A stretch of DNA of 64,000 nucleotides from Candidatus Poribacteria bacterium (GTDB lineage: Bacteria > Poribacteria > WGA-4E > WGA-3G), in contig JAPOQK010000107.1 of NCBI GenBank assembly GCA_026710795.1, forward strand, positions 1 through 64,000, given 5' to 3'. Positions within the stretch are counted from its first letter, which is position 1. Each line of letters begins with the position of its first letter. Below the pieces are notes generated by a model. The model was not told where the DNA came from and did no database searches. It saw nothing but the letters and a program-made list of their open reading frames with translations. Positions 1 through 64,000 of this stretch are shown here, one piece after another. A program made the translations under genes and the position numbers.

Positions 1-336
1 ACGAATACGGTTATGTTGGATTTGGATGTGGTTGCGTTTTTCATAGTGATAGTATTATAACACGTGGTTTGGGAGGTTGGAAGGGGAACGTGGGGGTCGG
101 AACAATATGTTTCATGTATGTTTCATGTATGTTTCAGTTTTTTGGTTTTTTGTCAGAATCGAGAAAATAATCCTGTCCAGCATGAAAACTGGTTTAGGTG
201 ATGCAAAAATATTTACACACCCATCAAACAAGCAAGGATAGGATGATCATATTATTTCTACTGTCATTTATTCAGTGCCAGTTTTATTATGAATAATTAT
301 GGGCTGGATCAACTTTTGAATTTACGTCCATTGAGG
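1..336. repeat. Dispersed repeat copy at left edge; no gene
   Basis: This gene-free stretch carries a copy of a dispersed repeat whose other copy lies inverted at about 58490-58637. Positions 91-135 are identical to the reverse complement of 58508-58552, and similarity with small differences extends on both sides (roughly 4-152). The core includes an 11-bp unit (TTTCATGTATG) repeated in tandem, then TTTC. The rest, 153-336, shows no coding sequence or recognisable signal; it is the region downstream of the FtsB-like gene on the minus strand. Confidence 0.75.
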
Positions 337-615
337 TCATTCTGGTTTGACTATTTTGAACATAACCTCGCCAGGTTTGACGTAACCCAATTTTTTTCTG
401 ACAAGACGTTCCTTGGTTAAGGGGTCATTTTTTAGTAGCTCAACACGCTTCTTGAGTCTATCACGGTCAATTTCAAGTCTTTGAAGTTCCTTTTGATAAC
501 TTTCTGCGACTTGCTGTGCTTCTTGCCAAGCCTTATAACCGTTCATAAATTGCTTCACGCTGATGATGAGCAAAGCTGTAGCAACAATAAATAAGATAAC
601 GCGAAAGATACGCAT
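337..615 (-). CDS. FtsB/DivIC-family septum formation initiator
   Basis: A 92-residue bitopic membrane protein of the septum formation initiator family (FtsB/DivIC), which bridges early and late divisome proteins at the septum. The sequence shows a short basic start, one membrane segment at about residues 5-22, a charged heptad-rich coiled coil at about 25-62, and a conserved tail with a KxLGYVKPGEVMFKI pattern typical of the family. Length matches FtsB/DivIC (about 90-120 residues). It lies 61 bp downstream of enolase on the same strand; an eno-ftsB order is common in bacteria, and cotranscription is likely. The symbol is left blank because FtsB and DivIC cannot be separated on this evidence. 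Confidence 0.85.
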   Translation of the reverse strand: MRIFRVILFIVATALLIISVKQFMNGYKAWQEAQQVAESYQKELQRLEIDRDRLKKRVELLKNDPLTKERLVRKKLGYVKPGEVMFKIVKPE

Positions 616-676
616 AAACTACCTTCAATAAAGTTTGCTGGGACAGCACAAACACTGTCCCATTAAAAACAGGTAT

Positions 677-2035
<1,359 letters not shown>

Positions 2036-2066
2036 TCATATTGCACTTAATTCAGTTTCCTAAAGA

Positions 2067-2762
2067 CTATTCTTCAATCACAGCATCAGCAAGCAAATAC
2101 GCCGATGCCAAATAGATAAGGCTTGAACCTACCAACATATTCAACCAGAAACCTTCTTCCAACCCACCTGTTACCAAAATAGAGACTGTGCATTTAGTGC
2201 CACCCATAATAATAGGAATCACAAGTGGCAGAAGTATGACAGAAAGTAGACTTTCGCCACCATCTGTGCTTGTTGACATACACGCTAACAGCACACCGAC
2301 AGCACAAAAACCGAGTGTACCAATACTAAGCACACCGTACAGTTTTAGAACGATACCTATCGTCACCCCATCAAATAGATCGAAAAATTGGAGTGCGATA
2401 GGAGTAATCACTATTTCCAATAGAAATAGGAAAATGACATTGCTGACAACCTTGGAAAGGTAAATATGACTCGCATCAACACCAGTGAGGCGTATACCGT
2501 GCAATGCTCCGTGTGTCCGTTCAATTACGAATGAACGATTCAAGGTGATAATCCCAGCAAAAACAAATGCTGTCCAGAGAACACTTGCGGTTAATTTTCC
2601 GCGTTCACTTTTTTCAGGGGGAAAATTCGGTCCGAACGCAAAAGCAAAAATGAGGACAACGAGGACGCTAAAAACAAAAATTAATGCCAACGTCTCTTTT
2701 GAACGGAATTGGAGTGCAAGGTCCTTGCGAATCAACGCGGCAATCTGACGGAATGCCTTCAT
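2067..2762 (-). CDS. ccmB: CcmB-type heme/ABC exporter permease
   Basis: Membrane subunit of the CcmAB ABC complex, which in System I cytochrome c maturation powers release of holo-CcmE from CcmC. The 231-residue protein has about six hydrophobic segments. It carries the typical CcmB block VIERTHGALHGIRLTGVDAS followed by a membrane span, and the family-like N-terminus AALIRKDLALQFRSKETL. Length equals that of known CcmB proteins. It follows ccmA by 37 bp on the same strand. The other ccm genes of the window lie 3.8 kb away in a separate operon, so the system is split, and ccmC, ccmD and ccmG are not seen here. Confidence 0.88.
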   Translation of the reverse strand: MKAFRQIAALIRKDLALQFRSKETLALIFVFSVLVVLIFAFAFGPNFPPEKSERGKLTASVLWTAFVFAGIITLNRSFVIERTHGALHGIRLTGVDASHIYLSKVVSNVIFLFLLEIVITPIALQFFDLFDGVTIGIVLKLYGVLSIGTLGFCAVGVLLACMSTSTDGGESLLSVILLPLVIPIIMGGTKCTVSILVTGGLEEGFWLNMLVGSSLIYLASAYLLADAVIEE

Positions 2763-2799
2763 GTTTATCTCAATTTGAAAGAACTATCTATGATCGCTT

Positions 2800-3507
2800 T
2801 CAAGCTACGGCTGTCAACCTTTCCTCGTACATCTGTACTAACGTATTTTCAGAAATCTCGTCTTGCTGTGCAATCTCTTCTAATTCACCGTTTATCATGA
2901 AGAGAAATCTTGTCCCTACAAGATAACCTAATTCGGTGTTGTGTGTTGTAATGAGTATGCTTTTACCGTTTTGTTGCTCTTGTGCAATACGATCCAGAAC
3001 AAATTGCTTTGCGGAAGCATCAAGTCCAGAGAAAGGTTCATCAAGTAACAGAATTGTTGGATTATGGAGGAGAGCTCTTGCTATCATAAAACGCTGCGTC
3101 ATACCGCGTGAAAAGATATGAAGCGGTTCGTGCACAAAATGCTGTAAACCGACTTCATCAAGAAGCGTCTGACAACGGGTTTCTAAATTTTCAACCCCAT
3201 ACATCTGACCGAAAAACTTTAGATTTTCAAATGGGGTTAACGTTGGGTACGCCAAATGCTCATGTATGATAACCCCTAACATGTTTCGCACTTTTGCGTA
3301 GTCCGCGATTGCGTCTGCACCTTCGATTTCAAGTTTTCCAGATGTTGGTCGGAGGAGCGTGGCAAGTATTTTGATGAATGTCGTTTTACCAGCACCGTTA
3401 GGACCGAAAACCGCAACTACTTCACCAGGGTTAATTGTGAGGTTTGCTTTTTTTACCACCGCACGGTATCCGAAATGCTTCGTGATTTGGGATGCAGAAA
3501 GACGCAT
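2800..3507 (-). CDS. ccmA: CcmA-type ABC transporter ATP-binding protein
   Basis: Cytoplasmic ATPase partner of the CcmB-like permease. The 235-residue protein shows Walker A GPNGAGKTT (about residues 34-42), a Q-loop region, the signature FSRGMTQR, Walker B ILLLDEPFSGLD, and the H-loop ITTHN. The SRGMxQR form of the signature is common in ABC-2 type exporters as well as in CcmA, so the CcmA name rests mainly on the adjacent CcmB and on the ccm genes nearby. Transcription probably begins just upstream, because a hairpin terminator separates it from korB. Confidence 0.85.
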   Translation of the reverse strand: MRLSASQITKHFGYRAVVKKANLTINPGEVVAVFGPNGAGKTTFIKILATLLRPTSGKLEIEGADAIADYAKVRNMLGVIIHEHLAYPTLTPFENLKFFGQMYGVENLETRCQTLLDEVGLQHFVHEPLHIFSRGMTQRFMIARALLHNPTILLLDEPFSGLDASAKQFVLDRIAQEQQNGKSILITTHNTELGYLVGTRFLFMINGELEEIAQQDEISENTLVQMYEERLTAVA

Positions 3508-3550
3508 AATGTGTAGGTGTAATTTATGATATTGTTGGACCTTCGTGATA

Positions 3551-3583
3551 CAAAAAGAAAGGGCAGGTGTTATACCTGCCCTT
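3551..3583 (-). terminator. Rho-independent terminator after korB
   Basis: A perfect 10-bp inverted repeat (AAGGGCAGGT at 3559-3568, ACCTGCCCTT at 3574-3583) encloses a 5-nt loop. Read on the minus strand it is followed by TTTCTTTTTG, giving a classic intrinsic terminator 12 bp past the korB stop. It isolates the kor operon from ccmA. Confidence 0.9.
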
Positions 3584-3594
3584 ATAGTTCTGTT

Positions 3595-4482
3595 TTACAT
3601 CATGCGTTTGATAATTGCAGATCCCTGTTCAGGTGTAATACCGAGGGATTGATGTGCCATAGGACCGGCTTCCAGAACAGGTTCCATCTGATCCAATGAC
3701 TGACTACTTGTATCGTGATAGAACAAACCGAGTTGAGTATCATGTCCTGTTTTGACTGCTTGTTCAAGTGCCGCTGCTTTGTCGCTCGTATCATGATTTT
3801 CAAGGAAGTTGACTCGTTCCTTCCAATAATCAAAAATTTCATCACCTTTCCAAGTTATACAAGGACTGATAACATCAATGAATGCAAATCCTTTGTGGTG
3901 CATGCCGTTAATCATCAATTCTGTGAGTTGCTTTCTTTCAGAACTATATGCTCTGGCGACATAAGTAGCACCTGCGACGATTGCCATTGCGACCGGATTG
4001 AGCGGTGTTTCTATATTACCGAATGGTGTGCTTTTAGATGTTTCACCGACCACAGTGGTAGGTGATGCTTGACCAACAGTCAACCCATACGTCTCGTTGT
4101 TCATCACAATATAGAGAAGATCAACATTTTTTCTCATGGTATGAATGAAGTGGTTGCCACCAATACCGTATCCATCCCCATCACCGCCTGTTACGACGAC
4201 ATTTAACTCATGGTTAGCCATTTTAGCACCCGTTGCTACAGCAAGTGAACGTCCATGCAGGGTATGCATACCGTAAGTACGGACAAAGCCGGGGAGATTA
4301 GAGGAACACCCAATACCGCTAACAGTAAGGTGATCATGACTACCACGACCAAGTTCAGCATAGGCAGTTTGTAGTGCAGCCAGCACACCGAAATCACCAC
4401 AACCTGGACACCAATCGGGATTGACACTTCGGTAATCTTTCGCTGTAGGAGCACCTTTAATAGGTCTTTCTTTTTTTGCCAT
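3595..4482 (-). CDS. korB: 2-oxoacid:ferredoxin oxidoreductase, beta subunit
   Basis: Thiamine-pyrophosphate-binding beta subunit of a 2-oxoacid:acceptor oxidoreductase, probably 2-oxoglutarate:ferredoxin oxidoreductase, which links the TCA cycle to ferredoxin. It shows the N-terminal WCPGCGDFGVLAAL motif, and the TPP motif GGDGDGYGIGG followed by NNETYGLT. The ATG at 4482 is preferred over the one at 4506: it has AGGAGG 8 nt upstream, and it leaves 16 nt after korA, whose stop overlaps the Shine-Dalgarno sequence, so translation is likely coupled. The predicted product is 295 residues. Substrate specificity cannot be fixed from sequence; pyruvate or branched 2-oxoacids are possible. Confidence 0.88.
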   Translation of the reverse strand: MAKKERPIKGAPTAKDYRSVNPDWCPGCGDFGVLAALQTAYAELGRGSHDHLTVSGIGCSSNLPGFVRTYGMHTLHGRSLAVATGAKMANHELNVVVTGGDGDGYGIGGNHFIHTMRKNVDLLYIVMNNETYGLTVGQASPTTVVGETSKSTPFGNIETPLNPVAMAIVAGATYVARAYSSERKQLTELMINGMHHKGFAFIDVISPCITWKGDEIFDYWKERVNFLENHDTSDKAAALEQAVKTGHDTQLGLFYHDTSSQSLDQMEPVLEAGPMAHQSLGITPEQGSAIIKRMM

Positions 4483-4498
4483 CTGATTCTTCCTCCTT

Positions 4499-6292
4499 TT
4501 AGACAACTATTTCTTGATAAGGAACATAAAGCTCAGTTTTACCGATGAGTAGTTCACGAGCACCATCAGCGATATGGTGTGGCATAAACGGTTCTCCATC
4601 ATACTTGCGGATATGTCCGTCTGCATTAAAGCCGGTTTCACCTCGCAAGAACCGTGCAAATTGACCTGTGTAGTTACACTCAACAATTATAGAGCGTCCC
4701 GAATTTGCCAGAACTTCATTCACAACATCTTCGTCAATTGGGTAGAGCCATTTGAAATGTATGTGGTTTGTTACAATACCATCATCATTTAGCATTTGGA
4801 CTGCTTCACTAATGACACCGTGTGTGGAACCCCATCCAATAAGCGTTACGTCCGCATCTTCAGGTCCTTCAAATGTCGGTGGTGGTAGATGTTTAACAAT
4901 ACCTTCCATCTTCCGTTGCCGTTTTTCCATAATATCGCGACGTTTGTGTGGGTTCGTATATTCATCACTAATTAAACCGCCGTCTTCATCGTGGTCATCA
5001 GTAGCAACAACATGTACGTGACCTGGAACACCAGGTATAGCACGGGGTGAAATACCGCTATCTGTAATCTGGTAACGTAGATATTCCTCTTCCATTGGTC
5101 CGAGTTCAGTTATCATTTCACCACGGTCAATTTCTGGTTGCCAGTTAATTGTATCGGGATCAAACGTCGCAAATCCCATTGAAAGTGTGAGATCTGACAG
5201 AACCATACCGGGACATTGGTACTTATCAACGAGGTTGAAAAGCTCAGGTATCGTATCAAAACCGTCCATGATACTGGTAGGTGCGACAATAATCTTCGGG
5301 AAATCTCCTTGACTTGCCCCGAGGAGTTGCCATAAGTCGCCTTGTTCAGTTTTCGTGGGCAAACCGGTAGAAGGTCCTCCGCGCTGCACGTTAATGACAA
5401 CAATTGGAATTTCCATCATGGCAGCACTACCGATTGCTTCTGACATGAGCGCAAATCCACCACCGGAAGTCGCACACATTGCCCGACATCCTGCGTGGGC
5501 AGCACCGATAACCATATTGATAACACTGATTTCATCTTCACATTGGCGCACCATAATATTCAGATTTCGGGCATTCGCCGCCATCCAATGTAGTACACCA
5601 GTTGAAGGACTCATCGGATATGCGGCATAGAACTTAACACCAGCAGCTGCGCCGCCCATTGCCATGGCTGAATTTCCATCAACGAAAGCGAGTGCGGGTT
5701 CCTGTTTCTCAAACGCAGTATCAAATTTCGTGAAGTTTTCAGCAGCATGATCAAAGCCAGCATCTGCAACACTAAAGTTCGCATCCACAACTTCCTGTCC
5801 TTTGCGTTTGAGAAGCGCACCGATGATTATATCCTTAAGTAAATTTAAATCCGCACCTACAAGGTTCAAAGCAACACTAAGCAAACACGTATTAAGACAT
5901 GTTCTCTGTAACTTTCTATCTTCAATTCCGCTGGAGAACTTTTTGTAGGGGATAGGACACAACTGGATATCATCTCGTTCTGGTGCTTGTTTAACATCGT
6001 CACTGTTATAGATGAATGCACCACCGGGTCTGACGTTGGGAAGGTGTTTTTCTATACTGTTTTTATCAAGGGCGATAATTAGGTCAATTTCGTCGCCATG
6101 GTTGGCAACCGGTTCAGAACTTATTCTGATGGTAAGGAAGGTATGGCCGCCACGGATGAGGGATTGATAGGCACTGTAAGTGTAAACGTATAACCCATAT
6201 CGGGCACAAATTTGACCCAGACTCTTACCAAGCGTTTCTATACCTTGTCCAGGTGCCCCTCCTACAGCAACTACAAAATCGTACTTTGCCAT
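4499..6292 (-). CDS. korA: 2-oxoacid:ferredoxin oxidoreductase, fused gamma-alpha subunit
   Basis: A 597-residue subunit that fuses the gamma domain (about residues 1-190, with GGAPGQGIETLGKSLG and the SYQS/RGG segment) to the alpha domain (from about 205, FVDGNSAMAMGGAAAGVKF, with the YPMSPSTG motif). This fusion is typical of KorA-type subunits. The start at 6292 is chosen because AAGGAG lies 5 nt upstream; the ATG at 6307 overlaps that ribosome-binding site. Together with korB it forms a two-gene operon. There is a 242-bp AT-rich gap upstream (6293-6534) that should hold its promoter. The enzyme requires a ferredoxin, which is not encoded in this window. Confidence 0.9.
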   Translation of the reverse strand: MAKYDFVVAVGGAPGQGIETLGKSLGQICARYGLYVYTYSAYQSLIRGGHTFLTIRISSEPVANHGDEIDLIIALDKNSIEKHLPNVRPGGAFIYNSDDVKQAPERDDIQLCPIPYKKFSSGIEDRKLQRTCLNTCLLSVALNLVGADLNLLKDIIIGALLKRKGQEVVDANFSVADAGFDHAAENFTKFDTAFEKQEPALAFVDGNSAMAMGGAAAGVKFYAAYPMSPSTGVLHWMAANARNLNIMVRQCEDEISVINMVIGAAHAGCRAMCATSGGGFALMSEAIGSAAMMEIPIVVINVQRGGPSTGLPTKTEQGDLWQLLGASQGDFPKIIVAPTSIMDGFDTIPELFNLVDKYQCPGMVLSDLTLSMGFATFDPDTINWQPEIDRGEMITELGPMEEEYLRYQITDSGISPRAIPGVPGHVHVVATDDHDEDGGLISDEYTNPHKRRDIMEKRQRKMEGIVKHLPPPTFEGPEDADVTLIGWGSTHGVISEAVQMLNDDGIVTNHIHFKWLYPIDEDVVNEVLANSGRSIIVECNYTGQFARFLRGETGFNADGHIRKYDGEPFMPHHIADGARELLIGKTELYVPYQEIVV

Positions 6293-6534
6293 TTTGGCTC
6301 CTTTCAAATTGTAGACAATTTGCTTGCTTTATTAATATTATGTTATTAATTCGCGTGTTCTTAACGAAGTTCGTAAAATTTCCTTTATAAACAATCCTAA
6401 TGTTCTTCTTTTTCTAATTATACAATATTTACATATCGTTTTCAAGTTAATTTACAGACAACACATCGGTCATAATGTTCAAAAAACCATCTTGTAATCG
6501 TGTAAACCTTATATGACTTGTGCTCTTCGATAGA

Positions 6535-7140
6535 TTAACGTCCATTCAATGCTCTTAGAGCTTCCGGTGTCCCGATTTGTTCTAATGCAAAAGCGACATG
6601 GTGCTTCACACGATCAGATTCGTCTTCAAGTGCTTTGATGAGTGCTGGTACGGCTTCTACTGCTGATTCACCCATTTTAGATAGTGCATAGGCAGAATAA
6701 GTTCGCACTTCGTCCTCGCGATCGCTCAAGGCTTCAATAAGTGCAGGTATCGCGCTGACTGCAGTCGTCCCCATTCCACCGAATGCCCGAACAGCATATT
6801 CTCGGAGTTCTTCATTTAGTTTGTTATTTAATGCTTCAAGTAATGCCGGTATTGCTGATTCACCTATACGAGTAAGGGTGCTGATGATCGCAAGTGCTTG
6901 ATGTTTCGGGGCAAGCACAATTTCATCCATAAGAACAGGAATAACCGGTTCTCCAATCGCTGCCAAAACATCCCCAGCTTCATCCGCGACATCCGAGAGA
7001 TTATGAGCAAGTGCCTCAATCAGTTGTGGTATAGCGGGTTCACCGATTGTAACCAATTCTTTTTTCGCAGCATCGCGCAAATCGTCATCAAAATCCTCTA
7101 AATCTTCAATCAAGTCTGCGATATGTTGTTCATCACTCAT
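6535..7140 (-). CDS. HEAT-repeat protein
   Basis: A 201-residue cytoplasmic protein built almost wholly of about six HEAT/PBS-lyase-like repeats of roughly 30 residues, with recurring AIPALIEAL and AVPALIKAL helices. The first 20 residues are acidic. Such proteins act as protein-binding scaffolds, and no catalytic motif is visible. It is the last gene of the cytochrome c maturation cluster, 34 bp after the 441-residue membrane protein, so it may be cotranscribed with it. A link to cytochrome c maturation is only a contextual guess. Confidence 0.85.
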   Translation of the reverse strand: MSDEQHIADLIEDLEDFDDDLRDAAKKELVTIGEPAIPQLIEALAHNLSDVADEAGDVLAAIGEPVIPVLMDEIVLAPKHQALAIISTLTRIGESAIPALLEALNNKLNEELREYAVRAFGGMGTTAVSAIPALIEALSDREDEVRTYSAYALSKMGESAVEAVPALIKALEDESDRVKHHVAFALEQIGTPEALRALNGR

Positions 7141-7174
7141 TCAATCAAATCCTTACATACAGTAAAATCTGCCG

Positions 7175-8500
7175 TTAGTTATCTATTCCTCGTTCTTTGC
7201 ACTGGTCAAGGATTTCAGTAAGACGTTCTGTCTGTTCGTTACGTAATCTGGTATAGACCCGTTCGGATATATCCTTATTTTCCTGCAACGTATCAAGGAG
7301 TGTTATGAATTCAAGACGTGTAGAACGTGCATGTACAAGGTCATCATCGGTGAGTTTACGCAGCCAACCCTCGTCCGTTGGCGATGATTGCGAAGCATCG
7401 GATTCAGTAGCTGCCCGGCGTGTTCCGCGAAGAGTAAAAATCGCCGCGACAAGGAATCCACCTGCAAGGGCAGCAGCAATTGCTATAAAAATTATCTGTC
7501 CGATGTTTGAACTTACCGTTCTGCTTTGTTGTCCAGTCAACTGTTGATTTGAAACAGCTAATCTTAGGTCCGGTGTTTTTCCTATTGGGAATCCACTTTC
7601 AGGTGTTGATTCGTATTTTGTATAAACGACTCCATGAAATTGTGTGCGTCCCACCTTCTTAAATAGTTTAGACCGTGGTGCAATGTTGATGCCTTCGGGA
7701 ACAAGAATTGTAATGTGGTCAGTATGAAAATGCATTGGTCGAGAAAGCTGTATGTCTCGTCCATCAGCGTGGAAAGTGTATATAAATCCGCCTTCCAGTT
7801 CACCGGGTTTTATCGGTTCTGTAAGTATTGCATGGTCAGCGTTAGAATCCAGTTTTAGGTTTTCGGGGGAAAGCGGTTTGAATTGCTCATGTCCCTTTGG
7901 TAGAGAAAAATAGAGACTAACTGTTTCGTCGTTTTGTGTCATCTGGAAAGGTAAGGTGCTTGTATTTTCAACAACAAATACTTCAATAATGGACAGTATA
8001 CCTTTTGCTATATCGTCATCGGATGCAAAACCGAGAGCAATGCTATATGTTTTTATTCGGATCTGCCCTGGATCGTCTGTTAACCCACCGACATTGATGT
8101 CAACAACAATGTCTGGCACAAATGAAGATAACACCAAATCCTTTTCTTCGTATTCCGTTTCATCATAGGTTGTCGTGATTGAATAGTGGGTCTCAAATTC
8201 AATAGGTAGTTTTTCAAAATGATAATGTCCGTTTTCATCTGTTGTCGTTTCCTGTTGTGTAACATTCCCTGCTTTGTGTATATTGAGGGTTACAGGATGG
8301 TTAGCAATAGGTTCGTTCAACTTTCCATCAATCAGTGCACCATGAATAATACCACCTTGGTTTTGAGAATGTGTTGCGGGAAGTAATAAAAGAAATGTGA
8401 GTGCTACTATCAACAGATTAACGAGATACTTAACGTTTTTAGGACGTTTTGAAGTGTGGTGTCTTTCTGTAGTTATATATGGGTGAATGTGTATCTTCAT
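7175..8500 (-). CDS. ccm-linked: Membrane protein with carboxypeptidase regulatory-like domain, ccm-linked
   Basis: A 441-residue envelope protein of unknown function. A signal/anchor helix at about residues 25-45 is followed by a carboxypeptidase-regulatory-like beta domain (about 50-130, IHGALIDGKLNEPIANHPV), a second beta-rich region to about 340, a membrane helix at about 345-370, and a C-terminal cytoplasmic region with paired charged helices. The start codon overlaps the stop of the CcmI-like gene (TAATG), so translation is coupled. Its position inside the ccm operon suggests a role at the membrane in cytochrome c assembly or electron transfer, but nothing in the sequence proves this. 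The symbol field only records context; no standard gene name applies. Confidence 0.75.
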   Translation of the reverse strand: MKIHIHPYITTERHHTSKRPKNVKYLVNLLIVALTFLLLLPATHSQNQGGIIHGALIDGKLNEPIANHPVTLNIHKAGNVTQQETTTDENGHYHFEKLPIEFETHYSITTTYDETEYEEKDLVLSSFVPDIVVDINVGGLTDDPGQIRIKTYSIALGFASDDDIAKGILSIIEVFVVENTSTLPFQMTQNDETVSLYFSLPKGHEQFKPLSPENLKLDSNADHAILTEPIKPGELEGGFIYTFHADGRDIQLSRPMHFHTDHITILVPEGINIAPRSKLFKKVGRTQFHGVVYTKYESTPESGFPIGKTPDLRLAVSNQQLTGQQSRTVSSNIGQIIFIAIAAALAGGFLVAAIFTLRGTRRAATESDASQSSPTDEGWLRKLTDDDLVHARSTRLEFITLLDTLQENKDISERVYTRLRNEQTERLTEILDQCKERGIDN

Positions 8501-8835
8501 TATTTGTTTTTTTGTTGTTTGAACTTTTCTATTTCGGCTTCTACATCTGTCTTAGCATTGGCTTCTAATTGACTAACAATGCGAGCCGTTTCTTGCAACA
8601 GTGCAGCCCGTAATTCCTTGTAATCCGCATCTGAAAGTTTTCCTGTTTCATAATCTTCATCAAGGTCAGCTAAGGCAGAATAACTCTGTTCACGTTCCAG
8701 AGCAAGGGTTTGCATACGTGCTTCTGCAGGATCAATATCTGTAAAAGACCCCATACTTTGAAATAGGGGGTATGCGATATATACCAAAACAACGATGCCC
8801 AAAATAACTGACCACAAAAGGAGATAAGAAAACAT
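8500..8835 (-). CDS. CcmI-like cytochrome c biogenesis membrane protein (short)
   Basis: A 111-residue protein with one N-terminal membrane helix (about residues 4-24) and a charged helical tail. The segment ALADLDEDYETGKLSDADY is the hallmark of the CcmI/CycH N-terminal domain, which takes part in apocytochrome handling with CcmH and CcmF. The large periplasmic TPR domain of proteobacterial CcmI is absent, so this is only the membrane-helix module, as in many non-proteobacterial ccm operons. It lies 8 bp after ccmH. Confidence 0.8.
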   Translation of the reverse strand: MFSYLLLWSVILGIVVLVYIAYPLFQSMGSFTDIDPAEARMQTLALEREQSYSALADLDEDYETGKLSDADYKELRAALLQETARIVSQLEANAKTDVEAEIEKFKQQKNK

Positions 8836-8843
8836 AACTACCT

Positions 8844-9374
8844 CTAATTTTGTTCCTTGTATTTTTCAAGTTCTAATTCAATCTGTTGCTGAAGTTCGTC
8901 AGAAACCTGTTCAGGGGATTGTGTCAAAGTCGACTCATTTCTGCGAAATCTTTGTAGTATAACATAAACCACACCACCAATAATTATCAGTATAACCGCA
9001 GGCATAAGATAAGCAAGAAGATTGATGCCTTCCGCAGGCATGATAGCAGAATACCTTGCTCCATATTTTTCAAGATATTCTATTCGAATTTCCTCCACGG
9101 TTTTACCTTTCATTAGAGCGTCTCGAAATCCCTTTTTTTCATGTTGTGCGGTTCCACATTGACAGATTTCATAAGTCATACGTTCACACCCACAATGACA
9201 ATAAAGTGTCGTCTCCAATTCATGCATTTGGGATTCAAATTCCCCACTATTTACAGTTGCCTTATCCTCTGTCTGAACTTGTGCAATAGCAGTGAAAGCA
9301 GATAAAAACATGTAAATAAGCATAAAAGCACTAATTACAGGTGTTTCAAGATAATGTAAGATTCGGGTTATCAT
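8844..9374 (-). CDS. ccmH: CcmH-type apocytochrome thiol reductase, CxCxC variant
   Basis: A 176-residue CcmH family protein, anchored by an N-terminal hydrophobic segment (about 13-32) and a second helix at about 120-140. The usual LRCPxCQ active site is replaced by a cysteine cluster: C59, C61, C63, C71 and C73 (YCHCGCERMTYEICQC). The following three-helix segment (GFRDALMKGKTVEEIRIEYLEKYG) matches CcmH and supports the assignment. In the family this domain reduces the CxxCH thiols of apocytochrome c in the periplasm. The CxC arrangement may alter the redox or metal chemistry. It lies 9 bp after ccmF, within the same operon. Confidence 0.85.
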   Translation of the reverse strand: MITRILHYLETPVISAFMLIYMFLSAFTAIAQVQTEDKATVNSGEFESQMHELETTLYCHCGCERMTYEICQCGTAQHEKKGFRDALMKGKTVEEIRIEYLEKYGARYSAIMPAEGINLLAYLMPAVILIIIGGVVYVILQRFRRNESTLTQSPEQVSDELQQQIELELEKYKEQN

Positions 9375-9383
9375 TGACTGTAC

Positions 9384-11627
9384 CTATGCATTAGAGGTAT
9401 TCGCTGGATGCACAGATTTCTGAGCTATCGCGATAAGTCCACCCAATACCATCACAGCAACACCGATCCAAACAACCCTAATCAATGGATTGTGGTAGAC
9501 CGAAACGTTGACATCAGTCTTATTATCAATCTTTGCTGGTAAAGGACCGAGGGCGACATACAGATTATCTAGACCGATAGGATGTATAGCTGATTCAATC
9601 GTATCCTGATCACCTTGTCCAGCTGTAAAATAATAATGTCGCGCAGGTCTCATCGTGGTCACCTGTTTTCCATCCTTTTCAACCTTAAATGCAAGTTCTG
9701 ACCGATTAAAATTATCGTGTTCTTTCTGAAGTGCGTTTTCTAATGTCAGTTGATAGGATCCTACCTTCATTGAGTCACCAAGGTTTAGACTATCTGATTC
9801 AAGAAGAAAATAACCCTTGGAACCCATTATCCCTATGTAGACAATTACGATACCTATATGTATTATATAACCCCCGTATCGGCGTTTGTTTCGCTGAACA
9901 AGAAGCCACAAGCCGTTAAGGAAGGAACTCTCCTGACGTTTGGCACGGAGCTTAGCCCCACGGTAAAATTCGCTAAAGATCGCAATAACCACAAACACGC
10001 TGGCAAATGTACATAGCACCGAATAAATTGGGATTGATTGGGAGCTAAAGGGTTTGCTGAATGTAAAGAATCGCCAAGCTTGTGTTAATATATTTGCACC
10101 CGCAGTTTCAACAACATAAGCAGTAGACACAACTGCATCTGCAGCAGCCTTGGTAGTAACTTCAACAGCAACACTAATAATAGGTGCAGCAGTAGTAGTC
10201 AAAAAAGCCAGAGGGAATTCAACAGCAGCGTGTGCTCTGTATGCAAGAAACATCCATGCCGCAACTGCTCCTATCAAACCGATAAGGAGTGGGGATACAA
10301 ACATACGTTTGAAGTTGTTCGGTGTGATTTTTTTCCACGAAATAATAGGACCGGCACCCGTTAAAAAGAGGAGTAGTAATCCAGGGATAATAACCACTTT
10401 GTTGAAAAATTCTTCGGGAACAGATGCCTTTTCACCTTGAATCGCTTCGGAAATTATAGGCCATAACGTACCCCACAGGATAATCAAGGTCAATCCTACA
10501 AGGAGCCAATTGTTCAGAACAAACGCACTTTCTCTGGATAAGAGAGATTCAAGACGGTTAGCACTTTTGAGCCGTTGCCAGCGGTATACTACAAGTGCAA
10601 TCACCCCAGCGGTTGAAGCAAGGATAAAACTTAAAAAATACCCACCAATGTCTGATTGTGCGAATGCATGTACGGAAGAAATTATACCACTTCGAGTAAT
10701 AAATGTGCCTAATAGTGTAAATTGGAAGGCTAAGGTAATTAGGAGTATGTTCCACAGTTTGAGCATATTCCGCTTTTCTTGAATCATCACAGAATGTAGA
10801 TAAGCGGTACCGAGCAACCACGGCATAAAAGAGGCGTTTTCTACCGGATCCCATGCCCAATATCCACCCCAACCGAGTTCCTGATATGCCCAATGCCCCC
10901 CAAGGGTGATTCCCACAGTCAAAACGATCCATGAAAACAGCATCCATCTTCGGGAACGGAGCACCCAATCGTTTCCGATTCTGCCCGATGCCAGCGCACC
11001 AACAGCAAATGCAAATGGTACTGTTAAACTAATCCAACCTATATATAATGTGGGAGGATGAAACGCCATGCTGGGGGTCTGGAGAAGTGGGTTCATCCCT
11101 TGACCGTCAGCTGCTACGTGCCCATTGGGAAATCGATCAAGTGGGTTGTAAACTCCTTCAACTAAACCAGTGACAAGGAGAATAAAGAAAAGTTGGACAA
11201 TTGAAATAGGAATTAGTGCATAATCCGCAAGGGTATCAGTCGCTTTTCTGTTCTGCCAAACAACGATAGCACCAGCAAGAGTAAGCAACCAAAGCCAGAA
11301 AAGTAAGGAACCGGACATGCGTCCCCAGAGAGCCGTGAACTTATAGAGAAGGGGTTGGGCAGCACTGGATACCTCAACGACATACATCATTGAGAAATCA
11401 TCAGTCACAAATCCAAAGACCAGCGCGCTGGTAGCAACACTTATTAGACCAAAAGTAGCAATAACACCGCGCCTACCGCTCTTAACAATGTTAGGGTTTC
11501 TCGTGCGTAGTCCAACGAAAGGTATAACAATTGCCCATATCGCAGTGAATACGGAAAGGAATATCGCTGCTTGACCAAGTTCAGCTGCAACACTTTGTAT
11601 GCCTACCACAAGGTTCTCAATGAACAT
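9384..11627 (-). CDS. ccmF: CcmF-type cytochrome c heme lyase
   Basis: A large polytopic membrane protein (747 residues) of the heme lyase family, which ligates heme delivered by CcmE to apocytochrome c. The WWD domain is clear (GWGGYWAWDPVENASFMPW, about residues 253-271), within about 14 hydrophobic segments. A C-terminal periplasmic domain includes GSKGYFLLESDSLNLGDSM. It is about 100 residues longer than E. coli CcmF. Part of the excess is an Ala/Thr/Val-rich stretch at about 465-515, just before a further membrane region. It follows ccmE by 45 bp. Confidence 0.93.
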   Translation of the reverse strand: MFIENLVVGIQSVAAELGQAAIFLSVFTAIWAIVIPFVGLRTRNPNIVKSGRRGVIATFGLISVATSALVFGFVTDDFSMMYVVEVSSAAQPLLYKFTALWGRMSGSLLFWLWLLTLAGAIVVWQNRKATDTLADYALIPISIVQLFFILLVTGLVEGVYNPLDRFPNGHVAADGQGMNPLLQTPSMAFHPPTLYIGWISLTVPFAFAVGALASGRIGNDWVLRSRRWMLFSWIVLTVGITLGGHWAYQELGWGGYWAWDPVENASFMPWLLGTAYLHSVMIQEKRNMLKLWNILLITLAFQFTLLGTFITRSGIISSVHAFAQSDIGGYFLSFILASTAGVIALVVYRWQRLKSANRLESLLSRESAFVLNNWLLVGLTLIILWGTLWPIISEAIQGEKASVPEEFFNKVVIIPGLLLLFLTGAGPIISWKKITPNNFKRMFVSPLLIGLIGAVAAWMFLAYRAHAAVEFPLAFLTTTAAPIISVAVEVTTKAAADAVVSTAYVVETAGANILTQAWRFFTFSKPFSSQSIPIYSVLCTFASVFVVIAIFSEFYRGAKLRAKRQESSFLNGLWLLVQRNKRRYGGYIIHIGIVIVYIGIMGSKGYFLLESDSLNLGDSMKVGSYQLTLENALQKEHDNFNRSELAFKVEKDGKQVTTMRPARHYYFTAGQGDQDTIESAIHPIGLDNLYVALGPLPAKIDNKTDVNVSVYHNPLIRVVWIGVAVMVLGGLIAIAQKSVHPANTSNA

Positions 11628-11672
11628 ATTGATCCTCTAATTTCTGACCGTTGTACGGTATAGCAACATTAG

Positions 11673-12104
11673 TTAAGAACTATCGGTAGTTTTGGCACTT
11701 TCCGCACCTTCGTATTTGGAAGCACATTTCGTCGTTAACTTAGTAGCGACAATCAAATTCTGCTGTGCGTCGTATTTTCCCTCTACAAAAACGTTACCAC
11801 CATCTATGAAGTTGTCGGGTTTGAGACGGTTATATATCACATTGACTTTCTCAGTACCTTCTCCTTCAAGTTCGCGCACGGCAAAGGTTAGCTTAAATTT
11901 AGCCGCATCCCACGTAGAACTCCCTTCTGAAATAGCACCGACAAGTTGAACATTTTGATTTGACATAGTATTAGCATTTGCGAGAAGTTTTGAGGGGGTC
12001 AATTCCGGCATACTTTCTTTTTTCGTCATAGACAACACTAAAAACGCAAAACCGCTAAGCAAAATAATACTGGCAGCGAATATTTTCATTCTTCTCTGTT
12101 TCAT
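11673..12104 (-). CDS. ccmE: CcmE heme chaperone, cysteine type (CxxxY)
   Basis: A membrane-anchored periplasmic heme chaperone of 143 residues: an N-terminal membrane helix (about 8-26) and an OB-fold domain (VQLVGAISEG, VIYNRLKPDNF, VFVEGKYDAQQNLIVATKL). At the position of the heme-binding His of proteobacterial CcmE (HxxxY) this protein has C127-A-S-K-Y131, the CxxxY form known from some sulfate reducers and archaea. It is the first gene of the minus-strand ccm operon ccmE-ccmF-ccmH-ccmI-like. The Shine-Dalgarno sequence is weak (GGAGAATG-type, just upstream). Confidence 0.92.
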   Translation of the reverse strand: MKQRRMKIFAASIILLSGFAFLVLSMTKKESMPELTPSKLLANANTMSNQNVQLVGAISEGSSTWDAAKFKLTFAVRELEGEGTEKVNVIYNRLKPDNFIDGGNVFVEGKYDAQQNLIVATKLTTKCASKYEGAESAKTTDSS

Positions 12105-12531
12105 TTGAACATTCTCCGTAACAATACGACAACTATTTTACACGCTTCAACAATCTGCGTTAAACGCGCTTGCCATTCATCGTATCTTAACTATAGTTTT
12201 GAAAACCAGAAAAACGGATGGGAATAAATTCTCCTCTTTAAATGATACTTGAATTTGAATTCAAAATCAAGTTAAAATGGTTTCATATTGAAGTTATACC
12301 TACTTCTTAATATTTATTGTTACATTATCGGCTTCAACCATTATTGTTGATTGATAATCTATCTTCTGTAGGAGCGACTGGGAGGTCGCTCTTAAACGTA
12401 TTCCTCAGCAAATGACATCTTATTTTTTAAAACGGTATTAATTACACTCCCCTCCTCAAAATATATAAGCATAAAAACTTAAAATGTGTTAAACTAAGTG
12501 AATAAGAATATTTACTTAATAGGAGAACATT
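12105..12531. other. Divergent intergenic region with REP-like element
   Basis: A 427-bp gap between the divergent ccmE and CotH-ankyrin genes. It contains a dispersed element at about 12332-12391 (listed separately) and AT-rich sequence. A TGTTAAACT extended -10-like motif lies at 12487-12495, 36 bp before the plus-strand gene, with no clear -35. No further gene is seen. Confidence 0.6.
12332..12391 (+). repeat. Dispersed REP-like element, copy A
   Basis: The segment CTTCAACCATTATTGT continues to TGTAGGAGCGACTGGGAG and GTCGCTC (palindromic core 12367-12391). The same order, with small changes, recurs at about 34913-34979, also upstream of a plus-strand gene. The core can fold as GAGCGAC / GTCGCTC. 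Confidence 0.7.
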
Positions 12532-15195
12532 ATGTCAAGATGGATATTATATACGGTAACGATTCTCTGTTTGAATGTTGCTGTTCAGAGTGGTAACACG
12601 AAGGAACTGACGTTGGACGATATTTATCCAACGGATAGGGTTTTAGATATACAAATTACAGTTTCGGAGAAAGATTGGAACAAGATTCGGTTTCAATCTC
12701 GGAATTTCGTTGAGGCACTAAACGAATCTCGGCAATTTGCACCGATAGACCATCCATATACTTATGTTGAAGCGAGTGTGAGTATAGATGGCGTTGTGTT
12801 TCCGAAGGTTGGGATTCGCAAGAAAGGATTCATCGGCTCTCAAAATCATATACGACCATCGCTTAAAATCAAGTTGAATCATATTGACAAAAAAGGTGAG
12901 ATTGAAGGGTTAAACAACCTTACACTCAATAATAATCAACAGGATGTGACTCAGGTTAGCCAATTTTTGGGGTATGAGCTTTTTAACTCAATCGGTTCAC
13001 CGGCACCTCGGTGTGCATATGCCCAAGTAACCGTAAACGGTAAAAATCTTGGTATATATTCTCATGTCGAAACTATGCGTCCACCGTTGCTCAAACGGAC
13101 TTTCGGTAATAATAAAGGTCCATTATATGAAGGGACAGTCGTTGATTTTCACAAAGCATGGGAGAATAGTTTTGAACATAAAAGAGGTGATGATGAACGC
13201 GGTCGAGAAAGGATATTAGCGTTGATTGATGTCCTTGCAAAGAATGATGTGACTGAACAAGCAATTGGAGAACATGTTGATTTAGACAGTTTTTATCGAT
13301 TCTGGGCGATTGAAGGGTTACTCGGTTTCTGGGATGGGTATTCTGGTAATAACAATAACTTTTTTATCTATCTCAATCCGGAGACAGATAAGTTCCATTT
13401 CTTGCCTTGGGGAGCGGATTCGCTATTCACAAAGTTTAGTATGCTTGACTTTCAGAGAGATTCACGCAAACCTATATCGGTTAAAACACAAGGATTAATT
13501 GCTCACAAACTCTATCAACTTGAAGAAGGCAGAGAACGTTATAGGAAAACATTGATAGACATCCTCGAAAATCACTGGAATGAAATTAAACTACTTGCCG
13601 AAGTAGACAGGATTTCTGCCATGATTGAACCGCACATGATACAGGCGCAACGTTTCATACATGAAAAAGAAAGGCGGGGTAAAGAGAAAACCATCTCATT
13701 TGAGGAAAAATTAGATGAGACTCGTCACTTCATACGTGTCCGGAAAAGTGAAATTTTATCTGAGATTGCTGACGAAATGCCGATTTGGAAAAAGAGACCT
13801 AATCCTCCATTTGTTATGGGACCTGATGGATTTAAAAATAGGTTTTTTGAGTTACCAAAAGACAATTTGTGGGGTGCTGCTCGGTTAGGCGATCTTGATG
13901 GCATTAAGCGTTATCTTGCAGAAGGAGCGGATATCAATGAACTTTCTGAACAGACCCAGTTATCGCCTTTGTCATGGGCAACTTTGATGGGAAAGAAAGA
14001 GGCTGCGGAATTGCTTCTGCAACTCGGGGCGGATGTTAACGTGCGGCAGGAAGATGGTGGTACTCCTTTACATATTGCTGTATTTTTAGGACGTGTTGAA
14101 CTTGCCGAACTCCTAATCAAAGAAGGTGCTGATGTTAATGCAAAGAACCGTGGTGGCGATACACCTGCAAGTGGTTTATATGCGCCTTGGGGAATGGTTA
14201 GATTCATGACCGGAATGTTTGATATTAAATTAAAACAGAAGGATGTTGAAGCGGGTAGAGAAAAAATTGCCAAGATGCTCAATGTCAATCCTCCATCACA
14301 ACGACAGGGAGTCGCGAATGACGTATGGGAAGCCGCTTTCATCGGTGACCTCAAAATGGTAAAAAAGGCAATAACTGAAGGAATGGATGTGAATGCCAAG
14401 AATCCGCAGTCTGGGAATCCGATGTTACTTACAGCTGCACTGATGGGACACACAGAAATAATCACGTATCTGTTGGAGAAGGGTGCTGATATCAATACCC
14501 GGAATCGTGATGGTAATACAGCATTACACACCGCAGCATTTCTTGGACGTGCTGATGTGGTTGAATTGCTCTTGGAACACGGTGTAGATGTCAATGTCCG
14601 AAATAATAGCGGGGGTAGTGCTATTGACAACGCAACCCTCGACTGGGAATTCACAGAAGGGATATTGAAATCAATCCAGATTGAGGTAAATGAAGCAGAA
14701 GTTAAAGCGGGTAGAGCTAAAGTGGTCAGACTTCTTTCCCAACATGCGAAAAATGCTCCAAAATCACAGAACTTGTGGAAGGCGGCGATAGATGGTAATC
14801 TTTCAGCTATCAAAGCAGCTTTGGATAATGGTTCCGATTTGAGTACGCTTGATCCGCAATTTGGAATAGATCCATTAGGATGGGCAGCAATAAACGGACA
14901 AACGGCAGCAGTGAAGTTGCTTCTTGAGAGAGGAGCCAATATCCATAATCGACATAGAGACGGTTCAACAGCGTTGCATAGTGCTGCTTTTCTTGGTCGC
15001 GTTGAAACAGTGAAACTACTTATTGAAAAAGGGGCTGATATTAATGTCCGAAAGTCTGATGGTTTAACACCTATTGATGTTGCTCAAATCGACTGGGGTT
15101 TGACAGAATTTGTGATTGGACTTTTACAGATGAAAGTGGATGAAACCAAGGTTAAAGCAGGTAGGATTGAGGTAATAAAACTTCTATCGGAATAG
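12532..15195 (+). CDS. Exported CotH-domain protein fused to triplicated ankyrin modules
   Basis: An 887-residue protein with an N-terminal signal peptide (about 1-22). It has a CotH-like domain at about 30-400 (DRVLDIQITVSEKDWNKI, LGIYSHVE, FHFLPWGADSLF), followed by ankyrin repeats from about 440 to the end. CotH proteins are atypical protein kinases, but activity cannot be confirmed here. The ankyrin part consists of three tandem modules of about 150 residues, beginning near W at nt 13870, 14326 and 14775. Each opens with a (L/V)W-x-AA-x-x-GxL pattern and closes with a (V/K)xAGRxK(V/I) helix. Ribosome binding is via AGGAGAA 5 nt before the ATG. The substrate and the ankyrin partner are unknown. 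Confidence 0.88.
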   Translation: MSRWILYTVTILCLNVAVQSGNTKELTLDDIYPTDRVLDIQITVSEKDWNKIRFQSRNFVEALNESRQFAPIDHPYTYVEASVSIDGVVFPKVGIRKKGFIGSQNHIRPSLKIKLNHIDKKGEIEGLNNLTLNNNQQDVTQVSQFLGYELFNSIGSPAPRCAYAQVTVNGKNLGIYSHVETMRPPLLKRTFGNNKGPLYEGTVVDFHKAWENSFEHKRGDDERGRERILALIDVLAKNDVTEQAIGEHVDLDSFYRFWAIEGLLGFWDGYSGNNNNFFIYLNPETDKFHFLPWGADSLFTKFSMLDFQRDSRKPISVKTQGLIAHKLYQLEEGRERYRKTLIDILENHWNEIKLLAEVDRISAMIEPHMIQAQRFIHEKERRGKEKTISFEEKLDETRHFIRVRKSEILSEIADEMPIWKKRPNPPFVMGPDGFKNRFFELPKDNLWGAARLGDLDGIKRYLAEGADINELSEQTQLSPLSWATLMGKKEAAELLLQLGADVNVRQEDGGTPLHIAVFLGRVELAELLIKEGADVNAKNRGGDTPASGLYAPWGMVRFMTGMFDIKLKQKDVEAGREKIAKMLNVNPPSQRQGVANDVWEAAFIGDLKMVKKAITEGMDVNAKNPQSGNPMLLTAALMGHTEIITYLLEKGADINTRNRDGNTALHTAAFLGRADVVELLLEHGVDVNVRNNSGGSAIDNATLDWEFTEGILKSIQIEVNEAEVKAGRAKVVRLLSQHAKNAPKSQNLWKAAIDGNLSAIKAALDNGSDLSTLDPQFGIDPLGWAAINGQTAAVKLLLERGANIHNRHRDGSTALHSAAFLGRVETVKLLIEKGADINVRKSDGLTPIDVAQIDWGLTEFVIGLLQMKVDETKVKAGRIEVIKLLSE

Positions 15196-15242
15196 TTTTT
15201 AGTTGCCAGCGGTCCTAATTACTTACATATTGGAGGTGCTTG

Positions 15243-15809
15243 ATGCCTAATACACAGGTGAACCCGGAATCTATGCAAGAAATACCACCTCAAGACACGT
15301 TGACAATGGACGAATTTCTTGAAAACGATTTAGAGGGTTATGAGTACGTAAAAGGAGAGTTAGTGCCGATGGCTGCTGCTGCAATTGTTCATGGTGAGAT
15401 AGGTATCAATCTGATCATACCTTTGGGCATACATGTTCGTGAAAATCAACTGGGACGTTTGTATTCTCTTGAAACGACATTTCAATTGGGTGACCGGGTG
15501 GTGAAACCAGATATTGCTTTTGTTTCTGAAGAACGTTTGTCTGATGAAAAATTTAAAGGGTTCCCTGATGCTCCTGATCTGGCTATTGAGATTGTTTCCC
15601 CATCAGATAAACAGTATGATGTTATAGATAAAGTGTTAGCCTATCTGGAAGCTGGGACGCGTCTTGTATGGGTTATTGAACCACTTATGAAGACGGTCAT
15701 GGTCTATCGTTCTGAAACGGATTTTACGCTGCTAAACTGTGAAGATACGTTGTCAGGTGAAGATGTTGTTGAAGGATTTTCGTGTGCAGTGTCAGAACTT
15801 TTTGAATAA
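15243..15809 (+). CDS. Uma2 family (DUF820) restriction-endonuclease-like protein
   Basis: A 188-residue protein of the Uma2 family, which has a PD-(D/E)xK nuclease-like fold and is expanded in cyanobacteria and some uncultured phyla. Catalytic-type residues are visible in KPDIAFVS (Asp), LAIEIVSPSD (Glu) and the downstream DKVLAYLEAGTRLVWVI (Lys). The ATG at 15243 is chosen over the TTG immediately before it, because GGAGG lies 6 nt upstream. It sits between the CotH-ankyrin protein and the dehydratase on the same strand. Its biological role is not known. Confidence 0.9.
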   Translation: MPNTQVNPESMQEIPPQDTLTMDEFLENDLEGYEYVKGELVPMAAAAIVHGEIGINLIIPLGIHVRENQLGRLYSLETTFQLGDRVVKPDIAFVSEERLSDEKFKGFPDAPDLAIEIVSPSDKQYDVIDKVLAYLEAGTRLVWVIEPLMKTVMVYRSETDFTLLNCEDTLSGEDVVEGFSCAVSELFE

Positions 15810-15834
15810 AAGGACTCATTAAGAGGAAGGTAAT

Positions 15835-17802
15835 ATGGCGAAACCAATAAAGTATAATGACATCTTAGATGCAGATGATAGTGATATTTACGACATCCAG
15901 ACGCATGCTGCTGGTCCCGAAGGTAGTTTACCACTTACGGCAGAGATGCTTCTTAATAAACCGAGTGGCGATATCTTCGGCTTGAGTCACAACACGGCAA
16001 TGGGGTGGGCACCGACAGAACTACGACGAGAGGAATTCCTTATTCTCAGCACGCAAGGAGGTATCCGGGCACCTGATGGCAGTCCAATTGCCCTTGGATA
16101 TCATACCGGTCATTGGGAAGTGGGACTTTTGATGCAGGCGGTTGCACATGAGCTTAAAGAACTTGCAGCGATTCCTTTTGCTGGCTATTGTTCCGACCCG
16201 TGTGATGGACGAACACAAGGCACCGTCGGCATGATGGATAGTCTTGCATACCGCAATGATGCTGCGCAGATTTTCCGTCGTCTTATTCGTTCTCTACCGA
16301 CGCGAAAGGGGGTGGTTGGTGTTGCTACGTGCGATAAAGGTTTACCAGCGATGATGATGGCACTCGCCTCAATGCGAGAATTGCCAGCAGTGCTTGTACC
16401 GGGAGGTGTGACGTTACCACCGACAACAGGAGAGGATGCGGGTAAAATCCAGACAATTGGAGCACGTTTCGCTCATGGTGAGATTAGTCTGCAAGATGCA
16501 GCGGACATGGGATGCCGTGCTTGTGCGACTCCCGGTGGTGGATGTCAATTCCTTGGAACTGCAGCGACATCACAGGTCGTTGGTGAAGCTTTGGGTATGA
16601 GTTTAACACATTCAGCGTTAGCACCATCCGGACAGAACATCTGGTCCGACATGGGATTGCGTTCTGCGCGGGCTGTTGTAAATTTAGCAGCGAATGGATT
16701 GACGATGAACGACATCGTTACACCGGAAGCGATTCAGAATGCTATGGTAGTACATGCAGCGTTTGGTGGGTCAACTAACTTACTGTTACATATTCCTGCG
16801 ATTGCGCATGCTGCGGGGTTACAACGTCCTACAGTAGATGATTGGACAGAAATCAATCAGCGCGTTCCTCGCCTTGTAGATGTATTGCCAAACGGTCCGG
16901 TAGGACACCCAACAGTTCGTGTTTTCCTCGCTGGCGGTGTGCCTGAAGTAATGCTCCATTTACGCAAATTGGGTGGTCTTCTCAACGAAGATGTAATTAC
17001 AGCAACAGGCAAATCGCTCGGTAGCAACCTTGATTGGTGGGAAACATCAGAAAGACGAAAACGCGTGCGGGAATTGCTGGAAGAACTTGATAACGTCGCA
17101 CCAGATGAAGTAATTTTGGATCCAGATGCTGCAAAATCCGCTGGATTGACAAGTACTGTTACGTTTCCACGTGGTAATCTTGCCCCTGAAGGTTCTGTTA
17201 TCAAAAGCACAGCCATTGATCCCAGTGTTGTTGATGCTGACGGTGTTTATCGATTGACGGGACCAGCAAGGGTTTTTGTTCGTGAATCGGATGCGATTCA
17301 GACGCTTAAAGGACAAGGAGAAACGAACATTAATCCTGGTGACATCATGGTGTTGTGTTGTCGTGGTCCACAAGGAACCGGAATGGAGGAGGTATACCAA
17401 CTCACTGCGGCACTCAAACATCTATCGTTTGGAAAACAGATTGCTCTAATAACGGACGCACGATTTTCTGGTGTATCAACCGGTGCCTGCATCGGACATG
17501 TCGGTCCAGAAGCACTTGCAGACGGACCGATTGGAAAAGTGCTTGATGGCGACATAATTCAGATTGAGATTGACACCCGGCAACTGGTAGGGAGTATTGA
17601 TCTGGTTGGATATGGTAATGAGCATTTCGGTGCCGCAGCGGGTGAACGAGTGTTAGCACAACGACAACCGCGCCCCGACTTATCATCAGACAAGGATTTG
17701 CCTGACGATACGCGTCTATGGGCAGCGTTACAATCTGTCGGTGGTGGCACATGGGGTGGTTGTGTCTACGATGTGGATGCGATACTTGATGCGCTATCTT
17801 AA
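15835..17802 (+). CDS. yjhG: YjhG/YagF-type sugar-acid dehydratase (D-xylonate dehydratase family)
   Basis: A 655-residue IlvD/Edd-superfamily iron-sulfur dehydratase. Length and sequence match the YjhG/YagF branch (D-xylonate dehydratase, giving 2-keto-3-deoxy-xylonate) rather than IlvD: it has [50 protein letters not shown] and [11 protein letters not shown]. Candidate cluster cysteines are C123, C166 (VATCDKG) and C237 (GGGCQFLG). The start has GAGGAAGG upstream. The VanZ-like gene overlaps its 3-prime end. No other pentose-catabolism gene is adjacent, so the substrate is inferred from the family alone. Confidence 0.9.
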
Positions 17803-18169
17803 ATATTGGACACCACCTATTCTCTATATGGCACTTATTTATGCCATATCGTCTATGCAACAGCCTCCAGTCCCGATGCCGAAATTTGAGTGGTTGTCAA
17901 TTGATAAACTATACCATTTCGTAGAATACGGCATCCTCAGTGTGTTACTAACGATAGCGTTTTTGAACGCACCACCGAAATGGTTACCCGTAGGATGGAT
18001 ATGGACAGTAGCAGCTCTCATCTCAATTCTCTACGGTGCAAGTGATGAACTGCATCAAATGTATGTGCCCGGAAGATTCGCCACGCTCGCAGATTTTATT
18101 TCTGATGCAATCGGTGCGATTGCCGGTGTCGTAGGAGTTTATTTTTATTATAAAAAAAAGAAGAAATAA
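17771..18169 (+). CDS. VanZ-like family membrane protein
   Basis: A small polytopic membrane protein of about 132 residues with four hydrophobic segments and the VanZ-like signature ([16 protein letters not shown] and [18 protein letters not shown]). VanZ homologues have been linked to teicoplanin resistance, but most members have no assigned function. The open frame extends further upstream inside the dehydratase gene. The start is therefore one of the ATGs at 17771, 17777 or 17789, all of which overlap the end of that gene by 14-32 nt. A lysine-rich tail ends the protein. Confidence 0.82.
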
Positions 18170-18191
18170 AGGAATTACTTCTTCTGAGGTG

Positions 18192-18983
18192 TTACTGTAC
18201 GCAACGGAAACCGCAATCATAGATTGTATTCCTTGGTGAGAGCAGAAAACGATGAAAAACACAGATGTCTTGTGGTGAAGTGCTCCAACCACCACCGCGT
18301 AATACGCGCTCAGTTTTAAGGTCCATGAAATTGTTTATTATGAATTCTGGTTCATTCGTCCCTGAACGTGGATTCTTGCGAGGTGATGCGAAGTAGAAAT
18401 CGTCATCATAAAGATCCAGACACCACTCCCAAACATTTCCAGACATGTCATACAACCCATACCCATTCGCAGGATACTTACCAACTACTGTCGTATCTCC
18501 AACATTTCTGTCATAATTAGCTTTCACAGTAGATAGCACATCACCCCACGGATACTTTTTACCTGATAGTCCTCCGCGCGCAGCATATTCCCATTCTGCC
18601 TCTGTCGGTAAACGCTTTCCTACCCACATAGCATACGCCATCACACTATACCAACTCACCCAAGTAACAGGATGGTTCGCCTGCCCTGTTGGATAGTTGT
18701 TACCATCCCAACTAAACAAGTAGTCACCATCGTGCAACTCGTCCTGTATCCGATCTTTCTGCCAACTGGAATTTTCAATCAAGAACTGCTGAAATTCACG
18801 ATTCGTCACAGCATGCGTGTCCATATAGAACGCGTCAACATGCACCGTATGCACATGTTGCTCGTAAAAAGACTCAGTATCAATGCTTCCCATCTCAAAC
18901 TTGCCAGTAGGTATCAACACCATGTTATCGGGATGGATGGTTGCTGTCTTGACACAATGCCCATCTTTTTTAGATAAATTCAT
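18192..18983 (-). CDS. SUMF1/formylglycine-generating-enzyme-like protein
   Basis: A 263-residue FGE-sulfatase-domain protein: MVLIPTGKFEMGSIDTESF, HPVTWVSWYSVMAYAMW, RLPTEAEWEYAARGG, NVWEWCLDLY, RVLRGGGWS and FRCVQ all match the fold. The start at 18983 has TCCTCC (plus strand, 18993-18998) 9 nt upstream. An upstream extension to 19109 is possible but lacks this support. In true formylglycine-generating enzymes two cysteines near the C-terminus bind copper. Here only one is at the expected place (DIC), and the other is Ser, so sulfatase activation is doubtful. It converges with the VanZ-like gene. Confidence 0.85.
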   Translation of the reverse strand: MNLSKKDGHCVKTATIHPDNMVLIPTGKFEMGSIDTESFYEQHVHTVHVDAFYMDTHAVTNREFQQFLIENSSWQKDRIQDELHDGDYLFSWDGNNYPTGQANHPVTWVSWYSVMAYAMWVGKRLPTEAEWEYAARGGLSGKKYPWGDVLSTVKANYDRNVGDTTVVGKYPANGYGLYDMSGNVWEWCLDLYDDDFYFASPRKNPRSGTNEPEFIINNFMDLKTERVLRGGGWSTSPQDICVFHRFLLSPRNTIYDCGFRCVQ

Positions 18984-19286
18984 TAAAAACAATCCTCCTA
19001 TGCAAGTTTTTTCTATAGAGAAAAGTAAGTGAACATATTTCACAATCGGACAGGTGCAGCGGATTGTTATAATATAAGAAAATCGATGTCTTGTCAACAT
19101 TTTAGACAAAAGTGAGCGAGACTTTTATACATCTCAACCCGGAATGTATTTGAGAAACAATTTGACAAAAATTGACTTTTTTTTTACACTCTTAACAACA
19201 TAACTTGTTTATTGCTACCAAAACGAAGGGTTCGCTCTTAATTCGCTTCTGAACCTTTCTTAACTGCTTTCATCATAGGAATTAAC

Positions 19287-20078
19287 ATGCATCCACTTGT
19301 TAACTTGAAAGTCCCGGATGGGACAGTCGCTGTTCACTGGTTTGAACAGAGTAGTTTTGCGCTGAAAGATTCGGATGGCACAATACTGCAAATTGACCCT
19401 TATTTCCCACGGAATCGTCCTCCCGACCGTTTTATTCACACTGAACCTCCCTTGGATGAGGCGGAACTTCCTACAGATTTTGTATTATTGACACACGCTC
19501 ACGGCGACCATACGTGTCCAGAATCCATACGGAGAATTTGGGACACATCAAATGCTACGCTATTTATCGGTCCGGAAGAAAGCACACGTCAAATTTCATC
19601 AGAAACAGATGTTAATAAAGACAACGTTTCAGAGATTAATGCAGGTGAATCAGCAGAACTAAACGGTATAACTGTGCATGCTGTTTTTGCAAAACCGCCT
19701 ACTGGTGATCCGTCTGTTGATATTTCCCCTCCTGATGTTACACATTTAGGATATGTCGTTGCCAGCAATGGTGTAAGACTTTACTTTAGCGGTGATCCAA
19801 TAAATAACTTTGCTGAGCATGATAACCTTATTTCAGCAGTAGCAGCGCACGAACCAGATATTGGTTTCTTGACAAACCATCCGACCGAGGGTGAATTCCC
19901 ATTCTATGATGGATGTGTAAAAATGGCGACACGCATCGGTTTGAAACATGCAGTGCCGGTGCATCGTGCATGTTTTGTAACACGAGATTATGATCCAAAC
20001 GAGTGGGCAGGGCAGTTCCCGTCAGGCGGTCCAGAACCCCTTATCATTGAAAGAAATTCACATATAATTTATCCATAA
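19287..20078 (+). CDS. UlaG-like MBL-fold metallo-hydrolase
   Basis: A 263-residue metallo-beta-lactamase-fold hydrolase. The metal motif THAHGDH is at residues 69-75 (H70, H72, D74, H75); later ligand candidates are in YFSGDP and in the VPVHRA segment. The pattern VHWFEQSSFALKDSDGTILQIDPYF resembles UlaG-type (L-ascorbate-6-phosphate lactonase-like) proteins. No sugar-utilisation partners are adjacent, so the substrate is unknown. It starts a run of plus-strand genes leading to purE. Confidence 0.85.
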   Translation: MHPLVNLKVPDGTVAVHWFEQSSFALKDSDGTILQIDPYFPRNRPPDRFIHTEPPLDEAELPTDFVLLTHAHGDHTCPESIRRIWDTSNATLFIGPEESTRQISSETDVNKDNVSEINAGESAELNGITVHAVFAKPPTGDPSVDISPPDVTHLGYVVASNGVRLYFSGDPINNFAEHDNLISAVAAHEPDIGFLTNHPTEGEFPFYDGCVKMATRIGLKHAVPVHRACFVTRDYDPNEWAGQFPSGGPEPLIIERNSHIIYP

Positions 20079-20182
20079 TGAAAGAGTTTTAGGTAATAAG
20101 TTGGTATGTGATTTCAACCAACCCGTCAAAAGCTATCACTGCGTTTGACCTTGATTAACTATATTTGAGGTAAATAACAAAC

Positions 20183-20710
20183 ATGACTCTTACAGAACAA
20201 AAAACACCCCTTGTCGGTATTGTGATGGGGAGTGATTCAGATTTAGAAAAAATGGCTGAAGCCGCGAAAGTTTTAGAGGATTTTGAAGTGCCGTTTGAGA
20301 TTACAATCTCTTCAGCACACCGTTCACCGGAAAGAACGTTGGCATGGACAGAAAAGATCAAAGCAGCAGGCGGTCAGGTAATCATCGCAGGGGCAGGACG
20401 CGCAGCGCATCTTGCGGGTGTTATCGCTGCACACACAACACTGCCGGTGATCGGTGTGCCGGTTGATGGTGGACCGCTCAATGGTGTTGATGCGCTTTAT
20501 GCAACGGTACAAATGCCTCCCGGTATTCCTGTAGGAACGATGGCAATTGGATCCGGAGGTGCAAGAAATGCTGGGATATACGCAGTGCAAATTCTTGCCC
20601 TTCAATATCCCGAATTGGAAGCAAAACTGCAAGCTTATAAAACAAAAATGAGCGATGGTGTTGCAGAAAAAGCTGCACGTCTTCAAGAAGTCGGCTATCA
20701 AAATTATTGA
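20183..20710 (+). CDS. purE: N5-carboxyaminoimidazole ribonucleotide mutase
   Basis: A 175-residue class I PurE, catalysing N5-CAIR to CAIR in purine synthesis. It shows [14 protein letters not shown] at the phosphate loop, SAHRSPERT with the catalytic His, [12 protein letters not shown], and [20 protein letters not shown]. Full length. purK is not next to it; the next gene is RraA-like. The ATG at 20183 has a weak GAGG upstream. Confidence 0.96.
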
Positions 20711-20735
20711 GTATTGTAAACTCAGGGAAATCACC

Positions 20736-21419
20736 ATGGAAACCGAAGAAAAAATAGAGTGGGAAAACGATACAGAACTATTTGATATGATGGAAGAACA
20801 GTTATATGCTGCAGTGATTTCGGACGCGCTGGATGCAGCAGGGTTTCGGAAGCAGGCACTACGACACACCATCAGACCGTTGCTGCCGGAAACAGTTGTT
20901 GTCGGACGTGCAATGCCGGTGCTGTGCCTTGATGTCTATGAAATACCAGACGAACCGTATCAACAGGAAATTGCGGCGGTGGACAGTCTAAAACAAAACG
21001 ATGTCATTATCTGCTCAACGAACGGTAGTACGCGTATTTGCTTCTGGGGTGAACTTCTTTCAACAGCAGCACAAGCGCGTGGTGCACGCGGTGCAGTTAT
21101 TGATGGGTTCATCCGTGATATTCGTAAAATTGTGAGGATGCAATTTCCAGTATTTACGACAGGATTATCTCCCGTAGATTCCAACGGACGCGGAGAGGTG
21201 GTAGCATATAATGTTCCGATAGAAATCGGCGGGGTCACGGTAAATCCTGGTGATATCGTGTTCGGTGATGCAGATGGTGTTGTTATTATCCCGCAGGATA
21301 TTGAAAAGAAGGTGATAGAAGCTGCTTTGGAAAAGGTGCAGGGTGAAAACCAAACCCGAGACGCACTCCGAGAAGGAGCAACACTGAGGGAAGTATACGA
21401 CAAATATGGAATTCTTTAA
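20736..21419 (+). CDS. RraA family protein (4-hydroxy-4-methyl-2-oxoglutarate aldolase-like)
   Basis: A protein of about 227 residues from the RraA/HMG-aldolase family. Landmarks are ISDALDAAGF, GRAMPVLC, GELLSTAAQARGARGAVIDG, RD at the metal-contacting site, and GGVTVNPGDIVFGDADGVVIIP. Some members are aldolases or decarboxylases for 4-carboxy-2-oxoadipate-type substrates; others bind RNase E. The METEEK start at 20736 is preferred because the longer frame overlaps purE. It lies 25 bp after purE and 36 bp before the NIPSNAP gene. Confidence 0.85.
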   Translation: METEEKIEWENDTELFDMMEEQLYAAVISDALDAAGFRKQALRHTIRPLLPETVVVGRAMPVLCLDVYEIPDEPYQQEIAAVDSLKQNDVIICSTNGSTRICFWGELLSTAAQARGARGAVIDGFIRDIRKIVRMQFPVFTTGLSPVDSNGRGEVVAYNVPIEIGGVTVNPGDIVFGDADGVVIIPQDIEKKVIEAALEKVQGENQTRDALREGATLREVYDKYGIL

Positions 21420-21420
21420 C

Positions 21421-21437
21421 GGCATACAACGTATGCC
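21421..21437. other. Short perfect hairpin between RraA-like and NIPSNAP genes
   Basis: GGCATAC and GTATGCC are exact inverted 7-mers separated by AAC. No T-tract follows, so it is not a standard terminator. It sits 2 nt after the RraA-like stop and 8 nt before the ribosome-binding site of the next gene. Confidence 0.5.
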
Positions 21438-21455
21438 ATCCTTAAGGAGAAATAT

Positions 21456-21785
21456 GTGATTTACGAATTGCGGACGTATCAGGTCGTGCCGGGAAAAATG
21501 AAAAATCTCAATGATCGATTCGCTAATATAACGCTGCCTTTGTTTAAAAAGTATAATATGAAAGTCATCGGTTTTTGGGAAACAGCTATCGGTGAATCAA
21601 CAACAACAGAATTGGTTTACCTGCTTGCATTTGAAGATATGGGACATTATCAACGAGCATGGGATGCATTCATTTCTGACCCTGAATGGCAGGCAGCGAA
21701 GCGATTAACTGAAGTAGGTGGACCTTTAGTTAATGTAGTGAGTAATAAAATTCTTGAACCAACTGAATATTCACCATTGCAATGA
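21456..21785 (+). CDS. NIPSNAP family protein
   Basis: A 109-residue dimeric alpha/beta-barrel (NIPSNAP) protein: IYELRTYQVVPGKM at the N-terminus, a GFWETAIGE segment, and WDAFISDPEWQAAKR near the C-terminus. The start codon is GTG; an ATG overlapping it runs straight into TGA. AGGAGA lies 5 nt upstream and supports the GTG. Bacterial members are often found with catabolic genes; the specific role is unknown. Confidence 0.88.
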   Translation: MIYELRTYQVVPGKMKNLNDRFANITLPLFKKYNMKVIGFWETAIGESTTTELVYLLAFEDMGHYQRAWDAFISDPEWQAAKRLTEVGGPLVNVVSNKILEPTEYSPLQ

Positions 21786-22278
21786 GATTTTGACATTTAA
21801 TTGTTTCTTAATAATTCGTTAGCTGCCGTCAGTTCAGACAGTGATTACAACTAAACTCTCATCAAATTTATTGAAAAGTTTTCTTACCTTATTGCCTAGA
21901 TGTGTGTGGCTACGCTACCTTTTCTTTAATCTCACTTCACTAAAATAGAATCATTGAACTTGGATATTTTTTAGTGCTGATTAACGTTATTAAGGCATTG
22001 AAGTTGTTATTTTATTTAGACTAAGATTTAGGCATTTTATACTATTATTTTGGTTTTATTTTCAGTTTCACTGTCTATATTCTTTAGTTGAAGCCAATAA
22101 ATTGTTAACAAAATGCGAAGACAATTTCAGTTTAAACTTCTTAATAATTTAACTTGTAATTTTAATATAAAAAATGTTATAATTCACGTCCATATCATTG
22201 ATATTTTTGTATGAAATTTATAACATTTTAATAACATGAATAATGCAATTTGCCATCTTAGTTGGTAGGAACATTCGT
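21786..22278. other. AT-rich dnaA upstream region
   Basis: A gap of nearly 500 bp, very AT-rich, with no coding potential. It contains the probable dnaA promoter at 22154-22183. No TTATCCACA box is visible. Confidence 0.6.
22154..22183 (+). promoter_or_regulatory. Probable dnaA promoter, extended -10
   Basis: TTGTAA (22154-22159) and a perfect TATAAT (22178-22183) are spaced by 18 bp. The -10 is preceded by TGT, giving the extended TGnTATAAT form. It lies 95 bp upstream of the chosen dnaA start. Confidence 0.55.
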
Positions 22279-23616
22279 ATGCAATACACCTCTGATTCCC
22301 TCTGGTTAGAAATACTTGAAACGCTTGGTGAAACAGCCAACAACGATATTTATCTACATCAAGTCTCCCCTCAGACACTTGACGAGGAAACTTTTTACAT
22401 TGCTGTTCCTTCCGATTATACACGAGACGAAATTGAAAATAGATTTCTCAGTGACATCAACCAGTTATTAGCAGGTATAATAAGTCCCGGTTGTGAGTTA
22501 GTTATTTCCGTAGACACCACTCTTGCCATAATTCCTGAATCTGAAAAAACTGAACTTGAAACTGAAGATATTATTCCAGTAACAACTGGCTTGAATCCGA
22601 ATTATGTTTTTGACAATTTTTGTGTTGGTCAGAGCAATCGAATATGTCATGCGACTGCTTACGCTGCGTCTCAGGATTTAGGTGGAGAATACAATCCTCT
22701 TTTTATATACGGTGGTGTGGGACTCGGGAAAACACATCTACTTCATGCTATCGGAAATTGTGTCCAAGATGTAAGTCCAAAACGGAAAGTTCTTTATGTT
22801 ACCTCTGAAACGTTTATGAATGAATATATTGATTCCATCATGAACCGGACTTCCGCCCATGGGTTTCGCTCAAAATATCGCAAAGCAGACCTTCTGCTAA
22901 TTGATGACATTCAATTTTTACAACGTAAAGAAGGGACGCAAGAGGAATTCTTTAATACTTTTAATGATTTATATCTGAACTCAAACCAGATTGTAATGAC
23001 AAGTGATCGGTCACCAAGTATGCTTGAGAATCTTGAAGAAAGACTCAGTTCACGTTTTGAATGGGGCATGGTCGCGGAAATAGATAAACCGAATTTTGAA
23101 CTTCGTCTTATGATTCTAAAGCGAAAATGTGAAGAGCAAGGCTTCGATAATATTCCGGACGAAGTACTGCACTACATAGCAGAAATAGTTACAGCAAACA
23201 TCCGAGAATTGGAAGGGACATTGGTAAGTCTGAAAGCACGAGCATCCCTACTTGATGAAAAGTTAACTATTGACCTTGCCCGTAGCGTATTAAACGATAC
23301 GGCTACCCTTACCAGAAGTAATTCACGGAATAGAATTGTTACAGCTGAAACAATACAAAAAATTGTTGCGGATCATTTTCAACTGCAAAGCAACGATCTA
23401 ACATCAGCAAAACGGACAAAAGGACTCGTTTACCCTCGTCAAATTGCAATGTATCTTTGCAGAGAACTGACGCAACTTTCTCTGATTGATATTGCTGAAG
23501 TTTTCAATAGACAAAACCATAGAACCATTACGTATGCTTGTGAACAAATTGAAAAACAACTTGAGGACGATGAAACAAAAAAGATTATACAGATTTTAAC
23601 TGCTGAATTGACTTAA
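22279..23616 (+). CDS. dnaA: Chromosomal replication initiator DnaA
   Basis: AAA+ initiator that binds origin boxes and opens the duplex. Chosen start 22279 gives 445 residues and places the domain I motif LWLEIL near the N-terminus; an ATG 12 codons upstream is less likely. Domain III has Walker A GGVGLGKT (145-152), Walker B LLLIDDIQF and the sensor region. Domain IV has YPRQIAMYL (385-393). In the recognition helix the usual GGRDHTTV is NRQNHRTI (410-417): relative to E. coli, R432 is Gln, D433 is Asn, H434 is kept, and T435 is Arg. R399 is Lys (K381). This suggests an altered box preference, in line with the unusual repeats just downstream. dnaN does not follow. Confidence 0.96.
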   Translation: MQYTSDSLWLEILETLGETANNDIYLHQVSPQTLDEETFYIAVPSDYTRDEIENRFLSDINQLLAGIISPGCELVISVDTTLAIIPESEKTELETEDIIPVTTGLNPNYVFDNFCVGQSNRICHATAYAASQDLGGEYNPLFIYGGVGLGKTHLLHAIGNCVQDVSPKRKVLYVTSETFMNEYIDSIMNRTSAHGFRSKYRKADLLLIDDIQFLQRKEGTQEEFFNTFNDLYLNSNQIVMTSDRSPSMLENLEERLSSRFEWGMVAEIDKPNFELRLMILKRKCEEQGFDNIPDEVLHYIAEIVTANIRELEGTLVSLKARASLLDEKLTIDLARSVLNDTATLTRSNSRNRIVTAETIQKIVADHFQLQSNDLTSAKRTKGLVYPRQIAMYLCRELTQLSLIDIAEVFNRQNHRTITYACEQIEKQLEDDETKKIIQILTAELT

Positions 23617-24021
23617 AGAACAGTCGGAAAAACCTTACCGTCATACGATTTCTATGAGTTATTATCAATTAATGATAATAACTTGATAATAACTTGATAA
23701 TATATTCCAATTCTTGCTAATAACTTGTTAATAACTTTTCTTGAAAATGAGTCATGTTAATAACTTGATAATAAGTCTAAATTTATTATCAAGTTATTAT
23801 CAACTACAAAACCAATCCCAGACAGAATTCAGAGCAGTTATTAACATATTATCATCCCCTACTACTACTACTACGTACTATTAAATTTTAAATTGTACTT
23901 AATAATATAATTAGAGTATTCGGAAAACCATTAAAAAAAAATCGTATAATTATTATAGTGAATATAAAAATTGGAAATTATTATGTTTGATTGTTAGGTA
24001 AAAAGAAATGGTAATGTTCAG
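23617..24021 (+). other. oriC: Putative chromosomal origin oriC (box cluster, DnaA-trio, AT-rich unwinding tract)
   Basis: The dnaA-recF intergenic region. It carries at least nine box-like 9-mers of two types: TTATCAAGT/TTATCAAYT (23662-23670, 23681-23689 rev, 23692-23700 rev, 23763-23771 rev, 23786-23794, 23797-23805) and TTATTAACA (23726-23734 rev, 23755-23763 rev, 23838-23846). Then come TTATCATCC (23849-23857), a CCCC stretch (23856-23859), five CTA triplets (23859-23873; TAG repeats on the other strand) and an AT-rich tract (about 23877-23950). Box, GC-rich spacer, DnaA-trio and unwinding tract occur in the order known from Bacillus subtilis. Position next to dnaA and recF adds support. 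Confidence 0.8.
23761..23796. repeat. Perfect 14-bp inverted repeat inside oriC
   Basis: TAACTTGATAATAA (23761-23774) and its exact reverse complement (23783-23796) flank an 8-nt spacer. Each arm contains one TTATCAAGT box, so two boxes face each other. A second, 10-bp arm pair (GTTATTATCA at 23658-23667 and TGATAATAAC at 23673-23682) lies 90 bp upstream. Confidence 0.8.
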
Positions 24022-25182
24022 ATGTATTTAGAACGTTTATGTCTTCGAAATTTTCGAAATTATAAGGAGTGTGACATAACATTTCATTCACCAGTAACGT
24101 TGATTGTTGGAAAGAATGCAATGGGGAAAACCAATCTCCTTGAATCGCTTTATTTTCTTTGTACCGGTGAATCACACCGCGCTAATTCTACTATTGAATT
24201 AATTCGTCATACATCTGAAGGATTTGCTCTTACCGGTTATTTTCGTAGTGATAAAAGCCCTGGATTGCCTGTACGACTTGATGCAGTTAAGCCTCGTCAA
24301 GGTGCTTTCCGATTAAAAACTGATGGTGTGTTACAACGAAAAAGGTCTGACTGGATAGGCAAGTTCAAAGTAGTTGTATTTTCCCCAGAATCTCTGGAAA
24401 TTGTCAAAGGATCACCTACATTCCGCAGGCGATGGCTTGATCTCCTTTTATCACAACTGAATCGGGAATATCTGGAAGAACTTCAACGTTATCGTGATAT
24501 ATTACAGCATCGTAATGCTTTGTTGAAGCGAATAAGTATAGGAAAGGGACCAATTAACGAAATATCGGTTTGGGACGGACTTCTGCTTGAATCTGGGGTT
24601 GCGTTGATTGGCGCACGACATACTGCGTTAGCAAAACTAAGCAGTGTTGTAGAGAACACACATCTCTCATTAACGGGAGGAAGAGAACGGCTTTTATTGC
24701 ATTATACACCAGGACTTGATATCGCAAGCATAGAACTATCCGATATTACATATCTATCGGATAGTTTCGGTGAGGCTTTAGCACGCGCGCGCGGAGATGA
24801 ACTGCGTCGTGGGGTAACGCTTGTCGGACCTCATCGGGATGACTTTACGTTGGATTTGGAAACGCTGAACGGAAACGAAACACACTTGCATGAAACAGCG
24901 CGAACTTATGCCTCCCAAGGACAGTGTAGAACTATAGCACTCGCATTAAAACTTGCGGAATTAGAGTTTATTCGTGAGGATACGGGTGTTGCTCCACTTT
25001 TTCTACTTGATGATGTTCTATCTGAATTAGATGTGAAAAGACGCGAATACTTATTAGCGTATCTCCAAGTTGTTGCTGCTCAGACGGTGATTACGGCAAC
25101 TGATAAGGATGTTATGGGGGACGAATTAACAGATGTACATCTATTAATAGTCGAGGAAGGTGTAATCATTAATGATAATTAA
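24022..25182 (+). CDS. recF: DNA replication and repair protein RecF
   Basis: A 386-residue SMC-like ATPase that loads RecA at gapped DNA through RecOR. It shows LRNFRNYKECDITFHSPVT, Walker A GKNAMGKTN (about residues 30-38), the ABC-like signature YASQGQCRTIALALKLAE, and Walker B APLFLLDDVLSELD. Full length. It follows oriC directly; dnaN, which often sits between dnaA and recF, is missing from this locus. It is followed 57 bp later by the DUF721 gene. Confidence 0.94.
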   Translation: MYLERLCLRNFRNYKECDITFHSPVTLIVGKNAMGKTNLLESLYFLCTGESHRANSTIELIRHTSEGFALTGYFRSDKSPGLPVRLDAVKPRQGAFRLKTDGVLQRKRSDWIGKFKVVVFSPESLEIVKGSPTFRRRWLDLLLSQLNREYLEELQRYRDILQHRNALLKRISIGKGPINEISVWDGLLLESGVALIGARHTALAKLSSVVENTHLSLTGGRERLLLHYTPGLDIASIELSDITYLSDSFGEALARARGDELRRGVTLVGPHRDDFTLDLETLNGNETHLHETARTYASQGQCRTIALALKLAELEFIREDTGVAPLFLLDDVLSELDVKRREYLLAYLQVVAAQTVITATDKDVMGDELTDVHLLIVEEGVIINDN

Positions 25183-25239
25183 ACGTTACATATAGTATAT
25201 ATTTCTATATGACTATAAATCTACCAAGGTTTTATTGAA

Positions 25240-25845
25240 ATGAAACATAAGAATACTGAAAGCAAATATGTTAAAAAATTGACTGTAAAAAGGCTACGCT
25301 CAAAGTCGCGGCGCGGGACAATTAGATTTCGAAGCGTTGTAGACACTATGGTGCGTGAGCATGGGTGGTCTGATAAACTTTTTGAAAGAAGTGTTTTTGG
25401 TGTATGGGAGTCGGTTGTTGGTAAGGAAATAGCTGTACACTGTGTTCCTGTTTCATTATTTGATGGTGTGTTAAAGGTAGACGTAGCACATCAAATGTAT
25501 GCTAATGAACTGTCGGCAATGAAACCTGAAATATTATCAGGACTTAAAAAAAAACTTGAAGAGTTGAATTTACGCGCACGACGATCTGTTCAACATAACA
25601 AGGTAATTGATATTAGGTTTCATTTTAACCCGAAAATTGCTACGGAAAGAAACGGTGAAGATGGAACTAAACCTGAATCAAGTCAAGAACCGACGCACGA
25701 CATGCGTAAGAGTGCTAAATCTGTTTCACCTGAGATGATGGAACAGATTGAAGCAGCTGTTTCCGGAGTAAGGGATTTAGAGTTACGAGATGCGTTACAA
25801 ACACTTTTTTTAACACTGTGTGGTGATACAGAGACTACAGAATGA
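25240..25845 (+). CDS. dciA: DUF721/DciA-like protein (putative helicase loader)
   Basis: A 201-residue protein with a basic N-terminus (KRLRSKSRRG) and a DUF721 (DciA) domain at about residues 25-125: VFGVWESVVGKEIAVHCVPVSL and LKVDVAHQMYANELSAMKPEIL. DciA proteins load or assist the replicative helicase DnaB in bacteria without DnaC/DnaI. A charged linker and a helical C-terminal segment (about 165-195) follow. Its place between recF and gyrB in the origin locus is the common one for this family. Confidence 0.85.
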   Translation: MKHKNTESKYVKKLTVKRLRSKSRRGTIRFRSVVDTMVREHGWSDKLFERSVFGVWESVVGKEIAVHCVPVSLFDGVLKVDVAHQMYANELSAMKPEILSGLKKKLEELNLRARRSVQHNKVIDIRFHFNPKIATERNGEDGTKPESSQEPTHDMRKSAKSVSPEMMEQIEAAVSGVRDLELRDALQTLFLTLCGDTETTE

Positions 25846-25905
25846 CAAATATCGATTCAACATACAAAAGGTTGTGTTTTTTTCACAAAATAGATATAAA
25901 ATAGG

Positions 25906-25934
25906 TTGCGTAAAAAAAGAAAATATGCTATAAT
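25906..25934 (+). promoter_or_regulatory. Probable promoter upstream of gyrB
   Basis: TTGCGT (25906-25911) is followed 17 bp later by a perfect TATAAT (25929-25934), in the context TATGCTATAAT. That includes the TGn extension of an extended -10 element. The same TATGNTA core recurs in three other intergenic regions of this window. Confidence 0.55.
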
Positions 25935-26137
25935 TAGATATAGAATAAACCTATTTTTGTAGATAGCATTGACAGAGTTTAATTCACTTCAGATTTGATG
26001 TTAAAACTGTTGTTAAAAGATTTTGAATTGCTATAACAGACCGCTAAATATTGTTACGAATCGTAATAAATTATTAAATTAGTTTTTATATCTTTTAATT
26101 CAATGACAACAACATAATTTGTCAGAAAGATGTGCGA

Positions 26138-26275
26138 ATGAAAAAACGAAATGATCTTCCCGCGTTATTCACCCAACCTTTGTTTCATCTATTATCCTTA
26201 CGATTGGTAAAACTGATACCTAATCCAAGCTACAGAGAACTTTTACCCAAATTAGCAACGTCTAATAATCTATAA
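26138..26275 (+). CDS. Possible 45-residue small protein, unrecognised
   Basis: An ATG-started frame of 45 codons (begins MKKRNDLPALFTQPL, ends ATSNNL) in the gyrB leader. Only a weak AGAAAGA precedes it. The product would be basic at the start with a short Leu-rich stretch. No homologue is recognised, and it may be chance. If translated, it could act as a leader peptide for gyrB. Confidence 0.25.
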   Translation: MKKRNDLPALFTQPLFHLLSLRLVKLIPNPSYRELLPKLATSNNL

Positions 26276-26329
26276 ACGATCAAGAATGGTTATGGTAGTG
26301 TTTTGCTGACCATTTACCGAATAACTTAA

Positions 26330-28864
<2,535 letters not shown>

Positions 28865-28979
28865 TTGTATATAGGGAAGTTCATAGGTTAGTTAAAAGTA
28901 CGAAACTTGTAACTGACACATCACTCATAGGGAGTAGTCAACAGTTGACTTACTCCATCAACCAATATAAGAAAGTAAC

Positions 28980-31424
28980 ATGCAAGAAGAAAACATTATC
29001 AGACGAGCAATCGAAACAGAACTGCAAACATCATACCTCACCTACGCGATGAGCGTAAATACCAATAGGGCAATCCCTGATGTAAGGGATGGTTTGAAAC
29101 CGAGTGCACGCCGAATCATCTATGCTATGGGAGAGATAAATCTCACGAGTAGTCGTCCCTATGATAAATGTGCTGCTGTTGTTGGCGAGGTAATGAAGAA
29201 TTTTCATCCGCACGGCGATGGACCGATTTACGGCACGCTCGTAGGTCTCGCTCAAGATTTCAGTACCCGCTACCCTTTAATTGATGGACAGGGCAACTTT
29301 GGATCTATTGATGATGACCCTGCAGGGGCAATGCGTTACACGGAGTGTCGACTTTCAAAGATTGCTGAAACACTCTTACGGGATATTGATAAGAATACTG
29401 TTGATTTTCAACCGAATTATAAAGAATCATTAGAAGAACCTACCGTCCTGCCAGGTCTACTTCCGAACCTGCTTGTAAACGGCACAGACGGTATCGGTAT
29501 AGGCTATTCAACAAAGATACCACCGCATAACCTCAACGAGGTCGTGGATACGCTGCTGCACGTGCTTGATTTTCCTGATGCGACAGTTGAGGAACTAATG
29601 GAATTTCTCCCCGGTCCAGATTTTCCAACTTCTGGAATTATCGTTGGGAAAACAGGGATCAAAGATATGTATACTACTGGTAAAGGGAGTATGACGATGC
29701 GGGCAAAAGTGGAAATTGAACCGATAACTCACGAAAAATCGCGCGGAGACCGTGAACAGATTGTTGTTACTGAAATTCCCTATCAGATTAAGAAAAATCT
29801 GCTGCTTCGACAGATGGTTGATCAAGTAAATAGTAATACGATTACTGGCATTTCGGATATCAGAGACGAATCCGATGAGGAAATTCGTGTTGTAATTGAA
29901 CTTAAACGGGGAGAAGTGCCACAAGTTATCTTAAATCAGCTCTACAAACATACAAAGATGCAGCATTATTTTTCTGCAAATATTCTCTGTCTTGTGGATG
30001 GAATACCTAAAATATTAACACTACCTGAGATTTTGCGCTACTACCTTATGCACCGTCGAGAAGTAATCAGGCGGCGTACTCAATATGATTTGGCGCGAAA
30101 TGAACGGCGTGCACATATTTTAGAGGGATACCGTATTGCCCTGGAGAATATAGAGGAAGTGATTGACATCGTGCAAACAGCCAATACTCCACAAGAGGCA
30201 ATACAACAACTCAAGGAACAGTTTGAATTGACTGATGAACAAACAAGTGAAGTGTTGTCAATGACCTTACGCCAGTTAACTGGATTAGAACGCGAACGTA
30301 TCAACCAAGAATACGGTGAAGTGGTTGAACGGATTGCTGAACTCCGAGCTATACTTGATAGTGAGGAACTTGTCACCGACATCATCAGAACGGAATTGGA
30401 AGGGTTAAAAGAGGAGCATGGGGATGACCGCAGGACTGAGATCGTTTCGGAGATGAAGAGTTTCGAGATGGAAGATCTCATAGCGGATGAGGAGATGGTT
30501 GTTACGCTTACACATTCAGGATACCTCAAACGTATTCCGATGGATACCTATCGCACACAAAATAGAGGTGGTGTTGGCATCAAAGGTGGTAACCCGAAAG
30601 ATGGTGACTTCCTTGAGCAAGTTATTATAGCAACCGCTCATCAATCCCTCCTTTTCTTTACAAGTTTGGGCAAGTGCTATGTTCTAAAAGTTTTTGAAAT
30701 ACCTGAAGGCTCACGCCAAGCAGCTGGTAGAGCAGCTGTGAATATGTTACAACTGAGTGACTCGGAAACCATAACTGCATTTTTACCTATCAGAGAGTTT
30801 AATGAAGATTTCTATATTCTCATGGCAACAAAACAAGGTATTGTGAAGAAAACCTCACTTTGGGAATTTCGTAATACCCTCTCAACTGGAATCATAGCGA
30901 TTAAGTTGGATACTGATGATCTATTAATTGGCGCGCAGCTCACAGATGGAACATACAATGTTACCCTTGTTAACCATAATGGGAATTCTATACGTTTCAA
31001 CGAAACGGATGTACGGAGCATGGGAAGACCAACGCGCGGAGTACGCGGCATACGACTCGCTGAGGAGGACTTTGTGGTGGATATGGTTTGTTCCGCTGAT
31101 GAAAACGATTCGCTACTTATTGTCACAGAAAACGGATACGGAAAACGAACTGGACTCTCTGCGTATCGGTCACAGAGACGTGGAGGCGTGGGGTTGACTG
31201 CTATTAAACGCTCAACACGTAATGGGGCGGTCGTTTCAGCAAAATTAGTTGCCGATTCTGATGAACTCGTTCTCATTAGTTCTACAGGTTATATTACGCG
31301 CATGGCTGTTAACGACATTCGTGTGATAGGACGTACAACGCAAGGAGTGAGACTCATGTCGTTACAGGATGACGAAACATTGGTGGACGTTGCTAAAATA
31401 TCAGAAACGAATTCTGAGGAGTAG
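28980..31424 (+). CDS. gyrA: DNA gyrase subunit A
   Basis: An 814-residue DNA-cleaving subunit of gyrase. The start DRAIPDVRDGLKP-like block, the QRDR region, the catalytic Tyr in AMRYTECRL, and the C-terminal beta-pinwheel are all present. In the QRDR the sequence is HPHGDGPIYGTLV: positions equal to E. coli S83, A84 and D87 are Gly, Pro and Gly. The GyrA box in the first blade reads QNRGGVG rather than QRRGGKG; a second related motif QRRGGVG is found near residue 730. Pairing with gyrB identifies it as GyrA rather than ParC. Confidence 0.94.
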   Translation: MQEENIIRRAIETELQTSYLTYAMSVNTNRAIPDVRDGLKPSARRIIYAMGEINLTSSRPYDKCAAVVGEVMKNFHPHGDGPIYGTLVGLAQDFSTRYPLIDGQGNFGSIDDDPAGAMRYTECRLSKIAETLLRDIDKNTVDFQPNYKESLEEPTVLPGLLPNLLVNGTDGIGIGYSTKIPPHNLNEVVDTLLHVLDFPDATVEELMEFLPGPDFPTSGIIVGKTGIKDMYTTGKGSMTMRAKVEIEPITHEKSRGDREQIVVTEIPYQIKKNLLLRQMVDQVNSNTITGISDIRDESDEEIRVVIELKRGEVPQVILNQLYKHTKMQHYFSANILCLVDGIPKILTLPEILRYYLMHRREVIRRRTQYDLARNERRAHILEGYRIALENIEEVIDIVQTANTPQEAIQQLKEQFELTDEQTSEVLSMTLRQLTGLERERINQEYGEVVERIAELRAILDSEELVTDIIRTELEGLKEEHGDDRRTEIVSEMKSFEMEDLIADEEMVVTLTHSGYLKRIPMDTYRTQNRGGVGIKGGNPKDGDFLEQVIIATAHQSLLFFTSLGKCYVLKVFEIPEGSRQAAGRAAVNMLQLSDSETITAFLPIREFNEDFYILMATKQGIVKKTSLWEFRNTLSTGIIAIKLDTDDLLIGAQLTDGTYNVTLVNHNGNSIRFNETDVRSMGRPTRGVRGIRLAEEDFVVDMVCSADENDSLLIVTENGYGKRTGLSAYRSQRRGGVGLTAIKRSTRNGAVVSAKLVADSDELVLISSTGYITRMAVNDIRVIGRTTQGVRLMSLQDDETLVDVAKISETNSEE

Positions 31425-31483
31425 TGTGTTAAACTGCAATATATCGCACTACTTATTATTTTGGAAGGTAAAAGGAGAGGAAG

Positions 31484-33142
31484 ATGAAAAATAAGTTATT
31501 GATAGTTATGATTCTATTGAGCGTTTTTTTTATTTGCTCTGTAAAGGTGGTAGCAGAAGCACAAGATAATACTTCAATTGAAATGCCAGAGAATGTCCCA
31601 TTATCAGAAACATCTGAGAAAGCAAAGCAGATATACATGCAGCTAATGCATGCAGTATATTTAACATATAATAACGATCTGAGAACGGTTAAGGTAAACC
31701 TGAGTAAGGCAAGACAATTATACGATGCATTAGTAGAACTGACTCCAGATTCAGCATTTATCTTGTATAAACGGGGGCATCTTCTTAGGGAAATGCAGGA
31801 TATTAACGGTGCTGAAGATGATACACGCAGGGCACTCGAACTTAACCCTTCTCACATACCTGCAACATGGCAACTGGCACAAATTCTTAAAGACCGCGCT
31901 ACCCATTCAGGCGATGCAAAAGATTTCAGAGAATTGTTTACGACATTGAAAAAGGTAATTGAATTAGACCCAGACCATTTAAATGCTCATTACATGCTGG
32001 CAGATTTGGCATACAGACTTGATGAATACGCAACTGCAGAAATATCCTACAAAGCATTAACTCGAATCCTACCTTTTGAAGCGTTTTTTCATAGACGACT
32101 TGGCAATATTTACAATAATATGGGACGGTTGCAAGAAGCCGCTGATGCATATCAACGTGTGGTTAAAATAAAATCTGATGATCTGGAAGTACTTAACAGA
32201 TTGGGACGCCTTTACCTCAATTTAAAGCAACCACAAGCAGCAATTGACATATATCAACAGTTGGTTAAAATAAAACCAGATGATCTGGAAGCACTTAGAG
32301 CACTGGGACATCTCTACTTCACTACTGATAAATTAACTGACGCACAACAATCGTATCAACAACTTCTTGGCTTAGTTCCTAACGACATCAGAGGCAACTT
32401 AGGTCTCGGTTTGGTATATCAAGAACTTGCCCAACAAACAATTGAGAAGATAGATGACACCACGTCAAGTGATGTGACAGGTTTATCAACGCTGATTCAG
32501 AACGCAGAAACACATCTTGAACGGGCGATTATGTTATCAAAAGAGGTAATCAACAAATCCGAGAATGCAGCACAGCGCAACAATTACCAAGAACTTGTTA
32601 CTGATGCCCAGTTTGCACTTGCCAACGTCTATATCATTTTTGAAAAACTGGAGAAAGCACAACAGACTTTTGCACAATTGCTTATGGACGATCCAGACCA
32701 TGTTGAAGCTATGTACGGTATTGCTTCTGTTTATCAAACGTTAGGAGAATTCGATATGGCGGAAACATATCTGCGGAAAACACTTACACTACATCCTACG
32801 CACAAATACGCACTCAACGCACTCGGGTACCTCTTTGCTGAACAAGGGACAAATCTTGATGAAGCAGAGTCATTAATTAATCGCGCACTCAAACAATCAC
32901 CGGAAAACGGAGCATTTCTTGACAGCCTGGGGTGGGTTTACTTTAAACAGGGACGATTTGATGAATCTGTGGATACGTTAGAAAGTGCTAATCAATATAT
33001 GCCTGATAATGTCGAAATCCTGATGCATCTTGGAGATGCATATATCAAAAATGGCGCACCAGAAAAAGCACGCCGTGTTTGGCAGCAAGCACAATCAATA
33101 GCACCTGATAATACTGAAATATTGGAACGTCTCAAGCAATAG
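31484..33142 (+). CDS. Exported TPR-repeat protein
   Basis: A 552-residue protein with a clear signal peptide (about 1-25) and some ten tetratricopeptide repeats covering most of the rest (for example AADAYQRVVKIKSDDLEVLNRLGRLYL, continuing in register). Two adjacent repeats around residues 225-290 are nearly identical, so there has been recent internal duplication. The start is supported by AAGGAGAGGAAG. TPR arrays bind other proteins; a periplasmic or outer-membrane assembly role is plausible. It is followed 31 bp later by the HExxH protein. Confidence 0.9.
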   Translation: MKNKLLIVMILLSVFFICSVKVVAEAQDNTSIEMPENVPLSETSEKAKQIYMQLMHAVYLTYNNDLRTVKVNLSKARQLYDALVELTPDSAFILYKRGHLLREMQDINGAEDDTRRALELNPSHIPATWQLAQILKDRATHSGDAKDFRELFTTLKKVIELDPDHLNAHYMLADLAYRLDEYATAEISYKALTRILPFEAFFHRRLGNIYNNMGRLQEAADAYQRVVKIKSDDLEVLNRLGRLYLNLKQPQAAIDIYQQLVKIKPDDLEALRALGHLYFTTDKLTDAQQSYQQLLGLVPNDIRGNLGLGLVYQELAQQTIEKIDDTTSSDVTGLSTLIQNAETHLERAIMLSKEVINKSENAAQRNNYQELVTDAQFALANVYIIFEKLEKAQQTFAQLLMDDPDHVEAMYGIASVYQTLGEFDMAETYLRKTLTLHPTHKYALNALGYLFAEQGTNLDEAESLINRALKQSPENGAFLDSLGWVYFKQGRFDESVDTLESANQYMPDNVEILMHLGDAYIKNGAPEKARRVWQQAQSIAPDNTEILERLKQ

Positions 33143-33173
33143 TTTTATGTAGTCAGTCCGATAACGATAAAAA

Positions 33174-34880
33174 ATGCGATTTACCATTTTCACGTTTTTC
33201 TTCCTAACGCTTATCCTCTTTACACAGGACAGTGAAGCGTTCCGTTGCGGTACACCCCACCTGAAAATGGAAATAGGACATCAACCTATATTGGAAGTTC
33301 CAACCGCACCTATACATCCAGCGGCTCCTGCCCTACAAATCGGATTCAAACGTTCATTCTTTGCTATAGACTTTACAAGTAAACAGCAGTATACAATCAA
33401 TGCAACCCTACGAGCAAGCGGTCCTCACTGCTATATCTTCGTTGAAGATTCAGAATGGCGAGAAACCGTCACACCACTCACTGTACAAACTATTCAGAGA
33501 GCCTTTGATACTACTACACCAGCAGACCCGCGCCGCGGGATATATGACATCTTAACGGATGACTTATCCACCCCTCCAGACGTTGATGGAAACCAAAAGG
33601 TAATTTTGCTTTTCTTGGATATCCGAGAAATAGAGAACCGCACCATAACAGCAGGTTATTTCATGCCAATTGATCAACAAAGAGGCATCCTTCACCATCC
33701 TACTCTCGGACCAATACGAAGCAACGAAGCTGATATTTTATATTTAAATTCCAAATTTCATCGTGCGAATTCTGCTGAAATTGAGGCTGTTATCGCTCAT
33801 GAACTACAACATCTTATTCATTGGAAGCATTCCCCAAACGAAGAAATATGGATAGATGAAGGATGTGCTGATTACGCAGCATCCCAATGCGGGTATAACC
33901 TTTACCAGCATATTCAGGCTTTTCAAAACACACCAAACATTTCACTAACTGATTGGTCCCAGATGAATCAGACACACTTACTGGCACACTACGGAGCAGC
34001 ATTTCTTTTTATCCAGTATTTACATGACCATTACGGTGGAACAGCAACAGTTGCTGCAATTATAAAAAATCGGTTAGATGGATTTGATGGGATTACACAT
34101 ACGTTGGCAGCACGCGGAATGTCAAACAAATTCTCAAACATCTATTCAGACTGGAAAGTAGCAAACTATCTTAGCACGTGGAACCTGCTTGGAAATGTTA
34201 AGACACCTTTTCGGTATCATACAACTATTCCAGTGATAAAACCGTTATTTACGCATGACACATATCCCGCTTCGGGAAAAAATAGACAACTTGCCAATTT
34301 CGCTTCACATGCGATTGAATATAAGGTTAACAAGGCAGGACAGGAAGGTCTTACCTTAAGTTTTACAACACAACGGAACACAAACGTAGACATAAAGGTC
34401 GCATATCTATATAATACAGGAGAGGTACTTGTGGAATCATTACCCCTGAAGACTACAGATGGGTCCACCTCATTAGATATTCCTACATTTGGAACTTCCG
34501 TTCAACGTTTAATGTTTATGCCAAGTTTGCAAGTTGAAAATCAGAGTTTTTCTCAGCAATCTATAAACTATAATTATGATGCGGATGAAGGAATCCTCGG
34601 GACATATACAACACACGTCCTTCCCAATCCGGTTCATCCAAATTACTGGGAAATTGTCGCTGTACCAAGCGAAGCAACAGTTGCACATTCACTAACAGTA
34701 ACCTTAACTTACCAGAATCGCACTCTTCATGATACAAAACCGATGGTGTATATCCGAAACAATAACCAAGTAGTCTATCGTTATGCTTTTCATCTCAAAC
34801 CTGAGATTATAACAACAAAAGTGACATGGAGCATTACCCGAGGGGATACTATTGTTGACGAAGGAGTTCTTGAAGATTAG
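33174..34880 (+). CDS. Putative secreted zinc metalloprotease (HExxH)
   Basis: A 568-residue protein with a signal peptide (about 1-22, ending near DSEAFRC). The zinc motif is H209-E210-L-Q-H213, followed by EEIWIDEGCADYAA, whose Glu (about residue 229) is a good third ligand. This HExxH plus EGxAD layout resembles M30/hyicolysin-like and related peptidases. The C-terminal 200 residues look beta-rich and carry no recognised domain. It is probably cotranscribed with the TPR protein. The substrate is unknown. Confidence 0.8.
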   Translation: MRFTIFTFFFLTLILFTQDSEAFRCGTPHLKMEIGHQPILEVPTAPIHPAAPALQIGFKRSFFAIDFTSKQQYTINATLRASGPHCYIFVEDSEWRETVTPLTVQTIQRAFDTTTPADPRRGIYDILTDDLSTPPDVDGNQKVILLFLDIREIENRTITAGYFMPIDQQRGILHHPTLGPIRSNEADILYLNSKFHRANSAEIEAVIAHELQHLIHWKHSPNEEIWIDEGCADYAASQCGYNLYQHIQAFQNTPNISLTDWSQMNQTHLLAHYGAAFLFIQYLHDHYGGTATVAAIIKNRLDGFDGITHTLAARGMSNKFSNIYSDWKVANYLSTWNLLGNVKTPFRYHTTIPVIKPLFTHDTYPASGKNRQLANFASHAIEYKVNKAGQEGLTLSFTTQRNTNVDIKVAYLYNTGEVLVESLPLKTTDGSTSLDIPTFGTSVQRLMFMPSLQVENQSFSQQSINYNYDADEGILGTYTTHVLPNPVHPNYWEIVAVPSEATVAHSLTVTLTYQNRTLHDTKPMVYIRNNNQVVYRYAFHLKPEIITTKVTWSITRGDTIVDEGVLED

Positions 34881-34912
34881 ATTGTATTGAAGGTTTTATT
34901 GTTTTATTATGG

Positions 34913-35025
34913 ACTTCAACATTATTGTCTATAGAAAATCTCTTTCTTCTGTGGGAGCGACCTCCCGGTCGCGACAGGGAAATCAACAGTATGAATGCCT
35001 TTTAGCATACCGGGATGCTCCTACA
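34913..35025. repeat. Dispersed REP-like element, copy B, with inverted partner
   Basis: CTTCAACATTATTGT continues to TGTGGGAGCGACCTCCCGG and TCGCGACAGG (core 34950-34979), matching copy A at 12332-12391 over its whole length. An inverted partial copy, TACCGGGATGCTCCTACA, follows at 35008-35025. The pair lies about 85 bp before the Asp-box protein gene. Confidence 0.7.
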
Positions 35026-35108
35026 AAACTTCCTCAGGAAATTACATTTGATTTAAAAGATGTAACAAACTTATTGTCCTACCGATGACTATAAACAAGG
35101 AGGTATAT

Positions 35109-36089
35109 ATGGCAAACACACTATATGCAGGAACAATTGGACAAAGTATTTGGCGGAGTACTGATGTTGGCAAGACTTGGAATCGCGTCAGCAACGGTAT
35201 ATTTCCAGAGGCTGATATTCGTGCAATCGTTGTCCATCCAACAGATTCTAACATACTCTATGCTGGCACTGAAAAAGGTGTTGTCAAAACCACTGATGGT
35301 GGTAATAATTGGAAGCATCTGCCGAGTGAAATGGACACTCGCGAAGTTTGGTCCCTCGCTATTCATCCAACTTCACCTGATACTCTCTTTGCAGGCACTT
35401 GTCCGTCTGCCTTTTTCAAAACAACAGATGCGGGTGAGACATGGACAAAACTTAACGCTGAACTCGCTCAAGAATGTGAAGGCATTCCTATTATTCCACG
35501 AGTCACGACTATCATTATTGACCCAGAAGACCATGATACTGTCTATGCAGGGATTGAAATTGACGGGATGCGGCTTAGCACCGATGGTGGAAAAACATGG
35601 TCAAACCGAAGTGAAGGCTTGAGCAGTCAGGATATACATGGATTGACGGTGGTACCGGGTGAGCAGAAAACGCTTGTTGCTGCTACAAATAACGATGTCT
35701 GTATCACCACAGATATGCACAATTGGACCCCCTTGAAGGTTCGTGATCATTTTCCATGGCCCTATTGCCGTGCAGCGTTCTATTTGAACGGAGATAACGC
35801 CAAAGTATTTATTGGAGCAGGTAACGGTCCTCCTGGAGACCAAGGTGGTATCTTCTATATGAGAGATGCGGATGCAGCATCAGATGCGGATGCAATACGT
35901 TGGAATCGTTCAGATATAGGTATAACCTCAAACAGCACTATTTGGTGCTTCGGTCACAATCCAAGTGTAGATGGATTGCTGATAGCATGTAGTGTGAGTG
36001 GACAACTTTTCCTAAGTGACGACAATGGAGGTACTTGGGCAAAGTTATCGCACGAATTCGGAGAGGTACGTGCCTTGGCAATTGCATAA
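35109..36089 (+). CDS. Asp-box (BNR) beta-propeller protein
   Basis: A 326-residue protein made of repeated sialidase-like Asp-box units, S/T-x-D-x-G-x-T-W (STDVGKTW, TTDGGNNW, TTDAGETW, STDGGKTW, SDDNGGTW), with intervening LYAGT strands. This indicates a beta-propeller of the glycosyl hydrolase BNR/VPS10-like type. No signal peptide and no sialidase catalytic residues are apparent, so it is probably a binding propeller rather than an enzyme. Start 35109 has AAGGAGG 5 nt upstream. A strong terminator follows at 36122. Confidence 0.85.
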   Translation: MANTLYAGTIGQSIWRSTDVGKTWNRVSNGIFPEADIRAIVVHPTDSNILYAGTEKGVVKTTDGGNNWKHLPSEMDTREVWSLAIHPTSPDTLFAGTCPSAFFKTTDAGETWTKLNAELAQECEGIPIIPRVTTIIIDPEDHDTVYAGIEIDGMRLSTDGGKTWSNRSEGLSSQDIHGLTVVPGEQKTLVAATNNDVCITTDMHNWTPLKVRDHFPWPYCRAAFYLNGDNAKVFIGAGNGPPGDQGGIFYMRDADAASDADAIRWNRSDIGITSNSTIWCFGHNPSVDGLLIACSVSGQLFLSDDNGGTWAKLSHEFGEVRALAIA

Positions 36090-36121
36090 TAGTTCATAGT
36101 AAGTTATTTACAGTGAAAAGT

Positions 36122-36170
36122 CCCTATGTGGTTATTGTTTATAGATACCACATAGGGTCTTTTTTATTTT
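36122..36170 (+). terminator. Rho-independent terminator after the Asp-box gene
   Basis: CCCTATGTGG (36122-36131) pairs exactly with CCACATAGGG (36148-36157) and is followed by a T-rich run. A classic intrinsic terminator on the plus strand. Confidence 0.92.
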
Positions 36171-36258
36171 TGTCTCATGTTTCCAAACACATCTATACTT
36201 ACAGTTACCAATTACCTCAAACTACAGGGTTATTGCTAAAAAACAAATAATTTGTCAC

Positions 36259-36288
36259 TTGACTTTTTTCGACAAATTATGCTAAACT
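36259..36288 (+). promoter_or_regulatory. Probable promoter for the downstream lipoprotein gene
   Basis: TTGACT (36259-36264) and TAAACT (36283-36288) are spaced by 18 bp, and the -10 lies within TTATGCTAAACT. The same 12-mer appears at 50468-50479 with a TTGCCT at the same distance. Confidence 0.5.
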
Positions 36289-36530
36289 TTTGAAATAGGC
36301 GGGTTGTGTGCTGAACTCATTCTTTTATTGATTGGAATATCGGAGACTCTCTTAGAGACAGAATAATGAAGTATAAGAGTGCAAGAACTTGCGAAAAGAA
36401 CATATATTTTGCCCTTCACATAAAATGCACAACATACATACGTTCTGAGACCGACTCACCTGCAAACCTTGACTGAAGCAAGTTAAAAATAGGTTTGAAA
36501 AAAGTTTATACAAGGAGGCATATCACTAAT

Positions 36531-37298
36531 ATGCGTTTTTTCAGTTTTCTTTTTATATTTATTCTCCTCATTTCATTTGCTGGTTGTTTTGGAGATGGAG
36601 AGATTAACATTGACACCCCTCCATCTTTTAGTGGCGCAAAACGAATTGTGATCACCAGGTTCCTTGCTGAAGAGGAAAATGCCCAGCAACTTGGTAAAAG
36701 AGTTTATATTAATTTAGCAGACCGTTTAAGACTAATTATGAAAGACAATGAATGGGTTTCTGACCATTCGAAAAAAGTTCAGCCGGTAGCAGATAAAATT
36801 AATGAATTAGGATTAACACTGAATGACATCTATGCAGACCCCGCATTAGCAGCAAAAGTCGGGGAAGCCCTTAATGCAAATATCATTATTACTGGCATGG
36901 TTGAAAACCCTACAATCGCACGTAAAGATTATAATGAACATCTCATGAAACAAGGCAGGCAAACTGGAATATCAGGTACAGCAACATTTATCCGTACTCG
37001 TCAATCTGCAATTGGCAAAATACGGATTAAAGCAATTGATGTGGCAACAGGTGAAGTTCTCTATAACAATAAGGTCACCTCATATCTTAAATACTGGTAT
37101 GCTTACCAAACACAGGCGAGTGGACAAATCATTTTCAAAGAGGATATTGAGATGCTCGCTGATTTAGGAAATCATTTGCCACTTCGTATTACATATTTGC
37201 TTTATCCAACCGGACTAAAAAAAGAACCTGAAGAAAAGATATTGCTGACACCGGAGGTTAAGCTCATAGGCACTGGCGGAGAGGTTAAGTTTAACTAG
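36531..37298 (+). CDS. Putative lipoprotein, CsgG/LpoB-like region
   Basis: A 255-residue protein. It has a hydrophobic signal with the lipobox LISFAGC, so Cys near residue 19 should be lipidated. The mature part has alternating strands and helices (RIVITRFLAEEENAQQLGK, AALAAKVGEALNANIIITGM, GKIRIKAIDVATGEVLYNN), which loosely resembles the CsgG/LpoB type of outer-membrane lipoprotein fold. This is a weak structural impression only. The ATG at 36531 is chosen with AAGGAGG 12 nt upstream; a TTG at 36495 is the other in-frame option. Confidence 0.7.
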   Translation: MRFFSFLFIFILLISFAGCFGDGEINIDTPPSFSGAKRIVITRFLAEEENAQQLGKRVYINLADRLRLIMKDNEWVSDHSKKVQPVADKINELGLTLNDIYADPALAAKVGEALNANIIITGMVENPTIARKDYNEHLMKQGRQTGISGTATFIRTRQSAIGKIRIKAIDVATGEVLYNNKVTSYLKYWYAYQTQASGQIIFKEDIEMLADLGNHLPLRITYLLYPTGLKKEPEEKILLTPEVKLIGTGGEVKFN

Positions 37299-37326
37299 AT
37301 TTACCTCAACATAATTACGATGTCGT

Positions 37327-37370
37327 AAGGTGGGTGGAAGTTAGTTGTAGCTTCTACCCACCTTGTTTTT
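37327..37370 (+). terminator. Rho-independent terminator after the lipoprotein gene
   Basis: AAGGTGGGTGGAAG (37327-37340) pairs with CTTCTACCCACCTT (37351-37364), with one G-U pair, and is followed by GTTTTT. It acts on the plus strand. Confidence 0.88.
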
Positions 37371-37481
37371 GTAGCAAATTCTGAAGGTATAATACCAAAT
37401 AGATAACGCGAGACTCCTATACCTTGCAAGATAGGTAATTCAAAAATATTTGGACACAAATGATTGACGGTTTCATTGTGG

Positions 37482-37952
37482 TTAAACTGATGTTGAAGTA
37501 GAATCTTTGAAAAAATCGCTAATCTGACGTGTATAGGCTTTGCCGTGTTGTAGTAGTTGCGAAGATACATCATAAAGTTCGTGAGCTGGAAGTCCTTCAT
37601 AAGGGTTGGCAATTTTCTGATAACAATCCAAAGCGTGTTCAAAGAATTTTAACGTTTTCTGATTAATAGCTCCGCTTTCTTGAACAGCACGGAAACCTTG
37701 GAATTTTTGGTATGGAGGTGTTTTTCCGCTAAATTCTATGATTGCATTGTTTATGTCTACTGCGCGTTGAACAATCATCAGAAAACAACTTTTCACATAG
37801 GAATGTGTCAACCTGCCTGATCTAATATATTCATCTTTGTTAGTGGGAAGTCCGCTCTGCAATTGTTCAAAACATTCATCCATATACACCAATTTCGCTT
37901 TCACAGGATTGAATTGACGCTGCAATGGAGTTTTTTGAGTGGTTTTTGGCAT
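37482..37952 (-). CDS. HepT-like (DUF86-type) protein without clear catalytic motif
   Basis: A 156-residue, largely helical protein. Its middle (LMIVQRAVDINNAIIEFSGK, then a PP turn and RAVQESGAINQ) follows the layout of HepT/DUF86 toxins of HepT-MntA modules. The conserved RNxxxHxY motif of active HepT RNases is not seen; the same place reads KIANPYEGL. No MntA-type nucleotidyltransferase gene is adjacent. It may therefore be an orphan or degraded toxin, or a relative with another role. It is the only minus-strand gene in the stretch 19.3-46.8 kb. Confidence 0.5.
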   Translation of the reverse strand: MPKTTQKTPLQRQFNPVKAKLVYMDECFEQLQSGLPTNKDEYIRSGRLTHSYVKSCFLMIVQRAVDINNAIIEFSGKTPPYQKFQGFRAVQESGAINQKTLKFFEHALDCYQKIANPYEGLPAHELYDVSSQLLQHGKAYTRQISDFFKDSTSTSV

Positions 37953-38041
37953 TATATACTCCTAAGAAAGAACTTTTACTGTCAGAATATAGTTTTAGAC
38001 GTTTATTAACACGAAAAGTTGTAGATGCAACAAAAAGTAAA

Positions 38042-38071
38042 TTGGCAGAACTGTATTATATATGATAAAAT
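38042..38071 (+). promoter_or_regulatory. Probable promoter of the quinone oxidoreductase gene
   Basis: TTGGCA (38042-38047) and TAAAAT (38066-38071) are spaced by 18 bp, with TATGA just before the -10, giving an extended -10. It is 28 bp from the ATG. Confidence 0.6.
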
Positions 38072-38099
38072 TCTGATTGTTTAAAGAGGATTTATAAAA

Positions 38100-39077
38100 A
38101 TGAAGGCAGTTACAAGAACCAGTGATGGTGGACCAGAAGTCCTACAATTAGGTGACGTCCCTCCTCCACAACCTACCGACACCCAGTTATTAGTCAATGT
38201 TCGGGCAACAGCACTAAATCGAGCAGACCTAATTCAGCGGCGCGGAGGGTATCCGCCGCCGCAAGGTGAGTCTGAAATACTCGGATTAGAAATTGCCGGG
38301 ATAGTATCAAGAATGGGAACAGAAGTGAACGGATTTAATGAAGGTGATAGAGTTTTTGGACTCGTCGGGGGTGGCGGATATGCTGAACAAGCTGTGATTG
38401 ATTACCGGATGGCGATGGTTATACCTAACAAATGGAGTTTTGAAGAAGCCGCTGCTGTGCCAGAGGTGTTTTTCACCGCAAATGAGAACATCTTCACATT
38501 AGGGAGGCTGGCTGCCGGTGAAACAATTCTGATACATGCTGGTGGAAGTGGTGTTGGCACTGCAGGAATCCAGATAGCAACTCACGTTGGTGCACGGGTG
38601 TTTGTTACCGCAGGCACAGACGACAAAATTGCGAGCTGTAAGTCACTTGGTGCTATAGGAGGCATTAATTATAAGCAATCTGATTTTGTTGCTGAAATTG
38701 AGCGGTTGACAGACGGTGAAGGTGTTGATGTCGTGTTAGACTTTATTGGCGCACCATATCTGCAACGAAACTTGCAGATTCTCAAAACGAAAGGACGTTT
38801 ATTGCAAGTGGGGTTGATGGACGGTTCGACTACAGAAATAGACTTAGGAATGGTGATGCGCAAGCGGCTGCAGGTTATCGGATCCGTAATGCGTCCACAA
38901 TCGCTTCAAGAAAAAATTGCTATCACGCAAAGGTTTGAGCAACGGTGGCTACCAGAATTAAAGTCAGCCAAACTCCGAGCTATAATTGACTCTGTTTATC
39001 CAATAGCGGAAGCACGGCAAGCACATGAGTATATGGAAGCGAATCGAAATTTTGGTAAGATTATTTTAAAAATATAG
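38100..39077 (+). CDS. NAD(P)H quinone oxidoreductase, zeta-crystallin/PIG3 type
   Basis: A 325-residue zinc-free medium-chain dehydrogenase/reductase. The GroES-like domain contains LNRADLIQRRGGYPPPQG and ILGLEIAGIV. The Rossmann domain has ETILIHAGGSGVGTAGIQIA with the nucleotide loop, and VDVVLDFIGAPYL. Length and motifs match the PIG3/quinone oxidoreductase family, which reduces quinones with NADPH. No zinc-binding cysteines are seen. Single gene with its own promoter. Confidence 0.92.
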   Translation: MKAVTRTSDGGPEVLQLGDVPPPQPTDTQLLVNVRATALNRADLIQRRGGYPPPQGESEILGLEIAGIVSRMGTEVNGFNEGDRVFGLVGGGGYAEQAVIDYRMAMVIPNKWSFEEAAAVPEVFFTANENIFTLGRLAAGETILIHAGGSGVGTAGIQIATHVGARVFVTAGTDDKIASCKSLGAIGGINYKQSDFVAEIERLTDGEGVDVVLDFIGAPYLQRNLQILKTKGRLLQVGLMDGSTTEIDLGMVMRKRLQVIGSVMRPQSLQEKIAITQRFEQRWLPELKSAKLRAIIDSVYPIAEARQAHEYMEANRNFGKIILKI

Positions 39078-39231
39078 CTGCAAATTGGATATGAGAAGTA
39101 TATTGTAATCTAAAATACACCACACATATATTGAAGAAAAGCGCATCAGTATGCAACTAAAAAGAAATCCAGCATAACTCAATACCATATCATAGTAAGA
39201 AATACGTTATAGATTTTTTAGGTTAATAATA

Positions 39232-42200
39232 ATGCTTTCAATTGAAAATAGGAATAGACGATCATTGTCAGTACACCCTCTGTGTGCTGGATGGTTCATT
39301 ATAGTATCAGTTCTGTTTGTCTTTAGTTTTGTTGCAGTTGCTGATAATTCAGAATTCAACACGCGTATTCTGAAACAAGTGACCTCATCAGATGGAATTA
39401 CTGTAAATTTTAAACCCCCACCACTCCAGATTACAGAAGTTAAACCAGATAAACATTCTGAAAATACAGCCGGTGTATATCACACAGTGAAATATGCGGA
39501 ATGTGGTTGGATCCGAGAACCCGGTTTTCCGAGACTACCTGCAACACGCGTTCTTTTGGCTATTCCTGCCGATGCCCAACTAAATAACGCTGAAGTTACT
39601 ATCAATACGGGGGCTTCGCAAACCCATAATGGCATCAGGTTTCTGCCATATCAAGAAGAAATACCGGTCAGCATAGAAAACGTTACTGTTGATGACGGAC
39701 CAATACAATCTGGTAGTGGCATGAGGAATCACCAAAATAACAATAAGGTCAATCCTATATTCGGTAGCAGACTATATCCGGAAGTTCATGCTCGTATAGA
39801 GATGGACGGCTACATCCGTTCTCAGCGCGTCGTCAGTTTGGCTTTGTATCCGGTCCAGTATAATAACACAACGCGTGAACTTCGATCTTATAACAGTATT
39901 ACAGTCACCATTCCATTTAAAACGCAGTTGCCGCCTCGTGAAACAGGGATTGCCTTCAATCCTGCACCATCGAATGCAGACCCCTACGAACAGTCCTTTG
40001 CCCAACATATTCTTAATTATGCAGACTACCACAAAGTGTTCAATGTTGACATGGAGAGGGCAGCCATGTTTCGTCGCAACGCGGGTACACTTGCTGCAGC
40101 ACCTGCTGCACCAGGAATGACCGACAATACGGCTCAGACTCGTTACAAAATCTATATTGGTGAAACTGGTGTATATCAGATTACCGCTGCATCTCTTAAG
40201 ACAGATTGGGGTATTGACCTTATAGGGACTGACTCGAGCAAACTTCGTCTAACACACGCGAATGAGGAAATACCTATCTACGTTAGTGGTGCAATAGACG
40301 GACGATTTGATCCAGAAGATACGATTGTATTTCTTGCACACAGTTCTACTGATCCCGAAAGTCCATTTCCAAAGAATGCGTATACATTATGGAATATCTA
40401 TTGGTTAAGTGTGGCTACCGAAGCACAACATCCAGCACGCGTCCCACAAATTGAAGCAAGTCCAAGTGATCCAACAGCAATTCAAGTGCCGACCTTCCGG
40501 TCACGCGTCATCTTTGAGGAGGACCACCTCTCCAATAACCTTGAGTTCGTTCACCCAAACACCGTTTCAAATGGGGATAAGCATAAATGGTTTGATGCTT
40601 TGGATTTTTGGTACTGGGATGGTATCAAAAATGCAAGCGATATTGGAGAATTGCGGCTGGAATTTCCTATCCATGATGTTGCAAAAAGTTTTGATCCTCC
40701 GAAAATACAACTTGTCCTACAGGGCGGCACACCTGTTCCTCATGAAATTTTGGCATCTGTAAATGGCGTGCGAATTGATCTCGCAAAGTGGGACAGCCAA
40801 GAACAAATAACCCTCTCAAAAAATCTACGCGTTTGGAATAACCTAAGAGATGCTGCAAAAGGCGAGGAAAATGTTCTCTCTCTAACACGGGTTGATACGA
40901 ATTATGAAGAGGACACAACACGTTACCCATATCACATATACCTCAACCGATTTTGGGTTGACTATACCCGCCTCTTTTTGGCAATGAACGACCAACTCCG
41001 TTTTGGCACTCCCGTCAAAGCAAGTCAAGAGGATGAAAAGAAAGGTGTTATACACCAATTTCGCATTGACGCTTTTCTTAACCCGCAAGTGTCGGTTTTT
41101 GAAACAGATGGGAACACGCTTACAGCAAAACTTCAAGGTGTAAATATTTCCCGCTATGTTACTGATGATGTCATGCGTGCACGCCTTAGAGCATTGAATA
41201 ACGGGGATCTCAGAGGTGTACCAAATCACACATATACCGCGACTTTCCAAATTCCAGATACTCGGACAACTGAATTTATAGCAATATCTGATACCGCCCT
41301 TCGTAAACCTGTGCAGATTGAAACTGTCCTACCCAGTGAATTACGGAACCCACTAAATGGCGTGGATTACCTCGTCTTGACCCACACCAGATTTAAAGAC
41401 GCAGCCGACAGATTAGCAAACTGGCGTTCAACTGCACAAGGGGGTGGATACCGCACAAAAGTTGTTGACATAATGGATGTTTACAACACTTTTGGCGATG
41501 GAAAAGTTCATCCGAAATGGATAAAGGATTTTCTGACCTATGCATATCAAAATTGGACACAGCCAGCACTCTCATATCTGGTAATCTTAGGGGATGGCAC
41601 ATTCGACTTTAGGGGTTTAGATAAAGACATCCATCTTGAACCACCAGAACTGGCAGGATATATACCTACCCATTACATTACAACGGATTCCTTCGGCAGA
41701 ACCTCCGCAGACCATTGGTATGGTACTGTCTCCGGACACGATGAATTTGTAGATTTTTATCTCGGCAGATTGAGCGTGGAAACAGTAGATGAGGCTGAAG
41801 GTGTCGTAAGCAAAATTATCGATTATGAATCACAACGACCCAACGGTGCTTGGAGACGACGAATTATCTCTGTAGCTGATGATGAGGTAAGCAATTCTGG
41901 GGATCATATCTTTAAAAAGAGTCTTAACGAAATTGCCAAAGACCATACCCGACTCGGATATGAAACTGTTGAAATATATCTTGAAGATGTCATTGACGAA
42001 GTTGAGGCGAATCCAGACGACTTTCCGGGTGTTTTCCCACGTCATGTGGCAAAGAGCAGAATTATTGAATCCTTAGGTGAGGGAGCGGTCGTTGCACAAT
42101 ATGCTGGACATGGTGGTCGTATCGTGTGGGCACACGAAGCCATTTTCGATAACGCTTCCATTGATAAAATTGAAGAAACCAAGCATCTACCGTTTATGTT

Positions 42201-45200
42201 GGTTCTGAGCTGCTATAACGGCTATTTTGATTCCCCAGGCGAACCGAGTATGGCAGAAAAACTGCTACGGAAAGAAAGAGGTGGTATCATTGGAATGCTC
42301 AGTGCTACCAGACTCACTTACGGCAGCGGCAACGAAGACCTTAACAGAATCATTTTTAATATGCTTTTCCAACGGGATGTTCGGCAACTTGGTCCTATTA
42401 GCTTTGATTCGAAACTTGAATATCTCCTGACTGAAGGTACATCGCAGCTCGATATTATGCTTGAGTACACACTCTTTGGTGATCCCGCAATGCATATCGC
42501 TATGGCAGATTATGAAATCCTGCCCACTATTGAGACGAAAACTGTAAAAGCAGGTGATATACTCAAGATCGCACAAGGATATATTCAGGCAGCACAATAT
42601 GATCCAGTGTCAAGAAAAAAACATTTTACACGAAATACCAGTTTTAATGGTGAACTCACAGTCAAAGCAATTTTCCCGGGACAGCAAGCTGACGGTGTCG
42701 ACAAAACCGGAGCACCGAGGGAATTCTATTCTGGTGATGTAATTGTAACGGAGACGTTTCAAGTACAGCAAGGTAGATTCCCTGCTGTAGAAATTAAAGT
42801 GCCGGAAAACATCTCAGCGGGAGACGCACATGTGGAGTATTACGCTGAAAATGCAAACGAGATCGCTGTCGGTGGCGATGGATTCACTGTTGAAATACCA
42901 AAAATACTCGACATAAAACCACAACTGGTTACCACGGAATCTGGTGAGGACATGATTGATGTTTCCGTGCGCGTTTCTGATAATGATAAGCAAGTGGTAG
43001 CTGTCGTTTTAGAATGGAGGAATCACGAAACTTCTCATAGAGAAAAGGTCTCAATGATCCCTACTGAAAGCGATTTGGACCCTAACGCTCCAGCAGTATC
43101 CACAGCAAGATGGTGGAAACTACCCGCACCTTTACCGGCACCAACTGACGGTTCCGCTTTTCGCTATGATATTGAGGTGACTGATGCAGACGGTTTTGTT
43201 ATCCTCTCCGATTATCTCAGATTCTATCCGTATATATATCCGAATCTTGCTGTGGTTACAAGACGTTCTACTAACATTGGAGAGATCCATTATAATTTCG
43301 TTGGAGAAGATGACAAGTTGAATGGACAGTTTTTGTCCGCTGATATTGAAGTTACAGGCAACGCTAATACGCTTGTATCTGTTGCTTCTGAAGGTGATCT
43401 GCTTCAGACGTTAGGGGTTTCTGATGTTGAGGTGGAAGTCGCATTTTTTATTGGAAATCCTGATATAGACGATAATGGTGTCATAGATGTTGATGCCAAT
43501 ATACTTGGGAGCACAGAAATAAAACCGGACGATTGGGTTGTTCGGAATCCATTACATCAACGGTCTAACGCTTATACACCCGACCCATTGAACATCAATC
43601 CTATTGCGACTGTCGCAATTCCAGTAGCCTTACGTAACGGCATACATGATGTGTTTATCTGTGTTGACCCAATTTTTGGTGAAGAGGATGAACCCGGAAA
43701 ATTACTTGAAAATAATGAACGAGATAATATCGGTTATAGGCAGATCACTGTTTCCGGTAGCATCGTTGGAGAAATACCGACTCACCTTAATAGTGTTGAT
43801 GGCGGATTACGGATAATTGCCCCCGCAGGGGCAATTCAAAATAAAACTTCGGCATTGTCTGTGCGTCCGATTGTTTCAGACACTACGGACGATACTTACG
43901 CATACTTTATTAACGGAACAGGAAAGGTGAGAAATGATGCTCCTGCAACCCCTTTTCCTATTAGTGGAAATGAAGGAAAAGACAACGCCACGACCGAAAT
44001 GCTTTTCTCCATAGCATTGCCAACTCACTCATCCCTACTTGGGTATACGCTTCATTTAGGTGAATCCATTTCTATAGATGAATGGAACTCCTTTAAGTTA
44101 CAAGCACCAGTGACCGTTGAGCTTGATTTTGATTGGAATAAACTCAGACAGGAAGTAATGCGTGAGATTTATGGGAGTGAGACAGATTTATCAATTGTTA
44201 CACCAAACATGGAGGAAGGTCTGAACACTGCTGTAGCAACAAGAGCAAAAAACATCAAGGCATATCTCTGGCTCAATGCCTTAGCCAACTGGGTCCGTCT
44301 CGATTCTGAAATCAAAAAACGTCCAAATGGTGAGATCAATACATCTACACGAGTGGCAAAAATTCGATCTGAAAATATAGGTGATGGGATACTTAACGAC
44401 ATTGATATTTCTTCTGAGAATCCTGACACAGGTGTTTGGATGGTGCTTTTCGAGTCGGCGAGGACATACCGTCTTTTATATTCACCTAATACATCCGATG
44501 AAGAAAGTGGAGTAAATGATAATACGACGGGACCTCAATTAGAAGAAATCCAAAGAGGCATTTCCACTTTTCCTTTCAATAATCTGGGCACAACTCTATC
44601 TGAGACCAATCTTGGATTTACTATTGACATTGAGTATGGAGATACCCCTTTTCAATTCGGTGATGTACTACGTTTTAAAATCTCACCACTTACGGTTCCG
44701 GGGGAAGGAGAAACGCAATATTATTCTTCCTCTTTTATTAACAGAAACAGAGGTAACGGTTCGATACAATATCTTGACTTAATACCTGATACAACAATGC
44801 CACAAGACACTTGGCTCATCATATTTGTTACGCCAACACAGTATAAGATTGAGGGAAAAAATAACGGGGTCTTGATGAGAAATGGAGAACCAATCTATGG
44901 AACAGTCGGTGAACCTTTTGAATATAGCGATTACGGCTTGAGTCTACTGATAACACAAGGACCCGATCCTTTTGAGGTTGGTGACAGGTTCTTATTTGAC
45001 ACGAATACGGTGGGAACAATTCAGGCTACCACGACGTATTTAGGGACGATGACTTGCTTGCGGAGTGAAGATACGCTACCCCCTGACATTCAAATAACGA
45101 TTGGCAATCAGGACCACTTTGTTTCTGGTGCCTCAGTTGACTCCGCACCTCTTATACAAGCCACGCTCACCGATGCACGCGGTATTGACTATATCACGCG

Positions 45201-45708
45201 TCCTGTTCAACTTGAATTGGGGCATTTTGGAGAGTTTGAACCTATTGCTGATACTGATTATAAACTTACGCAGCATCCAGGTTCAACGCAGCTGGTATTG
45301 ACATATAGTTCACCTGAACTTGAACCTCGTGAGTATCAACTCCGACTTACTGCCAGCGATCTTGATGGAAACATGGGTGAAAGTGAAATAAACTTTCAGA
45401 TACATCGCACACTTCAATTAGTAGAACCTCTGAATTATCCAAATCCTTTTGCACGAGAAACAACATTGACATGTGAATTGACGCGACCAGCGGAGTCACT
45501 CACTGTCAAAATCTATACTCTTACCGGACGGCTTATCAGGCAAATAAAAAGGGAAGCACCATCTGGGTTTATACAATTTAAGTGGGATGGAAGGGATGAC
45601 GATGGTAACGAAGTTGCTAACGGGGTTTATTACGGTAAATTTATTGTAAAAAGTTTTGATGATGAAGATGATCAGACACACATTCTGAAGATGATGAAAT
45701 TGAAATAA
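39232..45708 (+). CDS. Giant C25 (gingipain-type) peptidase, PorU-like, with C-terminal FlgD-like sorting domain
   Basis: A 2158-residue exported protein with an N-terminal hydrophobic signal (about 18-40). The C25 caspase-like domain spans about 720-1110: LVILGDGTFDFRG, the catalytic His960 in YAGHGG, and Cys994 in LSCYNGYFD. The N-terminal 700 residues resemble PorU-type propeptide and beta-domains. The C-terminal half contains several Ig-like regions and ends with a FlgD-like domain of the type IX secretion CTD kind (LNYPNPF, VKIYTLTGRLIRQI, VANGVYYGKF). PorU, the sortase of type IX secretion, is about half this length. A PorV-like gene follows 108 bp downstream, which favours a PorU role over a simple secreted protease. 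Confidence 0.82.
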   Translation: MLSIENRNRRSLSVHPLCAGWFIIVSVLFVFSFVAVADNSEFNTRILKQVTSSDGITVNFKPPPLQITEVKPDKHSENTAGVYHTVKYAECGWIREPGFPRLPATRVLLAIPADAQLNNAEVTINTGASQTHNGIRFLPYQEEIPVSIENVTVDDGPIQSGSGMRNHQNNNKVNPIFGSRLYPEVHARIEMDGYIRSQRVVSLALYPVQYNNTTRELRSYNSITVTIPFKTQLPPRETGIAFNPAPSNADPYEQSFAQHILNYADYHKVFNVDMERAAMFRRNAGTLAAAPAAPGMTDNTAQTRYKIYIGETGVYQITAASLKTDWGIDLIGTDSSKLRLTHANEEIPIYVSGAIDGRFDPEDTIVFLAHSSTDPESPFPKNAYTLWNIYWLSVATEAQHPARVPQIEASPSDPTAIQVPTFRSRVIFEEDHLSNNLEFVHPNTVSNGDKHKWFDALDFWYWDGIKNASDIGELRLEFPIHDVAKSFDPPKIQLVLQGGTPVPHEILASVNGVRIDLAKWDSQEQITLSKNLRVWNNLRDAAKGEENVLSLTRVDTNYEEDTTRYPYHIYLNRFWVDYTRLFLAMNDQLRFGTPVKASQEDEKKGVIHQFRIDAFLNPQVSVFETDGNTLTAKLQGVNISRYVTDDVMRARLRALNNGDLRGVPNHTYTATFQIPDTRTTEFIAISDTALRKPVQIETVLPSELRNPLNGVDYLVLTHTRFKDAADRLANWRSTAQGGGYRTKVVDIMDVYNTFGDGKVHPKWIKDFLTYAYQNWTQPALSYLVILGDGTFDFRGLDKDIHLEPPELAGYIPTHYITTDSFGRTSADHWYGTVSGHDEFVDFYLGRLSVETVDEAEGVVSKIIDYESQRPNGAWRRRIISVADDEVSNSGDHIFKKSLNEIAKDHTRLGYETVEIYLEDVIDEVEANPDDFPGVFPRHVAKSRIIESLGEGAVVAQYAGHGGRIVWAHEAIFDNASIDKIEETKHLPFMLVLSCYNGYFDSPGEPSMAEKLLRKERGGIIGMLSATRLTYGSGNEDLNRIIFNMLFQRDVRQLGPISFDSKLEYLLTEGTSQLDIMLEYTLFGDPAMHIAMADYEILPTIETKTVKAGDILKIAQGYIQAAQYDPVSRKKHFTRNTSFNGELTVKAIFPGQQADGVDKTGAPREFYSGDVIVTETFQVQQGRFPAVEIKVPENISAGDAHVEYYAENANEIAVGGDGFTVEIPKILDIKPQLVTTESGEDMIDVSVRVSDNDKQVVAVVLEWRNHETSHREKVSMIPTESDLDPNAPAVSTARWWKLPAPLPAPTDGSAFRYDIEVTDADGFVILSDYLRFYPYIYPNLAVVTRRSTNIGEIHYNFVGEDDKLNGQFLSADIEVTGNANTLVSVASEGDLLQTLGVSDVEVEVAFFIGNPDIDDNGVIDVDANILGSTEIKPDDWVVRNPLHQRSNAYTPDPLNINPIATVAIPVALRNGIHDVFICVDPIFGEEDEPGKLLENNERDNIGYRQITVSGSIVGEIPTHLNSVDGGLRIIAPAGAIQNKTSALSVRPIVSDTTDDTYAYFINGTGKVRNDAPATPFPISGNEGKDNATTEMLFSIALPTHSSLLGYTLHLGESISIDEWNSFKLQAPVTVELDFDWNKLRQEVMREIYGSETDLSIVTPNMEEGLNTAVATRAKNIKAYLWLNALANWVRLDSEIKKRPNGEINTSTRVAKIRSENIGDGILNDIDISSENPDTGVWMVLFESARTYRLLYSPNTSDEESGVNDNTTGPQLEEIQRGISTFPFNNLGTTLSETNLGFTIDIEYGDTPFQFGDVLRFKISPLTVPGEGETQYYSSSFINRNRGNGSIQYLDLIPDTTMPQDTWLIIFVTPTQYKIEGKNNGVLMRNGEPIYGTVGEPFEYSDYGLSLLITQGPDPFEVGDRFLFDTNTVGTIQATTTYLGTMTCLRSEDTLPPDIQITIGNQDHFVSGASVDSAPLIQATLTDARGIDYITRPVQLELGHFGEFEPIADTDYKLTQHPGSTQLVLTYSSPELEPREYQLRLTASDLDGNMGESEINFQIHRTLQLVEPLNYPNPFARETTLTCELTRPAESLTVKIYTLTGRLIRQIKREAPSGFIQFKWDGRDDDGNEVANGVYYGKFIVKSFDDEDDQTHILKMMKLK

Positions 45709-45815
45709 CAGCTGGCGACGGTCAGCAGTCAGTTACTTCAAATGATTATTGCATGTGACGACTCTGACATTAAACTGACCATTGATGGCTAATAACTGAT
45801 TGCTGTATAAAAAAC

Positions 45816-46820
45816 ATGAAAAAATTACTTCTCATATTTGCTCTATTTATATATATAACACTAACTGCCGTAGCTGAACAACCGTATACAGCAGATTTTC
45901 TCACATTAGGCACTGGTGCGCGTCCATTAGGTATGGGAAGCGCATTTACCGCAATTGCAGATGAAGCGAGCACAACCTATTATAATCCGGCTGGTATTTC
46001 ACAGTTGTCGCATCATGAAGTCAATTTTATGCATTCAACACTTGTCGGTCTTGCTGCTTATGATGTCGTCAGTTATATATACCCGTTTTCACAAAAGATG
46101 GTTTTCGGAATCAGTTGGTTACGTGTCGGCGTTGACGATATACCAGTAACAGGTGTCCCTGTTACCAGCAGAGCAATTGGTCCTGACAACCGCCCTTATA
46201 TTGTTAACACCTTTAGCAATACAAGCAATGCAATACTACTTAGTGGTGCACATCATCTCAAAACATTACCGCGTGATGTATCTATCCATCTCGGTGCCAA
46301 CCTAAAATTGATCTATATTGATACATATCTTAATGCCAATGCTATAGGTGGTGGAAGCGATCTCGGTCTTCTTGCCCAAACCAATCAGGAAAAACCAGCT
46401 GCATTTTCCATCGGAATCGTTGCGAGTGATTTTCTCACTACCAAACTCTATTGGAACACACCACCAGAAAACGAGGGTGAATCCCCTCACACAGAGACAC
46501 TATTACCACGTATCAAAATTGGGGTGGCTTACCATCAAAAACTCTCTATTTTCGACAGTAAACTCACATTAGCTGCCGATGTCGACACTCGGAACGACTA
46601 CGAATTTCATACAGGTGCGGAATATGTTCTATTTGAACTGTTGGCATTGCGTTGCGGGTTTGATGGTCGAAACGGAACTTCACGTGCAATGTTTTTCACT
46701 GCGGGTGCTGGACTCCAACTCCGATTCGTCACCGGTGCCGCGTTTCACGTTGACTATGCTTACCAACGACAACCCGATTTAGGCATCAGCAACCGTCTCT
46801 CTCTCCGTATTCTATTTTAG
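45816..46820 (+). CDS. PorV/PorQ-like outer-membrane beta-barrel protein
   Basis: A 334-residue protein with a signal peptide (about 1-20) and the family opening FLTLGTGARPLGMGSAFTAI, DEASTTYYNPAGISQL and HHEVNF. Alternating amphipathic strands to the end, finishing in an aromatic-rich strand (LSLRILF), indicate a FadL-like barrel. PorV shuttles type IX cargo to the PorU sortase, and the location just after a PorU-like gene supports this. Family members in phyla without a full secretion system are also known, so a complete system is not proven. Confidence 0.82.
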   Translation: MKKLLLIFALFIYITLTAVAEQPYTADFLTLGTGARPLGMGSAFTAIADEASTTYYNPAGISQLSHHEVNFMHSTLVGLAAYDVVSYIYPFSQKMVFGISWLRVGVDDIPVTGVPVTSRAIGPDNRPYIVNTFSNTSNAILLSGAHHLKTLPRDVSIHLGANLKLIYIDTYLNANAIGGGSDLGLLAQTNQEKPAAFSIGIVASDFLTTKLYWNTPPENEGESPHTETLLPRIKIGVAYHQKLSIFDSKLTLAADVDTRNDYEFHTGAEYVLFELLALRCGFDGRNGTSRAMFFTAGAGLQLRFVTGAAFHVDYAYQRQPDLGISNRLSLRILF

Positions 46821-46915
46821 TAGTTTATAGGTTAGGTTTGACAAATTGAAACTAAAAATCAGCGATCTGTTCCAAGCAGGAGCCATCAATAGTTGATTGC
46901 TGATAACCACAGCCG

Positions 46916-48091
46916 TTATGGACAAACAAACTTCCCCAAAATCTTCCCACATGATGCCCCAGTCGCATTCGGAACATTGCTAAAATTTCCATGCACCGCT
47001 TCGTTCGCGAGAATAGCAAAAGCAATTGCCTCTTTCGCATCACCAGAAACACCTGTTTCCGAAACATCAACAACAGAGATCGGATCAAAGGCATCGGAAA
47101 GACCGCACATCATCAGTGGATTCCGTGCACCACCACCACTGACATACAAAATGTCCAATGGCGTTTCTGCCTCAACAAAATCCGTATAATATCGGTAGAT
47201 ACTTTCGACTGTCAATGCTGTTAACGTAGCAAGTCCATCATGTTCTGATATTCTATGTTCTTTAATCTGCTGCAAGCAGACATCTGCGAAAGTCGTCCCA
47301 AACATCTCCCGTCCTGTCGTTTTCGGAGGCGTTAATTCAAAAAACGGATGTGCAAGCCATATATCTAACAGGTTTTTACACACCGTTCCTTGACGCGCCA
47401 GTTCTGAGTTTTCATCAAATTGCTTTACACCGTCAGTAATCTTTTCAACGCATGCGTCCAAAATCATATTGCCTGGACCTGTGTCTGATGCATGGACTGC
47501 TTCTATGCCACAACCTGCTGGCAGTACTGTCAGATTAGCAATCCCTCCGATGTTCAACAATCCGATTGTCTTTGTTGCGTGATGAAATAGCAGATAATCA
47601 ATATAAGCGATCAGCGGTGCTCCCTCACCACCCGCTGCAACATCTGCTACACGGAAATCAGCGATAGTTGGTATGCCAGTCTCATGTGCAATCACCGCAG
47701 GTTCACCTATCTGAAGTGTCGCGGGAACTTCTGCTGAAGGCATGTGGTGAATCGTTTGTCCATGAGAACCGATGAGATCAACCTGAGGCGGTGGTACACC
47801 GACCTTATCCAGCACTGTTAAAACACTCTCTGCGAATAATTTTCCCAACATGAAATTCATCGTGCAGATTTCATCAACCCGTGCCGTTTCAACACTAAAA
47901 AGGTCAAAAATACGCGATCGTATCTCAGATGTATATGGAATCGTCTCAAACGCTTTCAGCCAGATTTCAGTAGTCGTTCCTGACCCGGCAACTTCAACAA
48001 GGGCAACATCAATCCCATCGGCAGAGGTGCCGCTCATTAAACCGATAATTAGTTTCTTCTCTTTTTGTATCAGATCGTAAAATGGTTTCAT
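46916..48091 (-). CDS. anmK: Anhydro-N-acetylmuramic acid kinase
   Basis: A 391-residue cytoplasmic kinase that cleaves and phosphorylates 1,6-anhydro-MurNAc to MurNAc-6-phosphate in peptidoglycan recycling. Landmarks: LIIGLMSGTSADGIDVALVE at the ATP site, SHGQTIHH, NIGGIANLT, DTGPGNMILD and YVSGGGARNPLMM. Last gene of a three-gene minus-strand operon with NamZ and a serine hydrolase. The next enzyme, the MurQ etherase, is not in the window. Confidence 0.95.
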   Translation of the reverse strand: MKPFYDLIQKEKKLIIGLMSGTSADGIDVALVEVAGSGTTTEIWLKAFETIPYTSEIRSRIFDLFSVETARVDEICTMNFMLGKLFAESVLTVLDKVGVPPPQVDLIGSHGQTIHHMPSAEVPATLQIGEPAVIAHETGIPTIADFRVADVAAGGEGAPLIAYIDYLLFHHATKTIGLLNIGGIANLTVLPAGCGIEAVHASDTGPGNMILDACVEKITDGVKQFDENSELARQGTVCKNLLDIWLAHPFFELTPPKTTGREMFGTTFADVCLQQIKEHRISEHDGLATLTALTVESIYRYYTDFVEAETPLDILYVSGGGARNPLMMCGLSDAFDPISVVDVSETGVSGDAKEAIAFAILANEAVHGNFSNVPNATGASCGKILGKFVCP

Positions 48092-48127
48092 AAATTTATG
48101 ATAATACAGAATTGCTTCGTGTGACGA

Positions 48128-49276
48128 CTAATATAACAGATACGGTTCACGGCGTTCACGGAATCTTTCCACATCAGCAGACCAAGACTCAATAATCTCA
48201 TCCATAGGTGTTCCTGCTAACAACACATCACGCAAAGACGCGTTACCAGCCAGTCTATCAAAATGTGTCTCTCTAAATTCAAATTTATTGGGGTATTCAT
48301 CAATTAATAACCGCATCATCCATACCGCAATTTCAACAGATGCTGCCTGTTTCTGGTCGGTGATATGTATGGAAACACCGTGACACACTTCCTCTTTATA
48401 TTTAGAAAATTGGGGCGTAAACGTAATCGGACGGAATAGGACATCTGACAAACGAAGTTCATTCAATCGCGTTGTGAATTTCTGATTATCTATCCACGGT
48501 GCACCAATATATTCGAAAGGCTTTGTCGTGCCGCGTCCTTCGCTTACATTCGTTCCTTCAAATAAACAAGTTCCCGGATAGAGTGTTGCAGTTTCAAGCG
48601 TCGGCATATTCGGGGAAGGTGGCACCCAGAATAAACCTGTTTCGTTATGCCACATCTCCCGGTGCCATCCTTCCATTTGAGCGATCTTGAGCGGAAAACG
48701 ACAACCTTGTTCAGTGTAGAATAGGTTTGCAATCTCACCGATTGTCAGTCCGTAACGCACTGGAACAGCATACGGTCCCACGAGGGACGTGTAGTCGGAT
48801 TCTAACATCGGTCCCTCTATACAGATACCACCGATTGGATTTGGACGATCCGCAACAATGCACTCAACACACATACCAGACTCCATCGCGATATCAAGTG
48901 CTTTCATCGCTTCCAGTAACGTGCCAAGATATGTATAATACCGCGCACCCACATCCTGTATATCGTAAATAAGCACATCAATGTCGTTTAGGATTTTATC
49001 CCATATAATCGGTGTCGTCCCGTATAAACTATAAACCTGTAATGTTTGGTTTTCATGGTATTTAGAATTTGCTATCTTCACCCCATCCTGCGCTGCACCC
49101 CACAACCCGTGCTCAGGTGAAAAAAGCGCGACCAAATTCGCACATTCGCTTAACAGCGTAATATTCTGTGTCAAGTTTTCGTCAACACCAGTGTGATTGG
49201 TTATCAATCCGACAGATTTACTGTTAAGCCATTCCTGCTTGTCTGTCAATAGATGCGTGATACCGAGTTTTATCAT
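48128..49276 (-). CDS. namZ: DUF1343 exo-beta-N-acetylmuramidase NamZ-like (GH171)
   Basis: A 382-residue protein of the DUF1343 family, whose characterised member NamZ releases MurNAc from muropeptide-derived glycans. Conserved blocks: VGLITNHTGVDENL, LFSPEHGLWG, DIQDVGARYYTYLGTLLEAM, DRPNPIGG, EGRGTTKPFEYIGAPW. No signal peptide is visible, so the protein seems cytoplasmic, unlike the secreted NamZ of Bacillus. Its start overlaps the end of the serine hydrolase gene by 4 nt, indicating coupled translation, and AnmK follows 36 bp later. Confidence 0.88.
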   Translation of the reverse strand: MIKLGITHLLTDKQEWLNSKSVGLITNHTGVDENLTQNITLLSECANLVALFSPEHGLWGAAQDGVKIANSKYHENQTLQVYSLYGTTPIIWDKILNDIDVLIYDIQDVGARYYTYLGTLLEAMKALDIAMESGMCVECIVADRPNPIGGICIEGPMLESDYTSLVGPYAVPVRYGLTIGEIANLFYTEQGCRFPLKIAQMEGWHREMWHNETGLFWVPPSPNMPTLETATLYPGTCLFEGTNVSEGRGTTKPFEYIGAPWIDNQKFTTRLNELRLSDVLFRPITFTPQFSKYKEEVCHGVSIHITDQKQAASVEIAVWMMRLLIDEYPNKFEFRETHFDRLAGNASLRDVLLAGTPMDEIIESWSADVERFRERREPYLLY

Positions 49277-50331
49277 CCGAAGACAATCCTATGGAATTGG
49301 TTCCGACATTCAATGATACCAGTCCGTTGCGCATCCGGATGAACCCGATTTGTCAATAGGATAGCAGCCAAACCTTTATCAAGGTCAATCCGGATTGAGG
49401 TGCCAGTGAAACCAGTATGGTACATTGACCCATCAGCAAGAATGTGCCAACCGATACTCCGTTGTTCGGACTCATCAGACGGTGTCTGTGGTGTAGCAAA
49501 TGCCTTCACACTATCAGAGGATAAAAACGTCCCACCATCTTGGAGTATCATCTGACAAAAAGTGGAGAGGTCTCTGGCATTAGAAAACAACCCCGCATTA
49601 CCAGATACTCCACCCAGAAAATTGGCGTTTTCATCGTGTACTTCCCCGATGATAACACCTTCTCGCCAGTTATGACCGCGGTAATAACGACCGTGCTGTC
49701 CTGATTTTACCATTCTACGTTCAAAACTATTTGAGTCCTCTGTTGCAGCACAGTAATCGTGCATCTGAATTGGAGGGTTGTATAGGGTACGGTTCATTCC
49801 AAGCGGTTTGAAAATCGTGTCATGTGCCAAATTGTCTAACGATTCTTCCATGACGGTTGAGATTAGTTTCCCCAAAAGGATATACCCTAAACAACTGTAG
49901 GTTACCTTTTCACCGGGTGCAGCTTCAAGCGGCATGTTTCCCAAGTGTTCTGTCACATCTTCAGGGGATTCCGTTTCAATATAGATCGGCTTCCAAGCGG
50001 GTAATCCGGATGTGTGTGTGAGAAGGTGACGACACGTTATATGCGGTTGTTTGAATGCTGGTAGATATGTCTGTGCTGGCGCGTCTAATGCCAACTTTTC
50101 GGATGAGACCAACTGCATCGCGAGTGTGCCGATGACAATCGGTTTTGTCAAGGAGGCAAGGTCAAACAACGTGTCGTTGAGCATCGGTGCTTGCTCAGGT
50201 TTTATGATGCGGTTTCCGAACGCTGCGTGATAGATAATCTTATCTTTTTTGAGGATTGCGACAACAGCACCGGGGAATATCTGTTCGGTTATTTTTTCTT
50301 CAATGAGTGTTGAAATTGCTTGGACATTCAT
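49273..50331 (-). CDS. Serine hydrolase, class C beta-lactamase/DD-peptidase-like
   Basis: A 352-residue protein of the beta-lactamase-like serine hydrolase family. The SxxK motif is SLTK (FDLASLTKPIVIGT). The second motif YxN is degenerate (YSCLGYILLG), and a HTG box (YHTGFTG) stands for KTG. No signal peptide is apparent. This family often sits next to NamZ in peptidoglycan-recycling loci (YbbE/YbbC type), which fits the operon here, so a role on muropeptide or a MurNAc lactyl-linked peptide is likelier than antibiotic resistance. Confidence 0.85.
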   Translation of the reverse strand: MNVQAISTLIEEKITEQIFPGAVVAILKKDKIIYHAAFGNRIIKPEQAPMLNDTLFDLASLTKPIVIGTLAMQLVSSEKLALDAPAQTYLPAFKQPHITCRHLLTHTSGLPAWKPIYIETESPEDVTEHLGNMPLEAAPGEKVTYSCLGYILLGKLISTVMEESLDNLAHDTIFKPLGMNRTLYNPPIQMHDYCAATEDSNSFERRMVKSGQHGRYYRGHNWREGVIIGEVHDENANFLGGVSGNAGLFSNARDLSTFCQMILQDGGTFLSSDSVKAFATPQTPSDESEQRSIGWHILADGSMYHTGFTGTSIRIDLDKGLAAILLTNRVHPDAQRTGIIECRNQFHRIVFG

Positions 50332-50449
50332 CTATCATAAGTCTATCTTATTTTATCCACGGTGTCAATAGGGTTGTCATCGGTATACAATTGTCATAAA
50401 TTACTATGGTTGATAGGGAACTTAGACAAAACGTACAATTCTTTTGTTC

Positions 50450-50479
50450 TTGCCTTACCTAAAGATGTTATGCTAAACT
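50450..50479 (+). promoter_or_regulatory. Probable promoter for the cupin gene
   Basis: TTGCCT (50450-50455) and TAAACT (50474-50479) are spaced by 18 bp; the -10 lies in TTATGCTAAACT, identical to the motif at 36277-36288. Confidence 0.5.
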
Positions 50480-50532
50480 ATAGCAAAATCGTGGATTTCA
50501 ATTTAATCTTAATAGAATAGAAACCAGAACAG

Positions 50533-50907
50533 ATGTCATCTATAAAAGACCCATCTAAAGTGCTATCAGAGATATTGACAACAGAAAAACCGTGGGGACG
50601 TTTTATTCAATACGTCCTCAACCAACCGGTAACCGTCAAAATTTTGGAAATCCATGCAGGAGAGCAGGTAAGTTATCAATATCATCACCATCGGAGTGAG
50701 TTATGGATACCGCTTGACGAAGGCGCATGCATTCGGCTTGAGGATGAGGTATTACATCCCGATCCGATGGAACCGGTTTTCATTCCGCAAGGTGCAAAGC
50801 ATCAACTTATTGGAGAAGCACAAGATTATCGGATACTGGAGATCGCTTTTGGACACTTTGATGAGGAGGACATTGTTCGCCTTAATGATAAATATGGAAG
50901 GGCTTAA
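50533..50907 (+). CDS. Cupin protein, mannose-6-phosphate isomerase type II-like
   Basis: A 124-residue single cupin domain. It starts with the EKPWGRFIQY segment and has the metal motif YQYHHHRSELWI and the second cupin box FIPQGAKHQLIG. These match the C-terminal isomerase domain of bifunctional ManC/type II PMI proteins. As a stand-alone domain it may be a mannose-6-phosphate isomerase; its closeness to pgi is consistent with hexose-phosphate metabolism. Confidence 0.82.
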   Translation: MSSIKDPSKVLSEILTTEKPWGRFIQYVLNQPVTVKILEIHAGEQVSYQYHHHRSELWIPLDEGACIRLEDEVLHPDPMEPVFIPQGAKHQLIGEAQDYRILEIAFGHFDEEDIVRLNDKYGRA

Positions 50908-50960
50908 AGGTACGCTGTCATAGTAAATCTTAACCCAAATTGGCAATTGAGGAGACAACA

Positions 50961-51743
50961 ATGTATTACCTGAAGAACTATCGGATATTGATTTGTACTG
51001 TTCTGCTGTTGCTAAACTTTATCATGTCAGGGTTTGGACAAGGAGAGAAAGCGGATACCCTCGTGGGACATTGGACATTTGAAAAGGGGGTTGAACTTGA
51101 AGATTTAACAGGTAACTTTGTAGATATAACACTCATGGGGGCTGAAATTAAGGATGGGCAATTAAATATTGACCTCAATAAATGGGCAATTGCAAGTGGA
51201 TATGACGGTCCAGATATAGAGGAAAAAACATTGGTCTCGTGGGCAATCATGGATAACCTTGACGTACAAAAAGGTTCAATATTAACCATTGATCGCCTCT
51301 CCGATCAAACATTTGATGGGATTGTATTTGGTGAACGCCAAAATCATCGTTGGATGGCAGGTAGTGGGTGGTTTCACCGAACGGAAGATCCTGAACCCGG
51401 TTTTGAGGAAAAGGAAACCGGGGTGTTGGTTATGATCGCAATTTCGTATGAAAATGATAACGGCACAGCACGCGTGAGGTTATACCGTAACGGAGACAAA
51501 ATCGGTGACTACACATTTGGTCAATTCGTGTCTTTTGCAAACAACGATGCCGAGGCAATTTGGGGAAAACGTCACGGTGGGTTAGGTGGAGGTCCTGGTG
51601 ATCTTGACGTGCACATCGAAGATTCACGTATCTATGCTGATGTCCTCAGTCAAGCGGAGATTAAAAAGTTGATACCAGATTCACTTGAAGTAGATGCACA
51701 AGGCAAAATCGCTACTACTTGGGCGAGAATAAAGATTAGGTAG
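50961..51743 (+). CDS. Exported LamG/concanavalin A-like domain protein
   Basis: A 260-residue protein with a signal peptide (about 1-28, hydrophobic ILICTVLLLLNFIMSG) and a jelly-roll type domain: LVGHWTFEKGVELEDLTGN at the start and IEDSRIYADVLSQAEIKKL at the end. This is the layout of LamG-like lectin domains. No catalytic residues are evident; it likely binds carbohydrate or matrix outside the cytoplasm. The ATG at 50961 has GAGGAG 6 nt upstream; the longer TTG start is not needed. Confidence 0.8.
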   Translation: MYYLKNYRILICTVLLLLNFIMSGFGQGEKADTLVGHWTFEKGVELEDLTGNFVDITLMGAEIKDGQLNIDLNKWAIASGYDGPDIEEKTLVSWAIMDNLDVQKGSILTIDRLSDQTFDGIVFGERQNHRWMAGSGWFHRTEDPEPGFEEKETGVLVMIAISYENDNGTARVRLYRNGDKIGDYTFGQFVSFANNDAEAIWGKRHGGLGGGPGDLDVHIEDSRIYADVLSQAEIKKLIPDSLEVDAQGKIATTWARIKIR

Positions 51744-51777
51744 AATTAATTCATTGGAGGTAATAAGAACAATATCA

Positions 51778-53202
51778 ATGAGTTCACAGACAAAACAGAT
51801 AGAGTTAGGAAGCGATTCAGACTTGAGACTGAAAATGCTTATCTGTGCAGAGACAGATGTAGATACACTGGTCAATGAACGTTTGGAAAATATACAGACA
51901 CTGTTTAATGAAGAGGTAAGCGCGCCCCTATCGGCATTAGAACAAAACCTACGCGCATGGACCCGTAGTCATCTACAAACTGAACACATTCAACAAGTGC
52001 TTGACCTATCTACTAAAGCGAAAGACGATTTTTCGGTTTTGGTGACTGTCGGGATAGGTGGTTCCGATTTGGGGGCACGCGTATTTCACGAAATTGCTAA
52101 TCATCCATATCATAATCTTCTGTCAACATCCGAACGGGGTGGTGCACCAGAGGTATACTTTACAGGTGATACGTTTGACCCGCTTCGGCTTAAAGCATTA
52201 CTTGATATGCTGAAGTCTCGCAATTTGCTACACAAAACGCTTTTCAATGTCATCAGTAAATCGGGGAAAACAGGTGAAACCCTCGCAACACTAATGATTA
52301 TTCAGGAGAGACTCAAACAGGAATTGGGGGAATGGCGAAACCAGATTGTGGCAACAACCGGTTTGACTGACAATAGTCTCCTTTACCAATTTCATCAAGA
52401 ATCATCTTTCTACGGAATACTACCAGTTCCCAATGGTGTCGGTGGTCGTTTTTCCGCATTTTCTCCTGTCGGCTTATTCTTCTTAGCGATGACAGCAGGT
52501 AGTGGTGAAACACCAGAGGATAGGATACAAGCTGCGGTTGAAGGTATACAACGTGCGGATAAGAACTTTCAACAACCCTATGCGCATCCCAATAACAGCG
52601 CATATCACCTTGCACTATGGCTTGACTCTGTTGAGAAATATTATGGGGCAGGTAGTATTGTCTTCTATAATTATGCTGATAACAGTCGTCTCGGTGAGTG
52701 GTTTGTTCAACTCTATACTGAATCTATTCAGGAACGCGGTATTGGGTCAAATGTTATTGCAGCGAAAGGACCCACAAGCAATCACTCCATTCTAAACGGT
52801 ATACTTGCCGGTCCAAAAGATAAGGCAGTCCTTTTTATCCATTGGGAAAATCTTGGTGATGACTTAACAATTCCGAAAGGAAATGAAGGCAACGGATTAG
52901 AAGCGTTTGAAGGACTTTCAATGAACGACAGTCAAACTGCCTCCTATCGTGGAACAGAGATGGATTTCACTGATAAAGACATCCCAAATGTTACGCTGAC
53001 TCTACCAAAACGGGATATTAGCAATCTATGTCAATTGATGCGAACTCTTATGGATACAGTTGCGGTTAAAGGCAGGTTACAAGAACTCCACCTCACCGAT
53101 GGTGAGTCAATGCCTGAAAAAGAATTGACCTACCACCAATCGGCTGTTGAAGGATATAAAAAGCGCACCGAACAAATTGCACGCGAAATGAAAAGGTCTT
53201 AG
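51778..53202 (+). CDS. pgi: Glucose-6-phosphate isomerase
   Basis: Glycolytic isomerase between glucose-6-phosphate and fructose-6-phosphate. Conserved blocks: VTVGIGGSDLGARVF, VISKSGKTGETLATL, VGGRFSAFSPVGLFF, GPTSNHSILNGILAG and HQSAVEGYKKRT near the C-terminus. The chosen ATG (51778) gives 474 residues, but the strong GGAGG at 51756-51760 is 17 nt away, so the true start is uncertain. An alternative TTG at 51754 lies before that site. The next gene is the histidine kinase. Confidence 0.93.
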   Translation: MSSQTKQIELGSDSDLRLKMLICAETDVDTLVNERLENIQTLFNEEVSAPLSALEQNLRAWTRSHLQTEHIQQVLDLSTKAKDDFSVLVTVGIGGSDLGARVFHEIANHPYHNLLSTSERGGAPEVYFTGDTFDPLRLKALLDMLKSRNLLHKTLFNVISKSGKTGETLATLMIIQERLKQELGEWRNQIVATTGLTDNSLLYQFHQESSFYGILPVPNGVGGRFSAFSPVGLFFLAMTAGSGETPEDRIQAAVEGIQRADKNFQQPYAHPNNSAYHLALWLDSVEKYYGAGSIVFYNYADNSRLGEWFVQLYTESIQERGIGSNVIAAKGPTSNHSILNGILAGPKDKAVLFIHWENLGDDLTIPKGNEGNGLEAFEGLSMNDSQTASYRGTEMDFTDKDIPNVTLTLPKRDISNLCQLMRTLMDTVAVKGRLQELHLTDGESMPEKELTYHQSAVEGYKKRTEQIAREMKRS

Positions 53203-53253
53203 TCATACTTAATATCTTTCTGTATTCGTTGTAGCCAATTCTTTACACGTTCA

Positions 53254-55152
53254 ATGGGAACTGTTGGTATGAGATTACCCCAAAAGATTATCAATAAATT
53301 ATCCGCAATTCGCCTGCAAAACAAGATCTTCTTCACGTATAGTTTGGTTTTCCTACTGATGTTTGCTGTTATTTTTGGCATTTCAAGTATTCTAATTGAC
53401 CGCACTTTTAGTGAACAACTGGACAAAGATGTGTTTGAGATACAATCAAATATTTCCAGCAAATATGCTTTGTTTGTTGAAGATATCCAAACAAAGGTTC
53501 AAGCAAAAGGTGAGAGTAGCAGGGTTCGTACAGCCGTCCAGAAAGCCAAAAGTGGTGGTAGTCGATATATTTCTGAACCCGATTTTGATGTCTTTGAATG
53601 CGGTAACACCAAAGGGATATTGGTTTTGAGTAATCGCGAAGATGAAAATCGTATTGGGGAAAGAGTGCTTGAAACTACAAATGTCACAACAGACCCGTCA
53701 TATAAAGAGGGAAAAAGCACAATTCGAGAACGCGTGATTGAAACAGATGATGAACCACAATTGGTAGTTGAGGTGACCCGGTGGTGGGATTGGGGATTTG
53801 TTACCGGTGGAAGTTCCCTTCAAAAATGGTTAAGTGTTAAAATGTTGGACCAACCCTCTGAACATCCGATTCTTCTTGTTAAACGAAAGGGTGAACAAGA
53901 GGAGTGGATCCCATTAAATAGACCTGCATACAAAACACCGAATATTAAGATGAAGTGGGAGAAACAGAAGCAGATATATCAGGAAGAAGGTAAATCTGAT
54001 GAGAAATTGGTGGTTACCTTGAGGGATTTACAAGAACCGGAGGACACAGATACAATAGAGGTAGAGGAGCAAATCACTACCTTTACTATTGTTCGAGCAG
54101 ACATCTTGAACACACCTTTTCCTGTTGTGGAATTAATCATCGCCTATTCGCATCAGTATCGTATTCAGTGGCAAAATCAGATGCGGATTATCCTATTATG
54201 GAGCATAGGCGGTTGTGCAGTAATAGTCTACTGTATCAGTTATCTTGTCAGTCGACGTATCACTCGTCCAATTGCTCTACTTCAGCAAGGAGTAAGCGAG
54301 ATCGGGGCAGGTAATCTTACTTACCAAATTGCCGTTCAATCTAAAGGAGAAGTCGGTGAACTCGCAGACGGATTTAATCAGATGGCACTGGCATTGAAAC
54401 TAAGCCTTGAGGAGCATAAAGCAGCTGAGAGAATCGCTGTGTGGCGCGATGTCGCACGACAACTTGCACATGAAGTCAAAAACCCGTTGTTTCCAATTCG
54501 ACTCTCTGTTGAGAACTTACAAGCAGCCAAAAACCGACCAGAAATCTTTGAGAATATATTTGAAGAGTGTACAGAGACAATTATTGAAGAAGTCGACCGT
54601 ATACGTGAACTAATAGATGAGTTCCACCAATATGCACGGTTGCCTGCTCCTGACCGACACCTGACTGATTTGAATGATATCGTAGATGCTGTTCTAAAAT
54701 TGTATATGAAATTGTCTCAAGCACAAAACATTACAGTCGAAAAACAGACGAGTGAATTACCCTCTCTCTCCTTAGATAGAGAACAGATGGAGCGCGCAGT
54801 TGGAAATCTTGTCAAGAACGCAATTGAAGCAATGCCAGATGGTGGAACGCTTACGCTACGGACTTATGTTACATCTAATAATGGCAACCTTATTTCTCTT
54901 GAAGTTCAAGATAATGGACACGGTATGTCCGAAGAGACACGAAAACATCTTTTTACGCCAGACTATACCACAAAAGCTTATGGAACAGGTCTCGGGATGG
55001 CAATTGTTCGACGAATAATAACCGTTCACGGTGGAGAGATCGCTGTAGCATCGGAAGAGAATATCGGAACCACCATACGGATTACTTTTAATGAAACCTC
55101 ATACCTAACCGAAACGATACCTGTTCTGACATCATCTGAACCCATTAATTAG
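53254..55152 (+). CDS. NtrY-like sensor histidine kinase
   Basis: A 632-residue membrane sensor. Two membrane helices (about 27-50 and 310-332) bracket a periplasmic domain of about 260 residues. A HAMP segment follows (SRRITRPIALLQQGVSEIGAG), then the dimerisation/phosphoacceptor region with His406 in AHEVKNPLFPIRLSVENL, the N box (LVKNAIEAMPDGG) and GTGLGMAIV. The HEVKNPLxPI motif is typical of the NtrY group. The partner response regulator follows 74 bp downstream. The signal sensed is not evident; a nitrogen role should not be assumed. Confidence 0.9.
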   Translation: MGTVGMRLPQKIINKLSAIRLQNKIFFTYSLVFLLMFAVIFGISSILIDRTFSEQLDKDVFEIQSNISSKYALFVEDIQTKVQAKGESSRVRTAVQKAKSGGSRYISEPDFDVFECGNTKGILVLSNREDENRIGERVLETTNVTTDPSYKEGKSTIRERVIETDDEPQLVVEVTRWWDWGFVTGGSSLQKWLSVKMLDQPSEHPILLVKRKGEQEEWIPLNRPAYKTPNIKMKWEKQKQIYQEEGKSDEKLVVTLRDLQEPEDTDTIEVEEQITTFTIVRADILNTPFPVVELIIAYSHQYRIQWQNQMRIILLWSIGGCAVIVYCISYLVSRRITRPIALLQQGVSEIGAGNLTYQIAVQSKGEVGELADGFNQMALALKLSLEEHKAAERIAVWRDVARQLAHEVKNPLFPIRLSVENLQAAKNRPEIFENIFEECTETIIEEVDRIRELIDEFHQYARLPAPDRHLTDLNDIVDAVLKLYMKLSQAQNITVEKQTSELPSLSLDREQMERAVGNLVKNAIEAMPDGGTLTLRTYVTSNNGNLISLEVQDNGHGMSEETRKHLFTPDYTTKAYGTGLGMAIVRRIITVHGGEIAVASEENIGTTIRITFNETSYLTETIPVLTSSEPIN

Positions 55153-55226
55153 GTGCTGTATGTTGGTGATTAAGAGATCTTTTGAACAGATAACATATAA
55201 AACGTTACCAATGTAGAGGAAAAAAT

Positions 55227-56606
55227 ATGAATACGATTCTCATTGTAGATGACGAAAAAAATATATTGAAAATGCTATCACAAGGGTTAAGCATCAAAGG
55301 CTACAAAACCTTAACTGCCGCGAGTGGAGAAAAAGCGTTACAAATATGTACATCTCAGGATGTTGATCTCGTGCTGTTGGATATTATGATGGAAAACGGG
55401 ATAGATGGAGTTGAAACTTTGATAAAATTGCTTGAACAACAGTCTGATCTCAACGTAGTGATGATGTCCGCTCAGCAAGATATTGAGATCGCCCTTAAAA
55501 CGCTGGAACTCGGGGCAAAACGGTATGTCACAAAACCGGTCAGTATGGATAAAATCTTATCCAATATTGAGCCGTTTTTAGAACTCTCGCGATTAGCAAA
55601 AGAAAATGAAATCCTAAAATCACAAATTACAGATGAAGATGAGATGGTGGGGGAAAGTCCTGCTATTTCCAAGTTACGCGCAGAAATTCGACAGGTCGCT
55701 GCAAGTAACCTTGGAGTTCTCATCTCTGGGGAAAATGGAACTGGTAAGCAACTCGTAGCAAATGCAATTCATAGATATAGCAAACGTTCTGACAAACCCT
55801 TTATCCCATTAAACTGCGCAGCCCTACCCGAAGAACTTGTTGAAAGTGAACTTTTCGGTCATGAACGCGGCGCATTTACCGGGGCTGATTCGATGCGACA
55901 AGGACGCTTTGAACTGGCTGACGGTGGAACACTTTTCCTTGATGAAATCGGGGATATGACACTAAAGGCACAGGCAAAAGTACTACGCGTGCTGGAATAT
56001 GGAGAGGTAGAACGACTCGGTAGCCAGCAGATTCGAAATGTTGATGTCCGAATCATAGCTGCAACTAACAAGGATCTTCAAGAAGAAATAACACGAGAAC
56101 AGTTTCGGACAGACCTATATTATCGTCTCAAGATCGTTCCTATTGAAGTGCCACCGCTCCGTCAAAGATTAGAAGATATCCCTTTGTTAGTAAAATATTT
56201 TGCAGAACGGTTGCAAAAGAATATGGCTTTTGCACCGAAAACATTTGCATCAGAAGCTTATGCCGTTTTCCAATCTTACAACTGGCCCGGTAACATCCGT
56301 GAACTAAAAAATATCGTCGAAAGATTGCTCATTATGGTCAACAGGGAAATCATTCTCCCAATCGATGTTGTGGAAATCTTACCTGTCGAAAAGGATCAAA
56401 CACAAATATTGGATGCCGCCGCAGCTTATCAACCGAATATGCCACTCAGTAAAATGGTCGATTCAGCTGAAGCCGAATGTATACTTGCAGCATTAAATGA
56501 AAATGATTGGAACATACGGAAAACTGCCGAAGTGTTAGAAGTTGAGAGAAGTAATCTCTACAAAAAGATGAACAAGTACGAAATTACGCGTCCCGAAGCA
56601 AGTTAA
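55227..56606 (+). CDS. NtrC-family sigma-54 response regulator
   Basis: A 459-residue three-domain regulator. The receiver has Asp52 as phosphoacceptor (VLLDIMM). The AAA+ domain has Walker A GENGTGKQ, the sigma-54 contact loop GAFTGAD, and the [12 protein letters not shown] block. A Fis-type helix-turn-helix lies at the C-terminus ([18 protein letters not shown]). It activates sigma-54 promoters when phosphorylated by the adjacent kinase. The gene has GAGGAA upstream of the ATG. Targets are not identified; the pseudopilin and prepilin peptidase genes directly follow. Confidence 0.92.
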
Positions 56607-56639
56607 AGGTTGTAGGCACGATTCGCGTGCCGAAAATTT

Positions 56640-57041
56640 ATGACACGCATTCAACTCATTATACTGGTTGCCTTGATTATTATAATTGGCGCACTTTCTT
56701 ATCCACCTTGGGCACAATATCGTAAAGTCAGCCAAGCAGATATTGATGTTGAAATACTCGCTACAGCGATAAAAAAATATTATAGGCACACACAGACCTA
56801 TCCAACAACTTTAGATCAGTTAGTAACCGACCCTGATGTAGATGGATGGCGCGGCACCTATCTGCAAACTGTTCCCAAAACACCATGGGGAGGAAACTAT
56901 GTCTTGATGCCAAAGACCTATAAAGTTGGAATTGAAAAAGATCACCCGCGTGTGCCAGCAAAATATCGGTTAGGTGGAATTGCTGAAATCAGCAAGGTAT
57001 ACCACGCTGATGCTAAACAAGGCGAAAAATATTGGTGGTAA
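56640..57041 (+). CDS. GspG-like pseudopilin-related protein without a prepilin cleavage site
   Basis: A 133-residue protein with an N-terminal hydrophobic helix (about 4-22), then an acidic/helical spine and a C-terminal region related to the type II secretion major pseudopilin (AIKKYYRHTQTYPTTLDQLVT, KTPWGGNYVLM). The usual G/FTLIE leader and Glu+5 are missing, and no in-frame upstream start can add it (a stop lies nearby). It may be a signal-anchored relative. A prepilin peptidase gene begins 3 nt after its stop, so the two are cotranscribed. Confidence 0.75.
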   Translation: MTRIQLIILVALIIIIGALSYPPWAQYRKVSQADIDVEILATAIKKYYRHTQTYPTTLDQLVTDPDVDGWRGTYLQTVPKTPWGGNYVLMPKTYKVGIEKDHPRVPAKYRLGGIAEISKVYHADAKQGEKYWW

Positions 57042-57044
57042 TCT

Positions 57045-57872
57045 GTGGACGAAATCTGGATACAGGTCTTTATATTCATCTTTGGTTTAGCAATTGGCAG
57101 TTTCCTCAATGTATGTATCTACCGCATCCCCCGTTCAGATATGTCAATTTCTTCACCCCGCAGATCCTTCTGTCCTGCCTGTAATCAAACGATAAAATTT
57201 TACGACAATATCCCGCTATTGAGTTATCTGCTTTTACGAGGAAAGTGTCGGAATTGCAGCGCGAAAATATCCTCTCTCTATCCAATTGTTGAACTTGTTA
57301 CGGCAGTGCTGTTTCTTGTGGTGTTTTATCGCCTTGAGAAAACATTTGATCTTAATTTGATATATGCACTCATTTTTGTTACGTTACTTATACCGATTGC
57401 TGTTATTGATGCACAGCACTACATTATCCCAAATGTTATAAGTCTCACAGGATTGGTCCTTGGATTGGGAATTGTGTCTGCAATCGCTTATCAGCGCGGT
57501 AGCATTGACTACCTACGAACAGGACTTATTGGATTTGTAGTAGGTGGATTAGTGATATGGTTAGTTGTGTTTATTGGAAGTGCAGTTATGCGGAAAAAAG
57601 CGATGGGAATGGGGGATGTTAAACTCATGGCTATTATAGGTCTGTTTCTCGGGGTGTGGCAAGAACCTACTTGGTGGCAAAGCATTATAATGGTTATAGC
57701 GTTGTCTGCCTTTAGTGGTGCTGTTATTGGCACGCTGCTTATCGTAACTGGCAGAAAAAGTCGTCAAAGTCCGATTCCTTATGGACCCTTCCTTGCTGGT
57801 GCAGCAATCGTTGTTATGCTGTGGGGTTATCCCCTCTGGGAAAAATACTTGCAACTTGCTGGATGGAATTAG
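57045..57872 (+). CDS. pilD: Prepilin peptidase/N-methyltransferase (A24 family)
   Basis: A 275-residue polytopic aspartic peptidase that cleaves and methylates type IV prepilins and pseudopilins at the inner membrane. Zinc cysteines form two CxxC pairs (C43/C46, C68/C71) in the methyltransferase domain. The two catalytic Asp are in VIDAQHYIIPN and GMGDVKLMA. GTG start, 3 nt after the previous stop. Symbol pilD is a family-level name; other type IV pilus or type II secretion genes are outside this window. Confidence 0.92.
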   Translation: MDEIWIQVFIFIFGLAIGSFLNVCIYRIPRSDMSISSPRRSFCPACNQTIKFYDNIPLLSYLLLRGKCRNCSAKISSLYPIVELVTAVLFLVVFYRLEKTFDLNLIYALIFVTLLIPIAVIDAQHYIIPNVISLTGLVLGLGIVSAIAYQRGSIDYLRTGLIGFVVGGLVIWLVVFIGSAVMRKKAMGMGDVKLMAIIGLFLGVWQEPTWWQSIIMVIALSAFSGAVIGTLLIVTGRKSRQSPIPYGPFLAGAAIVVMLWGYPLWEKYLQLAGWN

Positions 57873-58130
57873 ACACAGTAGCAGCCACATCCCAGTACGT
57901 AGGTCGGAACAAGCACAGTGCATGCCTCAGAAAATACTTAAAATGAAATATCCCGTCCACAGATACGGAGTGTAAAATATTAACGCTAAACTCAATATCT
58001 AATAAGGAAGAGATACATTCGTAGTCGCGCAATTCATTACAACTCTTACATTCTGCAGGAACGACCCGGGAATACCACAAGGCATTCTTACCGTTGATTT
58101 CTTGATTTGTAAATCCTATAATCCTATAAA

Positions 58131-58375
58131 TCCTGGTTCAGACAATTCCCACACCTCTTTGTAGCACAAACTGTTAGTTTGTGCCTCTTCCTTCAGTGTC
58201 CCTCAGCGTCCTCTGCGCCTTCAGCGATTCAGACAATCCCGCAATTCTGACAAATCCCTCTGTTCTTATCCTGTAATCCTATAATCCTGTAAATCCTGGT
58301 TCAGACAATTCCCACACCTCTTTGTAGCACAAACTGTTAGTTTGTGCCTCTTCCTTCAGTGTCCCTCAGCGTCCT
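58131..58375. repeat. Two 82-bp direct repeats with internal hairpin
   Basis: 58131-58212 and 58294-58375 are identical over 82 bp, at a spacing of 163 bp. Each contains GCACAAAC-TGTTA-GTTTGTGC, a perfect 8-bp hairpin. The stretch between them includes repeated ATCCTATAATCCTG-like units. Confidence 0.9.
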
Positions 58376-58478
58376 CAGCGATTTCAGTGATTCTGACAAT
58401 CCCACAATTCAGACAATCCGTCTTCCCTCAGCGTCCTCTGCGCCTTCAGCGATTCAGACAATCCCGCAATTCTGACAA
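58201..58478. repeat. Second direct repeat, 53 bp, overlapping the first set
   Basis: 58201-58253 and 58426-58478 are identical: both read from CCTCAGCGTCCTCTGCGCC to CAATTCTGACAA. Together with the 82-bp pair this makes a nested array of duplicated segments, with shorter CAGACAATCCC units scattered in it. Confidence 0.88.
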
Positions 58479-58489
58479 CTAAAAACTGA

Positions 58490-58637
58490 AAAATAAACCA
58501 AAAATCCGAAACATACATGAAACATACATGAAACATATTGTTCCGACCCCCACCTTCCCCTTCCAACCCATCCAATCCCATGTTATACTACTACCACTAT
58601 GAAAAACAAAACAACCCACAAACCCAACATCACCGTA
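58490..58637 (-). repeat. Inverted copy of the left-edge dispersed repeat
   Basis: Reverse complement of about 4-152, exact over 45 bp at 58508-58552, including the duplicated 11-bp CATACATGAAA unit. The copies differ by scattered substitutions outside the core. Confidence 0.85.
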
Positions 58638-58640
58638 TAC

Positions 58641-58701
58641 GTAGGTCGGAGCGAGCAAAGCGACCTCCGACATTTTACATTCTGTAGAAGCGACCTCCGA
58701 C
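58641..58701. repeat. REP-like GTAGG/GCGACCTCC elements
   Basis: GTAGGTCGGAGCGAGCAAAG followed by CGACCTCCGAC (58641-58671) has inverted halves (GTCGGAG / CTCCGAC). A second partial copy, TCTGTAGAAGCGACCTCCGA plus C, follows at 58681-58701. Related cores are at 12367, 34950 and 59689. Confidence 0.75.
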
Positions 58702-58904
58702 AAATAGCCAAAAAACCCACCATAACCCAGCACATAAAAAGATACCAAAAACAATTATTTTTTACCCCAAAAAACCGCAAAAAAACCGACTCCAACAACC
58801 CACAAACCCAGTCAAACACTCAATTCATACCAACAACACGAAAAAGATACCAGAGATGTCGCAAAACAACACCGATTGGTATCTTTTACAAAGGAGATAA
58901 ACCC

Positions 58905-58991
58905 ATGAAATTACAAGACATACATAAACAATTCGCCGTCAAATCCTTCGCAAAAATGATGATACGAGCAGAAATCCAGAGAAATTTGTAA
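58905..58991 (+). CDS. 28-residue ORF with strong RBS, possible gene remnant
   Basis: ATG at 58905 has AAGGAG 8 nt upstream, the best ribosome-binding site in the island. It encodes 28 residues (MKLQDIHKQFAVKSFAKMMI...RNL). The start looks like the head of a longer protein, cut by a TAA. A longer frame beginning at 58599 runs through repeat DNA and is not credible. It could be a truncated mobile-element or accessory gene; no family is claimed. Confidence 0.35.
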   Translation: MKLQDIHKQFAVKSFAKMMIRAEIQRNL

Positions 58992-59001
58992 AAAAAATGA
59001 A

Positions 59002-59169
59002 TATACTATAGTAGGTTTTACAAATAACTTTACATTATACTATCGTAAAGGAAATTCCAATTCCCTACCATCAATCTGTTATTGTTGAATTCTGAAAATA
59101 ATTAGATATTACACACTTAGACCTACGGACTAAAACTGTCCAAGTAATTGTAAAATCTACTATAATATA
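59002..59169. mobile_element. MITE-like element with imperfect terminal inverted repeats
   Basis: The left end TATACTATAGTAGGTTTTAC (59002-59021, continuing AAATAACTT) mirrors the right end, whose reverse complement is TATATTATAGTAGATTTTAC, continuing AATTACTT. About 24 of 28 positions agree. The unit is about 168 bp, has no coding sequence, and its ends carry TA, as expected of elements moved by IS630/Tc1-type transposases. Such a transposase is not seen in the window. Confidence 0.6.
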
Positions 59170-59688
59170 CGAATAAAATACCAATATATATCCAATAAGA
59201 CATTTCACTTTTTAATTTGACACCCACAAATAGATACTATACAATTAACAAGTGTTTAGAATATAGGATTATATCGGTGACACGAGTTGAGATAAGTTAG
59301 AATGAGGTATAAACACAAATTCACCTATTGTGTAGTGCGTAGTTTCTGTGCCTAAGGGACTGTATATGGGTTTTCTAAGTTTCATAGTTTCATGTCTTGC
59401 AAATTGTGAAGGTAAGTCAAGATAAGAAAAAGACTAAAAAGGAGCAAAATAAAAAAAGCGAAATTCGCGTCACATTCCTTGTCCTGACTGAATTCTTAAC
59501 GTCACTGTGACGTGCAAAAAAGTCACAATTTATAGCACATACTGATAAACGATGTAACGGTAAATTAACGGATATAGGTTTAGCTTCTCTCTATCCGACC
59601 TACAAGAGATTATATTGAATTGTGAAAAATATATCTGAAAAAAACCGAAAACTATAGTGAACTTTAGAATTAACAGGACATTTTGAGT

Positions 59689-59754
59689 TGTAGGAGGGAA
59701 CTCCGATTCCCGACTATCAGTGAGTTTTGTCGCGATTCGGAGATCGCTCCTACA
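59689..59754. repeat. Inverted pair of REP-like elements
   Basis: TGTAGGAGGGAACTCCGATT followed by CCCGAC (59689-59714) faces an inverted copy, GTCGCGATTCGGAGATCGCT followed by CCTACA (59729-59754). Twenty-one of 26 positions pair, forming a long stem with a 14-nt loop. Confidence 0.75.
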
Positions 59755-59882
59755 GAAATGTGTCTCTTTAATTTCAATGTTTACTATAAATAACCTTATC
59801 CACAGATATTCTAAGTTGTATTCATTAAGAGTATGTAGTACAATATTTTTCAAAACCTACATGATCAATGAGGAGGGATTTT

Positions 59883-60452
59883 ATGGACGTAAAAGATGCA
59901 ATCATTTCAAGACGATCCATTTTCAAATTCAAACAAGAACCCGTTCCAAAAGACGTAATCGAACAAATATTCAGTTACGGGATATGGGCACCGAATCACC
60001 ACGTCACCGAACCGTGGCGGTTCACCGTAATAGGTGAAAAAACGAAACTGATCCTTGCACAACGTTACAGAGAGATCAAGATGGAGGATACACCAGACCA
60101 CGTTGATGCTGTCAACCTCGCAAAGATCGGTGAATTGGCTTACGAGAAGTTCATGTCCAAGCCAACAATAATTGCTGTGTCCTGCATACAAGACGGAGAT
60201 GAACAACGGCAACGTGAAGATTACGCCGCAGCCTGTTGTGCAATGCAGAACGTCCAACTCGCTGCGTGGGATGTAGGGGTCGGCATGCAGTGGAGCACCG
60301 GAAGAATTACGATGGAAGAGCAGACCTATAAGTTGCTTCGGATCGATTCATCGCAAGAATACATCATCGGTTTTTTCTATACAGGTTATCCTGCTGAAAT
60401 AAAGGAACCGAAACGGCAACCAGCAGCAGATTTTATCCGCTGGGTTGCGTAG
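59883..60452 (+). CDS. Nitroreductase family protein
   Basis: A 189-residue FMN-dependent NAD(P)H oxidoreductase of the nitroreductase fold. It starts MDVKDAIISRRSIFKFKQE, with SRRS contacting FMN phosphate, and has GIWAPNHHVTEPWRF, AACCAMQNVQLAAWDVGVG and IIGFFYTGYPAE. The ATG at 59883 is chosen since AGGAGG lies 6 nt before it; the upstream ATG at 59868 precedes that site. YdjA-like by length. The substrate is unknown. Confidence 0.88.
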   Translation: MDVKDAIISRRSIFKFKQEPVPKDVIEQIFSYGIWAPNHHVTEPWRFTVIGEKTKLILAQRYREIKMEDTPDHVDAVNLAKIGELAYEKFMSKPTIIAVSCIQDGDEQRQREDYAAACCAMQNVQLAAWDVGVGMQWSTGRITMEEQTYKLLRIDSSQEYIIGFFYTGYPAEIKEPKRQPAADFIRWVA

Positions 60453-60552
60453 TAGTTGTCGGTTATAGGTTATCAGACAAGAGTGTATATGTCAGTAGGA
60501 GGTTTTCGACTACTGAAAGTGAAGTAGTGAACGCTCTGACTACTGACAACTA

Positions 60553-61383
60553 TTAAAACTGATACGCAGCTTTAGCATTTTGCCAGAAGAACTTCTCTTT
60601 GACTTCATCACCCTTCGCGGTGAAATAGTCATCAACGATCTTCTGCACAACTTTATATTCTGCGAACCGCGCGGATACAGGCCAGTTGCTGCCGTAGATA
60701 AGTCTGTCTTCTCCAAATGCCTCCCATAAAACATCAATGGTAGGCGTGTAATAGGCAATGTCATCGGGAGCAGGTGTTTGTCCAGTGTGTTCTACTAAGC
60801 CTGATACCTTGCAGTAGACATGTGGATAACGTGCGGTTTCTTCAATAGCAGAAACCCATGCTGCATCAGGAGGATTACCGTCGACTCGTACCCCAGCAAC
60901 GTGATTAATCACAACACGTATTGAAGGGATGTGTTCAACCAAGGTTGGTACGAGTCTTAGGGCATCAGGATTAATCAATAGGTCTAAGGAGAGTTCTTTT
61001 TCAGCCAACTTTTCAATGTTTGCTAAAAAGCCTGTATCACCGACTGACTGAAGGTGACCACCACCGAGACGTATGCCTCGGAATAGCGAATTGTCAGCAA
61101 ACCGATTTAAGTTGTTCTCAAATTCCGCATCATTAGGATTTAGATTACCAACGAATCCGACAATAAACGGTTCATCCGCTGCAAGGTCAAGAATCCACTG
61201 GTTGTCTTCAAGCCATCTACTTGCTTCAACAACCACGGTTCCTGTAACACCTTCAGGCGTAGTGAGTTTCTTGTATTCGTCTGGCATAACAGTGCGATAA
61301 AGCAGTTCATCATTGGGGTTCGGCCACGGCACGCCTTCCGGGCGTGTTGGGTCGTAAAAATGTGTATGTGTATCAATAATCAT
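60553..61383 (-). CDS. Amidohydrolase family (2-pyrone-4,6-dicarboxylate lactonase-like) protein
   Basis: A 276-residue TIM-barrel hydrolase of the amidohydrolase-2 type. Metal-binding His-x-His at residues 6 and 8 (MIIDTHTHFYDP). Also seen are GFVGNLNPND, the GIRLGGGH strand, INHVAGVR, VYCKVSGLVEHTG and the closing YGSNWPVS block. Start 61383 is favoured (AGGGAGA upstream); a longer start at 61413 is possible. Divergent from the TPR lipoprotein gene, whose 5-prime end overlaps. Confidence 0.87.
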   Translation of the reverse strand: MIIDTHTHFYDPTRPEGVPWPNPNDELLYRTVMPDEYKKLTTPEGVTGTVVVEASRWLEDNQWILDLAADEPFIVGFVGNLNPNDAEFENNLNRFADNSLFRGIRLGGGHLQSVGDTGFLANIEKLAEKELSLDLLINPDALRLVPTLVEHIPSIRVVINHVAGVRVDGNPPDAAWVSAIEETARYPHVYCKVSGLVEHTGQTPAPDDIAYYTPTIDVLWEAFGEDRLIYGSNWPVSARFAEYKVVQKIVDDYFTAKGDEVKEKFFWQNAKAAYQF

Positions 61384-62259
61384 CAATGCATCTCCCTTAA
61401 TATTGTAAGGCAAGGTTTCAGCACCTTAACCAGAATAGGTGTTAATGTTTCAACGCTGCTGTTTGTGATAATTCTAACAAGTTTTCTTTACGGTTGTTCT
61501 ACTCCTGATGAGGAACAACAACGGGAGAAAGAACTTAAGCGGGAGGCTTCAAAACTTGAAATGGGACAAGAACTCAATCCCATTGATCCAGAAGGACATA
61601 TTTCCTTAGGAAAAGTCTATCATCAATTGGGTGAATATGAGAAAGCAATAGCATCTTTTCAAACAGCAATATCCCTTGACGAAAACCATCAGCATGCATA
61701 TAACAACTTGGGTTTAGTTTACGTTGACATGCGTCTATTCCTGCTTGCCATAGATATGTTTAAAGCTGCCCTTGAAATCGTTCCTGATAACCCCGCTTTC
61801 TTCAACAACCTCGGATATGCTTACGACCTGTCCGATAGATTTGATGAGGCAGTGGAAGCATATCGTAACGCTATTGAGGCAGACCCAGCATTTGTAGATA
61901 CCTATTACAACCTTGCGGATGCTTACCTTAATCAAGAATCTTATGTGGATGCTATCCAATATTATAAAGCGGGAATAGAGTTGGATGGCGGTGACGCTAC
62001 GGTCTACTTTAATCTCGGTCTCGCTTATGAAGAAACCGACGAAGTTCTTAATGCGATCCAAGCCTATGAAAAAGGCGTATCTTTGGATGCTGATGAAATA
62101 GAGGCATACTATCGCCTTGTGCTTGCCTATCAGAAACAGGGAGATGACCTCATGATGCGTCGCTATATAGAGACTTTTCTAAAACGTGCCGAAGGCATAC
62201 CTCGCTTTCAAAAACAGTACGCAACGATAAAGATGCTTCAGGATTTGGAAAACAAATAA
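61360..62259 (+). CDS. TPR-repeat lipoprotein
   Basis: A 299-residue protein with a hydrophobic signal and lipobox LTSFLYGC (Cys46), then about six TPR units (EKAIASFQTAISLDENHQHA, DEAVEAYRNAIEADPAF, and so on). The N-terminus is uncertain: no good start is seen between the ATG at 61360 and the lipobox, and that ATG overlaps the divergent amidohydrolase start by 24 bp. A GTG at 61465 would leave too short a signal. Probably an inner or outer membrane-anchored scaffold. Confidence 0.8.
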   Translation: MCMCINNHQCISLNIVRQGFSTLTRIGVNVSTLLFVIILTSFLYGCSTPDEEQQREKELKREASKLEMGQELNPIDPEGHISLGKVYHQLGEYEKAIASFQTAISLDENHQHAYNNLGLVYVDMRLFLLAIDMFKAALEIVPDNPAFFNNLGYAYDLSDRFDEAVEAYRNAIEADPAFVDTYYNLADAYLNQESYVDAIQYYKAGIELDGGDATVYFNLGLAYEETDEVLNAIQAYEKGVSLDADEIEAYYRLVLAYQKQGDDLMMRRYIETFLKRAEGIPRFQKQYATIKMLQDLENK

Positions 62260-62292
62260 GAATGACGGTTCATCTACCTTTAAGATAATATT

Positions 62293-63792
62293 TTATAGGA
62301 TATACCTACTTAAATCTTGATCTTTAACGATTTCTACCAGTTCACCTCTGACATAATCTGCATCAATAGTAGCACTTTTTTCATCGAGATCGGGGGCATC
62401 AAAAAACAGGTTTTCAAACAGTTTTTCCATAATTGTATGCAGCCGTCGCGCACCGATATCTTCAACAGATTCGTTTACTTGAAATGCAAGTGCGGCGATT
62501 TCGTCAATGGCATCATCGGTGATAGTTGCTTCTATTCCTTCAGTATGGAGTAATGCCGTATACTGTTTCACTAATGCGTTTTTCGGTTCTGTTAGGATAC
62601 ACTTGAAGTCGCTTTTGTTAAGGCTTTTTAACTCAACTCGAATAGGGAATCTACCTTGGAGTTCAGGGATAAGGTCAGATGGATTAGAAACGTGAAAAGC
62701 ACCAGCAGCAATGAACAGCACGTGGTGTGTGCGAACCGATCCGTATTTTGTAGCGACCGTGCTTCCTTCAATAATAGGTAAAATATCGCGTTGTACACCT
62801 TCGCGTGAAACATCTGGACCTTGTCGGGATTCGCGACCTGCAATTTTATCTATTTCGTCTAAGAAGACTATACCAGAGTTTTCAACCCGTTCAATCGCAT
62901 CACTGATGACAGCATCCATATCAATTAACTTTTCAGCTTCCTCTTGCATCAATATCTGCCGTGCTTCAGAGACAGGCACCCGACGTTTCTTCGTCTGATT
63001 AGGAAGAATATTACTGAACATATCTTTGAAGTTGATATCCATTTCCTCAATGCCACCCGGAGAAAATATCTCAACAAATGGCATACTCCGGGTTTTCATG
63101 CTGATATCTACCTCTTTTTCTTCAAACTCACCATTTTTCAGTCGCTGTCGTAATTTATCACGTGTTTTCAGGTGCCGTTCCCGCTGTTTTTCTAATGCTT
63201 CATCTTGTTCTTCAGTTATATCTAAATCAAATGGCAATTCGATTATATCTTCATCTATATCAATATCTTCATTTTCATCAATATCTTCGTCTGCTTCAGG
63301 ATCATCATTGGGTGTATTATTGCGCGGGTTTTTCAAAGCACGAGGCATCGGGAATAAGTTGTCTAACAGACGTTCTTCGGCTTTTTCTAATGCTTTTTCT
63401 TCAACAGCAACAGCCTGTTCCGATTTTACACGACTGACTGAGATTTCTGTGAGGTCTCGGATCATTGATTCCACATCGCGTCCAACGTAACCAATTTCTG
63501 TATACTTTGAAGCTTCAACCTTGATAAAAGGAGCATCAACGAGGCGGGCAAGTCGGCGCGCTATTTCAGTTTTACCGACACCGGTTGAACCGATCATGAT
63601 GATATTTTTTGGTGCGACTTCATCTTGCATATCCTCCTCAAGCATCTGTCGGCGCGCGCGATTGCGGAGCGCAATAGCAACACTCCTTTTTGCTTCAAAC
63701 TGTCCGATAATGTATTTATCGAGTTCTTCAACAATCTGCCGCGGGGTTAGCGCGTCTGCTAAGACTTTTGTTTCATCAGTTTTATTCTCCAA
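62293..63792 (-). CDS. hslU: ATP-dependent protease ATPase subunit HslU
   Basis: A 499-residue AAA+ unfoldase that feeds HslV. It has [17 protein letters not shown], Walker [10 protein letters not shown], the [13 protein letters not shown] pore region, Walker [11 protein letters not shown] and the DLSRYIL tail, which docks in HslV. It is longer than E. coli HslU (443) because the intermediate domain carries an acidic insertion around residues 155-200 (Asp/Glu/Ile runs). TTG start with AGGAGG 5 nt upstream. hslV lies just upstream. Confidence 0.95.
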
Positions 63793-63868
63793 AGTAACCT
63801 CCTAAAATGGCAGTCGACACTTATGGAATGCCGTAACCAAGATAACAGAAATCCTATATATTATTATT

Positions 63869-64000
63869 CTATTCTTCAGTCTCAATAGTTTCAATTTCAA
63901 TTTGTGCATTGGTATAGATGCAAATATCACTTGTAATTTGCAACGCTTCAGCGACAATCTCAGAAGCGTTTAACGAGGCATATTTTAGTAATGCTCTGGA
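63869..64000 (-). CDS. hslV: ATP-dependent protease subunit HslV, C-terminal part (runs off window)
   Basis: The open frame reading from 64000 to the TAG at 63871-63869 encodes 43 residues: RALLKYASLNASEIVAEALQ, continuing as ITSDICIYTN. This matches the C-terminus of the HslV peptidase (AxxIVxxALxIAxDICIYTN). The start lies beyond the right edge. It is 77 bp upstream of hslU, as in the usual hslVU operon. Confidence 0.88.
   Translation of the reverse strand, partial: SRALLKYASLNASEIVAEALQITSDICIYTNAQIEIETIETEE

Follow-up and report, generated by a model that had tools for sequence, protein, structure and literature searches.

Matched DnaA recognition-helix and DnaA-box types at a probable chromosome origin of Candidatus Poribacteria

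The dnaA–recF gap and its box cluster

The window (the whole stretch of DNA that was analysed, 64,000 nucleotides) lies in a 4.70-Mb draft genome of a Candidatus Poribacteria bacterium, with metagenome-assembled genomes of Candidatus Poribacteria as the nearest named relatives, and carries, in this order, dnaA, an intergenic gap, recF, dciA, gyrB, and gyrA. The DnaA protein, which is about 57–62% identical to the DnaA of the family's other genera, contains both the PF00308 AAA+ domain and the PF08299 C-terminal helix-turn-helix domain. Gene calls place the dnaA–recF gap exactly at 23617–24021, as an earlier note on this DNA had it, and a gap beside dnaA, recF, and gyrB is a neighbourhood of the oriC type. 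An Rfam search of the window gave no match. The features of the locus are as follows.

22243–23616, plus strand: dnaA, 457 amino acids (Pfam Bac_DnaA 6e-64, Bac_DnaA_C 9e-25)
23617–24021: gap between dnaA and recF, the very probable oriC, in the same place across the family
23659–23667, plus strand: box TTATTATCA
23673–23681, minus strand: box TTATTATCA
23684–23692, minus strand: box TTATTATCA, 11 bp after the box at 23673
23695–23703, minus strand: box ATATTATCA, 11 bp after the box at 23684
23715–23723, minus strand: box TTATTAGCA
23726–23734, minus strand: box TTATTAACA
23755–23763, minus strand: box TTATTAACA
23766–23774, minus strand: box TTATTATCA
23783–23791, plus strand: box TTATTATCA
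23794–23802, plus strand: box TTATTATCA
23838–23846, plus strand: first box of the trio-proximal pair, TTATTAACA, in register with the relatives' TTATCCACT
23846–23854, plus strand: second box of the trio-proximal pair, ATATTATCA, in register with the relatives' TTATCCACA
23855–23858, plus strand: C-rich spacer TCCC, which separates box and trios (most relatives likewise have 4 bp here)
23859–23873, plus strand: five DnaA-trios, (CTA)5, CTACTACTACTACTA
23874–23933: 60-bp AT-rich tract that follows the trios and is presumed to unwind
24022–25182, plus strand: recF
25240–25845, plus strand: dciA, helicase-loading factor family (PF05258 1e-15)

The gap thus holds 12 boxes on both strands, ten of the form TTATTA[TAG]CA (TTATTATCA, TTATTAACA, and TTATTAGCA) and two ATATTATCA. 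The window contains 13 copies of TTATTAWCA, for an expectation of 2.3 +/- 1.6, and nine of the 13 fall within 23659–23846; the ten TTATTA[TAG]CA boxes of the gap alone compare with 0.12 in dinucleotide shuffles. The nine or more 9-mers reported for the gap in the earlier note therefore stand as an above-chance cluster, but not the 9-mer types that were named as boxes (TTATCAAGT, TTATCAAYT, and TTATCATCC), which are out of register in the alignment with relatives. In that alignment, AGTTATCCACTTATCCACAGCCCCTACTACT lies opposite AGTTATTAACATATTATCATCCCCTACTACT, and the relatives' trio-proximal AGTTATCCACTTATCCACAGCCCCTACTACTACT (for example in G039) lies opposite the window's AGTTATTAACATATTATCATCCCCTACTACTACT, so that TTATCCAC(A/T) has been replaced by TTATTAACA and ATATTATCA. 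The window's TTATTATCA and TTATTAACA occupy the positions at which relatives carry TTATCCACA or TTATCAACA. The same note had found no canonical boxes, correctly: no TTATCCACA with up to one mismatch occurs between 22358 and 27736, gap included, and boxes of the canonical TTATNCACA type are absent from the gap, a state whose probable reason, missed at that time, is that the DnaA recognition helix has changed together with the boxes.

Beyond the boxes, the spacer is indeed C-rich, although it reads TCCC and not CCCC, the final C being part of the first CTA. The five CTA triplets lie where they had been placed, and CTACTACTACTACTA is the sole match in the window when up to one mismatch is allowed, with none in shuffles; the tract past the trios is AT-rich, as proposed, at 80% A+T.

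The origin reading and the basal unwinding system

Boxes, spacer, trios, and AT-rich tract follow one another as in descriptions of the basal unwinding system, for which a box is expected at most 16 bp from the trios, usually in a tandem pair (PMC8287927), together with at least three trios that have their middle A on the lower strand. In the window, TTATTAACA and ATATTATCA lie 12 bp and 4 bp, respectively, from the first of five trios. Conservation among relatives, a check named beforehand, was followed in the 49 family genomes with a readable dnaA–recF gap; the layout is kept, and in 47 of the 49 a run of three or more trios lies no farther than 12 bp from a box, the two exceptions being one contig end and one variant. 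This family layout agrees with the criteria by which basal unwinding systems have been searched for in published work (PMC8287927, PMC6669920). The B. subtilis oriC version of the system consists of DnaA-boxes 6/7, a short spacer, and DnaA-trios (PMC6669920, PMC8287927), and shares with the window the tandem box pair, the short C-rich spacer, the repeated CTA (3'-GAT-5'), the AT-rich tract, and an intergenic site just after dnaA. It differs in its TTATCCACA-like boxes, which stand against TTATTAACA and ATATTATCA in the window, and in the neighbour of the gap, dnaN in B. subtilis versus recF here. The chromosome origin of this Candidatus Poribacteria genome very probably lies here, and there is good support for an origin of the type that combines DnaA boxes with DnaA-trios, as the same gap has this layout with canonical boxes elsewhere in the family.

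GC skew was followed in the congener G020, which is assembled as one contig (OY282386.1), using 60 samples with gene orientation corrected by four-fold sites, since raw 20-kb samples were dominated by gene orientation. The corrected signal is weak, with t = 1.7 at dnaA (1.665 Mb) and a best fit at 1.80–1.90 Mb (t = 2.8), and in this one congener the weak best fit lies 135–235 kb from dnaA.

The whole reading, which we hold with considerable confidence, is that of a Poribacteria oriC with the architecture of the basal unwinding system, in which the code of the initiator boxes has changed and is read by an altered DnaA domain IV. A DnaA domain IV that carries Arg, Thr, and Tyr where E. coli has Thr435, Leu438, and His439 would bind the TTATTA[T/A/G]CA cluster, and the box pair at 23838–23854 would position DnaA-ATP. 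The AAA+ filament is then predicted to capture the CTA/GAT trios at 23859–23873 and to melt the AT tract beyond them, and the Arg-Thr-Tyr set may itself be the cause of the new box specificity.

Helix type and box type across the family

The portion of DnaA that concerns the boxes is given below.

23347–23550, plus strand: DnaA domain IV, DNA-binding helix-turn-helix (PF08299, residues 369–436; aligned with E. coli 1j1v)
23515–23538, plus strand: recognition-helix motif NHRTITYA (from the alignment with 1j1v)

The motif NHRTITYA stands in the place of DHTTVLHA in E. coli. Arg427 (codon AGA, 23521–23523) aligns with E. coli Thr435, Thr430 with Leu438, and Tyr431 with His439, and the canonical base-contact set D433-H434-T435 is replaced by N-H-R. 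Residues 435, 438, and 439 of E. coli DnaA are base-contacting positions (PMC5043019), and the T435M protein is defective in box binding (PMC5742627). Residue 435 in other phyla is Thr, Ser, Ala, or Gly, and Arg is absent from this position, among the retrieved GTDB loci, which are a sample and not a census.

DnaA helix type and box type match strictly across the 49 genomes. All 11 genomes with NHRT (Arg type) carry 6–10 TTATTA[TAG]CA boxes and 0–1 canonical boxes, and all 38 with NHTT or DHTT (Thr type) carry 6–15 canonical TTAT[CG][CAG]ACA boxes and 0–1 of the new type, against a chance expectation of about 0.1 for either. Across TTATNNNCA, the boxes of the Arg types comprise 64 TTATTATCA, 24 TTATTAACA, and six TTATTAGCA, and those of the Thr types of the same genus comprise 17 TTATCAACA, 12 TTATGCACA, four TTATCGACA, four TTATTGACA, and two TTATCCACA; position 5, and partly position 6, is variable among the relatives' canonical boxes too. 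Every one of the 11 Arg-type genomes has the tandem pair TTATTAWCA-NN-TTATTAWCA, with copies confined almost entirely to the dnaA locus, and all five Thr-type congeners lack it. Independent contrasts agree in all three pairs (sign test p = 0.25, a test that cannot reach significance at n = 3).

Three other accounts of the cluster can be weighed against this match. The tandem 11-bp copies TGATAATAACT could mean that TTATCAAGT is the true unit, an 11-bp iteron with no relation to DnaA boxes, which is scarcely credible: the two bases 3' of TTATTATCA in tandem copies differ across species (AG, AC, TG, AT, and GG) while the 9-mer is constant, and TTATTATCA and TTATTAACA exactly overlay the relatives' boxes, also beside the trio. 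That the cluster serves DnaA titration or autoregulation, with the true origin elsewhere, would accord with the lack of a clear GC-skew turn at dnaA, yet we consider it very improbable, given that 47 of 49 genomes retain the box pair, spacer, trios, and AT tract as a set, that no boxes were found upstream of dnaA in the genus, and that the few tandem pairs at other loci lie within open reading frames. The pairs considered as regulatory sites away from oriC lie inside repeat-protein coding sequence in G006 and G008 (NNYPLIIMLLSF) and, as a single pair, inside an ORF in G014, a genome with no dnaA match, and they therefore give no evidence of a regulon.

The boxes might also have drifted toward A+T by mutation under a DnaA of relaxed or unchanged specificity, the difference at residue 435 being coincidental. 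Arg-type gaps are slightly richer in A+T (0.73–0.76 vs 0.71–0.73 in Thr-type congeners), and E. coli DnaA does not read position 5 (PMC5043019). Nevertheless, Thr-type congeners at nearly equal A+T retain C or G at this position, convergence on one 9-mer repeated 6–10 times is not expected from drift, and the split is complete and tracks a patchy helix motif, not the species tree, so that drift appears unlikely. A changed code read by a changed domain IV is the reading that we retain.

History of the change and its precedents

The Arg state is patchy, requiring three changes on the trees of DnaA domains I–III and GyrB and two on that of RecF, and a single Arg clade is rejected by the AU test with all three (DnaA I–III p = 0.0002, RecF p = 0.011, GyrB p = 1e-94). 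The Thr type is probably ancestral, because the outgroup genera are of this type. In contrast to these trees, domain IV DNA without codons 435–439 groups the Arg types with modest support (78/93); domain IV rejects the I–III topology (p = 0.02), and DnaA I–III rejects the domain IV topology (p = 7e-6). The sitewise likelihood in favour of the I–III history rises by 76 before domain IV and then falls by 13 to the gene end. Because domain IV alone prefers one Arg clade and the other trees reject one, these comparisons suggest a linked block: domain IV and the boxes beside it would have changed together, or passed together from one species to another. Since the two adjoin in the DNA, this is the simplest reading.

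Within this explanation, how the block came to be shared is a sub-question. We tentatively propose that domain IV and the boxes form a portable "reader plus word" cassette with the orthogonal code Arg435/TTATTATCA, which would have moved between species by recombination while the remainder of dnaA, the trio, and recF stayed as they were. Exchange is put as probable only, because sliding identity reveals no clean recombination tract. The identical Arg-Thr-Tyr set and box change may instead have arisen in parallel two to three times, with no exchange, a possibility to be taken seriously although we stop short of favouring it. The number of changes required by the DnaA I–III, GyrB, and RecF trees speaks for it, as does G016, whose closest sequences throughout domain IV are those of Arg-type sisters and which retains its own lineage's CTACTGTTACTACTA trio; this retention, together with the lack of a sharp identity tract, is what keeps parallel change in consideration. 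Against it stand four derived residues common to the Arg types, including Glu at 442, synonymous codon states common to them (GCT/GCC vs GCA), and the rejection of the I–III topology by domain IV.

The nearest precedent is provided by the T5 boxes of epsilonproteobacteria (Helicobacter and Arcobacter), which have the core TTCAC (PMC5043019). Common to both cases are a T fixed at box position 5 and a DnaA altered at residues 435, 438, and 439. However, the epsilonproteobacterial boxes keep C6-A7, whereas the window's boxes have A6 and T7 (or A/G) and thus TTATC or TTAAC in place of TTCAC at positions 4–8; residue 435 is usually Ser, often with Ser438 and Lys439, in contrast to Arg435/Thr438/Tyr439 in the window type. 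Unlike the epsilonproteobacterial change, the one described here separates members of a single genus and can be compared with Thr-type sisters. In Thermotoga maritima, whose DnaA boxes are ACCTACCAC (PMC10316083), initiator and box have likewise both diverged from the canonical code, but the box is unrelated in sequence and a within-genus comparison is lacking. What is new here is that reader and word have changed in step within a single genus.

DnaA is the universal bacterial replication initiator protein, and few words in bacterial genomes are as conserved as the DnaA box, because a change in the reader alone, or in a dozen boxes alone, should be lethal. In this sponge-associated genus, DnaA and the origin word have changed together and patchily, in a manner for which a single inherited change fails on gene trees, which offers a natural case in which to study partner switching by an essential protein and the DNA that it reads. 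Close species (about 70–80% DnaA identity) carry either of the two matched codes, and the joint change of initiator and origin is therefore directly testable by swapping residues 435/438/439 and the boxes. Origin finders that rely on TTATCCACA will miss such origins.

Several further observations concern the relatives. In three genomes of family f4 of the same order (G070, G071, and G072; loci L241–L243), two of them 96% complete, none has a PF00308 or PF08299 match, and the sequence before dnaN shows neither a box cluster nor a trio; gyrB is present, the order dnaN-recF-dciA-gyrB is retained, and an rpmH-like gene (recognised by eye) on the reverse strand adjoins dnaN, dnaA being expected between the two. 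This suggests that dnaA was lost together with oriC; dnaA loss has been described for some cyanobacteria (PMC7198777). The lack of a dnaA or gyrB match in G014 (96% complete) and G038 (90% complete) probably reflects assembly gaps at the origin. Most genomes of the sister families f2 and f3 have a second DnaA-like gene (L253–L255 and others) of about 390 aa, with 38–42% identity, a match that begins after domain I, and no obvious origin adjoining it; in G064 and G068, this is the only copy seen. On a 5.7-kb contig (L258 2987–3328, G009:C292), a 113-aa ORF resembling DnaA domain IV alone adjoins a DNA methyltransferase-like gene, and the contig is perhaps a mobile element or foreign. In family f3, the DnaA of G067 (L245) has VHTT (Asp433 to Val) with the boxes TTATACACA and TTATGAACA, and its sisters G065, G066, and G069 have DHTT with mostly TTATCCACA boxes, a possible further case of co-change.
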